A DNA stretch of 64,000 nucleotides, from contig JAFEAQ010000022.1 of the NCBI GenBank assembly GCA_018266295.1, positions 62,001 through 126,000 on the forward strand, given 5' to 3'. Position 1 is the first letter of the stretch; each line of letters starts with the position of its first letter. The position numbers were made by a program, and so were the translations under genes. Below the pieces are notes generated by a model. The model saw only the letters and a program-made list of their open reading frames with translations. It had not been told where the DNA came from and searched no databases. Of the stretch, positions 1-64,000 are shown piece after piece. This stretch comes from Bdellovibrionales bacterium. Lineage in GTDB: Bacteria; Bdellovibrionota; Bdellovibrionia; Bdellovibrionales; Bdellovibrionaceae.

Positions 1-3000
1 TGTGAGCTTTATGATGCGGTAAAACCAGAACTGCAAAAAGTCCTTGAGCAACGAATTGTCGATCGCAAGTTTATCGATGAACGCACCAAAGCCTGCTTTG
101 AACTGAACAAATCGTTAGGCATTGATTTTCTCGATCAACGCTATCATACGATCCTCGGCCAAGAAGATGCCGGCGGCCGTATCGTCATGGGTCCTAAGAA
201 TGATTTTTACTGCAAGCCCGGCGGCGGAAAGCCCGTTGCTGAGATTCCAAAATTCTTGCAGGGCAATCATGTGACTTTGTTCGGTCCTCCTGACGATGCC
301 AAGCTTTCGATCAATGCCATGAATGCTTACCATCGTAAGCTCAAAGATGAGCCTGCGGTGGTGGCTGAGCTTTTAAAAACTCACACGAGTGAAGCTAAAT
401 GGGGTGCCGACGACGAAGACTCTAAAACTCCCCTTCGCCGTGATTTGATTTCAGCCGGCGAAAACCTCACGGGATGCTTTAATAAAAACCTCCACTTCGT
501 CGACCCAAAATCACAGAAGGAATACAAACTCGAAAAAGATCATCTTTCACTGCCGATCAAACGCTTCCCAGGTTTAGCACTGCCTTGTTTGTTCTTGTAT
601 TACAAAAGTAATCCCCTGCCTTTGCATATGTATGATTTTGCTTTGCACCTCTTTGAGCACTGGCAAAATCCTGAAGCCTTGGCGTTCTACGTGCCGAAAC
701 TGGAAAACGAAGAAGAAGCTCGCTACATCCGCGTCATGATTGAGACTGCAGAGAAAATGATCGCGAAGCTTCACCCGGCTTATAAGGTTGGGACGGTTCG
801 CTTACTGATCGTGCTTGAAAATCCGCGGGCGGTTTTCCGCGTGAACGAAATCATGGATGAGCTTTACCCTTACTTTGCCGGCGCTTCTCTCGGCTGGCAT
901 GATTACTTGGGGTCCACCGCACGACTCTTTAAAGAGGACGCGAACTACCGCATTCCGGTGAAGGCTGATCCGAATATCGTGATTAAATATATTAAAGGCT
1001 CGCATGATCTGCTTGCCAATGTCGTTGGCCCGCGTGGCGGGATTAAGATCGGCGGCATGTACGGCATTCTTCCTGTGGACACGGACCTTGCGAATCCTTC
1101 TTTCCAAATCACTATGAAGGGCTTCATCAAAGACGTCGTCACCCAGATGAAACGTCACCTCTCGGGCTTCTGGGTCGCCCATCCCGATTTTGTGCGCTTA
1201 GGTCTTGCCTTGATTGAAGCTTGGAAATTCCATGCTTCGGGCGATTCCAGCAAACTCGAGACGATGATTAAATCCTTGCTCGATCCAAAGTACCACAAAG
1301 AGATCTTAGATTTTACTTTCGGGAATGACATCCAAGGCCTTGATATCACGGATCCTCTCTATGCCCGCTCGCTGATTGTGGCCGACATCAAGGAGTCGAC
1401 TTATATTGCGAACAATCATCCGGATGAAATCCGTTACAACGTCTTTCAATCGCTGCAGTATCTGACCGACTGGCTTTCTGGGAATGGCTGCGTGGCCCTG
1501 CCAACCCAGATCGAAGGCATCCCCGCCCGCGTGATGGATGACCTTGCAACGGCCGAGCGCTCTCGCTGGGAAGTCTGGCATGAGCTTCACCATGGCCGCT
1601 TCACTATCGAAAACTTCTTAAAAATTGCGCACGAAGAACTGCATTTTATTCGTAAAGATCTTTCAAATGGAAAAAAGATCGTTCAAGTGAAGTGGAATGA
1701 GCGCACAGAAAAATGGTACCCGGTTGCAATGAATCTGATGATTCACTTAATGACAAACCCGCAACCGGTGGAGTTTGCTTCAGAATTGCTTTTGCCATTC
1801 ACTTTAGACTCCATCCGCAACTCCCAGGACCCTTGGCAAGCCATCACGAAAATTGATCCAGCGAAATACGCGATCAAACCTTATGTTACGCGCTTTAATT
1901 ATTACTTCTCGATGTGCGGCAGCCTAGCTTTTGCAACCGAGATGGCAAAGAACCTGACGGTGGACCTTGCGCAAGCTGAAAAAGTCATTCGCCAGTTTGA
2001 TATGGCTCAAATCCTAGAAGCTGCAAGCTTCCATGGCGATATTGGAGAAGCTAAGAAAACCCTCGATGCCATGGCTTCGAAAGAACAAGCCCTCGTTCAT
2101 CAAGAGGATCAAAAAATCCAAGAAGAGCTGCTCGCTCAAGGCAAAGCCTATCGCGAAAAGTTCGGCATGAAGTTTTTAATCTCAGCCCAGGGAAAATCCG
2201 GTAAGGAACTTCTCGCGGCACTTCTGGCAAGAATGAACAACTCACCGGCGGTTGAAATGGACAATGCGCGCACGGCCCTTTGGGAAATCACCAAAAAACG
2301 CCTCGCCGCTCATCCCATGAATCATCTGCAAGAGTTCATAACCGAAGCTCTCGCTCGCCACAAAGTGGATGCGGCTCAGATTTCAATCTCTACCGGCGAA
2401 GGCCTTTTACAAAATCTTGCTTTCGGCCACGCAACCACCGAGACCTGGTTTGAAGTCGCATCACTAAGTAAAACCATCGGCAGCTGTTACGCCATTGAAT
2501 ACTTCCACCAGAAAGGCATTCCGCTCGCGACTCCAGTGAATGAAGTCTTTGCAAAAAGTCCGTCAGGCTTTAGGCTAAAATCCCTCAATGCGCAACATCC
2601 CGAGTGGGCTGACAAAGTCACGCTGGCTCATTTGATGAGTCATGCGGCGCTCAATATGCACTATGTGATCGGCACTCCGGCAAACGAACCGATGCAGAAC
2701 TTAAAAGAGCTCATCGAGAGCTCCGCCGGAGTACTGAATGAACCCGGCACGAAGTTTCAATACTCGGGCGCAGGTTTCTTAGTGCTAGAGCATCTCATTG
2801 AGGTGCTTGAAGGAAAACGCATTCAGGACCTCACCCGTCCCTTCTTGGATCAGCTGGGACTGACCGATTTTTCGTTTGAACAAAAAGATCTACCGGGCGT
2901 GCAATACGCAACGGCTTATGATGTGGCGGGAGTTGCAATCCCAGGCGGCCGTAAGCTCTTCCCGGCTTTTGCTGCTGGCGCCATGGGGACCGCCCACTCG

Positions 3001-4526
3001 ATGGAAGTTTTCCTGACCGCGCTCACCAAGGCATTTCATAGTGTGAAGGGTTTTGGGCCAATCTCGCATGATACGGCGATACAAATGCTATTTGGGACGG
3101 ACAAAGGCTGCCGTAAGTTTATGGGCACCAAAATGGGACTTGGTATTTTCACCGCTGAAGCCGGCCCCAATCGTCTTGCGATCCATCAGGGGGCGAACGA
3201 CGGCTATCGTTGCTTGTTTGCTCATTGCTACGACGGCCCCGCCAAAGGCCAAGGCTTTACGATTCTTTGTAATGCCGAACTCAACGGTGTGCTTTTCATT
3301 TCTGAAGTCGCACAAGCTCTTCTGAAAGAGTTTAATATGGCGGGCATTGATTACAGCCGCTTTAAGAAAACCTTCGTGAGCTCTGAAATTCCGCAAGAGC
3401 AGATCGTTAACATCGGCTACCGTGATTTGATTTTCGATGCCTTTGAATCCGATTTACCGGAAGAAATCATCGAAAAAGGACCTCTTGATCCCCTGGCGAA
3501 ATACAATCTTGCAGTGGGTGGCAAAGTTCTCGAAACCACCAATCAAGGCTTTGCCCGCGCAGCGAATCTGCTGTCGGATCATCTGCCGTTGTTTGACCCA
3601 AAACTCTTTGGCCGCCAGGGCAAGATCATGGATAGCTGGGAAACCGTCCGTCACAATCAAAAGCCTTGTGATGAATTGATCTTTGAACTTAAAAAACCTT
3701 CGGCCATTCACTACGTCGCTGTTTCCACCAAGTACCATCTTGGCAATCAGGCCCAGTTCACAAAACTTGAGGGTTTGAATAGCGCCACAAACACGTGGCA
3801 GGAAATCATTCCAAAGACGGCTCTTGAAGGCCACGCTCTTAAGCGAATGAAAACTTCGACGGGAGCCACGAAATTCAGTCAGATCAAAATGTCTCTCTAC
3901 CCAGACGGCGGTATTTCACGCCTCGGGCTTTATGACGAGTCTTTGCCGGAAACAGAAAAATCCAAGTACGTTTCACCAGAGTTGGCAAAGAGCGAAGTCT
4001 TCGCTGACGAAATTCCAAAAACTCAGCGTTCTCTGGCGCCAAAGTACGATGCCAACGGCAAGGAGCTCGCAGCAAACTGGCAAGCCGCCGGTGACGAAGT
4101 CGATGTTGCGAGTCTTGCTTACGGTGCAAAAATAGTAAAAGCAACAAATGAGCACTATGGACCGGCAGCTCAGGTGATTTCGCCCTATCCACCGCTTCAT
4201 ATGTTTGACGGGATGGAGTCCGCTCGCAGCCGTGACAAAGGACACTGTGAGGAAGTTGTCATTGAACTAGCAAAGCCTGCAGCCATTCACCGTTTAGAAC
4301 TCGATTTTACATACTTTGTGAATAACAATCCGTTAGAAGTTTCAGTCGAGGGCCTCGCCAACGGCGCTTGGCTTTCACTTGTTCCACGCACCAATGTGAA
4401 AGCCTATGCTGCGAATAAATTTGCGATGGATCTTTCCCCCATGACAAAAGTCACACAAATAAAACTTACGGCCTTTCCTGACGGTGGTATTAATAGGGTT
4501 AAAGCTTTTGCACGAAGGGGTCAGCT

Positions 4527-4530
<4 letters not shown>
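1..4530 (+). CDS. Malate synthase-like / serine beta-lactamase-like / tandem allantoicase fusion protein (5' end outside window)
   Basis: The frame is open from base 1; the first in-window ATG (187) lies inside the domain, so the start is upstream. Segment 1 (to about base 1850) aligns with malate synthase A: IPKFLQ...VTLFGPP, FYVPKLE, the metal ligands Glu at 817-819 (VLENP) and Asp at 901-903 (GWHDYLG), and the catalytic base Asp at 1540-1542 in MDDLATAE (family MEDAATAE). Segment 2 (about 2280-3340) is a CubicO/class C beta-lactamase fold with SLSK at 2461-2472, YSG at 2761-2769 and HQGANDGY. Segment 3 is two allantoicase repeats (about 3500-3940 and 4110-4530): [21 protein letters not shown] and FPDGGINRV. 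Allantoicase yields ureidoglycolate, a source of glyoxylate, and malate synthase condenses glyoxylate with acetyl-CoA, so the outer domains fit one pathway; the middle domain has no obvious role there. Stop overlaps the next start by 4 bases. No signal peptide can be judged. Confidence 0.85.
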
Positions 4531-5501
<971 letters not shown>

Positions 5502-5520
5502 AATGGCATTGCCGTGTGGA

Positions 5521-6336
5521 TTATTGGCAGCTCACGCCAGGCACTTGGATCACGTCATCGATCTTCAGTGTTTGGCTTGAGTTTGCAGTCAAGAACTGGC
5601 CGCCACCGATCGAAGAGATGTTTCTCAAGTACTTTGTTTGTGACTCAACGAAAGCTTGAGAGTAGTAATAAACCGTGTTGAGGCTGACTTGGCCTGGAGC
5701 CAACGCACGGATCGAAGAAGCATCCGGAATCACATCATCCGGGCTCTTATAATCTGTCGCTTGACCGTCAGACACCATCACAACGGCATAAGCCGCTTTT
5801 TGAGCCGCATTGGCAGCAAGGTCTGCACTGATGATACTTTTTGCCATGCTCAAAGCGGCTTTGTAAGGAGTATTACCGCTGTCGGCCGTATTCATGAAGC
5901 TGTTATAACCAGCATTCACGACAGACATGTCTTGAGAGAATACACCATTATTGCCCACTTTAATTTGAGCTTTTGCAGAAGTGCCTTGGAAAGAAATCAT
6001 ACCAAAATAAAAGTTACTGCGGCTTTGATAAGCGCTGATGAAATTATTGAGAGTCGCTGAACGCCATTTCTTTTGTGGGTCTGTCGCAACCGCGCCACCC
6101 TCGCCAGCGTTGGAACCTGAAGTATCCACGATGAAAAGGACTTTCACGATTTTGCTTGAACTGACCGTCGTCGGACGGCACGAAGCATCGTCGCCTCCGT
6201 TAGGATCGCCAGTCACAGCATTTAATGCATTGGCATCAACATCTGTTGTGAACTTAGCATTGGAACAGTTTTGGAAAACGAGAACCAACGAGAAAAACGT
6301 CACCCCGAGTGCTATTTTACCAAAGTTGATTTTCAT
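5521..6336 (-). CDS. von Willebrand factor A-like lipoprotein
   Basis: The 271-residue protein starts with a lipoprotein signal peptide whose box is FQNC, Cys24 being the expected lipidated residue. A vWA-like domain follows: the hydrophobic strand KVLFIVDTSGS carries the MIDAS signature DxSxS (Asp71 to Ser75), and VVMVSDGQ is the strand with the later MIDAS aspartate. These domains bind a divalent metal and mediate protein contacts. Start ATG follows a GGGGG stretch. It stands alone, convergent with the aldo/keto reductase gene. A role at the cell surface or in the periplasm is inferred; the partner is unknown. Confidence 0.8.
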   Translation of the reverse strand: MKINFGKIALGVTFFSLVLVFQNCSNAKFTTDVDANALNAVTGDPNGGDDASCRPTTVSSSKIVKVLFIVDTSGSNAGEGGAVATDPQKKWRSATLNNFISAYQSRSNFYFGMISFQGTSAKAQIKVGNNGVFSQDMSVVNAGYNSFMNTADSGNTPYKAALSMAKSIISADLAANAAQKAAYAVVMVSDGQATDYKSPDDVIPDASSIRALAPGQVSLNTVYYYSQAFVESQTKYLRNISSIGGGQFLTANSSQTLKIDDVIQVPGVSCQ

Positions 6337-6494
6337 ATTATTTCCCCCACCTAGCTTACATTTAAACTATGCAAGTTCCGTGGTACCACATTTGGGAGCC
6401 CAGAACGAATCTGGTCGCGCTAAGTTGGTGAATGCGTCCAATAATATGAGGGCCGAAAAAGACTTCGTCGTAACAATGTGAGAATTCAGAGGCT

Positions 6495-7217
6495 TTATGG
6501 GGCCTTTTCAGAGCTTGGGTCGGCCTCGCGAGGGCTTATATTCGATTCCGCTCCATCCTTGAAATCCAAGTTGTGGATCTTTTGCACATCTCGTAAACGT
6601 GTCAAAGCTGCAGCCAGCATCTTAGGGAGTGCGCCGAACTGATTTCCCTCTTGGCTTATCGCCGAGCTAATGATGATTTCATTCAGCGGGATCAAACGTG
6701 GGACAGGATTGCCTCCGAGTGTCTCACATTCAGACACCGGGGTGACCACAGAATGCTTACGGCAAACCGCCGGGCGATTCTCGTAATTGCGGCAGGCATT
6801 GTCGTCGCCAAGAAGCACGCAACGATTCGATTGGATAGCCCCTTCTGCCCACTGAGAATCAAGACGCTGACGTGTCGCCTGAGCTTGCAAGCGCTCTTCA
6901 TCAATGACGATTCCCTGCTGCAAGATAGATTGTGCCAAACGATCGGCATCGTCTTCGCTAATTTCCACTTCGAGGTGGCAGCAAGCGCCGCAGCCTTTTT
7001 GACAAGTCGTCTTGATATGTGAATTCAGAGAAATTTGTTCTTCGATAAGTTCGTGCGTGACAGTCGCACGTTCAGCTCCCGGGCGATAACTCGCCAGCAG
7101 ATCATGATAGTGATTCAGCAAGCGATTCACTTCACGTTCAAAACTTTCGAATTCTTCAGAGTTCAGAGTTGTTTTATAGACGGCAAGAAGATTGCGGAGC
7201 TGAGGAGTCATTTTCAT
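6495..7217 (-). CDS. YkgJ-family cysteine cluster protein
   Basis: A 240-residue cytosolic protein with the Cys cluster of the YkgJ/CxxCxxCC family (putative zinc or iron-sulfur binding): Cys72, Cys76, Cys79 and Cys80 in CQKGCGACC, then later cysteines in NRCVLLGDDNACRNYENRP and AVCRKH. The N-terminal 60 residues are helical and charged. The C-terminal 40 residues look disordered. Metal binding is known or suspected for the family but no enzymatic role is established. It is a single gene without an obvious operon partner; start ATG at 7217 follows GAAGAG. Confidence 0.8.
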   Translation of the reverse strand: MKMTPQLRNLLAVYKTTLNSEEFESFEREVNRLLNHYHDLLASYRPGAERATVTHELIEEQISLNSHIKTTCQKGCGACCHLEVEISEDDADRLAQSILQQGIVIDEERLQAQATRQRLDSQWAEGAIQSNRCVLLGDDNACRNYENRPAVCRKHSVVTPVSECETLGGNPVPRLIPLNEIIISSAISQEGNQFGALPKMLAAALTRLRDVQKIHNLDFKDGAESNISPREADPSSEKAP

Positions 7218-7287
7218 ATACTCTTCATATTATCCCGGCGCCTGTTCGGCGGCGAGACCCGTTTTTACAAATAAGGCCGAGGTCTGG

Positions 7288-8238
7288 TTACTGCGCCTGA
7301 ATTTCATTTTGTTTGGCCTGAATGGCGTCTTGCAAACGGCGAACTTCCACAGTCTGATTTTCAATCTCACGCTCCGCCTTTGAGATCTGCCCCGTCACCC
7401 CTTGAAGGCGGCTTTGTTCGGCGGCCTGCCCCTGTTGAAGGCGATCAATCTCGCTACGCAAAGAATAGATCTGATCTTGAGTATTTGCAGCCCCCTCCCG
7501 AAGCTCCGCTTTCGCCTGCTCTGCCAGGGACTGGATGGCCTGGGTATTGTTCAGAGCTGCCGCAGACACATTCACCCGCTCTGCACGGAGCTCTTCCAGA
7601 CGGGCTTTTTGCTCATTCAACAGGGTCTGCAATCTCGCCACCTCGGCGGGCTGGTTCTGCACTTCTTGGCTTGCGGGGTTGGTCTTCCAGTAATTTAAAT
7701 TGTTCTGTGTGTTGCGGATATCCTGTTCGAGCGCTTGCACATTGGTGTCGACCTGGGTCCGCGCCAGAGCAGTCTGGCTATCCTGGTCTTTCAACGCCAA
7801 GGCCGCCGACTGGTTAATCTGGTCTTCGGCGCGATGATAGCGATCCAGATCATCCAAAAGATTTTGAATTGCCAAGTCACGTGAGTCCATTTGCGAACGA
7901 TAGGTCGAAGCGCCCACCATTTGGGACTGCTGACGCTGCAACTGATCCAGGGTTTGTTTTTGATTTTCCAGCGCCTGGGACTTGCGCATAAGTTCTGCTT
8001 GTAAATTCTCAAGCTCGCTCTTTAACTGGGTCCGGCGAATTTCACTGCGTGCTGGAGTTGACTTCATCGGTGGAGGAGCCGCTGCTGTTGCGGGCAGTGT
8101 TTCTTCCACCACAGGCGGAGCCACCGCCGCAAGAGCTGAGGCCTGCGTCCGCACTGCCTGATGGAAAGAACCAAAATACCAAACTCCTAACATGGACGCG
8201 ATCACGATAAGGATGATCCAGATATTTGTTCGAGGCAT
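7288..8238 (-). CDS. Membrane-anchored coiled-coil protein
   Basis: A 316-residue protein of unknown function. Residues 7-25 form one membrane helix (IWIILIVIASMLGVWYFGS), followed by an Ala/Pro-rich linker to about residue 65 and then almost continuous coiled coil to the C-terminus, rich in Gln, Glu, Leu and Ala with no Cys and few aromatic residues. The likely topology is inner-membrane anchored with a long periplasmic rod. No catalytic motif is visible. It could serve as an envelope spacer or scaffold, but nothing in the neighbourhood settles this. Confidence 0.75.
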   Translation of the reverse strand: MPRTNIWIILIVIASMLGVWYFGSFHQAVRTQASALAAVAPPVVEETLPATAAAPPPMKSTPARSEIRRTQLKSELENLQAELMRKSQALENQKQTLDQLQRQQSQMVGASTYRSQMDSRDLAIQNLLDDLDRYHRAEDQINQSAALALKDQDSQTALARTQVDTNVQALEQDIRNTQNNLNYWKTNPASQEVQNQPAEVARLQTLLNEQKARLEELRAERVNVSAAALNNTQAIQSLAEQAKAELREGAANTQDQIYSLRSEIDRLQQGQAAEQSRLQGVTGQISKAEREIENQTVEVRRLQDAIQAKQNEIQAQ

Positions 8239-8361
8239 AGGGCCCCCTGAAGACTATTTTCTCTCTGGCGCTGAATGAAAACAAGTGACCAAGCGCTGAC
8301 AAGTGACAGGTACCAAGACGTATTATCTAGAAAATGAGATCATAAGAATTTCGTGGTTTCT

Positions 8362-9240
8362 CTACGAGCGTCTTTTACTCAATTTTACCAACGGTGCCGC
8401 CATTAAAGAACTGACGACGGCCATGACTGTCAGACTTGTAAACAGATGACCGTCAATGAGTCCTAACTTTAAGGCCATTGCGCAGAACAGAATTTCCATC
8501 GCGCCACGGGCATTAAGCACCATCGCGATAATTTTAGCTTCTGATTTTGCAATTGAAACCCAGCGTGCACTGGCGTAGACGCCGATCATTTTTGCAACCA
8601 CCGCAAGTAATAAAATAGTCAAACACTGAAGCAGGTCAAAATTTTCCTGCAAGTGAATCTTCATACCCACGCCAATAAAAAAGATCGGCGCAAAAAAATA
8701 TTTACTGCTAACCATGAAGCCGCGTAAAACTTTTTCTTTGCGACTGAGCCATGGCGCAAACACGAGGCCGATAAAAAAGAACAGCACCGGCAAATGACTC
8801 ATGAACCAACGGTCCCGATCCCCCGCCGGAAGTAAGCAACTGAAAATCAGCCACGCCGTAATATCACAGATCGTTGCTGCAGCAATAATCGTATGGCCTA
8901 AACGGGTCTCGTACATCTTCAGGTCTTTCAAGATTTGTACAACGACCGGCAAAGCCGAAATCGCCAGTGCCACCGCAATAACCACGGCTCCTTCAGCGTC
9001 CCGGCCAAGCCCACTCATCGCATAAGCAAAGCCCACCACAAACGGCAAAGCAAATGCTCCGAGAGCAATTTTCACCGAGGCCTTCAAATCTTCCTGCAAG
9101 CGTGAAATATTTAATTCCAGGCCGGCAATAAATAAGAAACCCAAGGAAGCAATACTGAAAATAACTTCAGGCAATTCTATTTTGAGCAGACTCGGCCCCA
9201 GAATGAGGCCCACAAGAATATAGATAAAGAGAAACATCAC
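8362..9240 (-). CDS. Cation/proton antiporter, CPA2 family, short form
   Basis: A 292-residue polytopic membrane protein of the Kef/Nha-like CPA2 family. ILVGLILGPSLL corresponds to the family's second conserved helix, GFLFIAGLELN to the third, and ALAISALPVVVQIL to the ion-binding region. It is shorter than usual (about 380 residues): the first membrane helix and the GQP-type loop are missing, and an in-frame TAA upstream rules out a longer version. Starts possible are GTG 9240 or ATG 9237, both overlapping the stop of the upstream gene. It is the last gene of a three-gene membrane operon. Confidence 0.8.
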   Translation of the reverse strand: MMFLFIYILVGLILGPSLLKIELPEVIFSIASLGFLFIAGLELNISRLQEDLKASVKIALGAFALPFVVGFAYAMSGLGRDAEGAVVIAVALAISALPVVVQILKDLKMYETRLGHTIIAAATICDITAWLIFSCLLPAGDRDRWFMSHLPVLFFFIGLVFAPWLSRKEKVLRGFMVSSKYFFAPIFFIGVGMKIHLQENFDLLQCLTILLLAVVAKMIGVYASARWVSIAKSEAKIIAMVLNARGAMEILFCAMALKLGLIDGHLFTSLTVMAVVSSLMAAPLVKLSKRRS

Positions 9241-9770
9241 TCGCCTTTTTTATGCTTACGCCACGCAAAGAACACAAGACTGCAAAATGAAAAAGCAATT
9301 GCGAGATACAATAGCCATGGCGTTTCATCACTGTCTGCGGACTCAAGACCAAAATACGAAATGACGAGCTTCATAACGATCAACGCTTGAAACGCAGCCC
9401 AGATATAAGGAAAGAGCTCACGCGTGCGCTTTTGATCTTCGGTCAAAATCTTTGGTGGTTTCTGCCTCTGCGTGGATTGTCCCCAGTATCGGGCCTGATG
9501 AAAGTCTCTGACGATCTTCTGCCACTCTTCCTGAATCTCCGATAAGTTCACAGCCCCACTTCGTGCGGCAAGGGCCCGCCCCAATCGACCGGCCCCTTCG
9601 CGGGCCAAATGCTCTTTGGTCTCGTTGCTGAAATAGCCATCGGTTGGCGTGAAATCGCTCTTTTGTTGGCTCGAAAGCTCTTGAAGATACTTCTGAGCGT
9701 CGGAATTCAGGCTGGAAATATTGAATGCTTGTTCGAGGTTTTCAGTAAATGCCTTTTCCAGTGAATCCAT
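9237..9770 (-). CDS. Membrane protein of unknown function
   Basis: A 177-residue protein I do not recognise. Residues 1-115 are soluble and charged with a long helical segment; two membrane helices follow at about 120-142 (IWAAFQALIVMKLVISYF) and 149-169 (WLLYLAIAFSFCSLVFFAW), then a basic tail RKHKKGE, so the tail is probably cytosolic. It begins 8 bases after the stop of the upstream membrane gene and its stop overlaps the antiporter start, so the three are one operon. A part in ion homeostasis is inferred from that only. Confidence 0.7.
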   Translation of the reverse strand: MDSLEKAFTENLEQAFNISSLNSDAQKYLQELSSQQKSDFTPTDGYFSNETKEHLAREGAGRLGRALAARSGAVNLSEIQEEWQKIVRDFHQARYWGQSTQRQKPPKILTEDQKRTRELFPYIWAAFQALIVMKLVISYFGLESADSDETPWLLYLAIAFSFCSLVFFAWRKHKKGE

Positions 9771-9778
9771 CTCTAAGA

Positions 9779-10243
9779 CTACTTTCCTTGAATAACCTCG
9801 AAGTAGGCCCGGCAGTAATCAGACTCTGTATTAGTCCGGTTGAACTTTAAAACCTGGTCCATCTTGCGCGCCCGGCAGCGGTTCAGTGCCGGCCCAATCA
9901 AGCCCGAGGGATGCTCCTTGATGAATTGCGCGAGCTCCGTCTTACATTGAACCTCGGCGCCCTGCCAAGCCGTTTCGCAAAGTGATTTTTCAAGCGTGTA
10001 GCAACGTCCCTGAGGGCTGCTCTCTCCGCAGGGTCTTTTAGCCAGCTCTTCTTCCATGGCAGGTTCCATCACGAAAATAGAGGTTAAATGAAAAGCGAAC
10101 ATGATGGTAAACAAAGCCCCCGCCCCGATTTCCCAGTAAGGTTGAATGCGGAATAGCTTGGCGAGCGGCCGGAAGAAGATAAAAACGAGGCCCAAAACGA
10201 ATAAAACGCTATAAAAAACGGTCATAGTCATAGGCAAAAGCAT
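9779..10243 (-). CDS. Small membrane protein of unknown function
   Basis: A 154-residue protein with two membrane helices near the N-terminus (about 8-26 and 36-58) and a periplasmic or cytosolic tail holding five cysteines (CGESSPQGRC, CETAW, QCKTE, CRARK, YCRAY), which may form disulfides if exported. First gene of the operon that ends with the antiporter. The exact start is uncertain: ATG codons at 10243, 10231 and 10225 are all near each other and none has a strong ribosome binding site. Confidence 0.65.
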   Translation of the reverse strand: MLLPMTMTVFYSVLFVLGLVFIFFRPLAKLFRIQPYWEIGAGALFTIMFAFHLTSIFVMEPAMEEELAKRPCGESSPQGRCYTLEKSLCETAWQGAEVQCKTELAQFIKEHPSGLIGPALNRCRARKMDQVLKFNRTNTESDYCRAYFEVIQGK

Positions 10244-10392
10244 AGCACCCGAGTTGTCGCGAATCTAGTCACTTTTGGGAAGAAACTTCATGGCCGATTC
10301 CCTGTACTCGCACTCAAGGGGCTCTCAGGTTTGGTACTGGGATTGCTATATTCCGGGTGTTGATAAAAATACCCTTGGGAGGATCTATGGGA

Positions 10393-11046
10393 ATGAATCT
10401 ACTTAAATCGACACTTGCAGCCACTGTAGTTCTTGTGAGCTTAAACGCATGGAGTACTGAGAGCGATCCTGCTCTTTCTACTGAGCTGAACAACACAATG
10501 AACTCTATGAACCAACAAAAAGCGACTTTGCACCTTGAGTCTGAAGTTGTTGCTCTTGATAACGAAGAATATCAAGCCGCTGAAAAGCAAACTGTAAACG
10601 AAATCAATAAGCTGAACAGCGAGATCAAAGATCTCGAGCGCCAGCAACGTAGTTTGACAAAAGAGGCAGACCGCGCTCGTTTGAACGCAGAACTCGCGAC
10701 AAAGCGCCTTCAGTTGAAGCAAACGCAAAAAGCCGATGCTCAAAGCCGTTTAGCTCAGGCGAACAATGCGAAGAAAAAGGCTGAGCATAGCCACTCGCAA
10801 GTAAAAGCAAAAGTAGAGTTGACCGAACAGCAATTGTCTCAAGCTAAGCAAAAGACGGCTGAAACAATGAATGGTCTTCGTGAAATCGAAAAAGACAATG
10901 CGAAATTGAAAAACCGCATTGAGCAAATGAAACGTTCGATCGCTCTTGAAAAGAAAAAGAAGGACAGCCTGCGTGCTAAGCGCACAAAGTTGACTTCTGA
11001 AGGTCAGCGTTTGCGCAAGCAAGTAGCCGTTCTTGAAAGACAGTAA
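10393..11046 (+). CDS. Exported coiled-coil protein
   Basis: A Sec signal peptide (NLLKSTLAATVVLVSLNAWS) is followed by about 195 residues that are nearly all coiled coil, dominated by Lys, Gln, Glu, Ala and Leu. A GGGAGGA site at 10377-10383 favours the ATG at 10393; ATG 10387 is the alternative. Function unknown. The composition resembles periplasmic coiled-coil proteins such as those near envelope division or cell-shape factors, but no diagnostic motif is present. It stands alone, convergent with the rhomboid gene. Confidence 0.75.
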   Translation: MNLLKSTLAATVVLVSLNAWSTESDPALSTELNNTMNSMNQQKATLHLESEVVALDNEEYQAAEKQTVNEINKLNSEIKDLERQQRSLTKEADRARLNAELATKRLQLKQTQKADAQSRLAQANNAKKKAEHSHSQVKAKVELTEQQLSQAKQKTAETMNGLREIEKDNAKLKNRIEQMKRSIALEKKKKDSLRAKRTKLTSEGQRLRKQVAVLERQ

Positions 11047-11056
11047 TTAGTTCCGC

Positions 11057-11806
11057 CTAAAAGACCGCCGCACTTTCGTCTTCGATCGGTGCGGCTTCAT
11101 AGATCTCAGCTTCACGCAGGGACTTTTTGTTAAAGTAAAAATACAAAAGCCCTGCGATGATGCCTAAAATAAAGCCCACGAAGTGACTCTCATAACTAAT
11201 TGAGGCATCAAAAGCTTCGGCCGGCATAAAAAGCAACAAACCCACACCCATGGCTCGTAAAAATCTGTGCATCAGTGTGCGCTTGCGATCAATCATAAAG
11301 TACAAAATCAACCACGCCCCGCCCATCCAGAACACGACTCCGGAAAGACCGATGAGGTGAACCTCCGCCGGCATCCCTTGCAGAACATACAGATTAGTAA
11401 GACCGCCAAAAATCAACGCGGACAAAAGCACGCGTGTGATTCCAAAGTAACCCGTTAAAAATGTGCCTAAGATAAAAAATAGAAATGAATTACTGAGAAG
11501 GTGTTTGCCATCGCCATGAACGAAAAGTGTCGTCCAGGCTTTCCAGTACTGGTGCTTGCTGAAAACAGCGTCGCGGCTGGCACGCATCCACTCTTCAGCT
11601 CCTGCGAAGTCTGTCCAAGCTGCGATACTTAAAAGGACAACGACAAGAGTCGCCATCGCCATGGCAACGGGTGCTAATGGATTTGGTTTTCGGCTAAGAA
11701 GAGTCTCTCGCAAAACAGAAGATGATGATTGCGCTGCAAACGAGTCCACGGGGCCTCCAGGTCCATAAACAATGGGACCGCCAGCGACTTTGTCAAGATG
11801 AGTCAA
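11057..11806 (-). CDS. Rhomboid-family intramembrane serine protease
   Basis: Six to seven membrane helices with the rhomboid catalytic dyad: Ser155 in GLSGV and His208 in SHFVGFILG. The helix 2 motif HLLSN (His102 to Asn106) supplies the oxyanion residues. Rhomboids cut transmembrane substrates within the bilayer. The N-terminus is a long soluble Gly/Ser/Pro segment. The TTG at 11806 has no ribosome binding site; a GTG at 11749 preceded by GGAGG could be the true start, giving a 230-residue protein. The C-terminal 20 residues are acidic. Four bases separate it from the upstream oxidoreductase gene, so co-transcription is likely. Confidence 0.85.
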   Translation of the reverse strand: MTHLDKVAGGPIVYGPGGPVDSFAAQSSSSVLRETLLSRKPNPLAPVAMAMATLVVVLLSIAAWTDFAGAEEWMRASRDAVFSKHQYWKAWTTLFVHGDGKHLLSNSFLFFILGTFLTGYFGITRVLLSALIFGGLTNLYVLQGMPAEVHLIGLSGVVFWMGGAWLILYFMIDRKRTLMHRFLRAMGVGLLLFMPAEAFDASISYESHFVGFILGIIAGLLYFYFNKKSLREAEIYEAAPIEDESAAVF

Positions 11807-11810
11807 ATAA

Positions 11811-12800
11811 TCACATAAAATCCGCGACCTTAGCGACGAGCTTACCTCGCACTCTATGAGTCGCTAGCCGTTCTAAGCCAAGCGGTATATTTTCAAACGG
11901 CAAGATCTCGGTGAGTGTTGAGAATATTTTCTTGTCTTCAATCAGTTTCGAAATTTCAGCGCCGATGATACCGAGATCTTTTTTGTCGTCGTTGGATCCC
12001 AAAGTAAAAGCACCGGCTAAAAAGACCATTTGCACAGACAGCGCCTTTTCAAACATCGGTATGTTCGAGATATCCGGCACATCAACGAGGCCTACAAAGT
12101 GCCCACCGAATCCCAGCAGTTTGAAATTTTCATTAATGCTCGGGCCGCCTAAGGTATCGAGCACGAGACTCACTCCTCGCCCATCGGTGTAATCCATGAC
12201 TTTCTCAAAGACATTTTCATCGCGGTAATCGATCACAAACTCGGCCCCCAAATCGCGTACGAATGAAAAATTATCTTTTGAGCACGTGGTGATGACACGA
12301 AGGCCCTGGCGTCGCGCAAATTGGATGGCAAAACTGCCGACGCCCCCTGAGCCTGCATGGATTAGTACTTTCTGACCTTCCCGCAAATTCAGTTTGCGGT
12401 TAAAAACTTGATAAGCTGTCCAGCCCGCGACTGGCACCGCCGCAGCCTCTTCAAATGAGCTCTTTGCTGGCATCAGCGCCAGAGCACTTGCTGAAGTCAC
12501 TGCGTACTCGGCAAAACTTCCTGGGCGAGCAATATCAAAAAGCCCATACACGCGGTCGCCGACTCTGAAGTCTTTGACATCCGAGCCGACTTTATCCACA
12601 ACTCCTGCACCGTCAGCTCCGAGCGTGTGTGGATAAATCCAGGCGACGTGCCCCCAATCCGCGGCTTTATAGTCCACGGGATTCAGCCCCACAGAATGAA
12701 TTCGCACTCGCACCTCGCCGGATTTCGGCTCGGGCATGGGGACGTTTTCAATATGCAGATTCTCACGATCGCCGGCTTTATCCAACACGAAGGCTTTCAT
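11811..12800 (-). CDS. Zinc-free alcohol dehydrogenase / quinone oxidoreductase (MDR superfamily)
   Basis: A 329-residue medium-chain reductase. The N-terminal GroES-like domain shows LNPVDYKAADWG and HTLGADGAGVV; the nucleotide-binding motif is AGSGGVGSFAIQFAR, typical of NADPH-dependent quinone or enoyl reductases. The catalytic zinc cysteine is absent (NPVDYK). Start at 12800 is chosen because AAGGGG lies 8-9 bases upstream and it gives the family's MKAFVLDK N-terminus; the longer open frame to 12905 would overlap the protoglobin gene. It starts directly after the protoglobin stop, so both are probably one transcript. Confidence 0.88.
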   Translation of the reverse strand: MKAFVLDKAGDRENLHIENVPMPEPKSGEVRVRIHSVGLNPVDYKAADWGHVAWIYPHTLGADGAGVVDKVGSDVKDFRVGDRVYGLFDIARPGSFAEYAVTSASALALMPAKSSFEEAAAVPVAGWTAYQVFNRKLNLREGQKVLIHAGSGGVGSFAIQFARRQGLRVITTCSKDNFSFVRDLGAEFVIDYRDENVFEKVMDYTDGRGVSLVLDTLGGPSINENFKLLGFGGHFVGLVDVPDISNIPMFEKALSVQMVFLAGAFTLGSNDDKKDLGIIGAEISKLIEDKKIFSTLTEILPFENIPLGLERLATHRVRGKLVAKVADFM

Positions 12801-12801
12801 A

Positions 12802-13452
12802 TCAATAATCCCCTTCTTTAACGTACGGTTGACTCCATAGACAAACTTGTAACAGCACCGACTTGATCCAGGCTTGATACATACACTCGACATCTTCGGC
12901 ATCATGGGTGTGCTTTTTTGCTAGGAACGGCTTTAGTGTCGCTGTCAGAGGATAAGCCAGCGCGAGAATATAGCGGAAGTGGATTTTTTCCACCGAGTCC
13001 ACATTATCGGTTTGATTTTTTTTCGTCAGATGTCTCAATGCAATTTCATGCTGATAATTCAACCACTTTTGATCATAGTTGGCATCGGCGGTATCTAGGA
13101 TCCATTGTTTGAAACGTAGGCGAACGGCGTCCATATAGTCTTTATTGAGACGATGATCGTTTTTGTAGCTGAAATAGATCGCAAGCTGTGGCTCTACTTT
13201 TATGAAGCTATACCAGACATCGAGGATGTCATCGGTCTGGTCTTCAAGCACTTCGCGGGACATGCGAATGTACTTTTCATCCTCATCGGTCCAAAGGATG
13301 GTGTTTTTTAGAAGCTCAAACTCTTTCAGGGACACGGGGCTTCTCGCAACTTCTTTAGTGCCGTAGGTGTAGCCAGGAATCCCCTTCCCACCATGAAGAG
13401 GGGCTTTAAATTTTTTAGATCTATCATGATGAGTCGTGCCGGAATGTTGCAT
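12802..13452 (-). CDS. Protoglobin-domain heme protein
   Basis: A 216-residue single-domain protein with strong similarity to protoglobins: YTYGTKEVARSPVSLKEF, DDILDVWYSFI, the YDQKWLNYQHEIALRH helix pair, and IHFRYILALAYPL. His141 at the end of QHEIALRH is the likely proximal heme ligand. Protoglobins bind O2, CO and NO in the cytosol; no sensor output domain is attached here. It precedes the quinone oxidoreductase gene with only a base between them. An oxygen or NO binding role is inferred from the family. Confidence 0.88.
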   Translation of the reverse strand: MQHSGTTHHDRSKKFKAPLHGGKGIPGYTYGTKEVARSPVSLKEFELLKNTILWTDEDEKYIRMSREVLEDQTDDILDVWYSFIKVEPQLAIYFSYKNDHRLNKDYMDAVRLRFKQWILDTADANYDQKWLNYQHEIALRHLTKKNQTDNVDSVEKIHFRYILALAYPLTATLKPFLAKKHTHDAEDVECMYQAWIKSVLLQVCLWSQPYVKEGDY

Positions 13453-13639
13453 CGAAAATCTCCTTATATTTGAATTGCGTACTGCATAAGTGCAATGTTT
13501 AGTGAATTCAGAATAAGTTTTCGATGTCGCGAACTCCGCCGAGTTATTGGAAGATATTGGAATACAAAGTCTAGTTCTTGCCTTCGATCCACTAAATAAA
13601 CCGCTACTTTATATAGCCCTGGAAAGCCTCCCGAGAAAC

Positions 13640-13787
13640 CAGCCCTTCTCAGATTTTGCGGAGAGTTTTTTTCTGTGGTGTCCGGTGGCCCCTTTTACGA
13701 GAATTCTTTCATGGGGAAGAGATTTTAGAAATGTGATTAACTACCATGAGCTAAACGATATGGAAGCCCCTACGGAAGTGACGGAAT
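13640..13787 (+). pseudogene. Decayed 3' end of a REP-associated transposase (RAYT) gene
   Basis: The translated stretch PFTRILSWGRDFRNVI plus YHELNDMEA is identical, apart from one residue (Asn for Ala), to the C-terminal part of the intact RAYT encoded at 20712-21227. The region upstream to about 13640 is only loosely similar and lacks the HUH motif. After DMEA an internal deletion of about 50-60 bases joins to the same 3' end sequence (GAAGTGACGGAATAAGTAG) in a shifted frame. It is therefore a truncated relative of the intact gene, on the opposite strand. No ribosome binding site or full-length product is possible. Confidence 0.85.
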
Positions 13788-13848
13788 AAGTAGTTATACT
13801 ACTTCCCTCAGATTAAGGTAAACTTATAGGTTGACCTTATTCAGAGGG
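13788..13848 (+). repeat. Paired REP-like hairpins behind the decayed RAYT
   Basis: Two adjacent inverted repeats. The first, 13788-13804, is AAGTAGT-TAT-ACTACTT, a perfect 7-bp stem. The second, 13805-13848, begins CCCTC and ends GAGGG, with 16 of 19 stem positions matching around the loop TTATAG. The same order, spacing and loop sequence occur beside the intact RAYT at 20638-20705 (opposite strand). This marks them as the DNA element associated with that transposase family; RAYTs are known to act on REP-type palindromes. Confidence 0.8.
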
Positions 13849-13888
13849 TGCCGTTACCTCACGCTAAGACTGACATGCTCTCCACGCC

Positions 13889-14785
13889 CTAGTACTGCCA
13901 AGGAAACTTCGAGAAATCTTTCGGGCGTTTCTCGAGGAAGGAGTCGCGGCCCTCTTTTGCTTCTTCAGTTCCGTAAGCCAAACGAGTGGCCTCACCGGCA
14001 AAGAGCTGCTGACCCACGAGACCGTCGTCGATCATGTTAAAGCCGTACTTCAACATGCGCATCGCTGTCGGGCTCTTCGAGTTCATTTCGCGAGCCCATT
14101 CCAAAGCCACCTTCTCTAGCTCGGCGTGTGGCACTACGGCGTTCACCATACCCATATCGAAAGCCTCTTGAGCTGTATAGTTCGCACCCAAGAAGAAGAT
14201 CTCTCTCGCGCGCTTTTGACCGACCATGCGGGCGAGGTATGCGGAGCCGTAACCACTGTCAAAGCTTGCAACGTCGGGATCGGTTTGCTTAAAGACCGCG
14301 TGCTCTTTGCTCGCCAAAGTCAAATCACAAACCACGTGCAATGAGTGACCGCCACCCACAGCCCAGCCTGGGACAACGGCCATCACAACTTTCGGCATAA
14401 AGCGGATCAGGCGCTGAACTTCCAAAATGTGCAAGCGGCCAAGGCGCGCTAGGTCCATCTTATTCATCGCCGAACTGTCAGAATTTTCGTACTTGTACCC
14501 GTCTTTACCGCGGATGCGCTGATCACCACCGGAGCAAAACGCCCAGCCGCCGTCTTTCGGCGAAGGACCGTTACCGGTGATAATCACCACCCCCACATCC
14601 GGAGTCACACGTGCGTGTTCTAGAGCCGTATAAAGCTCATCCACCGTTTGTGGACGGAAGGCGTTGCGCACTTCGGGACGATTAAAAGCAATGCGAACCG
14701 TGCCCTGATCTTTGGCGCGATGATAAGTGATATCGTTGAATTTGAATTCTTTGATTTCTGTCCAAAGTTCCGGATTGAAAGACAT
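13889..14785 (-). CDS. menB: 1,4-dihydroxy-2-naphthoyl-CoA synthase
   Basis: Crotonase-fold enzyme that closes the naphthoquinone ring in menaquinone synthesis, converting o-succinylbenzoyl-CoA to DHNA-CoA. Diagnostic MenB parts are FNRPEVRNAFRPQTVDEL, FCSGGDQRIRGKDGY, the oxyanion-hole segment VVPGWAVGGGHSLHVVCDL, QTDPDVASFDSGYGSAYLAR and the C-terminus FLEKRPKDFSKFPWQY. 298 residues, the expected length. Start 14785 is supported by AAGGAG 8 bases upstream; an extension to 14812 lacks one. No other men gene lies in the window. Implies respiration with menaquinone. Confidence 0.95.
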   Translation of the reverse strand: MSFNPELWTEIKEFKFNDITYHRAKDQGTVRIAFNRPEVRNAFRPQTVDELYTALEHARVTPDVGVVIITGNGPSPKDGGWAFCSGGDQRIRGKDGYKYENSDSSAMNKMDLARLGRLHILEVQRLIRFMPKVVMAVVPGWAVGGGHSLHVVCDLTLASKEHAVFKQTDPDVASFDSGYGSAYLARMVGQKRAREIFFLGANYTAQEAFDMGMVNAVVPHAELEKVALEWAREMNSKSPTAMRMLKYGFNMIDDGLVGQQLFAGEATRLAYGTEEAKEGRDSFLEKRPKDFSKFPWQY

Positions 14786-14833
14786 TGCTGGCTCCTTGTT
14801 TCGAAGGGCCAAAATTTACCGCCTCCCAAGGGC

Positions 14834-16216
14834 TTAGGCAATGAGGACTTTTTCGATTTTGTCCAAAAATTCAGCGTTAAAACGCTTTAAAGAGACTTTT
14901 TCTTCTTCCCACACCTGCTTACGGACGAAATCATGGGTGATGATGCCGTCTTCAAGGGTGGCACGGACGCGTCGATCCATTAACTCAGAGAACAAAATCA
15001 ACTTCGCTTCCATCGGAATTTTGTCCGGCGGTACCTGATTTGGAAAACCCTGTTGATCGTTGCGCTCATGAGTGCACACAATGCAGCTCTTCACGTCTTG
15101 TGAGACATCCAGGTTACGGAACATCACGCGATTGAGCGAACCCATTGGATGTGACTTCAACTTCTCTAAATCATTTGCATCCAATTGCGATTCAGGTTTC
15201 GTGAGAATATTTTTGTAATGGACCGCCGGCAAATCCATCAGCCCGATATCCGCAAGCAGTGTTGTAACGATCAGCGTGCGCGTATCGGTCAATAATTGCG
15301 CCTTTTGCGCGATTTGCAGTGCATATGCTAAAATATATATTGCACGTTCGTAACGGCAGAACTTGAAATCCAAAGCCTGTGCAATCACATTCCAAACATC
15401 AGGACAATTATTGAGATATCCCGCAAGCTCTTGGGCAGTAACAATGAACTCTTCAATCTTTGCCGATAGAACTTCCTTCTTTGCTACCTCTGAGTCAAGC
15501 AGCAACAACAGCATGAGCTCGCTGTAAAGGCCCATCAGTGTCATCATCGTAGCACGGCAGCGTTTTTTTAACGCCGCCCCCGTGGAATCATGATAGGTCT
15601 CGATGTACTTACGATACTCTTCAAGGTTCTCGCGGCGGATGTAAATCTGTTTCGCCGATTCGAGCTTACGGTATTTCTTATCACTGAAAGTAAAGCCCGA
15701 GAAAAGCACCGGCAAGAATTTCTGATTCAACGAAAGCTTATGATATGCATTGAAGGTCACTTGCGTGCTCGGGAACAAGTCTGTCACCGGCACCGGCAAG
15801 TAGGTGCCTTGAATAATCAACGCCGAAAGGTAATACAACTTTGCACTGCCACGGATTTCTTGGAACAAAATCATGTGGTGAGCGCCGGCGCCCCGCATGA
15901 AATCGCAGTCTTCAACCGTCTCGCCGCCCTCGACAACAACGACCACTTGCGTGCGCGGGAAGATCTCGCGTAAAAGCCCCAAGATACGCATGCGCTCTTG
16001 GATTGTGCTGTCACTATCAAGCTCGATCAATGTCATTAAAGGCGAGCTCTCAGTGCGTGTATCGAGCGGAATGTCTTCGACGGTCGCACACGTTTCTGAG
16101 CGGAAGTCGTAGTGTTCAGCGACATCATTGGCCACTGACAAAAGCTCGGCATTCTTAGCGATGACTAAGAATTCGATGCGTTTTGGTATTATCGAAATGA
16201 CCGTTTCATCAGACAT
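14834..16216 (-). CDS. Degenerate HD-GYP-type protein with receiver-like N-terminus
   Basis: The 460-residue protein ends in a domain laid out like an HD-GYP cyclic-di-GMP phosphodiesterase but with altered metal ligands: LLADIGLMDLP replaces the usual HDIGK strand, HPMGSLNRVMF matches the HP..G block, CTHERNDQQGFP stands for HHE..DGSGYP, and LILFSELMDRR for the D..D helix. The N-terminal 130 residues look like a diverged receiver domain without a clear phospho-Asp. With the HD Asp-partner His lost, it is probably a non-catalytic binder or sensor. Start 16216 has GGGGGAG 10 bases upstream. It ends 48 bases before menB and may be co-transcribed with it. Confidence 0.72.
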   Translation of the reverse strand: MSDETVISIIPKRIEFLVIAKNAELLSVANDVAEHYDFRSETCATVEDIPLDTRTESSPLMTLIELDSDSTIQERMRILGLLREIFPRTQVVVVVEGGETVEDCDFMRGAGAHHMILFQEIRGSAKLYYLSALIIQGTYLPVPVTDLFPSTQVTFNAYHKLSLNQKFLPVLFSGFTFSDKKYRKLESAKQIYIRRENLEEYRKYIETYHDSTGAALKKRCRATMMTLMGLYSELMLLLLLDSEVAKKEVLSAKIEEFIVTAQELAGYLNNCPDVWNVIAQALDFKFCRYERAIYILAYALQIAQKAQLLTDTRTLIVTTLLADIGLMDLPAVHYKNILTKPESQLDANDLEKLKSHPMGSLNRVMFRNLDVSQDVKSCIVCTHERNDQQGFPNQVPPDKIPMEAKLILFSELMDRRVRATLEDGIITHDFVRKQVWEEEKVSLKRFNAEFLDKIEKVLIA

Positions 16217-16382
16217 TCTCGAGACACTCCCCCATGGGAACATTTCGGCTTTTCCGAGGGCCTTCTAAATTAAAAACCGCTTTGCTTTAAAAAACGCTTC
16301 ACTTAAATCCCGCGACGGAGGTCGAGTCTTGACAAGATTTAGCAAACATTGAATAGTTTTATCAACTTTGGAGGTCGCAACT

Positions 16383-17024
16383 ATGGAAATCACTCTGAAA
16401 ATGAACAGTAAAATGAAGCTTTTTGCTCTTATGGGCCCCCTGATCGCCCTGCTCACGTCCGCTGCCTTTGCTCAGACTGGGACCAGCCAGCTTGAAGGAG
16501 TCACACTTTCGACAAATGGCCTCACCAAAGACGGCCAGAAATTGCAATATGTGGGCGCAGGCCTTCGTAACAAAAAAGTGGTTATGGTCAACGTGCGCGT
16601 GTATGTCGGCGAATTTTTCGTAGGTGATACTGCGAAATTTAAAAAATCCGATGCACTCAAAACTGTCAGCGACGCCTCCCCTGCTCTGATTCAACTCCAT
16701 TTCCTCAGAGACGTCGACGCCGAGAAAGTTCAGTCTTCGTTTAAAGAAGCCCTTGAAGCCAACAAGATTGATTTGAAAAAACCGGAGATTCAGAAATTCT
16801 TGGACGCGGTGAAAACCGGCGGCGAAGCAAAGAGCGGCAAAATGCTCTCAATCTATGGCGCTAAAAAAGGCGATGGCTCTGAAGTTATCACCTATGAGGA
16901 TTCAAACTCCAAAGCCACCACTGTTTCAGGAGGGGCGGGATTCATTCAGGAGATCTTCGCGATTTGGCTTGGCACCCCAGCCGACGGCGGAGTTGCCAAA
17001 CTCAAGGAAGACATCCTGAAATAA
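16383..17024 (+). CDS. Exported chalcone isomerase-like domain protein
   Basis: A 213-residue protein with an N-terminal signal peptide ending near TSAAFA. The mature part matches the bacterial chalcone isomerase-like family: LQYVGAGLRNKKVVMVNVRVYVGEFFV, a stretch LIQLHFLRDVDAEKVQSSF, and the C-terminal WLGTPADGGVAKLKEDIL. Bacterial members are periplasmic and of unsettled function; flavonoid chemistry should not be assumed. The ATG at 16383 has GGAGG at 16370-16374; a TTG at 16368 overlaps that site. It converges on lon with 4 bases between the stops. Confidence 0.82.
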   Translation: MEITLKMNSKMKLFALMGPLIALLTSAAFAQTGTSQLEGVTLSTNGLTKDGQKLQYVGAGLRNKKVVMVNVRVYVGEFFVGDTAKFKKSDALKTVSDASPALIQLHFLRDVDAEKVQSSFKEALEANKIDLKKPEIQKFLDAVKTGGEAKSGKMLSIYGAKKGDGSEVITYEDSNSKATTVSGGAGFIQEIFAIWLGTPADGGVAKLKEDILK

Positions 17025-17028
17025 TCCG

Positions 17029-19422
17029 TTAGTTCGTCACGCCCCCTTGCTGAGGGGGCTGCATCAGAGCCGTTGGTTGAATGAAAATCTGACTCATCAA
17101 ATCCACATCCAAATCCAACGCCGCTTTTAAAACTTCATTCACATTCTCTACAAAGACAAATTTCATACTGTTACGAATTTCCTGTGGAACTTCGGCCAAG
17201 TCTTTTTCATTTTTCTTCGAGAGAATGACCTTCTCGATTCCCGCACGATGGGCGGCAAGGACTTTCTCCTTGATACCACCGACCGGCATCACGGAACCGC
17301 GAAGAGTAATCTCGCCGGTCATAGCCAGTTTCGGATCGACTTTGTGTTGCGAGAACAAAGAGGCCAAACTTGTCAGCAAAGTCACCCCGGCTGACGGGCC
17401 GTCCTTAGGTATCGCTCCCGCGGGCACGTGGATATGAATATCCTGCTTGCTGAAATCCACGAGTGGATTGATCAGCGGAAGCCGTGACCTTAACAAACTC
17501 AATGCGATCTGCGCGGACTCTTTCATCACTTCGCCCAATTGGCCAGTAATCATCAAATGACCACTCCCCGGCATGCGCGTGCTTTCAATGAACAAAATAT
17601 CACCACCCATCGGAGTCCAAGCAAGTCCCGTAACGACTCCGGCGGCCGCGGCATTCTCGGCGACTTCGGAGGTATAGCGTTCAGGCCCCAGGATCTCTTC
17701 AAGGTCCTTGGTATCAATGGTCACCATGGACTCTTGGTTTTTCAGCACCTTCTCGGCGGCTCTGCAGAGAGCGGCAATTTTACGCTGCAATTCTCGCACG
17801 CCAGCCTCGCGGGTGTAGTGGCTGATTAAGTGATGAAGAGCTGCGTCCGTCACTTCTAATTGATCCTGACGGATGCCATGCTCAGCATATTGTTTTGCCA
17901 ACAAGTGGTTTTTCGCGATGTGGAATTTTTCTTCCGTCGTGTAACCACTGACCTCGATGATTTCCAGACGATCCATCAACGGACCCGGAATGCCTTCAAG
18001 GCTATTGGCAGTTGCGATAAAAAATACATTTGATAAATCATAACCGACTTCTAAGTAATGATCTTGGAAGTGATTGTTTTGCTCAGGATCTAAAACCTCG
18101 AGCAAGGCCGCGCCTGGATCTCCTTGGAATCCGCGACCGAGTTTATCCACTTCATCGAGAACGAAGACAGGATTGTTCTCACCGGCTTTTTTCATGCCGC
18201 TGATAATTCGTCCCGGCAACGCGCCCACATAGGTGCGTCTGTGCCCGCGGACTTCCGCTTCGTCTCGTACACCGCCCAGGGAAATACGCACGTACTGGCG
18301 CCCCAGGGCTTTTGCAATGCTCTGACCGAGTGACGTCTTACCGACCCCTGGCGGACCAACAAATAACAGGATGTTTCCTTTGTTATTGTTTTTAAGTTTC
18401 ATCACTGCCAAGTATTGCAGAATACGTTTTTTAATTTTGCTCAAACCATAATGATCGGCATCAAGAATCTCGCGCGCCTTTTCAAGATCGATCGTATCTT
18501 CGTGCGAAGCTTTGCTCCAAGGAAGCGTTGTCAACAAATCCAGATAGTTTTGAATGATCTGGTATTCCGGCGACTGCGGAGAAATATTTTTTAAGCGCTG
18601 CACTTCCGCCAGGGCGACTTTCTTCGCCTCCTCGGTCATACCGGCTTCCTCGATGCGCTGGGTGTATTTATCACCGCTGGCGCCTCCGCCCGCTTCTTCT
18701 TCGCCCAATTCTTCGCGGATGGTTTTAAGCTGCTCGCGCAAAATATGTTCGCGTTGAGTTTGGCCCAGTTTTGAACTGACTTTGCTGCGAATCTCGGCCT
18801 GCACTTGCAAATTCTCTTTAAAATTTTGCATGTGTACGAGAAGCGCCATCACGCGCGACTTCAAATTTGTATTCTCGAGCAATTCTTGTTTTTCACGCAA
18901 AGAGACATCAATGTGGGCGGCACAAAGATAAGACAAGAACGCAAGATCATCGACACTCTCGATCATTTCATCGAGTTGTTCGGTGTTGCTTGGAACGTAT
19001 CGCAGAATTTGACGCGACTGATTCTTGAGGCTTTCCATCAGCGCTTCGCTCGTCGCTGTATCGATATCCACGATATCTTCGAGCGGCTCGGCGATGGCCT
19101 GAAAGTATTGATCCTTCAAGGTGATATCAGTGATCTTCATACGCTGGTGACCGCGTAAAATCGCTTGGAATCCGACCTCGGCATTGCCGCGAACGGATTC
19201 GACTTTACACAGAGTTCCGACTGTACAGAGATCGTCTGTAGAAAGTGCTCCTTGGTCAGGAGATTTCTGCGCGACGGCTAAAATCCAAGATTGATTCTCG
19301 TGAGCTTTATTTAGAGCAAGAATGCTCTTCTCACGTCCAATCCTGAGCGCCTGTCCCACACCGGGATAGATCACGGTATTTTTTAGAGGGAGAACAGGAA
19401 GAAAACCAGTTGGAATGGACAT
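17029..19422 (-). CDS. lon: ATP-dependent protease Lon
   Basis: Full-length 797-residue LonA. Order: N-terminal substrate-binding domain (from LPVLPLKNTVIYPG), long coiled coil around 190-260, AAA+ domain with Walker A GPPGVGKT at 356-363, Walker B VFVLDEVDK, then the serine peptidase domain with Ser677 in PKDGPSAGVT and the partner Lys near 720 in GGIKEKVLAA. Degrades misfolded and regulatory proteins in the cytosol. The upstream gap of 103 bases has a TTGACG that could be a -35 element. Its C-terminal Gln/Pro tail contains a GC-rich hairpin in the DNA close to the stop. Confidence 0.97.
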   Translation of the reverse strand: MSIPTGFLPVLPLKNTVIYPGVGQALRIGREKSILALNKAHENQSWILAVAQKSPDQGALSTDDLCTVGTLCKVESVRGNAEVGFQAILRGHQRMKITDITLKDQYFQAIAEPLEDIVDIDTATSEALMESLKNQSRQILRYVPSNTEQLDEMIESVDDLAFLSYLCAAHIDVSLREKQELLENTNLKSRVMALLVHMQNFKENLQVQAEIRSKVSSKLGQTQREHILREQLKTIREELGEEEAGGGASGDKYTQRIEEAGMTEEAKKVALAEVQRLKNISPQSPEYQIIQNYLDLLTTLPWSKASHEDTIDLEKAREILDADHYGLSKIKKRILQYLAVMKLKNNNKGNILLFVGPPGVGKTSLGQSIAKALGRQYVRISLGGVRDEAEVRGHRRTYVGALPGRIISGMKKAGENNPVFVLDEVDKLGRGFQGDPGAALLEVLDPEQNNHFQDHYLEVGYDLSNVFFIATANSLEGIPGPLMDRLEIIEVSGYTTEEKFHIAKNHLLAKQYAEHGIRQDQLEVTDAALHHLISHYTREAGVRELQRKIAALCRAAEKVLKNQESMVTIDTKDLEEILGPERYTSEVAENAAAAGVVTGLAWTPMGGDILFIESTRMPGSGHLMITGQLGEVMKESAQIALSLLRSRLPLINPLVDFSKQDIHIHVPAGAIPKDGPSAGVTLLTSLASLFSQHKVDPKLAMTGEITLRGSVMPVGGIKEKVLAAHRAGIEKVILSKKNEKDLAEVPQEIRNSMKFVFVENVNEVLKAALDLDVDLMSQIFIQPTALMQPPQQGGVTN

Positions 19423-19525
19423 TTTTCAACTCCTTTGTAGAAAGGATCACTTTAAAGGATCTTTCTAAAGGTAAAGATGTGTCCAATCTTTAAAACGTCA
19501 AGTAGCGTGTTGTAACACAACGCTG

Positions 19526-19897
19526 CTAGAAGTGTTTATCCCATTGATCTTCTTTGAATCCTAGGAGGCCAAAATCTTTTCCTAAAACAAAGGGACGTTT
19601 GATGAGTTTGCCGTGTTTCGCTAAAAGATCCAACGCCTCGGCTTCGCTCATTCCCGACAACTTTTCTGAAATTTTCATTTCTTTATAAAGAACGCCTGAA
19701 GTGTTGAAGAGTTTTTTGATCTCTCCGCCATCTGCTTTAACGTGGGCGAGCATTTCCTTTAACTCGACCTTAGTCGGTGGTTGTTCGACGATGGGAATAG
19801 TTTGGTATTTTACTTTATTGGCATCGAGGTATTTCAGCGCCTTTTTGCAAGTGCTGCAACCGGCGTATTCATAGACTTTGATTGATGAAGATGACAT
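19526..19897 (-). CDS. ArsC/Spx-family thioredoxin-fold protein
   Basis: A 123-residue protein of the ArsC/Spx/YffB family: Cys14 and Cys17 in YAGCSTCKKALKYL, the conserved LFNTSG, and the C-terminal IKRPFVLG that closes the active site. Members are either arsenate reductases, RNA polymerase-binding Spx proteins or uncharacterised YffB proteins; the sequence here fits the YffB/Spx-like subgroup, and its Cys-X-X-Cys is Spx-like. It reads toward lon, 103 bases apart, and may be its own unit. Confidence 0.85.
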   Translation of the reverse strand: MSSSSIKVYEYAGCSTCKKALKYLDANKVKYQTIPIVEQPPTKVELKEMLAHVKADGGEIKKLFNTSGVLYKEMKISEKLSGMSEAEALDLLAKHGKLIKRPFVLGKDFGLLGFKEDQWDKHF

Positions 19898-20017
19898 GCG
19901 ACCTCCGGAGATGTTGAGGTTTTAGTTTTAATGGAGGCGGCTCAATTAATCTAGAGACTTTGTGAAACTTTGTGCTTATGCTAATCAAAAACAACCCCTT
20001 TTGGAGGATTCCCAGAC

Positions 20018-20347
20018 ATGAAGTTTGCCAAGTACCTTCTCACGGCAGCATTGATTTTGCCTTTTTTCGCCCACGCTCAAGATAGCTTTCCACCACCGGA
20101 TGCAGCGGCACCACCAGCAGCTCCGAGCCTTAACGATCCAGCTCTTGACGGTTTGCCTGGCGAAGGTTCTTCTGGCTCAGTAGCTCAACCATCTGCTCCT
20201 TCAACTCCGGCTTCCGAACTTGGCGAAACAAAGAAGTCTAAGAAGAAAGCCAAAAAAGAGAAGAAGTCTGCAAAGAAAGAAAAAAAGGGCAAAAAAGACT
20301 CCAAAAAAGCTAAGAACAGCAAAAAGAAAAAGAAACACCACTCTTAG
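20018..20347 (+). CDS. Small exported protein with Lys-rich tail
   Basis: 109 residues: a signal peptide cleaved after AHA near residue 20, a Pro/Ala/Ser-rich linker to about residue 66, then a tail of about 40 residues that is mostly lysine with Ala and Ser and ends in KKHHS. No homologous domain is recognisable. A GGAGG lies upstream of the ATG at 20018. The basic tail could bind DNA, polyphosphate, peptidoglycan or lipopolysaccharide; none of this can be shown here. A strong terminator follows. Confidence 0.75.
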   Translation: MKFAKYLLTAALILPFFAHAQDSFPPPDAAAPPAAPSLNDPALDGLPGEGSSGSVAQPSAPSTPASELGETKKSKKKAKKEKKSAKKEKKGKKDSKKAKNSKKKKKHHS

Positions 20348-20372
20348 TTTCCGAAAAACGAGAGATGCGTTA

Positions 20373-20398
20373 AAAACCCCGGCCCAAACCGGGGTTTT
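20373..20398 (+). terminator. Rho-independent terminator
   Basis: AAAACCCCGG and CCGGGGTTTT form a perfect 10-bp stem around the loop CCCAAA, followed by TTTTG-T. It sits 26 bases after the stop of the Lys-rich exported protein and serves that gene. Confidence 0.9.
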
Positions 20399-20399
20399 G

Positions 20400-20637
20400 T
20401 TTTTTGGTGCGGGCGCTGCGCGCTGTGGCTCGGACGGGCTGGTGGTGTGCCTTGGTCAGTACTGGCTCCGCTGGTCTTTCTCCGTCTGTGCTAGCTGCCG
20501 CCGGAGTGCCTCCGTCCATGGGACCCGAAGGGCAGCGCAGCTCATCGAGGACCTATCCTCGAGCTCCAGTAAGTCCGGCCATCCGGGCCGGCCTTGAGCT
20601 TTTCCTGGCTTTCTTTTTTCTTATAATTAGCCCATAT
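20400..20637. other. GC-rich intergenic segment with hairpins, no convincing gene
   Basis: Between the terminator and the REP-like hairpins lies about 240 bases of unusually GC-rich sequence. It contains two clear stems, TCGAGGA-CCTA-TCCTCGA at 20545-20562 and CCGGCC/GGCCGG at 20575-20591. Frames that stay open here have no ribosome binding site and an odd composition rich in Ala, Ser, Gly and Arg. It may be a structured RNA or inserted DNA. Confidence 0.4.
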
Positions 20638-20705
20638 CCCTCTAATTTAGAGTTAACCTATAAGCTCACTTTAATCAGAGGGAAGTAGTAATAGTAAAAC
20701 TACTT
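20638..20705 (-). repeat. Paired REP-like hairpins behind the intact RAYT
   Basis: Read on the minus strand directly behind the RAYT stop: AAGTAGT and ACTACTT form a perfect 7-bp stem (20683-20705, 9-base loop), then an imperfect long stem running from CCCTCTGATT to AGAGGG around the loop TTATAG (20638-20682). The arrangement is the same as at 13788-13848, which is what makes it recognisable as a mobile-element end rather than a simple terminator. Confidence 0.8.
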
Positions 20706-20711
20706 ATTCCG

Positions 20712-21227
20712 TCACTTCTTCGTATGCCTTGATTTCTTTTGAGAGCTTTTAGCTTTTTTCTTAGGTCTTTTAAATCCACGAGCTTCCATGTCGTTGAGTT
20801 CATGGTAAGCAATCACATTTCTAAAATCTCTCCCCCACGATAAAATCCTAGTAAAGGGGCGAAGGTCAAAAAGGCCTTTTAAAGATTTTCCTTTTAGTTT
20901 TGAAAGTAAACTTACAAGAAGTGAGGTAATCGTTCTAATGAACGCCAAATACGCTTCTCGCGATGGAAGTTTAACTAGTAAATGAATATGTGACCAGTTT
21001 AGTGAAACCTCATAGAGCTTAATGCCATATTTTTCTGCATGAGATCTAATAAGACTCTCAATTTTTCTATTGTCTGGAACAAAATAATTACTCCCAGTGC
21101 TTTTTAAAATAAGATGAATGGGATTTTTTACTGAAAGAGGTCGTGTAGTCTTTCTTTTTCCAGCAAGTGAACTCCCACCGAATTCTTTCTTATAATCTTT
21201 GATAAAACTAAATCCCGTCTGTCTCAT
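20712..21227 (-). CDS. REP-associated tyrosine transposase (RAYT, Y1/IS200-like)
   Basis: A 171-residue member of the Y1 HUH transposase family that processes single-stranded REP palindromes. His80 and His82 in WSHIHLLVKL form the HUH-type metal site. Tyr141 in NVIAYHELN is the best candidate for the nucleophilic tyrosine, since it lies in the family's C-terminal helix. The tail is Lys-rich. Paired hairpins lie just behind the stop, as expected for a RAYT with its own REP elements, and a decayed relative lies at 13640-13787. The surrounding DNA is gene-poor, consistent with acquisition. Confidence 0.88.
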   Translation of the reverse strand: MRQTGFSFIKDYKKEFGGSSLAGKRKTTRPLSVKNPIHLILKSTGSNYFVPDNRKIESLIRSHAEKYGIKLYEVSLNWSHIHLLVKLPSREAYLAFIRTITSLLVSLLSKLKGKSLKGLFDLRPFTRILSWGRDFRNVIAYHELNDMEARGFKRPKKKAKSSQKKSRHTKK

Positions 21228-21665
21228 AAAACTCCCGATGAATATTTCCTAAGAATCTTCATCTAAACAAATCATTCCCTCTTACATCGCCTGGCCGACC
21301 ACGATGGTCGGGCAGCCCCGTTCTCACGGATGGATGCACTTCGCGCAGTCAAGCGACTGGGCGTAAAAAGCCCTCACCTCAAAACAGTAAGAAGCTTATA
21401 ACACATGTTTTTAGAGTGAATTCTAGAGAGCAACCCTAACGCGAATCAAATCACCCACGAGAGTGCGTAATACCTTCGCCCCGAGGAGATCTCTCGTAGA
21501 AATAAAAAGACAAAGAGGCGCGCTTAATTTCTGCCTATAGAAGAGATTAAACGCGCTGAAAGTTGGTCAATATTAAATTCAATAATTCGTTTCTCGGACG
21601 GGCTTTGCTCGAGTGAATCAGCGTCGCGGGCTTTTCATTCTCTTTGCGCGCCCCGAGGGGTCTCA
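21228..21665. other. Intergenic region, no gene recognised
   Basis: 438 bases between the RAYT start and the end of the transporter gene. The only clear structure is the perfect hairpin CCGACCA-CGA-TGGTCGG at 21295-21311, with a short CAGTC/GACTG stem following. No open frame has a credible ribosome binding site. The part nearest 21228 must carry the RAYT promoter; nothing else can be assigned. Confidence 0.5.
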
Positions 21666-22256
21666 CTACTTCAACGTGAGTAGTGACGAGCCGGTGTAGG
21701 CGGTCCAGAAGCTCCAGAGACCGAAACCTAGGAATAAGCTTGCGGCGAACCAGCGCATGTATTTCATGTTCACTTTGTGCGCTAGTTGATCACCCACGAA
21801 AACGGCGGCGCCGTCTGTTAACATCATTCCCATGGTCGTGCCCAATGTAACCGCCCACGCTGAATCGAATTTTGCGCCCAACGCCACTGTCGCCAATTGA
21901 GTCTTGTCGCCCATCTCCGCCATAAAAAACAAGAACACCGTCGTCAAAAAGGGGCCGTACTTTGAACCCTCTTTCACTTCGTCTGCTTCATCGGGTTTCA
22001 ACGTCCACAGAGCGAACGCCACGAACAACGCTCCAAGGATGTTTGACATCACCATCGGGCTCACCGTCGTTGCCACCCAATAGCCGCCCCACGAGGCCAA
22101 TGCGTGGTTCAGAATCGTTGCCACGAAAATGCCCGCTAAGACCGGGATTGGTTTTTTGAATTGCGCCGCAAGCGAGAATGCTAAGAGCTGGGTTTTGTCG
22201 CCCATTTCACTGGCCGCAACAAGGAGGAAAGAACTGCTGATGGATTCAAATGACAT
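21666..22256 (-). CDS. TMEM165/GDT1 (UPF0016) family cation exporter, probably Mn2+
   Basis: A 196-residue protein with six membrane helices and the two inverted family signatures: SEMGDKTQLLAFSLA near the N-terminus and AEMGDKTQLATVALG in the second half. Bacterial members such as MneA export manganese; the Asp/Glu of the EMGDKT pair bind the ion. The start at 22256 gives the usual MSFES N-terminus; frames extending to 22343 run into the leader. The leader holds a manganese-riboswitch candidate (22385-22528), which supports the Mn2+ assignment. Confidence 0.9.
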   Translation of the reverse strand: MSFESISSSFLLVAASEMGDKTQLLAFSLAAQFKKPIPVLAGIFVATILNHALASWGGYWVATTVSPMVMSNILGALFVAFALWTLKPDEADEVKEGSKYGPFLTTVFLFFMAEMGDKTQLATVALGAKFDSAWAVTLGTTMGMMLTDGAAVFVGDQLAHKVNMKYMRWFAASLFLGFGLWSFWTAYTGSSLLTLK

Positions 22257-22257
22257 A

Positions 22258-22380
22258 GGTACACTCACTTCTTCTATTTTTTTGGGGGAATTTTGTAGAG
22301 TGAGGCTTGTTTCGTTAGTAACAAGACGGACCTCACGATACAAAACACCCGAGTTATCGGTTCTCTGTTTTTGTTATCGT
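22258..22380 (-). promoter_or_regulatory. Putative expression platform of the Mn riboswitch
   Basis: After the aptamer come two strong stem-loops. The first pairs ACGAUA/UAUCGU and CAAAAAC/GUUUUG around the inner hairpin CCGA-UAAC-UCGG (22380-22335). The second pairs GUGAGG/CCUCAC and CUUGUU/AACAAG (about 22338-22301). Neither is followed by a U-run, so control of translation rather than termination is more likely. The start region is GAAGUGAGUGUACCUAUG without a strong ribosome binding site. Confidence 0.5.
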
Positions 22381-22384
22381 TTGG

Positions 22385-22528
22385 TCAGTCTCGTCGACGG
22401 TTTGGGAAACCGCTGCTTGGCCGGAGAATGTCGGCGTTTCCGCCTTACCCTCAGTATGTCGACCAGTCATTTCAACAAATCTTTGTGATTAAAACAAAGT
22501 CCTATTTGCTGAACCAACTACTCCCTGA
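22385..22528 (-). promoter_or_regulatory. yybP-ykoY-type manganese riboswitch candidate
   Basis: In the transporter leader the RNA reads UCAG-GGAGUAG at 22528-22518 and ends GACGAGA-CUGA at 22395-22385. UCAG pairs with CUGA, flanking GGAGUAG and the purine-rich GAGA just as the P1 stem flanks GGAGUAG and AAGA in known yybP-ykoY aptamers. Inside are a perfect 10-bp stem (UUCAGCAAAU with AUUUGUUGAA), the conserved-looking GUCGACAUACU, a GGCG-GAAA-CGCC hairpin and a CGGUUU-CCC-AAACCG hairpin. Known aptamers of this class bind Mn2+ and control MntP- and GDT1-type exporters. Assigned by eye, not by covariance model. Confidence 0.7.
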
Positions 22529-22608
22529 ATCTAAGAAGAAAATAGCAAATCCCCGTCAAAACCGTCAAGTTTTGGCATGCTTTGATCTAAATTGAGAGGA
22601 GGTCTCAA

Positions 22609-22863
22609 GTGGAAGACACCTGGCAAATATTTATCGATGACCTGACTGAAGACAACTACACGGAATACGGTGATTTTAAACGCGAGATGGATCATCAGCT
22701 CCGCCGGCTGGTAGAGAGCTCTCCACCTTTTACCGATCAGCAAGCCCGCGAACTCTACAGACTTCGCCAGGATTATCTATGGACCGACCATCCTGACGAA
22801 GACATCGACATCATCAAACGCGATATCAAAAACCGCGTTGAAAGAATCGCGCAACTACACTGA
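22609..22863 (+). CDS. Small acidic protein of unknown function
   Basis: 84 residues, GTG start, with an excellent ribosome binding site GAGAGGAGG at 22594-22602. The product is charged and mostly helical (DDLTEDNYTEYGDFKREMD, then RELYRLRQDYLW) without Cys or membrane segments. It is divergent from the manganese exporter leader, so the promoters of both lie in 22530-22590. Its stop overlaps the end of the convergent thiolase gene by 9 bases. Not recognised. Confidence 0.7.
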   Translation: MEDTWQIFIDDLTEDNYTEYGDFKREMDHQLRRLVESSPPFTDQQARELYRLRQDYLWTDHPDEDIDIIKRDIKNRVERIAQLH

Positions 22864-24144
22864 TTCGAGAATCGCCGTCACACCCATACCGCCGGCCGTG
22901 CAAACGGAGATCAACCCACGTTTGCCTTTGGTGCCTCGGAGCATTTTGCTGAGCGAGCCCACGATCCGCGCGCCTGTTGCCGCAAACGGATGGCCGGTTG
23001 CTACACTGCTGCCTTTGATATTGAGCTTGCTGCGATCAATCGAGCCCAGCGCCTTCGGCAAACCAAGACGTTTTTGGCAGTACTCATCGGATTCCCACGC
23101 CTTTAATGTGCAAAGCACTTGGCCAGTGAAGGCTTCGTGAATTTCATAGAAATCAAAATCCTGCAAAGTAAGACCGTTCCGCGCAAGCATCTTGGGTACA
23201 GCCACCGTCGGCGCCATCAAAAGACCTTCGCCATGAACGAAGTCCACGGCTGCAGATTGTGAATCCACGAAGCGCGCCCAAGGCTCTAAACCCAAATCCT
23301 TCAAACCTTTATCAGAGCACATCAATACCGCCGCAGAACCGTCCGTCAGCGGACTGCTATTTGCCGCAGTTAAAGTTCCCTGACCAGATTTTTTATCAAA
23401 AGCCGGCTTCAACTTCCCGAGCTTTTCCATCGTCGTATCACGGCGAAGGATTCCATCCTGAGTATTGCCTTGAAACTCAAAAACAAGGTCTTTAAAGAAA
23501 CCTTCGTCATAAGCTTTGGCCAAATTCAAGTGACTCGCCAGCGCCAGCTTATCTTGATCTTCACGGGAGATCTTCCACTCCTTTACCATGAGCTCTGTGT
23601 GCTCCCCCATAGAAAGTCCGGTGCGTGCTTCGGCATTGCGAGGCGTATCTGGTTTAAAATCTTTAAAACCAAACGCCAAAGCTTTGGCAATGCGAGCCCC
23701 CGCATTCGGAGCATCCCGCAGATTTAAAATTTTGTGAGTGAATGAGCGCGGGAAAAGGATCGGCACATCGCTATTGGTATCAAAACCCGCCGCGATTCCC
23801 GCATCGACTTGACCGGCAGCAATCTTCAAAGCGATTTGTGCGGAGTTATCCAACGAAGTCCCACAAGCACGCTGAGAAAAATACGCTGGCGTGCATGGAT
23901 TCAGCTGCGTGCTCAAGATCACCTCACGAGCAATCGGCCATTCCGTGGAACGGTTCATCACAGCGCCGATGGCAACTTCATCAAGAAGTTTTCCTTGAAG
24001 TTTGTACTGAGCAACGAGGTGATTCAAACTTCCGAGCATGAGCTCGTAGGTTTTCACATCTCTGTAGTTAGTTCCTGATTTAAAAAATGGAATACGAGCG
24101 GCTCCGGCAATGTAAGCCGGCTGTTGAGATCGAGTGGTGGCCAT
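22855..24144 (-). CDS. Acetyl-CoA acyltransferase (thiolase)
   Basis: A 429-residue thiolase. The nucleophile is Cys in FSQRACGTSLDN, the base His is in GHPFAATGAR, and the second catalytic Cys is in CTAGGMG. The long form with KILNLRD and GEHTELM inserts resembles FadI or the trifunctional-type thiolase of fatty acid beta-oxidation, which cleaves 3-ketoacyl-CoA to acetyl-CoA. ATG 24144 is preceded by GGAGG; an in-frame ATG 12 bases upstream is less well placed. No fadJ-like partner is in the window. Confidence 0.9.
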   Translation of the reverse strand: MATTRSQQPAYIAGAARIPFFKSGTNYRDVKTYELMLGSLNHLVAQYKLQGKLLDEVAIGAVMNRSTEWPIAREVILSTQLNPCTPAYFSQRACGTSLDNSAQIALKIAAGQVDAGIAAGFDTNSDVPILFPRSFTHKILNLRDAPNAGARIAKALAFGFKDFKPDTPRNAEARTGLSMGEHTELMVKEWKISREDQDKLALASHLNLAKAYDEGFFKDLVFEFQGNTQDGILRRDTTMEKLGKLKPAFDKKSGQGTLTAANSSPLTDGSAAVLMCSDKGLKDLGLEPWARFVDSQSAAVDFVHGEGLLMAPTVAVPKMLARNGLTLQDFDFYEIHEAFTGQVLCTLKAWESDEYCQKRLGLPKALGSIDRSKLNIKGSSVATGHPFAATGARIVGSLSKMLRGTKGKRGLISVCTAGGMGVTAILESV

Positions 24145-24180
24145 GACATCCTCCATGTTGTCTATGACCTTTATTTTTTC

Positions 24181-24933
24181 TTATTTTACACTCACTGACA
24201 AAGGAATTGTCTTAATCTCGCTGCGATCGATCAACTGAATCCAAATACGGTAGTCACCCTTGCTTGGAAAAGTGGCATGCAGCATTCCCATGGTCGGTTT
24301 ATCACCTTCCATTGGGTGCACGTGGATCAGATCTTCGCCATTCGGAGACACCGCAATCACATGGGCAAACGCCCCTAAATAGGGCTCAAGCTTCGGCTCT
24401 TGTCCGTCATCACGGGAAACCGTAAAGTTTGCCATGACCATCTTCTTTGCTTTAATAAGTTTTTGCTCTAACTCAATCACAGTGCCGCGATCACTGCCTT
24501 TTCTGAGATCACCGAGGGCGGCGACCGGCCATGCGGGTTTGCCACCTGAAACCTCTGCCCGCGCCTTGGCCGAAAACTCCGTGCCATCATTGAGGGTTCC
24601 TTGAGCCCAGACAAAATACTTCCCGTTCACCGGAAGCTGTAAAGACACCGTCCAGAACTTGCCATCAAACTCCGGATGAGCATGATTGAATTCTCGCAAC
24701 GAAGGGTCGTAAGCAATAAGATGCAATTTCTGAGTGTGTGAAACCACCAGGTCCTTGTCAGCTAACGGCGCTTTTGTCTTTGTATCGACAACTCGAAACT
24801 TGTAGGTGATTTTCCCCGCAGACAGTACCGCCGAAGATTCCGGCTGTAACAAAACGCGGTCCACAGACGCAGAACTCATTGCCTGCGCTGACAAAGATGC
24901 CACCAACATCAATACCATCAAAATCGTTTTCAT
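24181..24933 (-). CDS. Exported His-rich protein of the copper operon
   Basis: A 250-residue protein with a Sec signal peptide (cleavage near AQAM) and two beta-rich domains. Paired histidines recur: VVSHTQKLHLIAYD, FNHAHPEFDG, GAFAHVIAVSPNGEDLIHVHP and MGMLHATFPSKGDY, the second domain repeating the pattern of the first. It starts on the last base of copA (overlapping ATG), so the two are translated together. A periplasmic copper-binding or carrier role is inferred from that context; I know no established name for the family. Confidence 0.75.
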   Translation of the reverse strand: MKTILMVLMLVASLSAQAMSSASVDRVLLQPESSAVLSAGKITYKFRVVDTKTKAPLADKDLVVSHTQKLHLIAYDPSLREFNHAHPEFDGKFWTVSLQLPVNGKYFVWAQGTLNDGTEFSAKARAEVSGGKPAWPVAALGDLRKGSDRGTVIELEQKLIKAKKMVMANFTVSRDDGQEPKLEPYLGAFAHVIAVSPNGEDLIHVHPMEGDKPTMGMLHATFPSKGDYRIWIQLIDRSEIKTIPLSVSVK

Positions 24934-27053
24934 TATTTTCCCTCTGTGATTTTGGTTTTCTTTAATAACAATGAATTACTGACCACCGAAACGGAGCTCA
25001 TCGCCATAGCCGCCCCAGCAATCACCGGATTCAACAACCCCAGTGCCGCCAGCGGAATGCCAAGAGTGTTGTAGATAAAAGCAAAGAACAAATTCTGACG
25101 GATCTTTTTCAAAGTCACTTTAGAAAGTTTCATTGCTAAGCCCACGGAGCGCAAGTCATTCTTCATTAAAGTCACATCCGCAGCCTCAATGGCGATGTCA
25201 GTTCCGGAAGACATTGCAAAACTCACGTCCGCCATCGCCAGCGCCGGAGCATCGTTGATTCCATCTCCGACCATTGCCACTCTGTGTTTTTTTCTTTTCA
25301 GCATTAAAATCACATTGGCCTTATCCGCCGGGTGGACGCCGTGTTTGAACTCCGAAATACGTGCCTCAGCGGCGATCGCCTTCGCCGTGGCTTCATTATC
25401 CCCCGTCAGCATCATGACTCGGACGCCCTGGCTCTGAATCTCTGCAATCGCTTCTTTCGAACTCTCACGGATACGATCTTTGACTTCAAAATTCGCCAGC
25501 ACGCGATTGTCTAACACCAAGCCCATTGGCGCACGTTCATCAACGCGACCGAGGAAATAGCTCTTTCCATCCACCGTCGCTTGCACACCTTTTCCCGGAA
25601 TTGCAGAAAACCCCTGAACCGGGCGAGGAGTGAGGCCCGCTTTCCGGGCCTCTTCAATCACCGCATGCGCCAGCGGATGCGAAGAGCCCTGCTCCAGATC
25701 CAATGAAATCTGCAGGATCTGTTCGCGCGAATAGGTCTCAGCCATGATCTGCAAATTCGTAACAACGGGTTTTCCCTCCGTGATGGTGCCGGTTTTATCT
25801 AAGACGAGGACTTCAATTTTTTCCGCCAACTCAAGCGCTTTGGCATCGCGGAATAATATCCCCGCCTGAGCCGCCTTCCCGATACCAACGACCACTGCCG
25901 TCGGCGTCGCCAGCCCCAAAGCACAAGGACATGCGATCACCAAGACAGAAACCGAAGCAACAAAGGCCGCTTGAAGATTCTGAGTTAACACCCATGTTGC
26001 AAAGAAAGTGACAACGGCAATCGCCACTACCACCGGCACAAAGATGCCAGAAATTTTATCCGCAAGCCTCTGAATCGGCGCCTTGGACCCTTGGGCCGCC
26101 GTCACGATTTTAATAATATGCGCGAGCTGGGTTTGATTGCCGACGCTCGTTGCTTTGACACGAAGACTGCCCTCGAGGTTTAAAGTCGCCGCATACACGG
26201 CATCTTCTTGTTTCTTTGTCACAGGCAGGCTTTCTCCGGTGAGCATTGACTCATCCACCGAAGATTCGCCAGAGACGACAATCCCATCGACGGGAATAGA
26301 TTCGCCGTTTTTGACAACAACAATATCGCCTTTTTTAAGATCGCTCACGCTGACTTCACGAATTTCTCCGGAGGCTTCCACAAAAGCAGTCATCGGCTGT
26401 AAGCGAATCAGTCCTTCAACCGCTTCAGAGGTCTTCCCCTTCGCCCGCGACTCCATTAATTTTCCAAGCAGGATCAAAGTAATGACCGCGGTGCTTGCCT
26501 CAAAGTACACGTGCTGTTCAGTCCATCCACGCAATGTGACGATGGCACTGAGGAGATACGCCATCGAAGTGCCAAGGGCGACCAGCACATCCATATTGGC
26601 TGTTTTTGCGCGAAGGGCGAAGAACGAACCGCGGTAAAAACGGTAGCCAATCCAGAACTGCACAGGCGTTGCCAGAATTAATTGCACCCAGCGCGGCAGC
26701 AGTTCGTGGTGCCCACCGGTGAACATGACGAACATCTCCACCAAAAATGGAGCGGTCAAAAGAGCTGAAATTACAAAATGCCTCAAATCGCGACGGTACT
26801 CAGCGGCGGCCTCTTCTTTTGCTCGAGCCACCTCAACTTCGGAATTGAGCGGGAATGCCTGGTAACCCACACCTTGGACGGCTTTGATAAGATCCTCAAT
26901 CTGGATCGCACTCTCCGGCGCAAACACGATGTGAGCTTTCTCTGTTGCGAAATTGACCGTGGCTTGGACACCGTCCAACTCGTTGAGCGACTTCTCGATT
27001 TTCGCCGCGCAATTTACGCACGTCATACCTATCAGCTGTAGATCAGTTTCCAT
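24933..27053 (-). CDS. copA: Copper-translocating P1B-type ATPase
   Basis: 706-residue copper-exporting ATPase. One N-terminal heavy-metal-associated domain with Cys12 and Cys15 in GMTCVNC; eight membrane helices; ion-binding Cys375-Pro-Cys377 in ACPCALG; phosphorylated Asp419 in DKTGT; hinge [14 protein letters not shown] motif is in MLTGES. Exports Cu(I) from the cytosol. The upstream gap to the matrixin gene (190 bases) should hold a CueR-type or other promoter; I could not identify the operator with confidence. The gene downstream is an exported His-rich protein. Confidence 0.95.
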
Positions 27054-27242
27054 AATTCGTTGCTCCGTTCACGGAACATTAGGGAGTGTTTCCCCACTTT
27101 GTGACAAAGAAAACGACAATTGTAAATAACTGCCTTTTCGGCCCATGAAAGCACGCGATCTCAATGTAGGACTGGCCTCAAATTCTTTATTTGTTTGCCG
27201 ATCCACTTGGTATCCTAATTCAGACGACGCAAGGGGGAAGCA

Positions 27243-28154
27243 ATGCGCAGTCAATCCAAATGGTCAGCGGCTCTTACTATCGTAAGTATCAGTTCAATGC
27301 TTGTGCTCTTTAACAACTGTTCTAAGAATGGCTTCGGCGAAGTTTCTGTCAACCCTTCTGCCCTTGAAGCGCACGCCGCTGAAAGTGACTTCGCAGTCAT
27401 CGGTCCCGATGGCAGCATCGTGAACAGCAAATCGAATTTAGACTCCAACGCCATTCACAGCGAAAAAGTTTATTGGAATGGTAACGGCAATGCAGGAACA
27501 GCTCCACGCTGGAGAAACGGCGTTGTAAACTGGTACTACAACCCAGCCGGCCAACCGAGCGTTTTCACAACCGACCAAGCTCTCGCGATTTTGCAAAAGA
27601 GCATGGCGACGTGGCAGGCGGTCTGCGGTATTAAATGGGTTTATCAGGGAACAACCACTCGCACCACAGCTCAGACTTCAGATCAATATGTCACAATCGG
27701 CTGGGGCAGTGCCCACGGTTATACTGGGGGTTACACGACAGTAATGTGGGACGGAAATCTCTATCTAGTTGATAGCGATGCGGAGTTCAGCAGCACAGGT
27801 ATTCGCGATGCCACTGCTTTCTTTGGTGTAGCAAACCATGAACTAGGACATCAATTGGGACTAGATCACTCTGATGTGGTTGAGTCCATCATGTATGCGA
27901 ACCCTTACCACGATGTAAATTATATGGCGACACTTCGTAATGACGACGTCACTGGATGCGTTGGTTTGTATGGTCAATCGTTGGTAGCTCCAACGCCGAC
28001 ACCAACACCTTCAGCAACTCCGGTGATGACACCGACGCCGACAGCAACGCCAAAACCGACTGCGACTCCGACTCCAGTGCCTACGGCAACACCGAAGCCA
28101 ACAGTCACACCTAAACCAACGCCGAAGCCAACTCCACGTTGGCGCGGGCGCTAA
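27243..28154 (+). CDS. Matrixin-like zinc metalloprotease lipoprotein
   Basis: A 303-residue lipoprotein with a box at NNC (Cys26). The metzincin motif HELGHQLGLDH begins at His199 with Glu200, His203 and His209, and a Met-turn-like SIMY follows 7 residues later, as in M10 matrixins. The N-terminal part of the catalytic domain is WNGNGNAGTAPRWRNG onward. The last 55 residues are a Thr/Pro repeat with ATP, TPTP and KPTP units, likely a flexible spacer to the envelope. Predicted cell-surface or periplasmic protease; a role in prey or matrix degradation is inference from the organism type. Confidence 0.88.
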   Translation: MRSQSKWSAALTIVSISSMLVLFNNCSKNGFGEVSVNPSALEAHAAESDFAVIGPDGSIVNSKSNLDSNAIHSEKVYWNGNGNAGTAPRWRNGVVNWYYNPAGQPSVFTTDQALAILQKSMATWQAVCGIKWVYQGTTTRTTAQTSDQYVTIGWGSAHGYTGGYTTVMWDGNLYLVDSDAEFSSTGIRDATAFFGVANHELGHQLGLDHSDVVESIMYANPYHDVNYMATLRNDDVTGCVGLYGQSLVAPTPTPTPSATPVMTPTPTATPKPTATPTPVPTATPKPTVTPKPTPKPTPRWRGR

Positions 28155-28163
28155 CTGCTAAAA

Positions 28164-28649
28164 TTACAGCTTATTCACTTCTGCCAAGATGCGAGGAACT
28201 TCATCTAAGTGGTTCTTCGCATACTTGATGTACTCAACAGCTTTCGTCTGAAGCAAACGACCATCTGCCATTTTCTGGCAAAGAACCGGCTCCAAAGGAT
28301 CTGTGATGTTGTAGATAGACTTGTGTTGTGGCCACAAGTTGGATTCGTCATTGCTGCCACCCATGCAAAGGGGGATGTAATGATCGATCTTGAAATCCAT
28401 ACGATTCATCTCACCCGTGCGGAAGCCCAATTGATCGTATTTTACGAACAGGCCTCTCTTCGTTTGAGAATCCACATTGCGATTGCAATATGGGATTTGC
28501 TCTGGGTAGCGATGCGCATCCGGATGATCGCAAAGTTTTCCCGGAGTCAGAGTAGCATCTGGTCCTGATGGAAATCTCGCGTTGTTTTGGTATGCGAATG
28601 TGTTGATTGAGAAAACGGATAATACGATAGCGACGTACAGCTTGAACAA
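28164..28649 (-). CDS. Exported HNH-type nuclease-like protein
   Basis: I place the start at a TTG (28649) because GGAGGGG lies just upstream and it yields a signal peptide (FKLYVAIVLSVFSINTFA) directly at the N-terminus; an ATG at 28673 is not preceded by a ribosome binding site. The mature protein of about 145 residues carries DHYIPLCMGGSNDESNLWPQ, the beta-beta-metal core found in HNH and related nucleases (Asp-His, Asn), plus three Cys pairs compatible with export. The catalytic residues resemble the family but activity is not proven. Confidence 0.72.
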   Translation of the reverse strand: MFKLYVAIVLSVFSINTFAYQNNARFPSGPDATLTPGKLCDHPDAHRYPEQIPYCNRNVDSQTKRGLFVKYDQLGFRTGEMNRMDFKIDHYIPLCMGGSNDESNLWPQHKSIYNITDPLEPVLCQKMADGRLLQTKAVEYIKYAKNHLDEVPRILAEVNKL

Positions 28650-28853
28650 GTTCCCCTCCAAATAGTCTGCCATTAGTTGGTGGCAGGTAGAAACGTCGGA
28701 CCGTATTTCCGACATATATTTGCGCGTGCTCGGGAATAAGGACTAACAATCTGCCTAGGCGATTTCAATACATTTTACTTACATGATACAGCACGTTGGA
28801 GGACGTTGTTTCGGACGCACCAAGGATGATATGTATCAGATTAGAGGATTTTA

Positions 28854-29867
28854 ATGCTGGAATTTATCGTTGTTATCGCCTGCCTTGTTTTAAACGCCAT
28901 TCTCTCCGGCACAGAGATGGCTTTCGTCTCGACCGGAAGAGTTCAGCTCCGTGAACTTGCGCGCCAAGGCTCTGCCAGAGCTCAACACTTGATTGAAATG
29001 AAATCACGCCCGGAGCGGATTCTTTCCATCATTCAGATCGGAATCACCCTTGTCGGAGCTATTGCTGCCGCGGTGGGGGGAGCTGGTGCCGAAGAGTCCC
29101 TCTCTCCTTACTTTGAGTCTCGTTTCCACGTTTCTGCCGACACCGCCGAGAGCATTTCTTTAGCCCTGGTGGTTCTGCCTTTAACAGTTTTTAGTGTCAT
29201 TTTTGGTGAATTGTTCCCCAAGGCCATCGCTCTTCGCAATCCCAATAAGATTGCCATGATGATGACCCCGTTTTTACGCATTTCTGATAAAATTCTAAGC
29301 CCCCTCATTAACCTCTTAGAAAATAGTACGAACCTCTTATTAAGACTTTTTAATATCAAGCAGAGCACAGGAATTGATAGCAGCGGCGAAGGAGAACGCC
29401 CCGGTTATGCGGTTTCTTTTGGGATCATGAAACGCCTGAACGTCAAAGACATCATGGTTCCCCTTCGCGAGGTCATCCGCCTGAATTGCAATATGGGAAT
29501 TCAAGAGGTTTCTAAGATCATCTCAGAGTCAGGCCACACCCGCCTGCCGGTACAAAAAGAAAATCGCATCACCGGGATTTTAAACTCCAAAGAGTTTCAT
29601 CTTTTTAAAGACTCCAATCAGACAGACTGGCTCGCCATTGTTCGCGGAGCTCTTTACCTCGAAGAAAACACCGACATTATGACAGCCCTCAAGATGCTCC
29701 AAGGGCAGCATAAGCACATGGCCATCGTCATTAGCGCCGGTGAGCCCGTTGGTATCGTCACGATTGAAGACATCATCGAGGAATTCATCGGTGACATTTA
29801 TGACGAAGACGACGATAACCTTGTCAAGCAACTCGTCCGCTCTCGTGCGAACCTTCGCCGCCGCTAA
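28854..29867 (+). CDS. CNNM/CorB-type transporter with CBS pair
   Basis: A 337-residue protein with a DUF21/CNNM transmembrane domain (residues 1 to about 165; ILSGTEMAFVSTGR, FGELFPKAIALRNP) and a CBS-domain pair (about 195-320; IMVPLREVI, SGHTRLPVQ, GIVTIEDIIEEFIGDIYDE). The C-terminal CorC/HlyC domain seen in longer members is absent. Family members transport or regulate Mg2+ or Co2+ across the inner membrane. A ribosome binding site AGAGG precedes the ATG. LOG gene follows 10 bases on. Confidence 0.88.
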   Translation: MLEFIVVIACLVLNAILSGTEMAFVSTGRVQLRELARQGSARAQHLIEMKSRPERILSIIQIGITLVGAIAAAVGGAGAEESLSPYFESRFHVSADTAESISLALVVLPLTVFSVIFGELFPKAIALRNPNKIAMMMTPFLRISDKILSPLINLLENSTNLLLRLFNIKQSTGIDSSGEGERPGYAVSFGIMKRLNVKDIMVPLREVIRLNCNMGIQEVSKIISESGHTRLPVQKENRITGILNSKEFHLFKDSNQTDWLAIVRGALYLEENTDIMTALKMLQGQHKHMAIVISAGEPVGIVTIEDIIEEFIGDIYDEDDDNLVKQLVRSRANLRRR

Positions 29868-29877
29868 AGGAATGACT

Positions 29878-30420
29878 ATGACAACAAAAAGAATCTGCGT
29901 CTATTGTGGTGCCGGAACCGGTAACAATCCACAGTTTGCTGCCGTTGCAAAACAACTGGGCCATGCACTGGCCGCTCATCATATTGAACTCGTCTATGGC
30001 GGCGGCAAAGTCGGCCTAATGGGTATTGTTGCCGACGCAGTGATGGAAAAAGGCGGACGCGTGACCGGGATCATTCCGCAAAAGCTGATGGACCTGGAAC
30101 AAGGCCATACTGGAATCACCGATCTTCGCATCGTCAATGATATGCACGAAAGAAAAGCCGCGATGGCGGCCATGGCGGATGCCTTTATTGCGCTGCCTGG
30201 CGGGTTCGGCACTCTTGAGGAGCTCTTCGAGGTTCTGACTTGGTCACAGATCGGCTACCACACCAAACCGGTTGCGATTCTCGATGTGGATAACTACTAC
30301 CATCATCTTCACCAGTTCATTCAGCATGCACTCAGTACCGACTTGATCAAAAAACAATATGGGCAACTCTTTCAAGTCACCCATAGTATTGAGACGGCTT
30401 TAAAAATCTGTCTCGTTTAA
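29878..30420 (+). CDS. LOG-family nucleotide 5'-monophosphate phosphoribohydrolase
   Basis: A 180-residue Rossmann-fold protein with the LOG signatures PGGFGTLEE and the upstream MHERKAAM containing the catalytic Arg and Lys. Such enzymes cleave the ribose phosphate from nucleotide monophosphates; in plants they activate cytokinin, in bacteria the natural substrate is unclear. AAAGGA is 7 bases before the ATG at 29878, better than the ATG at 29872. It follows the CNNM-type transporter gene by 10 bases and is likely co-transcribed. Confidence 0.9.
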   Translation: MTTKRICVYCGAGTGNNPQFAAVAKQLGHALAAHHIELVYGGGKVGLMGIVADAVMEKGGRVTGIIPQKLMDLEQGHTGITDLRIVNDMHERKAAMAAMADAFIALPGGFGTLEELFEVLTWSQIGYHTKPVAILDVDNYYHHLHQFIQHALSTDLIKKQYGQLFQVTHSIETALKICLV

Positions 30421-30421
30421 A

Positions 30422-30811
30422 TTACTTCTTTTTGCGTTCAGCTTTTTTCTCTTCGATCTCTGCTTTACAACCTGCAGAAAGCTGATCTTTGTGCTCTTTC
30501 ATGCACTTCATCACGCGGCCGCCACCTTTTTTAACGTCGTGGCAGAAGTTTTCCATATCCGCATGGCAAGCTTCCGAGATCTCTTTCATTGCTTCTTTTG
30601 CTTCAGCGATGTGAGCCTTACACTCCGGAGAAAGTTTTGCTTCATTTTCTTTTAAGCATTTTACTTTTTCGCCATGACCGCCGGTCACTTTCGCGCAATA
30701 AGTTTGCGCATCCTTTTCGCAAGGTCCGCCGTGGTGGCCTTCTTTGTGATCTGCTTTTGCAATCATCGAAATGCCGAGTACAAATACACAGGTGCTAATA
30801 ATTTTTGTCAT
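30422..30811 (-). CDS. Exported Cys-rich repeat protein (Golgi apparatus protein 1-like repeats)
   Basis: 129 residues: a signal peptide (ends near AKA), then two copies of a Cys-rich repeat: CEKDAQTYCAKVTGG with KCLKENEAKLSPEC, and CHADMENFCHDVKKGG with KCMKEHKDQLSAGC. This pattern (C...D...C...C...LS..C) matches the Cys-rich GLG1/FGFR repeat family that is widespread as small exported proteins in proteobacteria. The tail is Lys/Glu-rich. Each repeat probably holds two disulfides. Function unknown; convergent with the LOG gene. Confidence 0.8.
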   Translation of the reverse strand: MTKIISTCVFVLGISMIAKADHKEGHHGGPCEKDAQTYCAKVTGGHGEKVKCLKENEAKLSPECKAHIAEAKEAMKEISEACHADMENFCHDVKKGGGRVMKCMKEHKDQLSAGCKAEIEEKKAERKKK

Positions 30812-31167
30812 TACTAAGATCCTCCATAAATCGTTGAAGTCTCACGCTAGCATGTCTGTAACGGCTGTCAAAATATGTTTGTAAGCTTATATATTGAGAG
30901 TTAGCGCCTGAACACGCGAGCATCAGAGTTATGGGAAAACTCGCTTGGCCCCTTCTCTTGCTTTCATTTCTATCCTGCACTTGATTAAGTCACGTGGAAA
31001 CGTTTTAAAGCCAATTTCATGTCACTCGTCGTTCCAAATTCACAGCTCTAAGAAAGGTCGTTGCGGGCTTCGTCATAGCGTATGATCTTTCAACGACAAA
31101 AAGTGTTTATGATGGCTCGTACCGCCTTCTCTCTTAGAATAGAAGCACCAGAAGAAAGGGGTGCTCT
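30812..31167. other. Intergenic region, no gene recognised
   Basis: 356 bases between divergent genes. An ATG at 30931 opens a 17-codon frame encoding a lipobox-like stretch ending SFLSCT and a stop, with only a weak ribosome binding site; I treat it as chance or remnant. No tRNA-like or terminator fold is visible. The promoters of both flanking genes should lie here. Confidence 0.5.
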
Positions 31168-32529
31168 ATGACGTTCAACAAAAGATGTCTCCAAGAGATT
31201 ATTCTCGCTCTTTTACTGCTGATCAGCCTGCCTCTTCAGGCAAAGCTCGAGGCGCAAAGCCAAGAACTCAGCGACCAAGAAATCGTCGACGCGTATAACT
31301 ACTACTTGGGCCGCCTTTTGGTTTTGCGCCAAGAACAAAATGATTTTGATAAAGACGGCTTTAAATGGAATCAATTCGTTCATCGCGATGTCGGTGGCGT
31401 TCAATGGGCAAATCCCAATCTCGATGTCGCTTACAGTGAGGCCTGGATTGCCATCGACAAGCAAAATTGTTCTATTGTCGAAGTTCCAAAAATCACCGGA
31501 CGCTACTACACCGTTCAAGTTTTAAACGGCTGGGGCGAAACGACGGCAAATATCAACGAACGCAACGACCCCGCCCATCCTAACGGCAAATTCGCATTTT
31601 GCCTCAACGAAAGCAAAGTGAACTTGCCGGAAGGAACGGAACGCATCAATCTCCCGAATGAAAAGTCCCGGGTTCTCGCGCGGGTTGAACTTGGGAAAAA
31701 GCCCCAAGAGGCCCTCCGTCTTCAGAAAGAGTTTAAAATCTATTCGACAGGAAAGCCAAAAATCAGCGCTTCGCCAAAGATCGCTCACTTCACAAACTCG
31801 CGTCTGCCGGGGGCTGAAGCTTTTGCCAATGCTCAGCAGGTCCTCACCAGCGATCCTGATATCAGCGAAGGCATGGCGAACTATCAGGCCAACGTGATGG
31901 CCATTTCACGCGCCATCGCCGACCCAAAACAAAAGGCTCGCATCAATTCGGTTATCGAAAAGCAAGCGATCCCGGAATTTCGTAAAAGCTTCGCCGATCT
32001 GGGAGCTACACAAAATGGCTGGACTCGTCCAAATCCTATTGGCAACTACGGCGCAAACTACAAAGTACGAACAGCGGTGAATTACGGCGGCATCTGGGCC
32101 AATAGCGACAAAGAGGCGGTGTACTTTAAAACCAATGTCGATAGCACCGGCCAAGAGTTGGACGGCTCTGAACACTACAAAATGACATTTCCTAAAGAAG
32201 CCTTACCGCAGTCCATGGCCCGCTACTTCTGGTCGGTCATTGTCGTTGATGCTCAAAACTTTCAAGTGATTCCCAATCAGCTGAAGCGCTACAACCTGAA
32301 CAACTCTTCACCACTGAAATACGACAAAGACGGCTCACTCACTCTGGTCTTTTCCAACCGTCTGCCGTTAAACGAAGCCGAGAGCAACTGGATCCCCACT
32401 CCCCTTGGTGAGAACTACTATCTGACATTCCGTTTCTATGGCCCGAATGACAAGCTCCTCAGTGGCAAGTATTTTCCGCCACCGCTGGTAAAACAGACGA
32501 GCGCGATTAGTCAGAATACGCTGCGATAG
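31168..32529 (+). CDS. Exported DUF1254/DUF1214 protein
   Basis: A 453-residue protein with a signal peptide (LLLISLPLQA). The N-terminal half matches DUF1254 (NPNLDVAYSEAWIAIDKQN, VEVPKITGRYYTVQVLNGWGE) and the C-terminal part DUF1214 (RYFWSVIVVDAQNFQVI, NWIPTPLGENYYLTFRFYGP). These paired domains occur in many bacterial periplasmic proteins without a settled function. AAAGGGG precedes the ATG. It stands alone. Confidence 0.85.
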   Translation: MTFNKRCLQEIILALLLLISLPLQAKLEAQSQELSDQEIVDAYNYYLGRLLVLRQEQNDFDKDGFKWNQFVHRDVGGVQWANPNLDVAYSEAWIAIDKQNCSIVEVPKITGRYYTVQVLNGWGETTANINERNDPAHPNGKFAFCLNESKVNLPEGTERINLPNEKSRVLARVELGKKPQEALRLQKEFKIYSTGKPKISASPKIAHFTNSRLPGAEAFANAQQVLTSDPDISEGMANYQANVMAISRAIADPKQKARINSVIEKQAIPEFRKSFADLGATQNGWTRPNPIGNYGANYKVRTAVNYGGIWANSDKEAVYFKTNVDSTGQELDGSEHYKMTFPKEALPQSMARYFWSVIVVDAQNFQVIPNQLKRYNLNNSSPLKYDKDGSLTLVFSNRLPLNEAESNWIPTPLGENYYLTFRFYGPNDKLLSGKYFPPPLVKQTSAISQNTLR

Positions 32530-32642
32530 CTATTTAACAAAACCGTCACAGAAATCTCAATGAGCCGTAGTGGTCAAAAACCTAAAATTTTGACAGCTTT
32601 GGCTCATTGCAAATGTCATATAAAACGAACGAAGGAGATTTC

Positions 32643-32915
32643 ATGAAAAAACTTTTGATTCTTGCCACTAGCTTGTTGTTTGTAGGTGCTTTGTCGCACG
32701 CAGCAGACACTGAACACTCAAGCACCACAACCACAGACACATCAACAAACCCTGTGACAGGCACAAAAACGACGAAGAAAAAAACGAAGAAGAAACACCA
32801 CGACGAAAAAGGTGAACACACTTCGACAACAACTGAAACGACCAAAGAGAAAAAAGATGGCTCTATGAGCAAATCTACGGACACCGAGACCACTGAGAAA
32901 ACTGATAAAAAATAG
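32643..32915 (+). CDS. Small exported Thr/Lys-rich protein
   Basis: The ATG at 32643 has GAAGGAG upstream, giving 90 residues: a signal peptide ending near SHA at residue 20, followed by a low-complexity region of Thr, Ser, Lys, Glu and His (TTTTDTSTNPVTGTK, KKKTKKKHHDEK) with repeating TTET units. Probably disordered. It is one of four short exported basic proteins in the window. A terminator follows within 10 bases. No known domain. Confidence 0.75.
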   Translation: MKKLLILATSLLFVGALSHAADTEHSSTTTTDTSTNPVTGTKTTKKKTKKKHHDEKGEHTSTTTETTKEKKDGSMSKSTDTETTEKTDKK

Positions 32916-32921
32916 TCCCCA

Positions 32922-32958
32922 AAACGGGGCGGACAGCGCCATATCGCCCGCCCCGTTT
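32922..32958 (+). terminator. Rho-independent terminator
   Basis: AAACGGGGCGG and CCGCCCCGTTT form an 11-bp stem with a 15-base loop that itself contains a small GCG/CGC stem, followed by TTTCATTT. It lies directly behind the Thr/Lys-rich exported protein gene. Confidence 0.88.
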
Positions 32959-33052
32959 CATTTCGATAAGTCGCTCCACTCTAGGAGCGTAATCAAGTCT
33001 AAGTTTAGAATTCTTTGTTTCACTAAAAATGCTCCAAAAATACCATAGAAGA

Positions 33053-34090
33053 ATGAGAACTTTGTTAGACAAAGTTTTAATTCTGACGTTTCTGCTGATG
33101 GGTTCCTCGGCGAACTCACAGACTCTTCCTTTTGCATTTCTAAAATCTTCGAGCGGCAAAAGCTGGGGCGTCACAGTTATTCTGACCAGTGGTACAAGCT
33201 GGACCGTGCCCGCGGATTGGAATAATGCCGATAACCGTATCCACTGCATCGGTGGTGGCGGTGGCGGCACGGTCTACACCACAAGCTTCTCCGGCGGCGG
33301 TGGTGGAGGGGCTGCCTACGCATCCGCCAGTAATATTACACTCACGATCGGAGCTCTGATCCCCTATGCCATCGGCGCAGGGGGCGCCGCCGCGACCGAC
33401 GGAGGCACCACCACTTTCAACACCAGCACCTGTGTTGCTGCCGGCGGTAAAAAAGGCAGCAATGCCACTGGCGGAGCAGGCGGCACAACGGCGTCTTCAA
33501 CTGGAACCATCAAATACGCCGGAGGCGCTGGCGGCAGTGCGACCTCAAGTCACGGCGCCGGCGGCGGTGGCGGAGCCGGTGGCCCTAATGGCGCCGGAGG
33601 CACCGGAGCTAGCATCAATACCTATTCCACTTGGCTCTATGGTGGAGGCGGAGGCGGTGCCAACGGCGGCGGTACTGGCGGCGTGACTACAGGAACTGCT
33701 TACTCCTCTTTTGGGACTGCTGGTGGAAATAGCTTTGCCGGCATCAGCGGCGGAGCCGGCGGAACTTCAGCGACCGTGGCAGGCACTGCGGGTACCAGTG
33801 GCAGCGGTGGCGGCGGAGGATATTCCTCAGAGACTGGAACAGCCAATGGTTCCAACGGAGGAAATGGTGGTGATGGCAATGATATCTCCACTTCGCCTGT
33901 CGTTGGCGGCGGCGGCGGTGGTGGTGGTGGCGGAGTCGGAATTGGTTCTGGTAAAGTAAGTGGGAATGGTGGCAATGGCGGAAATTACGGAGGCGGAGGC
34001 GCCGGAGTGGCACTCGCCTTTTCCAGCGCGACACTGGGAACTCCCGGTAGCGGCGCCCCGGGAGTCATCGTGATTCAGTACAATCCTTAG
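33053..34090 (+). CDS. Exported Gly-rich repeat protein
   Basis: About 345 residues from the ATG at 33053. A signal peptide (LILTFLLMGSSANSQ) leads into a short folded beta domain (SWTVPADWNNADNRIHCIGGG), then about 270 residues dominated by Gly, Ala, Ser and Thr with GGGGG and GAGG runs. The tail ends in GAPGVIVIQYN. Phage tail fibre and adhesin-like glycine-rich domains have this look. GC content is much higher here than in flanking genes, which also makes the opposite strand open as a Pro-rich frame (shadow). Function is unknown; adhesion or surface coating is only a guess. Confidence 0.75.
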   Translation: MRTLLDKVLILTFLLMGSSANSQTLPFAFLKSSSGKSWGVTVILTSGTSWTVPADWNNADNRIHCIGGGGGGTVYTTSFSGGGGGGAAYASASNITLTIGALIPYAIGAGGAAATDGGTTTFNTSTCVAAGGKKGSNATGGAGGTTASSTGTIKYAGGAGGSATSSHGAGGGGGAGGPNGAGGTGASINTYSTWLYGGGGGGANGGGTGGVTTGTAYSSFGTAGGNSFAGISGGAGGTSATVAGTAGTSGSGGGGGYSSETGTANGSNGGNGGDGNDISTSPVVGGGGGGGGGGVGIGSGKVSGNGGNGGNYGGGGAGVALAFSSATLGTPGSGAPGVIVIQYNP

Positions 34091-34749
34091 TTGCCGTGGA
34101 AAGTTCCCGGCGGAATCGGCGGATGTTGCAGATCTAAAACGGCATCAAGACGTTTTTGCATTTCTGCAACCGGTAAATCAGAGAACAAAATCCCAACCGC
34201 CTGACGAGTGCGAATCGAATCAAGATCTCCTTGCTCAAGTCTTAACCAGCGATAGATCGCCTCGTGCCAGAAAAGAGCGGCCTTATCTACAACTGGAATT
34301 TTATAACTGTGCCAGAGGTCTTCACGAACCAAAACGGTGCCAAACGTCGTGTAGTTGGCAAACTGAGTGTACTTCCATTTTCCTTCAGCACAGGAAGAAG
34401 CCGGTGGAATAATACGATAGAAAGCATCGTTCACTAACGAAAGCTCGACGTTCACATATTTATCATTTCGCAAAACCTCATCCATCGTCTGCAATAACTG
34501 ACGGCCTTTTTTAAGACCACTCACGATATTGCCGCGATTATAGATGATTTGAACAACGTCGAGGCTGGAATCCTGAATCGTTGTCAGCTGAAACTCGGCT
34601 TTGGCTTCATACAAATCCACAAGCATGCCGTGAAGCAGTTCGCCCTTGGCATTGTAACAAGCCCAGAGGCCTCCCCCATTACCGATTTTATCACCGGCAC
34701 TTGCAAAAACAGACATGAGCAGAATTGAAAGAATTAAAACTAAACGCAT
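34087..34749 (-). CDS. Exported protein of the TIGR02147 partner type
   Basis: 220 residues with a signal peptide (ending ASAGD). The mature N-terminus GNGGGLWACYN is typical of a group of secreted proteins in Bdellovibrio-type genomes that occur next to TIGR02147 regulators; I know this from memory only. Ends with a conserved-looking His/Trp part FWHEAIYRWLRLEQGD. No enzyme motif recognised. Its ATG lies within the end of the upstream regulator gene, overlapping by 10 bases, with its AAGGAGG inside that gene, so translation is coupled. Confidence 0.72.
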   Translation of the reverse strand: MRLVLILSILLMSVFASAGDKIGNGGGLWACYNAKGELLHGMLVDLYEAKAEFQLTTIQDSSLDVVQIIYNRGNIVSGLKKGRQLLQTMDEVLRNDKYVNVELSLVNDAFYRIIPPASSCAEGKWKYTQFANYTTFGTVLVREDLWHSYKIPVVDKAALFWHEAIYRWLRLEQGDLDSIRTRQAVGILFSDLPVAEMQKRLDAVLDLQHPPIPPGTFHGN

Positions 34750-35531
34750 GTAGCCTCCTTCGTTTTTGTCAGAGGAAAAAAGGCCATTGACAGACGATAA
34801 ACTTCTTCGCCAACGGGAGTTTCAACCTCTTCTGAAAAGCGATCCTGAAAAAGACGGATCATTTCTTTGGCACGAGCCATGTTTTCTTTATTCATTACAA
34901 GTGTCATCGACGTGTGGTCACGGAGATCGACAGCGACTTCTTTAATCGCCTTCTCTATCAGCTTCGTATCCTGAATGTGCGCGCTTTGCACAGCACTGCT
35001 GACAATTCCATCACTCGTTTTAAGACGGGGATGTTTGCGCACGATTTTGTCGCCGGTTTTATTCAAATACCCCAAACGGAAAAGTCGATCCCAGGCCTCT
35101 TCTACCGTGACCAGGCTCATTCCGAGGCGGCTGGCGATCCATTTCGGCTGCGGCTCAAAGTCTTTGGTTTTGACAAGATTTAAAATCGCGAAGTGCCACC
35201 ACTCAGAAATAAGATGTGTGTGATCTGCATCAAGTAAGTGATATTCAACGCCGTTCTTTTTAAGATGATTTGGCAGTTCTTGTTCAAAGAACTCCATCTC
35301 TTCCAGCGGAGACAGATCGAGTTTCTCTGCCACTTTCTTTTTCAGTTGCGCTGAGAGCTTGCGCTTTCCCTGGAAGATCTCTGAGAGAGCCCCGGAGCTC
35401 AGCCCCACACGCTTTGCGAAAGCACGCTGAGACCAGCGAGCATTTTTATTTCGCCCTTCAAAATATTTCTTTAAAAGGATTGCGGATGCTTTATCTAATT
35501 CTTGCGCCATACGGTGCTTTAAGCGCCGCAA
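34740..35531 (-). CDS. TIGR02147-family HTH regulator
   Basis: A 263-residue transcriptional regulator-like protein. Residues about 25-75 form an XRE-like helix-turn-helix (WSQRAFAKRVGLSSGALSEIFQGKRKLS), and the rest is the DUF4423-type C-terminal domain with the segment WHFAILNLVKTKDF and RLFRLGYLNK. The family is expanded in Fibrobacter and Bdellovibrio-like bacteria and often sits beside a secreted protein, as here. The TTG at 35531 and ATG at 35510 are both possible; neither has a clear ribosome binding site. It probably controls its own operon, which is inference. Confidence 0.85.
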   Translation of the reverse strand: MRRLKHRMAQELDKASAILLKKYFEGRNKNARWSQRAFAKRVGLSSGALSEIFQGKRKLSAQLKKKVAEKLDLSPLEEMEFFEQELPNHLKKNGVEYHLLDADHTHLISEWWHFAILNLVKTKDFEPQPKWIASRLGMSLVTVEEAWDRLFRLGYLNKTGDKIVRKHPRLKTSDGIVSSAVQSAHIQDTKLIEKAIKEVAVDLRDHTSMTLVMNKENMARAKEMIRLFQDRFSEEVETPVGEEVYRLSMAFFPLTKTKEATCV

Positions 35532-35647
35532 AGCTTGCGAGTCAACAAAACTTCATTTCCATAAATCTTCGCGAGTATTTCGGAAGCACCTTATTGCAAT
35601 AGAAAGGAATTTTGCTCCTGCTTCGGAGCATTTTTACAATTTCCCCT

Positions 35648-36670
35648 CTAGAACCAAAACTTGAAGGCGGCCCCAAAGCCCGTCATAGAGCCATTTCCAT
35701 AGTCGATCGTCGCCGTCGACGTGTATTGCTTCATGCGGATGGCGATATCGCGAATGAAAATCTCAAGTGTGGCGTTATCACTTAGAATGAATCCCCCGCC
35801 CCAAAAGATCCCGAGGCTCCCGTAGTAACTGACTCCACTCATATCTTCGGAGATGGTTGGCGCACTGACATTTAAGCCAAAAGGCATATAGAAAGAATCC
35901 CAGCGATAAACAGCGTTCATCTCGGCCACGAAAAATGCAATCGTTGAAGAGCTTCCGCTGCTAGTAACCGTTGTGGCGCCCGCGCTGCCTTTGATCGTTG
36001 CGGACTTAAACGCCCGCGCGCGTTCATAGAAAACATTCGCCAGATATCCCCAGCCCTGCGGATGCATCGATGCGAAACTCACTCCGACTCCGACACTGCT
36101 CTCAAGACCATAGTCCACTTCGACGCTACCCGAAGACGTCGTTGTCGTTACGTTCACGTCCTTAAAGATCAATTCGCTTGCTCCCGAGTAATGAGTCATG
36201 ACCGAAAAGCGCGTTGGAATCCAGCGATCCATTTTCACTGGCGGATAATAAGGTTCGGGAGAAGCCGCAGGAACTTCGGGCGTGCTCTTCAGCGCCACCG
36301 GCTCCGCTGCGGCTACCGTGGTATCAACGAGAGCCACCTCGAGCGGCGAGGTGCGCGTGATTTCTTGAGCATTTGCGCAAGAAGAAGAGTTCAAAGTCAG
36401 CAGCGCACCCTTCTTTTCTTTTAAAATGAGCGAGCACTGCTTTTCATTTGCAAACGTCACGAGGAAAGTCTTTCCCGGTGTGATCTCTTCGTTCGGATTC
36501 GACGTCTCTGCGACGACAAGGTTTTGCGCTGAAATCACTTGCTTAATTTTATAAGTCGAAGTCGGCGCCGGAGTTGCGACCGGGGCTGGAGCCGTAGCGG
36601 GAGCTTCTCCTTGCGCGAAGGAATAGGACGAAGAAAGCAAAATCAAAACCGAAAGAACCTGTGATTTCAT
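35648..36670 (-). CDS. Outer-membrane beta-barrel-like exported protein
   Basis: 340 residues. A signal peptide (LSVLILLSSSYSFA) and a Pro/Ala-rich linker, then an N-terminal domain (TYKIKQVISAQNLVVAETS) and a C-terminal barrel of about 200 residues with alternating hydrophobic residues ending GAAFKFWF; the terminal Phe is the standard OMP sorting signal for the BAM complex. Function unknown; an eight-stranded OmpA/OmpW-like barrel is plausible by size. Single gene. Confidence 0.78.
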   Translation of the reverse strand: MKSQVLSVLILLSSSYSFAQGEAPATAPAPVATPAPTSTYKIKQVISAQNLVVAETSNPNEEITPGKTFLVTFANEKQCSLILKEKKGALLTLNSSSCANAQEITRTSPLEVALVDTTVAAAEPVALKSTPEVPAASPEPYYPPVKMDRWIPTRFSVMTHYSGASELIFKDVNVTTTTSSGSVEVDYGLESSVGVGVSFASMHPQGWGYLANVFYERARAFKSATIKGSAGATTVTSSGSSSTIAFFVAEMNAVYRWDSFYMPFGLNVSAPTISEDMSGVSYYGSLGIFWGGGFILSDNATLEIFIRDIAIRMKQYTSTATIDYGNGSMTGFGAAFKFWF

Positions 36671-36880
36671 AATGAATCCTTTATTTATAAACAGATTTTA
36701 ATTTTATAACTTTTAAGCTTTGGAGCAATTCAAGATTCCATATTCCCGATGAAGGTCGCGCCTATTCCCTCTTAAAATAGCTGCGAAACAGGTAAATAAT
36801 CGCCGTAAATACCTGAATCTTTTGCAAAAGCCCTGGGACTGTTGGCAACTCGCCGGGGTTTCGGTCTATGACCTAAACCC

Positions 36881-37747
36881 ATGGGAACTAAGTCATTTCT
36901 TCTATTGAGTCTGATCCTTCTCGCCTCTTGCCACCGTGTCGTCGTCCGCGAGGCCGAATTCCTAGAAAACCAAAGCCGCCATATCATCGGTGGCGAAAAT
37001 GCCTCCACCAAAGAATTCCCGTTCATCGTCAACATCTGGCAAAACAGCCCAAAAGACAGCTTCGTCGATCATCTTTGTGGCGGAAGCCTTGTGGCAAAAA
37101 ACTGGGTGCTCACGGCTGCTCACTGCGTGCTTGAAGATGTCACTGATAAAACCGTTGGCCCTGTGAAAATCGCAGAGCTCAGTCTTTTTGTCGGCAGCGA
37201 TTTGATCTCGGGCGAAGGCGGCCACGAGTACAAAGTAAAAAACATCATCGTTCATCCGGACTTTTCTTGGCCAAAGCACGACATCGCTCTCATTGAACTC
37301 ACGGAAGACGTCACGGACGTAACTCCTATCGTGATGAACGCAAAGAAAGATCTTGGCGCTTCTGACACGGGCCTGGTTGCTACCGTCGCCGGCTGGGGAC
37401 TTACAGACTCTCAGGGCCGGATCGACGGCAAAAACCTGCAGAAGGTTTCTGTGCCGCTGATTTCACGCGCTCAATGTGACCAAGACTGGTTCCCGCAAAA
37501 GCGCGGCTGGAATATTGAATCTGATATGCTCTGTGCTTCCAGCACCGGTGACACGAAATCCGCGTGCCCAGGTGACAGTGGCGGTCCGTTGGTCGTTTCA
37601 GAAAACGGCGTTGCCACTCTGATCGGTGTCGTGAGCTGGGGCAATGCCTGCCGAGGCGCCGATGTCCTTCATCGCTCAAATGTAGAAGGTTATGCCGATG
37701 TGGCCGATGCGCTCTCGTGGATTCAAAAAACCATCAACAAGAGGTAG
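36881..37747 (+). CDS. Trypsin-like serine protease lipoprotein (S1 family)
   Basis: 288 residues. A short signal peptide with box ASC (Cys17) is followed by a compact S1 protease. Catalytic triad: His81 in TAAHC, Asp134 in HDIALIEL and Ser233 in CPGDSGGP. The new N-terminus after activation would be IIGGEN, but the residue before it is His34, not Arg or Lys. The specificity-pocket residue six before Ser233 is Ser227, as in chymotrypsin rather than trypsin. Secreted proteases of this kind are abundant in Bdellovibrio. The next gene starts 3 bases after its stop. Confidence 0.93.
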   Translation: MGTKSFLLLSLILLASCHRVVVREAEFLENQSRHIIGGENASTKEFPFIVNIWQNSPKDSFVDHLCGGSLVAKNWVLTAAHCVLEDVTDKTVGPVKIAELSLFVGSDLISGEGGHEYKVKNIIVHPDFSWPKHDIALIELTEDVTDVTPIVMNAKKDLGASDTGLVATVAGWGLTDSQGRIDGKNLQKVSVPLISRAQCDQDWFPQKRGWNIESDMLCASSTGDTKSACPGDSGGPLVVSENGVATLIGVVSWGNACRGADVLHRSNVEGYADVADALSWIQKTINKR

Positions 37748-37750
37748 ACC

Positions 37751-39004
37751 ATGAAAATACTCTGCTTTCTCTTCTCGATGATGCTTCTGCAAACTGCGTT
37801 CGCGGGAATTCTTTCGGTCTCGTCTGTCGAAACTAAGTTCGCTTACAAATCAGAATTCCAAACCTCTTCAAAGGCCGATGCAGAAGAGTTAACAACTCAG
37901 CACGCGCAATTTTTCTTTGGTTATTTCCAATCTCCGACGATGGCGGAATACTTCCATGTGCCCTCTGCAACTCTCGGTATTGCGGCGATCAAGCTGCCAC
38001 TACGTTTTCATGTGACAAGCGACGTTGTCGGCAAAAACGGCCAGCGCGTGATCAGTTATAAAGCGGACGGCACTTTGCTGCTTCATAAAAAGGTCGCAAA
38101 GCAGATTCTCGAAGGCGGCATCGAAGTGACGCTTCCTTACGATGTGGATAACTTTTACGAGCTCAAATGCACCGATGAGCACTACCCTTCGGCACTCGAT
38201 TTTTGGTATTTCTATGATCCGTTCCGCGAAGGCTGCGCTCACCTCCGTGAAGCGCCAATGGCCAAACCAACCCTTGTGACCTTAAAGCCCATGAATCCAC
38301 CGGATGAAACAATCTCAGCAGGCTTCAAGGCCCTTCGTGGCGATAACGGCAATGGTGACATGTTTGAAATCGCGACGATCAACGGTTTTTCTGAAAGCTC
38401 CACGAGCTCTGAAGACGACGGTCGTAAAAATTTCGACGACATCAACAACTGGCTTCGCGACCAAGGCTTTCAAGAAAAGACATTGGCAAGCTTCGCCAAC
38501 CGCCCCGTGCTGGAGTTTACAAAAACTCTCACAAGCCGCGAGGGCCGCACCATCAACGTGCGCATCGTGCGCCTCCTAGCTGAAACCGGGATCGGCTCAA
38601 AGAATGTGACCTTTGCGAAGTTCTTCCGCCGGGCGCTTGAGAATTCAGATGTTGTTATCTATAGCGGCCACTCCGGGCTCGGAGGCAATTTGCATATTCC
38701 GTCGCTGGAAATGAAATCCGGCGAGATTCAGTTTAACCCTAAAAAACGCCAGCTGTTCTTTTTTGATTCGTGCTCAAGCTATTCTTACGACCTGGCCCCA
38801 TTTGAAAATAAAAAGACTAAAGGAAAAATTGATATTCTCACGCAAGGACTACCAAGCTACTTCTGGGCTGAGCCACCGACGCACAAGATTCTCTTCAAGT
38901 ATCTTTTAGACGTCGACAAAGACCCAAGTTGGCTCGAAGTGCTGAAGCAAATGGAAAAGGTCCTCGAAGGCCAAACACAAATGATGAGCGTCGGCTCTGT
39001 TTAG
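37751..39004 (+). CDS. Exported clan CD-like cysteine peptidase-like protein
   Basis: 417 residues with a signal peptide ending near TAFAG. The C-terminal third shows a pattern of caspase/gingipain-type (clan CD) peptidases: strand DVVIYSGHS with His307, then strand QLFFFDSCSSY with Cys341 following Asp-Ser, the spacing (34 residues) being in the range of those families. The first half (about 250 residues) is an unassigned beta-rich domain. It begins 3 bases after the trypsin-like gene, so they form an operon; the trypsin-like protein could activate it. The family assignment rests on two motifs only. Confidence 0.6.
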   Translation: MKILCFLFSMMLLQTAFAGILSVSSVETKFAYKSEFQTSSKADAEELTTQHAQFFFGYFQSPTMAEYFHVPSATLGIAAIKLPLRFHVTSDVVGKNGQRVISYKADGTLLLHKKVAKQILEGGIEVTLPYDVDNFYELKCTDEHYPSALDFWYFYDPFREGCAHLREAPMAKPTLVTLKPMNPPDETISAGFKALRGDNGNGDMFEIATINGFSESSTSSEDDGRKNFDDINNWLRDQGFQEKTLASFANRPVLEFTKTLTSREGRTINVRIVRLLAETGIGSKNVTFAKFFRRALENSDVVIYSGHSGLGGNLHIPSLEMKSGEIQFNPKKRQLFFFDSCSSYSYDLAPFENKKTKGKIDILTQGLPSYFWAEPPTHKILFKYLLDVDKDPSWLEVLKQMEKVLEGQTQMMSVGSV

Positions 39005-39048
39005 TTCACTGAGCAGAACCTCCACCGGACCTATAAATTACATTTAAA

Positions 39049-39921
39049 TCATTCAAAGCGAATGTCGGAAAACTCCGCGGTCATTTCGTTCTCAGCTGTA
39101 TCTATCTTGCAGTTGGGAGTGAAATGAGCGACGTCCACATGGGGATTGGCGGCCTTCGACGGCGCCTTAATTGGCAAATCGACAACATATTCCGATAAAG
39201 CCTTGTGATCTTTCGAGAACACGAATTTCTTTTGCCCCTCGACCCAGTCGAGTCCTAAGAGTGCACTCTCGCCGACCTTGACCGTGCCGAGTTCTTTTTC
39301 ATAAAGAATACGGCTGGGATTTCTTCCCGGCGGAGTGTGTTCTTCGCGTAAGTAACAAGGAACTTCACACAAAAGCACCACGGCCTTCAGAGTTAATGTA
39401 TCGGCTGAAGTTTTATCCTGAGATGAGCGCGCAAGACCTATCACTGTAAAAATATCCCCGCGCACATCCCGTGGGTTTTCCGAAAGGGTGTTAAAGAAAA
39501 AACCACCGATCGTGGTTCTAAGCAAGCTCTGAACCTGATTGCTATCACAAGGATCCAGCTTCAGACTATCGACGCGAACCCGGGCCTCGAGATGATTGGC
39601 GACTTTATTGCCATGACGAAAGCGCGCCACCAAGTGATTTGCCCCGGACCCCGCATCATCTTTGTTCGATGCGCGGGAGTTTAACGACATCAGAACTTTG
39701 CCATCATCAATTTTAACTGCATGAACCGGAGAATCTGTGAAAGAGCGAAAAAAGACCTTCCATTGCGGTGTCGCATAAAGAAGCTGCATCGGCTTTTCAT
39801 AGGCGCTTTTTTCCTTGGGAGGCCCTGCCTTTTGTGTTCCGTGAGACTGATAATAAACCCCTGCACCCGCTAAAACAACTAGGGCCGCGACTCCTATTTT
39901 AATGGCAATTTTTTTATTCAT
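39049..39921 (-). CDS. Membrane-anchored protein of unknown function
   Basis: 290 residues with one N-terminal membrane helix (IAIKIGVAALVVLAGAGVYY) and a large periplasmic part. Segments MQLLYATPQWKVFFRSFTDS and VDVAHFTPNCKID and the repeated strand pattern suggest a beta-sandwich, with four cysteines (PCDSNQ, LCEVPC, NCKID) that may form disulfides. No known motif recognised. Convergent with the clan CD-like gene. Confidence 0.65.
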   Translation of the reverse strand: MNKKIAIKIGVAALVVLAGAGVYYQSHGTQKAGPPKEKSAYEKPMQLLYATPQWKVFFRSFTDSPVHAVKIDDGKVLMSLNSRASNKDDAGSGANHLVARFRHGNKVANHLEARVRVDSLKLDPCDSNQVQSLLRTTIGGFFFNTLSENPRDVRGDIFTVIGLARSSQDKTSADTLTLKAVVLLCEVPCYLREEHTPPGRNPSRILYEKELGTVKVGESALLGLDWVEGQKKFVFSKDHKALSEYVVDLPIKAPSKAANPHVDVAHFTPNCKIDTAENEMTAEFSDIRFE

Positions 39922-39994
39922 AAATATATTCTGCGAAGGCTTCTACAGAGAAACAACTCTTTCTTTCAAGAACTGTTCTTGCTAGCATCGGATC

Positions 39995-41392
39995 ATGATA
40001 AAACTGGTAACGCTTTTTTCATGGGTTCTCTATTTTTCTGCCGCGCACGCTTCGAATGCGATGGACTTCGACAAATCCACAAACAACGTTAGAAAACTCA
40101 CTAGCACTCTCATCGAGCAGAACACGACCAATCCTCCCGGCAACGAAGCAAAAGCCGTTGAAACTCTGACCGCTCTTTTAAAGAAAGCGGGAATCTCCTA
40201 TCATATCGACGAATTTGCGCCGGGGCGAAAGAGCCTCGTTGCCCGCCTGCCAGGAAGCTCCACGGGACTAAAACCTCTTCTCTTACTTGCTCACTTGGAT
40301 GTTGTGGGAACAGAAAATCAAGATTGGACGACAGCCCCCCACAAACTCACCGAAAAAGAGGGCTACCTCTACGGCCGCGGAGTGATCGACGATCTTTCGA
40401 TGGCGGCGGCAAGCGTTGAGATTCTTGTTCTATTAAAAAAATATAACACTCCCCTCAAGCGCGATGTGATTCTCGCGCTGACTGGCGATGAAGAAAGCGG
40501 CGGCGCGGGCTTAAGTTCACTCTTAAAGAAACATCCTGAGTGGGTGCAAGCGGGAATTGTCTTGAACGAAGGTGGCTCGCCGTTGCTGGATAAAAACGGC
40601 CGTGTTTCCATGGTCCGCTATCAAGTGGCCGAAAAAACCCAGCAGGATTATATTCTGAAAGCCAACAGCAAAGGGGGCCACTCGGCTCGCCCCTCTCAGG
40701 ACAATGCGATTGTCCGGTTGGCAAAAGCGCTTAAAAATATCAGCGAAATTCAGCACCCTCGAAAACTACAACCTGTGATGAAAAACTTCTTTGAAGAAAA
40801 AGCAAAGAACGAAGAGTCCCGGTTCGCAAAACTTTTCCGCAAAATCGCTGCTTCAACAGGTTTGATTGATGAGGAAGATTTTAAACTCCTCAATGATCGC
40901 CCCGGAATAGCGGCCTCTCTGACAACGACGTGCACACCGACTTTGATTTCAGGCGGAACGCGCGCCAACGTTCTGCCGTCAGAAGCAAGCGCCACAGTGA
41001 ACTGCCGGATCGTCCCTGACGAAAATCCTGAAGTGGTTTTAAAACGTCTGCAGGAGGCCACAAAGAACCAGGACATTGAAGTGACTTTGGGGCCTTCCAT
41101 GGACGGGAACTCCAACATTTCACCCACGGAGGGTGAAGGTCCTGCCGCGATTCGCAAAATCGCCGGCGAAATGTGGCCAGGGGTTCCCGTGGTTGCCGGC
41201 AGCCAGCTCGGCATGACGGATGCTCGTCGCTATCGTGCTCTCGGTGTTCCCGCCTATGGTATCAATCCTTTCCCACTAAACGAAAGTGACCTTGTTCGAA
41301 CCCACGGAGCCGACGAGCGAATGCCGGTCTCGAGTCTGCGCACCGGAGTGGAGTTTTACTATCGTCTAGTTAAGGAACTTTCGTCTCATTAA
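39995..41392 (+). CDS. Exported M20-family metallopeptidase
   Basis: 465-residue dizinc peptidase of the ArgE/DapE/CPG2 group with a signal peptide (LFSWVLYFSAAHA). Metal-binding motifs: HLDVVG, GRGVIDDLS with the bridging Asp, DEESGG with the base Glu, and the final metal ligand His in VRTHGADER. The lid domain contains KGGHSARPS. Predicted to hydrolyse small peptides or N-acyl amino acids in the periplasm. Secretion is unusual for the family but typical for this kind of predator. Confidence 0.9.
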   Translation: MIKLVTLFSWVLYFSAAHASNAMDFDKSTNNVRKLTSTLIEQNTTNPPGNEAKAVETLTALLKKAGISYHIDEFAPGRKSLVARLPGSSTGLKPLLLLAHLDVVGTENQDWTTAPHKLTEKEGYLYGRGVIDDLSMAAASVEILVLLKKYNTPLKRDVILALTGDEESGGAGLSSLLKKHPEWVQAGIVLNEGGSPLLDKNGRVSMVRYQVAEKTQQDYILKANSKGGHSARPSQDNAIVRLAKALKNISEIQHPRKLQPVMKNFFEEKAKNEESRFAKLFRKIAASTGLIDEEDFKLLNDRPGIAASLTTTCTPTLISGGTRANVLPSEASATVNCRIVPDENPEVVLKRLQEATKNQDIEVTLGPSMDGNSNISPTEGEGPAAIRKIAGEMWPGVPVVAGSQLGMTDARRYRALGVPAYGINPFPLNESDLVRTHGADERMPVSSLRTGVEFYYRLVKELSSH

Positions 41393-41474
41393 AAGACTGA
41401 GTTGATAAACCACATTTTACCTTCGTACGTTGTGAACTTTGGCATTTCAAATAAGCTTAATAAAGGAGATGCCA

Positions 41475-41663
41475 ATGAAAATGATGTTCGTTTCTACCCT
41501 TGTTTTATGTTTGTTCGTAAGCCCGATGACTTTTGCAAAAAGCAAAGGCGCTAAAGCTAAAAAAGCTGAAATGATGAGACTCTGCAAAGAGGAAAATCCA
41601 GACGCAACCAACAAGCTTTTGAAAAAATGCGTCCGCGACAAAATGAAAGCCAGCAAAAAGTAA
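41475..41663 (+). CDS. Small exported Lys-rich protein
   Basis: ATG 41475 follows AGGAG with a 6-base gap. 62 residues: signal peptide (MMFVSTLVLCLFVSPMTFA), then AKSKGAKAKKAEMMRL and a short part with two Cys (CKEENPDATNKLLKKC) that could form one disulfide, and a basic end. Too short for a domain assignment. It precedes another short basic exported protein gene by 36 bases and they may share a transcript. Confidence 0.7.
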   Translation: MKMMFVSTLVLCLFVSPMTFAKSKGAKAKKAEMMRLCKEENPDATNKLLKKCVRDKMKASKK

Positions 41664-41699
41664 TTCCACCTGAATCAACCAAATCCCAAAAGGAGTCCC

Positions 41700-41933
41700 A
41701 TGAAAACGCACTTGTTAGCGGTTGCCTGCGCATCGCTTTTGACTTTCGGCCTTGTGGCCTGCAAATCCAACGCCCCTAAAGAAGAAGCTGTTGCAGCGGC
41801 TCTTCCAGAACCGGTCGCCACTCCGGTCGTAGAGGCGGCTCCAACACCTGAACCGGTGAAGGAAGAAGCTCCTAAGAAATCTGAAAAGAAAAAATCAAAG
41901 AAAAAGAAAAGCGCTAAAACGAGCGGAAGCTAG
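41700..41933 (+). CDS. Small lipoprotein with basic tail
   Basis: 77 residues. Lipobox LVAC (Cys21) with a signal peptide, a Pro/Ala/Glu-rich spacer (PEPVATPVVEAAPTPEPVK) and a Lys-rich tail (SEKKKSKKKKSAKTSGS). The Pro/Ala/Glu spacer suggests a flexible anchor that presents the basic tail away from the membrane. AAAGGAG precedes the ATG. Followed by a terminator shared with the convergent phosphodiesterase gene. Function unknown. Confidence 0.78.
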   Translation: MKTHLLAVACASLLTFGLVACKSNAPKEEAVAAALPEPVATPVVEAAPTPEPVKEEAPKKSEKKKSKKKKSAKTSGS

Positions 41934-41934
41934 A

Positions 41935-41965
41935 AAAAAAGCCCGGTTCAACCCGGGCTTTTTTA
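41935..41965. terminator. Bidirectional terminator
   Basis: GCCCGG and CCGGGC form the stem in the 33-base gap between the convergent lipoprotein and phosphodiesterase genes. An A-run precedes it and a T-run follows, so it can end transcription from both sides. Confidence 0.85.
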
Positions 41966-41966
41966 T

Positions 41967-43034
41967 TTAAAGACCTTGCACTCGCCCATCTGATTTCGGC
42001 GACTCTTTGCCAAACCACTGCATCACGGTCGCATGGGTGTCCATCTGAGTTACCGGATAAGTCAGATCTTTCAACGGCGGCAATGATATCCCCAAAGTCG
42101 CAACCACAAAGGGTACGGCCGTGTCGTGATCCGGCCAAGTGTCATGCATTCCAAAAGTCAAAAGCCTATGCCCGCCGTGATCTGAAGTCAGAATCACCAG
42201 CCACTCTTCACCTTCTTGAAGAGCGCGCGTTTTCACCACCGTCATAAGATCGCCAATCAACCCATCTGTCGCTGCGATCGCACCGGTATAATATTTATTG
42301 CTACCAAATCCGTGCTCATGCCCCGCTTCATCGACCTGATCAAAGACTCCCATGACAAGGCCCATTTGCGGATTTGCCATTTGTTGCTTCATCCATTCTG
42401 TCATCTTGGAATCACGTTTGGAATCATCGCTATTCCCTGCGCGACGCTCATCCAAATTACAGGAGGAGGTCATCGCAGGTGAAATCCTCATTGTTCGCGC
42501 TTCAGGTGAATCGCATTCATAATCGACAATGCCGGCTTTAATATCTTTTTTGTGGGCACTCACCATAAACGCACCGACACCCGAGGCCGCGACCTTAACA
42601 CCCGCTTCATCACGCAGACGTTTTAAAAATGTCGGATAAGTTTTTGTGGACTTCATAAAGTTCAAAAACGAAGCATCACGATTGTCGAAGACTTGAGTTT
42701 TACTATTATCAACTCCCGTTAAAACCGAAGCCCAGCCTGGAGCTGTCAGCCACTGAAAGCCCCGACCTGTTTTCGGACCGCTATGAGTGCGCGCGCACTG
42801 AGTATCATAGACATCTTTGCAAACCGCAAACTTTCCGCTGGCCATGAGCTTTTGCAAATTCGGAGCCCTCTGCTGAACCCAGGCTTGATTGTAAATGAGA
42901 TCCCCGCGTGCACCATCTATGCCGATGACTAATGCTCGACGAGTCTTCCCAGAGGAAGGCACGGGTTTACTCGCTGCCGTGCTCGCTACAGAAATTGAAG
43001 AAATAGTGACAAAGATGAGAAAAATTCTGAACAC
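41967..43034 (-). CDS. Exported type I phosphodiesterase/nucleotide pyrophosphatase-like enzyme
   Basis: 355 residues with a signal peptide (IFLIFVTISSISVASTAA). Alkaline phosphatase superfamily fold: metal strand VIGIDGARGD, nucleophile region APGWASVLTG, FDQVDEAGHEHG (metal ligands Asp and His) and TSDHGGH (Asp-His). Cleaves phosphate monoesters or diesters in the periplasm; the substrate is not evident. Ends at the terminator shared with the small lipoprotein gene. Single gene. Confidence 0.88.
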   Translation of the reverse strand: MFRIFLIFVTISSISVASTAASKPVPSSGKTRRALVIGIDGARGDLIYNQAWVQQRAPNLQKLMASGKFAVCKDVYDTQCARTHSGPKTGRGFQWLTAPGWASVLTGVDNSKTQVFDNRDASFLNFMKSTKTYPTFLKRLRDEAGVKVAASGVGAFMVSAHKKDIKAGIVDYECDSPEARTMRISPAMTSSCNLDERRAGNSDDSKRDSKMTEWMKQQMANPQMGLVMGVFDQVDEAGHEHGFGSNKYYTGAIAATDGLIGDLMTVVKTRALQEGEEWLVILTSDHGGHRLLTFGMHDTWPDHDTAVPFVVATLGISLPPLKDLTYPVTQMDTHATVMQWFGKESPKSDGRVQGL

Positions 43035-43117
43035 TCAGAAATCTTCACCACAGAAAATGACTTATTCAATCAATAAGTCTCAAGAGCCCTAAAGAATGCA
43101 TTGCATCCACGAAAAAA

Positions 43118-43140
43118 AAGCCCGTCCCTTCGACGGGCTT
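43118..43140 (-). terminator. Rho-independent terminator
   Basis: AAGCCCGTC and GACGGGCTT form a perfect 9-bp stem, loop CCTTC on the plus strand. Read on the minus strand it ends in a run of eight T, so it terminates the exported protein gene that ends at 43157. Confidence 0.9.
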
Positions 43141-43156
43141 AGGGGGATTCTCGTGA

Positions 43157-43681
43157 TTATTTCACCGTGCAAACGATGTCAGTATAGAGTTTCTTCCACA
43201 CTGTTTGGTAGCTCACGCCGGCATCACGATTCAATAACATGTCTGCGATTTGTCGGCCCGTTAGAGTTTCCCCATAAGGCGTTTGGAAGGCGTTGTAGAT
43301 TTCCAATGAACCGTCTTCTTTGACTTTCACAGAAATAGAGCTGCCCCCGCGGGAGTCAGCGACATAGCTTGTGATTTTATTTTGCTCATCCAAGATGACG
43401 TTTTCATCATCTAATTTAAAACCCACTGAGCCCGCTGCCGTTGCAAACGTGCCAGATCCCGTCATCTTCACGGTGTAGATAGCCGGCTTACCTGTGCACC
43501 AAGGACCTTCACCATCAGACTCAAAATCACAAGGGTCGTGCTTTACAGGCCCTCCCACTTTCACGTTTTCCAAAGTATAGCTGCAAACTTGACCGTTTTG
43601 ATCAACACCGTTGTACGTTTTTGCTTGAGCCAAAGACGCTGCTAGCGCTAAGCCCGCAATAGAAATCATCATCTTTTTCAT
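43157..43681 (-). CDS. Exported protein of unknown function
   Basis: 174 residues: a Sec signal peptide (MISIAGLALAASLAQA) and a mature beta-rich protein with cysteines at CSYTL, CDFES, WCTGK and near the C-terminus (IVCTVK), probably two disulfides. No recognised domain. A strong AAAGGAG ribosome binding site precedes the ATG and a terminator follows, so it is a single-gene unit divergent from the LysR regulator. Confidence 0.72.
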   Translation of the reverse strand: MKKMMISIAGLALAASLAQAKTYNGVDQNGQVCSYTLENVKVGGPVKHDPCDFESDGEGPWCTGKPAIYTVKMTGSGTFATAAGSVGFKLDDENVILDEQNKITSYVADSRGGSSISVKVKEDGSLEIYNAFQTPYGETLTGRQIADMLLNRDAGVSYQTVWKKLYTDIVCTVK

Positions 43682-43780
43682 GGGAAACTCCTTTAAGTGT
43701 ATAGACAGGAGTGATTTATACGCCCTTTTTAGATAATTAAAATGGATGTGTTTTTATATATTATATGCAATAATGCATAT

Positions 43781-44650
43781 ATGATGAAGTACCCCCGACA
43801 CCTCATAGAGTCCTTTGTGACGTTTGCGACATTACGGAACGTCTCTAACACGGCGTCGGCATTAGGTATTTCTCAGCCGGCACTGAGCCGTCAGCTCCAG
43901 CAATTGGAGGAGCTCATCGGCGAGAAGCTCTTTGAAAAACAAGGGCGCCAGAAAGTCCTCTCTCCCGTGGGACAGGAACTATTTTCACGGATTCAGCCCA
44001 CCTGGCAAGATTACGACTCGATGGTTGATGGGGTGATTTCTAAATTCAAAGATTCCCCCCAACACGCAATTCGCATCTATGGCCCCACAGAAATCCTCGA
44101 ACACATCGCAAGCAAAATACAATTCCCTTACCCCCTTGTCTTCGTACCGACCCGCAGCCACGCCGTGACGGCTAAGGTAATGAAAGAAGATATAAGCCTT
44201 GGCATCACACGCCTGGTACCGGATGATCTTCAGACGACGGCACGAAAGCTTTTCGAGGAAGATTTTCAAATTCTGTTTCCAACGGCATGGGATATTTCTG
44301 CAAAGAGCTTCTCAGCCCGCTTATTAGGAAAGCTGAGTAACTACCCGAGCCTTTCTTATGGGGAAGACTTCGGCTTTCCCCGCGAAGCGTGGGAGAAATA
44401 CGATCTCGGAACGCCGCCAACGGTTTTACGAGTGATTCCCAATTGGATGGTTTTACAAAACCTCGTTGAAACCGGTCTTGGCTGGTGTATTGCGCCTTCG
44501 AATTTGGTTCGCAAAAGCACGAAGTTCTCGGCGCTGACTGTGCCGTCAGAATTGATGGCACCGGTTGCGTATTACCTTCTCTATAAAAAAGATCTCCACC
44601 GCATTCCATGGATGAAGTCTCTGATCAACTCAGCACTGAAATCTTACTAA
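43781..44650 (+). CDS. LysR-family transcriptional regulator
   Basis: 290 residues from the ATG at 43781 (MMKYPRHLIESF), the position that matches the family N-terminus; an earlier start would add an odd hydrophobic extension. N-terminal winged helix-turn-helix: ASALGISQPALSRQLQQLEELIGEKLF. C-terminal substrate-binding domain of the periplasmic-binding type. Regulated genes are normally divergent; here that is the exported protein gene ending at 43681. Overlaps the convergent ATPase gene by 4 bases. Confidence 0.88.
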   Translation: MMKYPRHLIESFVTFATLRNVSNTASALGISQPALSRQLQQLEELIGEKLFEKQGRQKVLSPVGQELFSRIQPTWQDYDSMVDGVISKFKDSPQHAIRIYGPTEILEHIASKIQFPYPLVFVPTRSHAVTAKVMKEDISLGITRLVPDDLQTTARKLFEEDFQILFPTAWDISAKSFSARLLGKLSNYPSLSYGEDFGFPREAWEKYDLGTPPTVLRVIPNWMVLQNLVETGLGWCIAPSNLVRKSTKFSALTVPSELMAPVAYYLLYKKDLHRIPWMKSLINSALKSY

Positions 44651-47121
44651 CGGATCTTCAGATTTTTAATTTTGCTGGCAATAAATACACAGAAGACCGC
44701 CACTAAAGCCGAAATACCTAGTGAGGTTAAGTCTATAGTTTCAAGCTTAAAGATTTTTGATAGGCTCTCAATAAAAAGAATCGCCATCAATAGAACAAGT
44801 GCCGCAAAAGAAATCACGACAAAAAATAGATTTGAGAAAACATGCTTTGACGTTTTATTGACAAATATAAGCCCCACGTTCGATAGCACAAAAGCACTGA
44901 AAGCCATAGCTCTGGCCTGAGCCTCTCCCCATCCTTGATGCAGCCCCCATAAAAACAACATAAAAATCCCGGCAAAAACAACCATTCCTTGCAAGAGACT
45001 TAAGGCAATGTCTTGAAAAGAAAAAAGCGGCTTTTCGAGTTTTCTCGGTGGGACCTTCATTGTCTTTGCACTTTCAGGCTCGGCCTCAAAAACAAGGGTG
45101 CAGGCCGGATCAATGATCAGCTCCAAAAACACGATGTGTATGGGAAAAAGTATTAAAGGACCACCGATGAGGACCGGAAGAATCGCCAATGCGGCTATAG
45201 GAAAGTGCACTGCAAACAAATACGACATCGCTCTTTGAATATTATCAAAAATTCGCCGTCCTAAACGGATCCCCGCAACGATGGAGTTAAACTGATCATC
45301 TAAAATAATAAGATCAGCCGCTTCGCGAGCCACGTCAGTCCCTCGTCCCCCCATGGCCACCCCGACATCTGCCCACTTTAAGCTAGGCGCATCGTTGACT
45401 CCATCGCCCGTCATGGCAACGGTTTCGCCGTTGGCCTTCAAGGCCTTCACAATTCTCAGTTTTTGATTGGGGACTACGCGGGCAAAGACATTGACGTATT
45501 TTATTCTGTCCCTAAGATCGTTATCAGTTAATTTCTCGATATCTTCACCTGTTAAAAAGGATCCTGAATCCTTCAGCCCGATATCGCCTGCAATTTTAGA
45601 TGCAATCGCAGGATGGTCTCCTGTGATCATGATTGTACGGATTCCAGCCTGATAACACTCAGTGATGGCTTCTTTCACTCCCTCTCTGAGCGGATCAATA
45701 AAACCAATCAGGCCTAGAAATGAAAATTGAAACCCTTTTTGCTCCTTGGGAAAATCAGAACCGCTTAAGGAAGCCTTCGCAACGCCTATTACACGCAATC
45801 CCTGTTCACACATTTTAAAAACTTGCTCGAGAACAACCGATTGAAGCCGAGTTTCGAGATTGCATAAATTCACAATCGCCTCGGGGGCTCCCTTGGAAAA
45901 TACGACCCGCGACTGATTTATTGGCGACCTCCAAACAAAAGACATTGTCAGCTGATCCGGGCTCAGAGGGTAATCTTTTTCAAGGGACCGTTTTGGCAGC
46001 TCATATTTCACTTTTTCGCTTTCGGTTTTAAAAGTTTTCTGAAGAGCTTTTTCCATCGGATCAAAAGAGTTTTCATAACTGGCAAGAAAGCCGGCCTCAA
46101 GCACAGAGAATATTTCTGCCGAGAGAGGCTCCACGTTCTTGTGAAAATGATACTGAGAATGCTCAGTCCAAATTTGCTCGACGGACATTTGGTTCAGTGT
46201 GAGTGTGCCCGTTTTATCCGTGCACAACGCCGTGATAGAACCTAAATTCTCTGTGGCAGATGGCTGACGAACCAAAACCTGTTTTTTGGATAAACGCCAG
46301 GCTCCTAGTGCCAGAAAAATCGTCAACACGACCGGAAATTCCTCCGGCAACAAAGAAAGAGCCGCGACAATACCGGCTAAAAGCGCCTGCAACCAATCAT
46401 GGCGTGTGAATCCAAAAGCTAAAGTTATCACAATACTTGTGATAACTCCCAGGGTTCCAAAGATTCTGACGAGCCCTGCGATTTCTTCCTGCAATCGGGT
46501 TTTAGTATCCTTTGCTTCCTGCATGGTCTTGCCGATTTTTCCAAGCTCCGAATGAAGACCGGTCGCAATGACTTTCCCAGTTGCAAAACCGCGAGTCACC
46601 AGTGTGCCACTATAAATACAAAACGCGCTCGGAAATTGAAGGCGCGAACCATCGCTAGAAACAGATTTTGAGATTGGCACAGACTCACCCGTTAGAAGGG
46701 ATTCGTCCACTTCGAGGCTACGTGATTCCAACAGAAGACAGTCCGCGACGATCCGTTCGCCCTCTTTCACAATCAAGGTGTCGCCGGGTACGACCTCCCG
46801 GGAAGGAATCTGAATTTCACGCTGGTCACGCCAGACACGGGCTCGCGGGCTTGATAAATCACGGAGAGCTTCGACCGCCCGTGTGCTTCGGCGTTCTTGA
46901 AAAATCGCGATAAACACAATGACGAGCACCGACGCTAAAAGAAGCAGACTGTCGTGGATCTCGCCGATAGCAAGGTAAATACCTGCCCCGGTTAAGAGAA
47001 GCAGAATCATCGGCTCCCGGAGAACTTCCCAAATCAAAAGCAAAAACGATTTTTTCTTTGCTTTTGGAAGCTCATTGTAACCATCCTTTTCCAGGAGTGC
47101 GCGCGCCTGATCGGACTTCAT
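44647..47121 (-). CDS. P-type cation-transporting ATPase (P2-like)
   Basis: 824 residues, ten membrane helices. Phosphorylation site CTDKTGTLTLNQ, TGES actuator loop (LLTGESVPISK), and hinge TGDGVNDAPSLKWADVGVAMG. The M4 ion-binding motif is PEEFPVV, where SERCA and PMCA pumps have PEGLP, so calcium cannot be assumed. Last gene of the island's first operon, 28 bases behind a universal stress protein gene. An analogous ATPase/USP pairing is known from dormancy regulons of other bacteria. Ion specificity unknown. Confidence 0.88.
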   Translation of the reverse strand: MKSDQARALLEKDGYNELPKAKKKSFLLLIWEVLREPMILLLLTGAGIYLAIGEIHDSLLLLASVLVIVFIAIFQERRSTRAVEALRDLSSPRARVWRDQREIQIPSREVVPGDTLIVKEGERIVADCLLLESRSLEVDESLLTGESVPISKSVSSDGSRLQFPSAFCIYSGTLVTRGFATGKVIATGLHSELGKIGKTMQEAKDTKTRLQEEIAGLVRIFGTLGVITSIVITLAFGFTRHDWLQALLAGIVAALSLLPEEFPVVLTIFLALGAWRLSKKQVLVRQPSATENLGSITALCTDKTGTLTLNQMSVEQIWTEHSQYHFHKNVEPLSAEIFSVLEAGFLASYENSFDPMEKALQKTFKTESEKVKYELPKRSLEKDYPLSPDQLTMSFVWRSPINQSRVVFSKGAPEAIVNLCNLETRLQSVVLEQVFKMCEQGLRVIGVAKASLSGSDFPKEQKGFQFSFLGLIGFIDPLREGVKEAITECYQAGIRTIMITGDHPAIASKIAGDIGLKDSGSFLTGEDIEKLTDNDLRDRIKYVNVFARVVPNQKLRIVKALKANGETVAMTGDGVNDAPSLKWADVGVAMGGRGTDVAREAADLIILDDQFNSIVAGIRLGRRIFDNIQRAMSYLFAVHFPIAALAILPVLIGGPLILFPIHIVFLELIIDPACTLVFEAEPESAKTMKVPPRKLEKPLFSFQDIALSLLQGMVVFAGIFMLFLWGLHQGWGEAQARAMAFSAFVLSNVGLIFVNKTSKHVFSNLFFVVISFAALVLLMAILFIESLSKIFKLETIDLTSLGISALVAVFCVFIASKIKNLKIR

Positions 47122-47149
47122 CAGAGCCTCCTCCGGGCCGTTTAAAAAT

Positions 47150-48058
47150 TTAATGTCCTAAATGTGGACCGCTGATCCAAAGGTTGCATTTCTGCGACGC
47201 CAGCAAATCTTGCGTAACGCTGCCTAATGCAATTCTTTCAAAGGGTCCCGCATGGGATGCTAGTCCAATGAGCCCTACTTTTTCAGCCTTTGCAACTCTC
47301 TCAATAGCGGCACTGGAGCCTGACATAGATTCTTCAACAATGCTCTGCAATTTAATTTTCATTCCTAGTTTTTGTGCTTCTTTGAGCCACTGCTGAATCC
47401 TCTGTTCTGCCCATGCTTTTTGTTCTTCTAAAAAATAATCCGGAACTGGAATGGCGACCCCACTGGCAGACGCTGCACTGTAAGCCGGCAAAGGAAAGTT
47501 GATAATGTGACAAAGAATGAGGTCAGACGCCTTATTTTTGACAAACTTTAAAAACTCGTGAAAGGCTTTCTCCGAGCCTTCTGAGAAGTCTGTAGCAAAA
47601 AGAACTTTTTCGCCTTTCGCAAATAGTGGCTTTTGATGAGTAATGAAGAGAAGCGGCAGGTCCGACGTCTGTAAAAGCTCTTTAGCAAAGCTTCCAAGAA
47701 ATAGATTCCCTAGGGCCGAACGCCCATGAGAAGTTAAAATAATAACTTCATCTTGTCTTTGATGAGCAAGTTTTAAAACTTGCTCGGCCCACTCGGCACG
47801 TTTACCGGAGTGAGATAAAAAGACATCCGAAGGAAGCATCTCGCCCATAGGTAAGGGCTTTAGAAACTCTCGAACTTTTTCCAGCGCTTTTTCTCTGGAG
47901 AGCCGGTCGTCATCATAAATATATGCTGGATGCACATGGGTAAAATCACCGCCTAAAAAATGACGCACGTTTTGCAGCGCCTCAACACTGGGACGAAGTT
48001 GAGTCTCTGTGGGATCGATGGCCCACAATGCGGGGATTGACTGAGTTGTTTTTTCCAT
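47150..48058 (-). CDS. Tandem universal stress protein
   Basis: 302 residues, two UspA domains: first about 1-150 with LTSHGRSALGNLFLGSFAKELL, second from FATDFSEGSEKAF to the end with a variant GLASHAGPFERIALGSVTQDLL. The ATP-binding loop Gly-X2-Gly-X9-Gly-Ser pattern is visible in each. Close relative of the USP encoded at 59835-60821, both with the same second-domain variant (SHxGPxExxxxGSVT). Cytosolic. It lies between the CoA transferase and ATPase genes. Confidence 0.88.
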   Translation of the reverse strand: MEKTTQSIPALWAIDPTETQLRPSVEALQNVRHFLGGDFTHVHPAYIYDDDRLSREKALEKVREFLKPLPMGEMLPSDVFLSHSGKRAEWAEQVLKLAHQRQDEVIILTSHGRSALGNLFLGSFAKELLQTSDLPLLFITHQKPLFAKGEKVLFATDFSEGSEKAFHEFLKFVKNKASDLILCHIINFPLPAYSAASASGVAIPVPDYFLEEQKAWAEQRIQQWLKEAQKLGMKIKLQSIVEESMSGSSAAIERVAKAEKVGLIGLASHAGPFERIALGSVTQDLLASQKCNLWISGPHLGH

Positions 48059-48114
48059 AAGAAGCCTCCTAGATCGCTTTTTTAAAAAAATACTTCAATG
48101 TAACATGCTTTAAT

Positions 48115-49374
48115 TCACAAACTCCGGTACGCCGTCCACAAGTCCTCCCGGTCCTCGGGATGGGCGATCTCGATCAGCGCTTGGGCCCGTTCATGCAATG
48201 TCTTGCCGTAGAGATCCGCAATCCCATATTCAGTCACAATAAATTGAACATGCGCTCTTGTGGTGACAACACCGGCGCCAGGCTTTAAGGACGGCACTAG
48301 TCGCGAACGCCCGTCTTTGGTTCTTGAAGGAAGCGCTATAATGGGTTTTCCACCTTCCGACAGTGCGGCTCCTCTCATAAAATCCATTTGTCCGCCCACA
48401 CCGGAAATAATTTTACTGCCGATGGAATCCGCACAAACCTGGCCTGTTAAATCCACCTCCACCGCTGAATTGATCGCCACTACTTTTTTATTTCTGCAAA
48501 TGACATTGGGATTATTGACATAATCCGATGGCAGCTGAATCACCGAAGGATTGTCATGAATGAAACGGTAGACGCGCTCAGACCCCATAACAAAAGCCGA
48601 AACGGTTTTTCCCGGATGAACGGCTTTGTGGGAGTTTGTAATGACTCCTGATTGGATCAGCGACAAGATACCATCGGACCACATTTCGCTATGAACACCC
48701 AGGTTTTTATGTGATTGCAATTGCGCGAGAACCGCATCAGGGATGGTGCCAATGCCCACTTGCAGACACGCCCCATCCTCAATAAGACTCGCCACATGAC
48801 GACCGATTGTTGTGTCTTCGGCTGTCGCCACGTGAGCTTTAGACTCTGGCAACGGCATATCGACCTCGATATACGCATCGAGCTGATCAATATGAACAAA
48901 ACCATCCCCATGCACCCGCGGCATTTGCTGATTGATTTGGGCAATCAGAATATCCGCACTCTCCACTGCGGCTCTGGCCACATCGACACTGGTACCTAAA
49001 GTGCAGTAGCCATGTTGATCCGGCGGTGATAAATGCAAAAGCGCCACATGAATTGGCCTACGGCGCGAACGAAACAATTGCGGAATCTCAGAAAGAAAAC
49101 ACGGCAGATAGTCGATGCGCTCCCCATCCATGTAAGAACGCATATTGGCCCCGACAAATAGATTGGCGATGCGAAAAGACTTCCGAAACGTCTCGGCCGC
49201 CTGCAAACAAGGACCTTCGGTGTGAAGATGAATGAGCTCCACATCCTCAAGGCGTGGGGCCTCTTCCACCAGAGCCTTTAATAAAACCGAAGGGGTTGCT
49301 GCGGCACCATGAATGAAAACCCTGTGATGAGATTGAATCAAACTTAAAGCTTCATGGGGATAACGACACTTCAT
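48115..49374 (-). CDS. Acetyl-CoA hydrolase/CoA transferase family enzyme
   Basis: 419 residues. Fits the 4-hydroxybutyrate CoA-transferase/acetyl-CoA hydrolase family: GIGTIPDAVLAQL, LGVHSEMWSDG with the catalytic Glu, GQVCADSIGSKIISGVGGQMDF, and the C-terminal YGIADLYGKTLHERA. Exchanges CoA between acyl groups. Start at 49374 is the best match to the family N-terminus; an upstream frame to 49428 overlaps the transporter gene. It is 14 bases behind the NRAMP-like gene in the operon. Confidence 0.9.
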   Translation of the reverse strand: MKCRYPHEALSLIQSHHRVFIHGAAATPSVLLKALVEEAPRLEDVELIHLHTEGPCLQAAETFRKSFRIANLFVGANMRSYMDGERIDYLPCFLSEIPQLFRSRRRPIHVALLHLSPPDQHGYCTLGTSVDVARAAVESADILIAQINQQMPRVHGDGFVHIDQLDAYIEVDMPLPESKAHVATAEDTTIGRHVASLIEDGACLQVGIGTIPDAVLAQLQSHKNLGVHSEMWSDGILSLIQSGVITNSHKAVHPGKTVSAFVMGSERVYRFIHDNPSVIQLPSDYVNNPNVICRNKKVVAINSAVEVDLTGQVCADSIGSKIISGVGGQMDFMRGAALSEGGKPIIALPSRTKDGRSRLVPSLKPGAGVVTTRAHVQFIVTEYGIADLYGKTLHERAQALIEIAHPEDREDLWTAYRSL

Positions 49375-49387
49375 TCTTTTTCCTTTT

Positions 49388-50686
49388 TTATTTTGCCAGG
49401 TAGATCCAAACCATCGCAGCAACCGCAAGGGCCATAAAAAACACCGTGGCCCATCCTAAAAATTTTAATCTCGGCCGGATAGTACTGCTTCCCATGATGT
49501 CCGGCCGAACCGCCATCAGCATCATCACCGCCATAATCGGTACTGAAATCACTCCATTAATAACCGCACTGATATAAAGTGCTTTAATAGGATCCACCGA
49601 GGTAAAACCAAGACCGATGCCGATCAAAGTGGATACCGCAATAATACTATAAAATCTTTTTGCCATTCGTGGATGAAGCTCAAGACTGCGGTTTTCCCAA
49701 TCGAGGGCCTCGGCAATCGCATAAGCTGAAGAGCCTGCCAACACTGGAATTGCCAAGAGCCCCGTGCCGATAATTCCAAGACTGAAAAGAATGAACGTCA
49801 ACTCTCCGGCAACGGGCCGAAGGGCTCGTGCCGCATCGGCCGAAGTTTGAATATCAGTCACGCCCTGCATATGCAAAGCAACAGCCGCTGTCAGAATAAT
49901 GAAATAGGAGATCAAATTAGAAAATCCCATCCCGACATAGGTATCTACTTTAATACGATGAAAGTTCTGAGAAATCTCCGCCGCGGTCCTCGGTGGTTTT
50001 GAATGATGTTCACGCAGATGCCGGTCTTCAACTTCTTGCGCCGCCTGCCAAAAAAACAGATAGGGACTGATTGTCGTCCCAAAAACACCGACGACAAAAG
50101 AAAAATATTCCGCCGACCAAGTCACATTTGGCAAGAGTGTGCGGGTTAAAACCTCCAACCATGGAATACGCACAACAAATAAAGTTGCCGCATAGGCTAG
50201 TAAAGACAATGTCAGCCACTTTAAAAAACGCACATACCGACTGTAAGGAATAAAAACCTGAAGTCCCAGCGAAAGCACCCCAAATCCTGCGGCATACAAG
50301 TGCCCCGAGCCACCAAGAACCAGCTTTGCTGCTTCTCCCATCGCTGAGATATCTGCCGCGATGTTAATCGTATTTGCAAATAGTAAGAGTCCGACGATGC
50401 TGTACAAAACCCATCTTGGATAATGTTGACGGATATTGAAACTCAGCCCCTGCCCCGTCGTGCTGCCGATCCGGGCGCTGACGATTTGAATCCCCACCAT
50501 CAAAGGGAACGTGAACAGAACGGTCCAAAGCATGTTGACGCCAAAGAGCGCTCCAGCTTGAGAGTAGGTCGCAATTCCACTGGGGTCATCGTCAGCCGCA
50601 CCCGTAATAAGACCCGGGCCCAGCTTTTTGAGCAAGGAGTCTTCATAGGAGGCTTTTGAATGCGGCCGACTTTTAAAGTTTATCAA
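49388..50686 (-). CDS. NRAMP-related divalent cation transporter, Mg2+-transporter-like (NRMT type)
   Basis: 432 residues, 11 helices with the LeuT/NRAMP fold. The helix 1 ion motif is GAADDDPSGIATY in place of the manganese/iron-type DPGN, and helix 6 reads GTTISPYLFFWQ instead of the methionine-containing MPHN. Those changes are described for NRAMP-related magnesium transporters, so Mg2+ (or Mn2+ as alternative) is the inferred substrate. Its start overlaps the stop of the alcohol dehydrogenase gene by 4 bases. Confidence 0.85.
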   Translation of the reverse strand: MINFKSRPHSKASYEDSLLKKLGPGLITGAADDDPSGIATYSQAGALFGVNMLWTVLFTFPLMVGIQIVSARIGSTTGQGLSFNIRQHYPRWVLYSIVGLLLFANTINIAADISAMGEAAKLVLGGSGHLYAAGFGVLSLGLQVFIPYSRYVRFLKWLTLSLLAYAATLFVVRIPWLEVLTRTLLPNVTWSAEYFSFVVGVFGTTISPYLFFWQAAQEVEDRHLREHHSKPPRTAAEISQNFHRIKVDTYVGMGFSNLISYFIILTAAVALHMQGVTDIQTSADAARALRPVAGELTFILFSLGIIGTGLLAIPVLAGSSAYAIAEALDWENRSLELHPRMAKRFYSIIAVSTLIGIGLGFTSVDPIKALYISAVINGVISVPIMAVMMLMAVRPDIMGSSTIRPRLKFLGWATVFFMALAVAAMVWIYLAK

Positions 50687-51738
50687 GGAGTAATTGCTAC
50701 CTTTAAAACACCGTCTCTTTGATTTGCGAAGAGATCATAAGCTTTTTCAATATCATCGAGCTTAAACCGATGAGTGACGAGGGGCTTCATATCGACAAAG
50801 CCAGAGGCGACGACATTCATCAAACGGCGCATCCGCTCTTTTCCACCAGGGCATAAAGTGGTCACGACCTTGTGATCCCCGAGTCCTGCCGCAAAAGCAT
50901 CTAGAGGCAGCGTCAGCTTTCCAGAATAGACTCCGAGACTTGACAGCACGCCGCCGGGCTTTAAGACCCGCAAGCAAGACTCGAAAGTTTGCTGTGTTCC
51001 AAGGGCCTCGATGGCCACGTCGACACCGCGGCCGTGGGTCATATCCATGATGATTTTTATGGGGTCTTCATTCTTAAAATTAATCGTGTGAGTGGCACCC
51101 ATTTTTTTGGACATTTCCAAACGTTGATGGACGGCATCGACACCGATAATGGTTGTCGCCCCTTGCAGCCTTGCTCCTGCGGTGGCGCAAAGGCCGATCG
51201 GCCCTTGTGCAAAAACGACGACGGTATCACCGATACGGATATGACCGCTCTCTGCTCCACTGAATCCCGTGCTCATAATATCCGGGCACATAAGGACTTG
51301 TTCATCTGTCAGTCCTTGCGGGACCGATGTGAGATTCGCCATCGCGTTGGGGACGAGAACATATTCCGCCTGACAGCCGTCGATGGTGTTGCCGAACTTC
51401 CATCCGCCAATCGCGTGCCCGCCGCACTGGGATTGATGACCATCTAAGCAAGGACTGCATTGCCCACAGGGAGTGATGGCGCCCACGATCACTCTTTCAC
51501 CGATCTGATATCCGGTCACGGCACTCCCGAGAGCTTCAATGACGCCGACAGGTTCATGACCGATGGTGAGGCCTGGCTTGACGGGGTACTCGCCTTTTAA
51601 AATATGCACATCCGTTCCACAGATGGTCGTTGTCGTCACACGGACTAAGGCATCCGTTGGACCAATTTGGGGAACGGGTTTTTCTTGGATTTCGATTTTT
51701 CCGGGACGGACAAATACGGCCGCTTTCATTGTTTTCAT
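50683..51738 (-). CDS. Zinc-dependent alcohol dehydrogenase
   Basis: 351 residues of the medium-chain zinc ADH family. Catalytic zinc ligands: Cys in TICGTDVHI, His in GHEPVG, and the structural-zinc Cys cluster PCGQCSPCLDGHQSQC. Nucleotide-binding FAQGPIGLCATAGARLQG. Part GGWKFGNTIDGCQAEYV resembles the secondary alcohol (isopropanol) dehydrogenase group, NADP-linked. First gene of an operon of five (ADH, transporter, CoA transferase, USP, ATPase). An FNR-like box is 74 bases before its start. Confidence 0.9.
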   Translation of the reverse strand: MKTMKAAVFVRPGKIEIQEKPVPQIGPTDALVRVTTTTICGTDVHILKGEYPVKPGLTIGHEPVGVIEALGSAVTGYQIGERVIVGAITPCGQCSPCLDGHQSQCGGHAIGGWKFGNTIDGCQAEYVLVPNAMANLTSVPQGLTDEQVLMCPDIMSTGFSGAESGHIRIGDTVVVFAQGPIGLCATAGARLQGATTIIGVDAVHQRLEMSKKMGATHTINFKNEDPIKIIMDMTHGRGVDVAIEALGTQQTFESCLRVLKPGGVLSSLGVYSGKLTLPLDAFAAGLGDHKVVTTLCPGGKERMRRLMNVVASGFVDMKPLVTHRFKLDDIEKAYDLFANQRDGVLKVAITP

Positions 51739-51804
51739 AAACTTAGATCCTCCTTCAATGGCAGTCAGAGTTCTCTCTTCAACTTCCCTTATCCGGGTCT
51801 AAAA

Positions 51805-51981
51805 CTAAAGTTTCATGATAATCAAAAACATGTTTGAGACAGAATGCCTCGGGACATTTTGTCCGGAAGCTTGACGCGCATCCAAACTCCATACAGTGCG
51901 ATCACTAGACCTAATATTTGAATGATCATGTTTGCCGGATTTAAGCGGAGAATGACGTTGTTGCAGGGTTTGCGTTGCCAT
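51805..51981 (-). pseudogene. Small membrane-protein gene, probably frameshifted
   Basis: The ATG at 51981 has AAGGAG correctly spaced, but the frame (MATQTLQQRHS...) gives a 58-residue product that looks non-natural. Shifting frame after the tenth or so codon yields LRLNPANMIIQILGLVIAL and YGVWMRVKLPDKM, a clear hydrophobic helix with a basic end. That suggests a small membrane protein whose gene has suffered a one-base shift, or an error in the sequence. The second frame would end at 51822. Confidence 0.4.
51812..51825 (-). promoter_or_regulatory. FNR-like site in front of the ADH operon
   Basis: On the minus strand the sequence is TTGAT-TATC-ATGAA, one base off the FNR/Anr consensus TTGAT-N4-ATCAA. 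It lies 74 bases upstream of the ADH start codon. A weak -10-like GATAAG follows about 20 bases downstream. It overlaps the end of a doubtful small frame. Binding is inferred from sequence only. Confidence 0.4.
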
Positions 51982-51984
51982 AAG

Positions 51985-52006
51985 CATCTCCTTTTTGAAG
52001 GAGATG
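51985..52006 (-). promoter_or_regulatory. Hairpin covering a ribosome binding site
   Basis: On the minus strand CATCTCCTT-CAAA-AAGGAGATG is a perfect 9-bp stem with a 4-base loop. The 3' arm contains the AAGGAG of the small gene that starts at 51981, so the folded RNA would hide that site. This arrangement is typical of translational control by temperature, a binding protein or an upstream ribosome. Confidence 0.5.
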
Positions 52007-52173
52007 TTACCACAATCAAGTGCTCATGAACTGTGGTAAAACCGCGACTTTCGACAATACTATTGATTATAAACATAGCGATTCTGTACGGGATCTAGAA
52101 CAATCGTGTTCGGGTGAGCATAAGGCGATAGGCGCCGGACGATGTTTAGAAGAAAATCACACAGGGAGCAACG

Positions 52174-52830
52174 TTAGCCACCTGTGAAAACAGCGAGCTG
52201 TGCCGCAAACGCACGCTGGTACGCAGGCCGAGCTTCGGCACGAGCAATGTAATCACAAATTTTCGGAAAGGCCTTCAGCAACCCTGAACTTTCCAAACGG
52301 CGCAGCACCGTGACCATCAAAAGATCACCGGCACTGAAATCACCATCGAGCCACTCCGAATCCCCGAGGAAATCAGAAAGTTCTTTCAAACGCACATTCA
52401 CGCGCTCATCAAGGACTGCCAATCGCTCGCTATACCAAGGTTTGTTACGCTCAAACAGAAAGCAATTACTGCGTTCAACAACAGGCAGCTCCAAAGTATT
52501 CAGCGCTGAGAATACCCACATGATCGCGCGTGCCCGGGCATTGACCTCTTTAGGCAGTAAACCGGGAAGCTTTTCACTGATATACAAAATGATGGCACCA
52601 GACTCGAACAACACCAAATCATCTTGTTTAAAAGCAGGAATTTGCCCAAAAGGCTGAAGCTTGCGATAAGGCGACTGCTTCATTTCTTCAAATGTCAAAA
52701 GCTCCACATTGTACGGCTGCCCTACTTCTTCCAATGCCCATCGAACACGAAAATCTCGGGCAAGGCCACGCCCACGATCCGGAGAACTTTTAAATGCAGT
52801 GATTGTCGGAGTCGAAAAAGCTTGTTTCAT
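52174..52830 (-). CDS. Glutathione S-transferase family protein
   Basis: 218 residues with an N-terminal thioredoxin-like GST domain (VRWALEEVGQPYNVELL, LQPFGQIPAFKQDDLVLFESGAIILYISE, the Pro-Ser/Glu glutathione-binding part) and a helical C-terminal domain (DFSAGDLLMVTVLRRL). The catalytic residue may be Ser or Arg in SSPDRGRG; it is not canonical. Cytosolic. Single gene, divergent from the truncated Tat gene. Confidence 0.88.
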   Translation of the reverse strand: MKQAFSTPTITAFKSSPDRGRGLARDFRVRWALEEVGQPYNVELLTFEEMKQSPYRKLQPFGQIPAFKQDDLVLFESGAIILYISEKLPGLLPKEVNARARAIMWVFSALNTLELPVVERSNCFLFERNKPWYSERLAVLDERVNVRLKELSDFLGDSEWLDGDFSAGDLLMVTVLRRLESSGLLKAFPKICDYIARAEARPAYQRAFAAQLAVFTGG

Positions 52831-52987
52831 CAGTCACCTCTAAGAAAGCAGTATACTGATTGAGTCCCTAGTTCAGTACTTATTTTTGCATTCTCGCAAT
52901 ACCTTTCGTTTTCTTATAAAAAACGCTTTTTCTTCTCATCCATAGATTCCTTCTTCGTGCCTAATAAGCCTTTAGCCGGAGGAACTT

Positions 52988-53104
52988 ATGGAGCCTATTT
53001 TTGACAAACGTCGTGAATTTCTTATTTCAAGCGCCACCCTCGGTGCAGGGCTTTTGCTTCCTAATTTTGCCGTCGCAAAGAACGATAATGAGAAAAACTG
53101 GTAA
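52988..53104 (+). CDS. Orphan twin-arginine signal peptide gene (truncated)
   Basis: A 38-residue frame with a GGAGG ribosome binding site 6 bases before the ATG. It encodes a complete Tat signal, RREFLISSATLGAGLLLPNF, then AVAKNDNEKNW and a stop. This start occurs in Tat-exported proteins such as hemerythrin-domain or dehydrogenase subunits, but the mature domain is missing: 51 bases on, the opposite-strand USP gene ends. Best read as the remaining 5' end of a gene whose body was lost. Confidence 0.65.
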   Translation: MEPIFDKRREFLISSATLGAGLLLPNFAVAKNDNEKNW

Positions 53105-53155
53105 ACTCTCCGATCTTGTCGAAACGCTCGATATTTAACTCTTGAGGCCGCACCT

Positions 53156-54091
53156 TTATGCCTTCTCGACTTCCGAGGAAGGAACGACAACGACGGGCAC
53201 CGGCGAAGATAGAATCATGCCTCTTGTCGAACTGCCAATAAAGTTCTTTAAAAACTTCCGTCTGGAATGAGTGCCCATCACAATAAGATCATAGACACCT
53301 TTGACTTCTTTTGAAACCTGCTCCTCAAGTATCCCGGGTTGTTCTAAAAAAAGGCTGTCCACAGAGAAGAGTTTCCGCCGAAGAGAGCTGACCTTCCGCT
53401 CTAGGCTCTTCTCGTGTTGCTTAATGTTTTTTTTTGAAAAAACTCTTAAAGAGGGTTTAATACCACGAGAAACGAAGGTTTCTCGCAGCTCATGCAGCAT
53501 ATCACCTGCCGAGTAGCAAACCGTAAGATGCCCGCCTAACTTCTGGCCCAACTTGACGGCCAGTTTCTCGGCGGGAACACTGGCTTTGGTTAAATCCGTG
53601 AGGCAGAGAATCTTTAAAGACTCTTCGGGATCTAGTTGGTATTTCAGATTTTGCGCTTCTGGGCCGAAGACAATAACAGGATCGCTCGAGCGTCGTAAGA
53701 TCTCCTCCGAGACGCTTCCAAGAATTGCCTTTTTTAATCCCCGGTTTCCGCGACTGCCGACAACAACAAACTCGTATTCATTTTTTTGCTCCTCTCTTAA
53801 GATGGAAAGAGTGGGATCACCAATTCTAGTGGCAACGTTGGTGTGAAACACGCACCGAGAAAAATGATTTCGCAAGAAGCTTAGAAGTTTATCTTTCTTA
53901 AGCGTCAGTTTTTTCTTTTCAATATAAGGAATTTTGTAAGAATTGATATTGTCGACATAGAGAACCTGCAAATCTGAATTCAGTCGGGACGCAAGTTCTT
54001 CACAGAAATCTCGCAATAACTTCGATCTTGCAAGACCCGACCTAGAGGTATCTAAAAGGTCATCTGCCAATAGAATTGGTTTCAAGGCCAC
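53156..54091 (-). CDS. Tandem universal stress protein
   Basis: 311 residues, two UspA domains. First ends in VVVGSRGNRGLKKAILGSVSEEIL with Gly-X2-Gly-X9-Gly-Ser; second in IVMGTHSRRKFLKNFIGSSTRGMI. Most members bind ATP at this loop. The two domains differ from those at 47150 and 59835, so it is a separate branch (that pair belongs together). Eight bases separate it from the rhodanese gene upstream, so both form one operon. Confidence 0.88.
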   Translation of the reverse strand: MALKPILLADDLLDTSRSGLARSKLLRDFCEELASRLNSDLQVLYVDNINSYKIPYIEKKKLTLKKDKLLSFLRNHFSRCVFHTNVATRIGDPTLSILREEQKNEYEFVVVGSRGNRGLKKAILGSVSEEILRRSSDPVIVFGPEAQNLKYQLDPEESLKILCLTDLTKASVPAEKLAVKLGQKLGGHLTVCYSAGDMLHELRETFVSRGIKPSLRVFSKKNIKQHEKSLERKVSSLRRKLFSVDSLFLEQPGILEEQVSKEVKGVYDLIVMGTHSRRKFLKNFIGSSTRGMILSSPVPVVVVPSSEVEKA

Positions 54092-54099
54092 GAACCCTC

Positions 54100-54414
54100 C
54101 TATTGCAAGACCTTCTTAGCATTCTCAAGGCCTCCGAGATTTTCCAAGTGTTTAAAACCAAGTTCCTGCATGATCGAAACAGCCTGAGTGGACCTCCTGC
54201 CGGAGGCACAATAGACTTTATACTCATCTTCACGGCTGAGCTTTGATACTTCAGTTTTAAAATTGGGATTTTTAACATCTATATTCATGGCCGCCGCCAC
54301 ATGATCTTTGGAATACTCCTCGGGAGTCCGCACATCTAGTATGACAACCTTCGCAAATACAACGGAGCTCAGAGAAGAAAATAAAAACAAAAGAAGTAGA
54401 ATTGCATTACGCAT
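54100..54414 (-). CDS. Exported rhodanese-like protein
   Basis: 104 residues with a signal peptide (LLLLFLFSSLSSVVFA). The rhodanese domain shows VVILDVRTPEEY and the active-site loop with Cys in VYCASGRRS followed by AVSIMQELGFKHLENLGG. Similar to periplasmic PspE (thiosulfate sulfurtransferase). First gene of the rhodanese/USP operon, divergent from the host-attachment gene across a 195-base region containing an FNR-like site. Confidence 0.88.
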   Translation of the reverse strand: MRNAILLLLFLFSSLSSVVFAKVVILDVRTPEEYSKDHVAAAMNIDVKNPNFKTEVSKLSREDEYKVYCASGRRSTQAVSIMQELGFKHLENLGGLENAKKVLQ

Positions 54415-54531
54415 GAAAACTCCTTTTTCTTATAAAAGTTGTATGTTTTATTCTTCACTAAAGATAATTGACTTTTTTTACAAAAGTCATCTTGGCTTTC
54501 AACACGCTTATAAATAGAAAAAAGGCCTCTT

Positions 54532-54545
54532 TTGATTGTAAGCAA
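54532..54545 (+). promoter_or_regulatory. FNR-like site between rhodanese and host-attachment genes
   Basis: TTGAT-TGTA-AGCAA is one base off the FNR consensus. It sits 27 bases before TTAAAT, a -10-like element at 54572-54577, close to the spacing of a class II FNR promoter for the gene at 54610. It could also serve the divergent rhodanese gene. Prediction by eye. Confidence 0.42.
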
Positions 54546-54609
54546 AACCGGCATTTTTTTCTGTCACCTCCTTAAATATTGAAAGATCTTTTAGGGATCG
54601 GAGGACGAT

Positions 54610-55080
54610 ATGCATTGGTTTGTCGTAGCCAGCCAGAAGGAAGTTAGAATCTTTATAAAAACATCGGACCGTAGCAAGATTGAGCTTATTAAAACGGTCA
54701 CGAATCCTCTAGGTACGGTTAAAAAGCGAGACCTCATTCGAAAAGAAGCTGGACGTGGCACCAAATCATTGGGAGGACACCTGGGATCTACACACTATAC
54801 GGAAGGCAAAAGACATGATCCCCATGAAGAGGCTGAGATTCAATTTGCAAAAGAAATTGCCCAGTTTCTTGAAACTGAGCGCTTGAAAAATAGTTTTTCA
54901 TCAATGACCCTCGTTGCTGAACCGCATTTCCTAGGAAAAGTGAAAGCTGAGATGGGCAATAAACTTCAAGAAAGTGTCACTGATTGGATCAAGAAAGACC
55001 TTCAGAAAACACCTCAAAGTGAAATTGCCAATTTTATTTTGCCTAAATCCGAACCAAGCTCTTTTGAGAATTCAATATAA
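54610..55080 (+). CDS. Host attachment-family protein
   Basis: 156 residues of the family annotated as required for attachment to host cells: HWFVVASQKEVRIFI at the N-terminus, EAGRGTKSLGGHLG and HDPHEEAEIQFAKEIAQFL in the middle and MTLVAEPHFLGKVKAEM near the end. No signal peptide or membrane helix, so the family name may mislead; structurally it resembles archaeal release-factor/eRF1-like domains. GGAGG precedes the ATG. Possible promoter controlled from the FNR-like box at 54532. Confidence 0.85.
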   Translation: MHWFVVASQKEVRIFIKTSDRSKIELIKTVTNPLGTVKKRDLIRKEAGRGTKSLGGHLGSTHYTEGKRHDPHEEAEIQFAKEIAQFLETERLKNSFSSMTLVAEPHFLGKVKAEMGNKLQESVTDWIKKDLQKTPQSEIANFILPKSEPSSFENSI

Positions 55081-55097
55081 TACGAAATTTCATACCA

Positions 55098-56378
55098 CTA
55101 GTGCAACATCGTCTTATGAGGCAGAGGGATCCAAAAAACAAATGTGGATCCTTCACCTATTTGACTCTGAGCTGAGATTTGTCCGCCATGCTTTTCTACA
55201 ATCTCTTTTGCGATGGCTAGTCCTAAACCTGTCGAGCTTTCGCCTTCTGTTGGCGACGTGCTCGTCCTGCCAAATTCGGTGAATAATAAATCCATGTCTT
55301 GCTCAGGAATCCCCTGCCCGCGATCTTGAATGGAGAAAAACAGTTTCGAATTCTCCGCTCTCACATCAAACTTTATTTTAGTTCCTCTTTTTGAAAACTT
55401 AATGGCATTTGTAATCAGGTTATCAAGGACGCGGCGAATCCTCATCAAATCAAACTCTGCCTCATCAGGAAGATCAAATCTTGGCACCCAATCAAAACTA
55501 ATTTCCTTGGCTCGACCAAGGACTTCCCCGGTTTCAGTCACGTCGTTTATAAAGTCGATAAGATTCACTTTTTGAATATCTAAGGAACTGCTCGTGTCTT
55601 TTACTCTGCGTAACTCGAGAAGCTCTTCTAAAAGAACCAACATTTCTTGGGTGGTGCTATTCAACATCTGAAATACTTCTTTAACCGGCTCTTGCAGATC
55701 TTGGTACCAATCTTCCGTCGCTGCATAGTTCAAACACGCTTTAATCGTGCTGACCGGAGCCCTTAAATCATGCATCACTCTTGCAAGAGCCCTTTCCCGA
55801 GACTCACTGGCTTCAAAGTATTTTTTCAAATGGGCTTGCTCTACAACAATCGACAGCTGATCCGAGATTGCAGAGAATATTTGCACATGCTGATTTTCAT
55901 ACATATACGGCTGGAAACTTGAAAAAAACACAAAACCGACGGGTTTATCACCGGCTCTCAACGGACACGTCAAGCTAGACAATATTCCATCTTTTAATGC
56001 CAGGGCCGTCGACTCAGAGGTCGGGTGAAGAGAATAATAGGATCTTAAATCACTTATTATTCTCGGCTCACCTGTTTTAATAATGTTTTCTAAACTGCTG
56101 CCGTGAAGTGCGGCCGAGTAGTTTCTCGCGAGATTTAAACACTGCTTTTTCGAGCGCACCCAGATTAATCTGGCCACAGTGTTGTCTTTCTCTAAAAGTG
56201 CGATGCCAATTCGGTCATAGGGAATAAGTAAATTTAAAGAGTCGAAAATAAAATCGAGAATCTGCTCATGATTTGATCCAGAGATCATCTTTTTATTGAC
56301 TTGCTGAATGACCTTTCCAAGAATGACATCCGACGCCTGAGCTAAATTTTGAGTCTCATTTTCTGATGTATTTTCCAT
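55098..56378 (-). CDS. GAF-domain sensor histidine kinase
   Basis: 426 residues. A GAF domain (about 35-180) precedes a coiled-coil linker and the kinase core: His203 in VMHDLRAPVSTIK, the N box NLITNAIKFSKRG, G1 DRGQGIPEQD and G2 GLGLAIAKEIVEKHGG. No membrane helix, so the kinase senses a cytosolic signal; the GAF lacks an obvious heme-ligand motif. Its response regulator is not in the window. Situated 9 bases behind the FMN-binding protein gene, so both are one operon. Confidence 0.9.
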   Translation of the reverse strand: MENTSENETQNLAQASDVILGKVIQQVNKKMISGSNHEQILDFIFDSLNLLIPYDRIGIALLEKDNTVARLIWVRSKKQCLNLARNYSAALHGSSLENIIKTGEPRIISDLRSYYSLHPTSESTALALKDGILSSLTCPLRAGDKPVGFVFFSSFQPYMYENQHVQIFSAISDQLSIVVEQAHLKKYFEASESRERALARVMHDLRAPVSTIKACLNYAATEDWYQDLQEPVKEVFQMLNSTTQEMLVLLEELLELRRVKDTSSSLDIQKVNLIDFINDVTETGEVLGRAKEISFDWVPRFDLPDEAEFDLMRIRRVLDNLITNAIKFSKRGTKIKFDVRAENSKLFFSIQDRGQGIPEQDMDLLFTEFGRTSTSPTEGESSTGLGLAIAKEIVEKHGGQISAQSQIGEGSTFVFWIPLPHKTMLH

Positions 56379-56387
56379 ATTGGTCTC

Positions 56388-56858
56388 TTACGGCCTCAAA
56401 GCATGAAGATTTCCCTCAAAGCGCCCGGACAATTTACTGACGTGAATTCGATAGATTACGGCCTCTTCAAAAAGCGCATCAAAATCCATCTCAAGAGAAG
56501 ACGACTTTCCATTTGCAATCTGATGCGTGATTTTTTTTATCAGCATTCTCATCGCCGTGGCTGCTTCGTCGCCATGAAGTTCTTCATATCTTCCCCAGGC
56601 TATGGCACTTCTCCACGCGAACATATCGTAAATCTCTTCAACCTCAATGCACACTTGAGGATTCTTTCGCATCATAGAGATTTTTTTTCCATCCTTGGAG
56701 TGGCTATAGATATAAGGATTCTCAAAAACATAAGTAATAGGCACAACATAGACTTCATCGGCCAAAAAGCACCCTAAATGCCCTATACTTCCGCGCTCTA
56801 AAGTCTCTAAGACATCTGTTTTTTCTAGAAAATCAATTTTTCCATGATCAAATTTCAT
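56388..56858 (-). CDS. Pyridoxamine 5'-phosphate oxidase-like FMN-binding protein
   Basis: 156 residues with a split-barrel fold typical of PNPOx-like flavoproteins, NimA-type branch: GSIGHLGCFLADEVYVVPITYVFE and YSHSKDGKKISMMRKNPQVC match the family's conserved strands. Start at 56858 has TTGGAG upstream; an ATG at 56882 adds eight residues. Such proteins occur next to universal stress proteins and GAF kinases in hypoxia or dormancy regulons. Substrate unknown. Upstream gene of the kinase operon. Confidence 0.85.
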   Translation of the reverse strand: MKFDHGKIDFLEKTDVLETLERGSIGHLGCFLADEVYVVPITYVFENPYIYSHSKDGKKISMMRKNPQVCIEVEEIYDMFAWRSAIAWGRYEELHGDEAATAMRMLIKKITHQIANGKSSSLEMDFDALFEEAVIYRIHVSKLSGRFEGNLHALRP

Positions 56859-57071
56859 GAAATCTCCAAACACATTGGCCACTCAAAAACTCAGAGAGTG
56901 TTTTTCTAAAAATAAGTAAAACTTTAGAAAACGGGTTTTCAAAAAAAGGAAATTATCTAGAAATTAAGCATCAGAAATGTTCACATTGTTTATTTTATCA
57001 AAACAAAGCCGCACCTTGATTAAAAACACGATGATTCGACTCCACGAAATTGAAGGCTAACCTGGCATTTT

Positions 57072-57740
57072 TTACTCCTCTACCATTCTGCCGTCCTTAA
57101 GACGAATTTGCCGTGGCGCCATACTCGCAAAGTCCGGATCGTGAGTAACCATAAGAACAGTCGTGTTATTTTTTTTGTTCACCTCTTGCAATATTCCCAT
57201 AACTACGTCGCTATTGGCCGTGTCTAAGCTTCCAGTGGGCTCATCCGCGAATAAAAACTGTGGCCTCATAATGAGGGCCCGGGCTATCGCGACTCGTTGT
57301 TGTTCGCCGCCAGAAAGCTGCCGTGGATAACGATGCAGTTTCTCTTTCAGGCCGAACTGGTCTAATAAGAATTCGGCATAGGGCGAAAGCTCTTTCTCGC
57401 GTTGAAACTTTAAAGTGGGCATCAAAACATTTTGTAAAGTTGTCAGTTCGTCAATCAAGTAGTGAAATTGAAATACAAATCCCATTTTTAAATTACGAAA
57501 TCGGTGAAGATCCTCAGATTCCATAGACTGGATATCATTGCCGGAAATCTCGATCTTTCCTTCTGTGGGATTATCAAGACTGCTCAGAATGTAAAGCAGA
57601 GTGCTTTTTCCTGAGCCGGATCGTCCCGTTAATGCGACGAATTCGCCGTCTTGAATATCTAAATTGATGTCTGTTAAAACACGGTTTGGTGGCTTACCAA
57701 TAGTTTTACCGACATGAGTGGCACGAATTCCCAAGTTCAT
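57072..57740 (-). CDS. ABC transporter ATP-binding protein (MacB/LolD type)
   Basis: 222 residues. Walker [11 protein letters not shown]-loop, signature [15 protein letters not shown], Walker [13 protein letters not shown] and the switch His in VTHDPDF. Third gene of an efflux operon: the preceding permease overlaps its start by 4 bases (57737-57740). LolD and MacB ATPases share these features; with the permease and adaptor present, a MacAB-like tripartite exporter is more likely than lipoprotein transport. Confidence 0.92.
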
Positions 57741-58987
57741 CCTCCTGATCGAATAATTTCAATGGGAGTGAGCTTACCGGCGGCACGCGCTGGAAGGATA
57801 CTGGCGATCGAAACTGAAAAATTACCTAAGATCATAGCTTGAAGATAGATCGAGAAAGACAAGGAAATATGCAAATGTCCGCTGGGGTTTGATTGACTCA
57901 CCGGCATAAATGGAATGGTCTGAAGATATAGGCACAAAAAGTACCCACAAACCAACCCCATCACCGAACCGCAAACGCCAATAATCAAACCCTGGGAAAA
58001 AAATAGCATCACAATGTCGAAAGTGTCGTAACCCATCGAATGAAGAATCGCAATGTCTTGACGCTTTTGATTCACCGTCATGTTCAAAACATTATACATA
58101 CCAAATCCAGCAACAATTAAAACTGTCAAAATCATCGCAAATCTGAGGCTTGTTTGAATTCTGAAAACAGAAAAGATGTTCGCATTCTGCTGATCCCAGC
58201 TCTCGGTCCGCTCTGGAGCAATCTTAGACCAGTTCGTCGCAATGGCGGCCGCCTGACTGTAGTCCTTTAATCTCACACCAATCTCGTTAACAATATTCGG
58301 AGTGCGATTCACTCTTTGCACATCACTGATGGCGCCATAGGCCTGTAAGTCAGCCCCCCTATTTCCTGTTTTAAAACGTCCAATCACTTTAAATGGCACT
58401 GGCGGCTGAGTTCCGACGGACACTAAGACTGTCTGATTCATGCCGGCCCCCAGTCTCTTCGTGAGTTCGTCGCCCAAAATCACACGGTTGCCGCCGGTAG
58501 CAATGTCAGTAAACTTACCGTCGATCATGTATGCGGCAATACTTGTGACTTTCGCCTGCTGCTCGGGATTACAGCCAATTAAATTCGCCGAAACCGAAAT
58601 TTTCGACAGTGTAAACAGTGCTGGCGCCGTCAAAAGGGGCGAAAATGCTTCAACACGAGGATCTGCTCGAAGCCGCTCGTACCAACTTTGGGGGTTTTGA
58701 ACCTCAATGTACCCCTCCACTCCAGAAGGGGGGCTCACCCAAAAAATATGGCCAAAGAGCTTTCCAAAAAAGGCTTCATCTAGTTGATGCTCCGTCAGAT
58801 AATCTTGTCGTGCTTGAATATGAATTTGCGCCTGGTTATTCACCAACTGCTCGACAATAAATCCCTGAAACCCCAAAAAGAATCCGGAAACAGAAACATA
58901 GGCCATCGTACCAAAGAACACGCCTAGCAAAGTCAAAAGGGTCTGCCGCCTTCTTTCTAAAAGGTATCGTATCGCTAAAAAAATCAT
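57737..58987 (-). CDS. ABC transporter permease, FtsX/MacB type
   Basis: 416 residues with an N-terminal membrane helix (LLGVFFGTMAYVSVSGFF), a large periplasmic MacB-like core domain (about 45-265) and three C-terminal helices (SLRFAMILTVLIVAGFG, MLFFSQGLIIGVCGSVMG, IYLQAMILGNFSVSIAS). Overlaps the ATPase gene by 4 bases and the adaptor gene by 4 bases, so all three are translationally coupled. No TolC-like outer membrane partner is present. Confidence 0.9.
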   Translation of the reverse strand: MIFLAIRYLLERRRQTLLTLLGVFFGTMAYVSVSGFFLGFQGFIVEQLVNNQAQIHIQARQDYLTEHQLDEAFFGKLFGHIFWVSPPSGVEGYIEVQNPQSWYERLRADPRVEAFSPLLTAPALFTLSKISVSANLIGCNPEQQAKVTSIAAYMIDGKFTDIATGGNRVILGDELTKRLGAGMNQTVLVSVGTQPPVPFKVIGRFKTGNRGADLQAYGAISDVQRVNRTPNIVNEIGVRLKDYSQAAAIATNWSKIAPERTESWDQQNANIFSVFRIQTSLRFAMILTVLIVAGFGMYNVLNMTVNQKRQDIAILHSMGYDTFDIVMLFFSQGLIIGVCGSVMGLVCGYFLCLYLQTIPFMPVSQSNPSGHLHISLSFSIYLQAMILGNFSVSIASILPARAAGKLTPIEIIRSGG

Positions 58988-59805
58988 CCGCCGACATTCT
59001 TTCTTATAAGGAGACGATCGCCTTCTTGAACATCTCCAGAGACGACCTCTGCCATATCTTTATCGATGAAGCCCAGCTTTACCGAAACTTGTTTCACTCT
59101 TCCCTGCCCGCCGCGCCTAAGCCATACAAAATCGCCCTCGATGGCGGCCACCGGAATAACGATAACATTGTCATGCTTTTGAATTTCAATAGCGACGTCG
59201 GCGGTCATTCCCGGCAATATCTGTCGAGGCAGATGAGGCACATCAATTCGAGCTAAAAAATTGTTGTCGTTTGAGTAAACGGATTCAACCGTCCCGGAGT
59301 AATTGTTTTCGCGAATGCTATCAAAACTGAGTTTTACATTTTGGCCTTTTTTTACCTGCAATGCTCCTTGCTGTTCTAAAGAAACGACGACATAGCGGTC
59401 CAGCAAATCCACAAGAATCAAAGCTGGCAGCGGGGCAAAGACATTTTCTCCAACTTTATTGGGAAAATAAGTGATGGTTCCACTAAATGGAGCTCGATAC
59501 ACCATTTGTTCAATATGAACTAACTTATCGCCTTTTTGAACGTAATCGCCCTCTTTAACAAAGACCTCTTCAATATGGCTGGTAATACCAACTTTGAGCT
59601 GGAAACTGCGATTTGCGGTAACGGTTCCTATGCCGTAAACTGATTGAGTAATAGAGCCTTTTTTAACAGGCTCTGATAAGACCCCCTCGTTTCTTAAAGC
59701 GTTTCTGCGAAAAATGAAAACAGCTGCAATCAGTGCAATTAAGATAAATCCACTCAGCAAACGATGACGATCAATGCCCTTTACAATCGCTCTCAAAAAA
59801 TTCAT
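58984..59805 (-). CDS. Periplasmic adaptor (HlyD/MacA-type membrane fusion protein)
   Basis: 273 residues with an N-terminal membrane helix (LLSGFILIALIAAVFIFRR), a short lipoyl-like barrel (VKEGDYVQKGDKLVHIE) and a beta-barrel with the tail (AVVSGDVQEGDRLLIRK). There is no long helical hairpin between the lipoyl halves, so it is a short member. It should bridge the permease to an outer membrane channel. Follows the USP gene by 29 bases, probably in one transcript with it. Confidence 0.88.
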   Translation of the reverse strand: MNFLRAIVKGIDRHRLLSGFILIALIAAVFIFRRNALRNEGVLSEPVKKGSITQSVYGIGTVTANRSFQLKVGITSHIEEVFVKEGDYVQKGDKLVHIEQMVYRAPFSGTITYFPNKVGENVFAPLPALILVDLLDRYVVVSLEQQGALQVKKGQNVKLSFDSIRENNYSGTVESVYSNDNNFLARIDVPHLPRQILPGMTADVAIEIQKHDNVIVIPVAAIEGDFVWLRRGGQGRVKQVSVKLGFIDKDMAEVVSGDVQEGDRLLIRKNVGG

Positions 59806-59834
59806 GGAGTCTCCTCACAGGAGGATCGTGATTT

Positions 59835-60821
59835 TCAAGATCCAAAGCGAGGGCCACAGACCCACAAGTTAAACTTTTGTGAGCTCATCAGATCCCGCGT
59901 CACACTGCCAATAACAAGTTTCTCAATAGGACCGACATGCGATACCAAACCGATAAGAGCGACCTTTTCTCGTTCTGCGATAGCTTTTATGGAGTGTGCA
60001 GGTGCCGATAAAGATTCCTCCATAATGTTATTAAGTCGAATGTTGATGTCTTTTCCTTCAGCTTCTTTAATCCAACGCTGAGCTTCTCGCTCGGCCCACT
60101 CCTTTTGGTCCTCTCGGTAATAATTTAGCAAGGGCATCGACATTCCATAGGCATCCACATATTCGTAGGGAAAGCTGAGGACATGACACAAAATAATTTC
60201 ACTGGTTTTCCCCCTGACGAGATTCAAGAACTCTTGAAAAGCGACTTTGGACTGTTCTGAAAAATCAGTGGCAAACATCACTTTGTCGCTGACCACATAA
60301 CTGCTCGTATGGGGATTTATAAATATAATCGGGATGTCTGATTTATTTAAAAGATCGCGAGCGAAGCTTCCTAGAAAAGTAGCTCCCAGTGACGAGCGTC
60401 CGTGGGATGTTAGTAAAACAACCTTCGCATTATGTTCATGGGCAATATTCAACACTTTTTCAACTCGCTCAGACCTGTCGCTCGAAGGTTCACTATAGAC
60501 ATGAAAAGGTTCTGTATCCCCTAAATCTAAGAACATCATAAAGTTCTGCATTTGATTGCGAGCTTCACCTAATCCCTGATCTGACTTAGGACAAACATAT
60601 ATTGGATGAACTTTCGAAAACCCACCCCCCAATAGTCGAGCAATCACTTTTAAAGTACTTTTATGAGGGGCCATTTTTTGTTCATAGGGATCTATTGCCC
60701 AGACAGCGTTGACGAATTCTTTTTCTTTGATGGTTTGCGGTGTCAGTTCCACGCTAAAATCCTTTTCAATCAGATTTAAATACCAATCGATAAAAGGGCC
60801 AAAAATTTCATCTTTTGCCAA
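59835..60821 (-). CDS. Tandem universal stress protein
   Basis: 328 residues, two UspA domains, with an N-terminal extension of about 40 residues. First domain loop LTSHGRSSLGATFLGSFARDLL; second domain GLVSHVGPIEKLVIGSVTRDLM. It closely follows the pattern of the USP at 47150 in domain order and motifs, evidence of an old duplication within the island. The gene precedes the exporter operon and is divergent from the PEP synthase gene, which suggests shared control. Confidence 0.88.
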   Translation of the reverse strand: MAKDEIFGPFIDWYLNLIEKDFSVELTPQTIKEKEFVNAVWAIDPYEQKMAPHKSTLKVIARLLGGGFSKVHPIYVCPKSDQGLGEARNQMQNFMMFLDLGDTEPFHVYSEPSSDRSERVEKVLNIAHEHNAKVVLLTSHGRSSLGATFLGSFARDLLNKSDIPIIFINPHTSSYVVSDKVMFATDFSEQSKVAFQEFLNLVRGKTSEIILCHVLSFPYEYVDAYGMSMPLLNYYREDQKEWAEREAQRWIKEAEGKDINIRLNNIMEESLSAPAHSIKAIAEREKVALIGLVSHVGPIEKLVIGSVTRDLMSSQKFNLWVCGPRFGS

Positions 60822-60969
60822 AACTCTGCCACTAATTTTGTTATTTGGTCAGTGATGTTTTCGTCAGATCGATTTCCATGCCTTCAGGCAAAAGACTGAA
60901 ATTTTGTAGTTCTTAGGCCCTCCTTATGAAAAGATATATTCATCTTTAAAACCAAATAAGAGGTGCGAA

Positions 60970-63429
60970 ATGCAAAACTCCTCACCAGATTCTCAAGAAT
61001 CTAGAATTCTTTGGCTCAACCAAATTCGTGCAACAGATGTCAGCGTGGTCGGTGGTAAGACTGCCTCACTTGGAGAAATGTACAACCGGCTTTCACCAAT
61101 GGGAATTCGCGTACCCAATGGCTTCGCAATCACTGCGCAAGGCTTTCAAGATCATCTTGAAGCGCACAAACTCACCGCTCCGCTCAAGGAACTCTTCGAT
61201 GAAATAAATTTAAGCAGCCCGGAAGACATCTCTCAGAAAGCATACTGGGCCAGACAGCTGATACTGACCTCTCCTTTGCCGGCAAAACTAGAGATAGACA
61301 TTATCAATGCCTATACTAAGCTCAGCCAAGAATTCGGTGAGACTGCGACCGACGTCGCAGTTCGAAGCAGCGCCACCGCCGAGGATCTGCCCAACGCCAG
61401 TTTCGCCGGCCAGCAAGAAACCTATCTCAATGTTCGGGGCAAACATCAGCTCATTGAAGCGTGCCGTAAGTGCTTCGCTTCTCTTTACACGGAGCGAGCA
61501 ATATCTTACAGAAACAAGCTTGGTTTCGATCAATTGAAAGTTCGTCTTTCAATTTGCATTCAAAAAATGATTCGCTCAGATTTAGGAGCTTCTGGTGTGA
61601 TGTTCACGGTCGACACCGAAACGGGCTTCTCGAATCTTATCTTAATTAGTGCCTCATATGGTTTGGGTGAAAATGTCGTTCAAGGGCTGGTGACGCCGGA
61701 TGAGTATTGTGTTTTTAAACCGACTCTCGCAGACTCCTTCCGTCCCATCTTGAGGAAAGAACTCGGTAGTAAAGAGACAAAGCTCGTCTATGATACCAAT
61801 GGCGAAAAGCTCACCAAAAACATTCCGGTCTCTTCTGAGGACCGAGCGAAATTTGCTCTCTCCGACGATGAAATACTAGAGCTCGCACGCTGGGGTCTGC
61901 TTGTCGAAGAGCATTATGGTAAAATCCATGGTCGCTGGACGCCGATGGATATTGAATGGGCCCGCGATGGTCAAGATGGCAAGCTCTACCTTTTGCAGGC
62001 GCGCCCAGAAACTGTCCAGGCCCGGCGGCAACTTGCAAAAGTGACCGAGAGCCATCTCCAAGAGCAAGGGGCCTTGTTAATTCAGGGTCACAGCGTCGGA
62101 CACAGAATCGGTCAGGGGCAAGTACGGATTATTCAGCATTTGACAGAACGAGACCAATTAAAGCCCGGCGAAGTCCTAGTTGTCGACAAAACAGATCCGG
62201 ACTGGGAACCGATCATGAAAAATGCCGCTGCCATCATCACCAATAGCGGCAGTCGCACATGCCATGCCGCTATTATCAGCCGCGAACTTGGCATTCCGGC
62301 GATTGTCGGAACAAAGAATGCCACAACGGTCTTGCGTAACGGCCAGGATGTGACAGTCAGTTGTTCGGAGGGGGAAGTTGGCAATGTCTACGAAGGCCTG
62401 CTAAAGTTTACCACTGAGGAAATTAACTTATCCCAGCTAAAGCGCCCAAAAACCAAGATCATGCTCAATATCGCAGATCCTTCGAAAGCTATCTCGCTTT
62501 CTTTCTTGCCTCAGGACGGAGTGGGTCTTGCGCGAGAAGAATTTATTATCACAAATCACGTCAAAGTTCATCCGCTAGCTCTTGTTCATTACAATGAGCT
62601 TAAAGATCTCCGCGCGAAATCCGAAATTGCAAAACTCACTGCTGGATACGCCGACAAAACCCGGTACTTTGTCGATAAACTCGCAGAGGGGATCGCCATG
62701 ATCACCTCAGCATTTTATCCTAAAGACGTGATCCTCAGACTCAGTGATTTTAAAACAAGTGAGTATGCTCACCTTTTGGGGGGTGAACAATTTGAGCCCC
62801 ACGAAGACAATCCTATGATTGGATTCCGTGGAGCTTCCCGTTATTACCATCCGCAGTACCAAAAAGGTTTTGCATTAGAATGTGAAGCCGTTAAAAAAGT
62901 CCGCGATCAAATGGGGCTTGTTAATTTGAAACTCATGATCCCTTTTTGCCGAACTCCTGAAGAGGGCGAAAAGGTGATCCAAGAAATGGCAAAAAATGGC
63001 CTCATCCAAGGCAAAAATGGTCTTGAAGTTTATATGATGTGTGAGGTTCCCAGCAATGTCATTCTCGGCGATTCCTTTGCCGATATCTTTGATGGCTTCT
63101 CGATTGGTTCAAATGACCTGACACAGCTCACACTGGGGGTCGACAGAGACTCTCATCTGATATCCCAGCTGTTTGATGAACGAAATGATGCGGCAAGAAT
63201 GATGGTTGCCTTCGCCATTCGCGCGGCGAAAAGAAACGGCAAAAAAGTGGGGCTCTGCGGGCAGGCCCCTAGCGACTTCCCTGAATATGCAGCGTTTCTC
63301 GTTCGCGAAGGTATCGACAGTGTCTCCTTAAATCCGGACGCGGTATTTAAGACTTCAAAAGTTATATTGGAAGAGGAGCAAAAAATGCAAGAAGCCGAAT
63401 TTAAAGAAAATCCAATGGCTTTACACTAA
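60970..63429 (+). CDS. ppsA: Phosphoenolpyruvate synthase
   Basis: 819 residues. ATP-grasp N-domain (GGKTASLGEMYNRL, VAVRSSATAEDLPNASFAGQQ), phosphohistidine domain with His432 in SRTCHAAIISRELGIPAI, and the PEP/pyruvate-binding C-domain (SIGSNDLTQLTLGVDRD, KKVGLCGQAPSD with the general acid Cys). Catalyses pyruvate + ATP + water to PEP + AMP + phosphate; the entry to gluconeogenesis. AAGAGG precedes the ATG. Divergent from a USP operon, an arrangement common in anaerobic or starvation regulons. Converges with the next gene at 2 bases. Confidence 0.95.
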   Translation: MQNSSPDSQESRILWLNQIRATDVSVVGGKTASLGEMYNRLSPMGIRVPNGFAITAQGFQDHLEAHKLTAPLKELFDEINLSSPEDISQKAYWARQLILTSPLPAKLEIDIINAYTKLSQEFGETATDVAVRSSATAEDLPNASFAGQQETYLNVRGKHQLIEACRKCFASLYTERAISYRNKLGFDQLKVRLSICIQKMIRSDLGASGVMFTVDTETGFSNLILISASYGLGENVVQGLVTPDEYCVFKPTLADSFRPILRKELGSKETKLVYDTNGEKLTKNIPVSSEDRAKFALSDDEILELARWGLLVEEHYGKIHGRWTPMDIEWARDGQDGKLYLLQARPETVQARRQLAKVTESHLQEQGALLIQGHSVGHRIGQGQVRIIQHLTERDQLKPGEVLVVDKTDPDWEPIMKNAAAIITNSGSRTCHAAIISRELGIPAIVGTKNATTVLRNGQDVTVSCSEGEVGNVYEGLLKFTTEEINLSQLKRPKTKIMLNIADPSKAISLSFLPQDGVGLAREEFIITNHVKVHPLALVHYNELKDLRAKSEIAKLTAGYADKTRYFVDKLAEGIAMITSAFYPKDVILRLSDFKTSEYAHLLGGEQFEPHEDNPMIGFRGASRYYHPQYQKGFALECEAVKKVRDQMGLVNLKLMIPFCRTPEEGEKVIQEMAKNGLIQGKNGLEVYMMCEVPSNVILGDSFADIFDGFSIGSNDLTQLTLGVDRDSHLISQLFDERNDAARMMVAFAIRAAKRNGKKVGLCGQAPSDFPEYAAFLVREGIDSVSLNPDAVFKTSKVILEEEQKMQEAEFKENPMALH

Positions 63430-63431
63430 CT

Positions 63432-64000
63432 TTAGTCATTCACTTTTTTAACCAGCTCCTGCATCGTCTTTAACTGAGTTGAGACAGCCTCTGGGATTTG
63501 AGCACCTTTCGTACCGGTAAAAGTCACGGCAATAAGGTCCTGATATTCCGTCAAACACTTTTTGGCAATGGGACTCTTTGGAAACTCAAGCACGCATTGC
63601 TTTAAGTAAAGCTCCGGAAAAGAATAAAAGGCGTCATGACTGTAACGTGATTCGCTGAGTGAAAGCCAATAGAGAATATCCGGTTTAAGATGCGTACCGG
63701 GATAATTTTGCAGATACTGATGAAGCACGCTGGAAACTTTCAAATAACTTAATTCCCTGTCGGCACTATTAAAGTTAAACTTGCCTGCCAATTCGTCTTT
63801 TAAATTAGATTCCGCGTACTTTCTCAACTCTTCTTCATTTGAGCTCTTAAACGCCGGATACTTTTCTTTCTTCAATTTCTCGGCGGCCCCTTTGAGGTCT
63901 TTAATTTTTTTACTAAGATGTTCCGGAAGATTTTGATTTTTAGAATCTTCGCTAAGAGCATTTATAAGTCCCGCGAAATCTCTCTTGACACGCACGTAGT
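63432..64000 (-). CDS. Hypothetical protein (5' part outside window)
   Basis: The frame is open to the window edge; a GTG at 63995 has no ribosome binding site, so the gene most likely begins further on. The visible 189 residues are mostly helical and Lys/Glu-rich (SKKIKDLKGAAEKLKKEKYP), with a part resembling tetratricopeptide or tol-pal-like repeats (HQYLQNYPGTHLKPDILYWL, ELYLKQCVLEFPKSPIAKKC). Periplasmic scaffold-type protein is possible. Not recognised. Confidence 0.55.
   Translation of the reverse strand, partial: YVRVKRDFAGLINALSEDSKNQNLPEHLSKKIKDLKGAAEKLKKEKYPAFKSSNEEELRKYAESNLKDELAGKFNFNSADRELSYLKVSSVLHQYLQNYPGTHLKPDILYWLSLSESRYSHDAFYSFPELYLKQCVLEFPKSPIAKKCLTEYQDLIAVTFTGTKGAQIPEAVSTQLKTMQELVKKVND

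Follow-up and report, generated by a model that had tools for sequence, protein, structure and literature searches.

A predicted Mn2+ riboswitch of the yybP-ykoY class before a GDT1-family exporter gene in Bdellovibrionota

The window examined here, a whole stretch of 64,000 nucleotides from a bacterium of the Bdellovibrionales, holds a gene for a GDT1-type exporter behind a long structured leader, and raises the question whether this leader is a metal-sensing riboswitch and how it would act on the gene. A preliminary description had proposed a yybP-ykoY-type manganese riboswitch before the exporter, and homology, covariation and gene context all bear this proposal out. A Mn2+ riboswitch of the yybP-ykoY class very probably controls the GDT1 exporter; the basis of this reading is a conserved aptamer, its covariation, and the regularity with which it precedes Mn exporters. 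Neither the class nor its ligand nor the link to exporters is new; the novelty is a largely unannotated set of members. The earlier remark that no Bdellovibrio-type example had been described fits the open-access literature searched, which contains no description of a yybP-ykoY or manganese riboswitch in Bdellovibrio; one text there names both yybP-ykoY and Bdellovibrio, but in unrelated places.

The leader and its predicted aptamer

A covariance model, R1, was built from 19 aligned Bdellovibrionota leaders with the window excluded, and its structure (P1, inner P1, P2, P3, P3 tip, and P4) was written by hand. The gene, promoter and aptamer features of the window are as follows.

22539-22568, minus strand: predicted sigma-70-like promoter TTGACG-18-TATTTT (consensus scan, 9/12 matches)
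22379-22534, minus strand: predicted yybP-ykoY (Mn2+) aptamer (R1 49.2 bits, E 1.1e-11, window left out of training)
22525-22528, minus strand: 5' strand UCAG of the P1 switch helix, 4 pairs with 22388-22385 (R1 alignment)
22518-22525, minus strand: L1 motif GGGAGUAG, its first G within P1 (R1 alignment)
22471-22513, minus strand: P2 hairpin, arms 22513-22504 and 22480-22471, inner stem 22499-22495 / 22485-22481 (leader fold)
22461-22465, minus strand: P3 5' strand UGGUC, partner GGCCA at 22422-22418 (R1 alignment)
22453-22459, minus strand: L3, ACAUACU (direct sequence)
22433-22444, minus strand: extra GGCG-GAAA-CGCC hairpin at the tip of P3, missing from the 19 relatives of R1
22398-22412, minus strand: P4 hairpin CGGUUU-CCC-AAACCG (leader fold, R1 alignment)
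22385-22393, minus strand: CGAGA junction strand (22393-22389) and P1 3' strand CUGA (22388-22385) (R1 alignment)
21666-22256, minus strand: gene for a GDT1-family Mn2+/cation exporter (196 aa, ATG 22256-22254, PF01169 E 2.5e-45, two EMGDKTQ motifs)

The Pfam match confirms the GDT1-type exporter that had been named downstream. A longer GDT1 frame of 225 aa from TTG 22343 was rejected, starts in relatives lying at about the position of ATG 22256. No MntP was found in the genome of the window. The promoter is weak on its own (1 found by the consensus scan versus 0.6 expected), and weakly suggests an RNA start just before P1.

The P1-flanked GGAGUAG and GAGA pieces described earlier, in the right order and with several stems, were all recovered. 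When both strands were read, the order on the minus strand was GGGAGUAG (22525-22518), GUCGACAUACU (22463-22453) and CGAGA (22393-22389), and the stems P2, P3, and P4 are three hairpins between these core pieces. The earlier range of 22258-22528 spans almost the whole leader; the aptamer itself occupies 22534-22379, and 22378-22257 is the predicted expression platform. The leader folds at -84.6 kcal/mol (z -3.9 versus 200 dinucleotide shuffles, none of which was as good). In the R1 alignment, the four-way junction P1-P2-P3-P4 with the GAGA junction strand is present in the window. GGGAGUA of L1 and GAGA at the junction position are found in all 43 elements of the order (43/43 each), and P2, P3, P4, and the inner part of P1 covary in relatives. 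The window P1 has 4 pairs only, which is a point against the riboswitch reading.

In the training alignment, standard pairs occupy 90.7% of cells versus 70.1% when shuffled, with two-sided changes at 21 of 31 pairs, and pairing falls below 48% when the partner is slid by one column. With all 43 elements aligned to R1, 92.1% of cells pair versus 68.8% shuffled, and 22 of 31 pairs are two-sided; this alignment leans to the model, and its two-sided pair count is not above shuffles (166 of 500 reach the same number). The inner pair adjoining L1 is G-C in 36 and A-U in 7 of the 43. Nineteen of these elements, matched by coordinates, are R1 training rows, and 24, including the window, are not. The window element has the lowest R1 score of the 43, 49.2 bits versus 62.7-113.2. 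Within its genome (4.2 Mb) it is the sole significant place (E 7.0e-10, next best E 1.1); two further weak places (16.5 and 14.3 bits) were taken as chance.

Class membership, distribution and controlled genes

A scan with the Rfam model RF00080 had been proposed as a check. It gave no match at 22200-22620 of the window even at E<=10, and nothing over the gathering cut-off of 45 bits in the whole genome. Four sub-threshold matches around the leader to other Rfam models, two of them for snoRNAs, one for a miRNA and one for U6, were taken as chance. The only Rfam gathering match in the window is a purine riboswitch aptamer, RF00167, at 28643-28741 on the minus strand (45.4 bits versus a cut-off of 37). 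Near the GDT1 gene of another genome, G050, a cobalamin riboswitch (RF00174, 43.8 bits) was seen at 2861-3023 of locus L003, minus strand.

Of 16 loci of relatives, chosen because the motif was visible, 10 gave an RF00080 match to the element at E<=1; the highest score, 44.6 bits (E 8.8e-9), falls narrowly short of the cut-off. RF00080 is a poor test for the window, because at its cut-off it misses the E. coli K-12 mntP leader (L134, 1462-1576) and passes in only 1 of 140 genomes of the order. That the Rfam 15 model stays below its cut-off on the established E. coli mntP riboswitch is a sensitivity gap in its own right. The one element of the order over the cut-off, G065:C1:1859349-1859504 (L136, 49.3 bits), precedes an MntP-like gene and belongs to the GCAAGACC type, unlike the branch that holds the window element.

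R1 finds the E. coli mntP riboswitch (66.8 bits, E 1.8e-17), and RF00080 finds the elements of relatives; both results indicate an ancestry shared with proven members. The E. coli alx leader was not found by R1. In 18 loci from other phyla, 16 places were matched by R1, and RF00080 reaches its cut-off in 4 of these loci. The gathering score is a database threshold and not a property of the class; the window element is, by homology, a yybP-ykoY class member overlooked by Rfam, and not an RF00080 annotation, and Mn2+ sensing is predicted for it.

R1 matches were obtained in at least 43 of 140 genomes of the order and in at least 55 of 368 genomes of the phylum at E<=0.001; these counts are lower bounds, because the stricter filters of large genome searches missed L136 of G065, which yet scores 40.7 bits in a small set. 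All 43 elements of the order precede a Mn exporter, 35 GDT1 and 8 MntP, gene names in relatives being taken from short sequence motifs, with Pfam checks covering the window GDT1 and four MntP proteins (PF02659 confirmed in 4 of 4 tested). Twelve more elements of the phylum lie before GDT1 (9), MntP (2), and a small lipoprotein-like frame (1, in G257). Since two unrelated Mn exporters, GDT1 and MntP, stand behind one aptamer, the evidence for Mn2+ as ligand is strong, though circumstantial.

The G257 element (L148; 45.4 bits with R1, 18.8 bits with RF00080) was kept apart from the exporter set, as 1 of 55, because its neighbour is no exporter. It belongs to one genus of another family (L148/L151 of G257; L152 and L153 of G258) in which the aptamer scaffold has altered L3 letters and precedes a 39-aa lipoprotein-like frame in two genomes; a second scaffold copy stands before a frame of 261 aa or more for a membrane protein.

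A search of 59 genomes with the leader DNA gave only short pieces outside the genome of the window, and the comparison was therefore made through the downstream gene. A full-length GDT1 match was present in 28 of the 59 (own genome and relatives); upstream of it lay an intact element in 17, in agreement with the R1 matches, a broken or collapsed one in 1 (L005), and none by eye in 10. In L005 (G029, 1410-1566; R1 only 19.4 bits), the element is broken after L3, and a stretch between two GTCGACA copies is absent as compared with L006, while the hairpin over the ribosome site is kept; this may be either natural loss or assembly collapse. When 84,980 named genomes were searched with an exact DNA pattern, 27 stretches were obtained; these come from Bdellovibrionota and, among others, from Croceicoccus, Caulobacter, Clostridiales, and an actinomycete. 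Most have the full aptamer and, as read by eye, a GDT1-like or MntP-like start behind it; in L062 and L080 the remaining aptamer parts are absent, and these two are probably chance matches.

Expression platform, alternative readings and origin

Past the aptamer, the typical leader of relatives reads CGAGACUGACA..GG - loop - CCGUGUCGUCUCG ... AGACCUCACGGC ... GUGAGG - start codon. Its third strand is complementary to the P1 3' strand or to the anti-Shine-Dalgarno (ASD) strand, and the latter is complementary to the ribosome site. The candidate counterparts in the window are given below, with duplex energies compared with 200 shuffles per leader.

22322-22336, minus strand: anti-aptamer strand, of which GGUCCGUCUUG (22332-22322) can pair with CGAGACUGACC (22393-22383), duplex p 0.025
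22336-22331, minus strand: GUGAGG within the anti-aptamer strand, alternative partner 22305-22300, anti-ASD duplex p 0.145 for the window alone
22299-22305, minus strand: ASD strand CCUCACU, duplex with the ribosome-site strand at p 0.090 when the window is taken alone
22264-22269, minus strand: ribosome-site strand AGUGAG, a weak Shine-Dalgarno sequence

These strands suggest a translational ON switch. As judged from known structures, Mn2+ and Mg2+ would bind between L1 (GGGAGUAG) and L3 (ACAUACU, A 22457) and lock the weak P1. Without Mn2+, strand complementarity would allow the P1 3' strand CGAGACUGACC to pair with the anti-aptamer strand GGUCCGUCUUG, and CCUCAC, left free, would cover the ribosome site. 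With Mn2+, P1 would retain its strand, the freed GUGAGG would take CCUCAC, and the ribosome site would open, so that the GDT1 exporter is proposed to be made when Mn2+ is high.

Folding support for this scheme is uneven. The p-values over leaders are descriptive because the rows are related; at p<=0.05, anti-aptamer pairing is found in 35 of 43 leaders, anti-ASD pairing in 33, and pairing of the ASD with the ribosome site in 22 (L127 counted as a miss in the last two). Two of the three platform duplexes of the window are matched by 9% and 14.5% of shuffles. Openness of the window ribosome site rises from 0.19 in the free fold to 0.58 with the aptamer forced, a change reached by 0 of 24 shuffles. 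Of the 43 leaders, 18 gain more than 0.05 in openness when the aptamer is forced, 7 lose more than 0.05, and the other 18 stay within these limits; on average, openness moves from 0.25 to 0.31, a small effect (Wilcoxon p 0.006, related rows). The forced-aptamer fold of the window is computed to lie about 11 kcal/mol above the free fold in energy (gaps of about 7-18 kcal/mol over leaders), and because of this the switch decision is probably taken during transcription, before the anti-aptamer strand exists. The relay of strands is well supported as conserved complementarity and less well as an equilibrium switch, and its translational working is reasonably likely in detail.

The small mean opening effect over the 43 leaders would also suit a Mn2+ aptamer that acts at transcription, by Rho-dependent termination or attenuation, instead of opening the ribosome site, and E. 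coli mntP is a precedent in which a translational riboswitch is joined with Rho (PMC11647493). This possibility deserves consideration, but is rather unlikely: no terminator-like hairpin with a U-run was found in 22150-22750, and a complement of the ribosome site is in place in many leaders, where by eye it changes together with the ribosome site. A leader of the same scaffold might also sense another divalent metal or pH, or sensing might have been lost in the genome of the window, whose element is the most divergent of the 43 by score and has an extra P3 hairpin and a short P1. This is improbable, as L1, L3, and the junction letters are intact, including the position of the Mn2+-contacting adenosine, and across the order the elements of relatives are followed by Mn exporter genes. 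A chance meeting of motif words with ordinary stems in a long leader, with which the silence of RF00080 on the window would agree, is refuted by the R1 results on window, genome and order (E 1.1e-11 from an independently trained model, covariation in relatives, a place unique in the genome).

The window GDT1 is 66-69% identical to proteins of two genomes in another family of the phylum (f26), and 49-58% identical to full-length GDT1 proteins from within its own family and order. A 48-protein tree groups it with the two f26 rows at 99/100 support, in a bootstrap that had not settled. The window leader shares UCAGGGAGUAG and the letters ACUGAG with the f26 leaders, whereas UUAGGG is found almost throughout the rest of the order. 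Horizontal transfer of exporter and riboswitch together is perhaps the simplest reading. More tentatively, Bdellovibrionota may possess a Mn2+ riboswitch branch of their own, in which a conserved five-strand relay (P1 5', P1 3', anti-aptamer, anti-Shine-Dalgarno, and ribosome site) is kept while the gene alternates between GDT1 and MntP, and which could pass from family to family as a cassette of riboswitch and exporter, as the window would exemplify.

Since RF00080 passes in 1 of 140 genomes of the order, database annotation would call predatory bacteria and their kin devoid of Mn2+ riboswitches. Predicted members in at least 43 of the 140 genomes fill this blind spot and name a likely manganese-toxicity response of the group, with R1 as a better search model. 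The same wiring before two different exporters offers a natural test of platform retention upon gene exchange.

Comparison with known systems

The yybP-ykoY aptamers of known structure from X. oryzae and L. lactis (RF00080; PMC6754395) share with the window the GAGA strand, the four-way junction, and the P1 switch helix. L1 GGGAGUAG is common to the window and the class, and the motif wording is that of the Rfam consensus. According to PMC6754395, L3 of X. oryzae is ACAUACU, as in the window, and its Mn2+-contacting A48 (ACA48U49ACU52) would correspond to A 22457. The window element differs in lying below RF00080 detection, in its extra hairpin at the P3 tip, and in its P1 of 4 pairs.

The E. 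coli mntP riboswitch has the same core as the Bdellovibrionota elements, and is experimentally established as a translational switch that is ON with Mn2+ and frees the ribosome site (PMC11647493). It controls MntP, whereas the window element precedes GDT1, and in the downstream leader of E. coli mntP the relay strands, judged by eye, do not recur in that form. The preliminary description was also right that exporters of the GDT1 family are known under yybP-ykoY control: a review reports it in 328 of 333 screened UPF0016 strains (PMC7380456). A parallel in gene and control is Vibrio mneA (GDT1/UPF0016), which, according to PMC7380456 and PMC13274385, combines the same exporter family and the same riboswitch class as predicted for the window, in another phylum.
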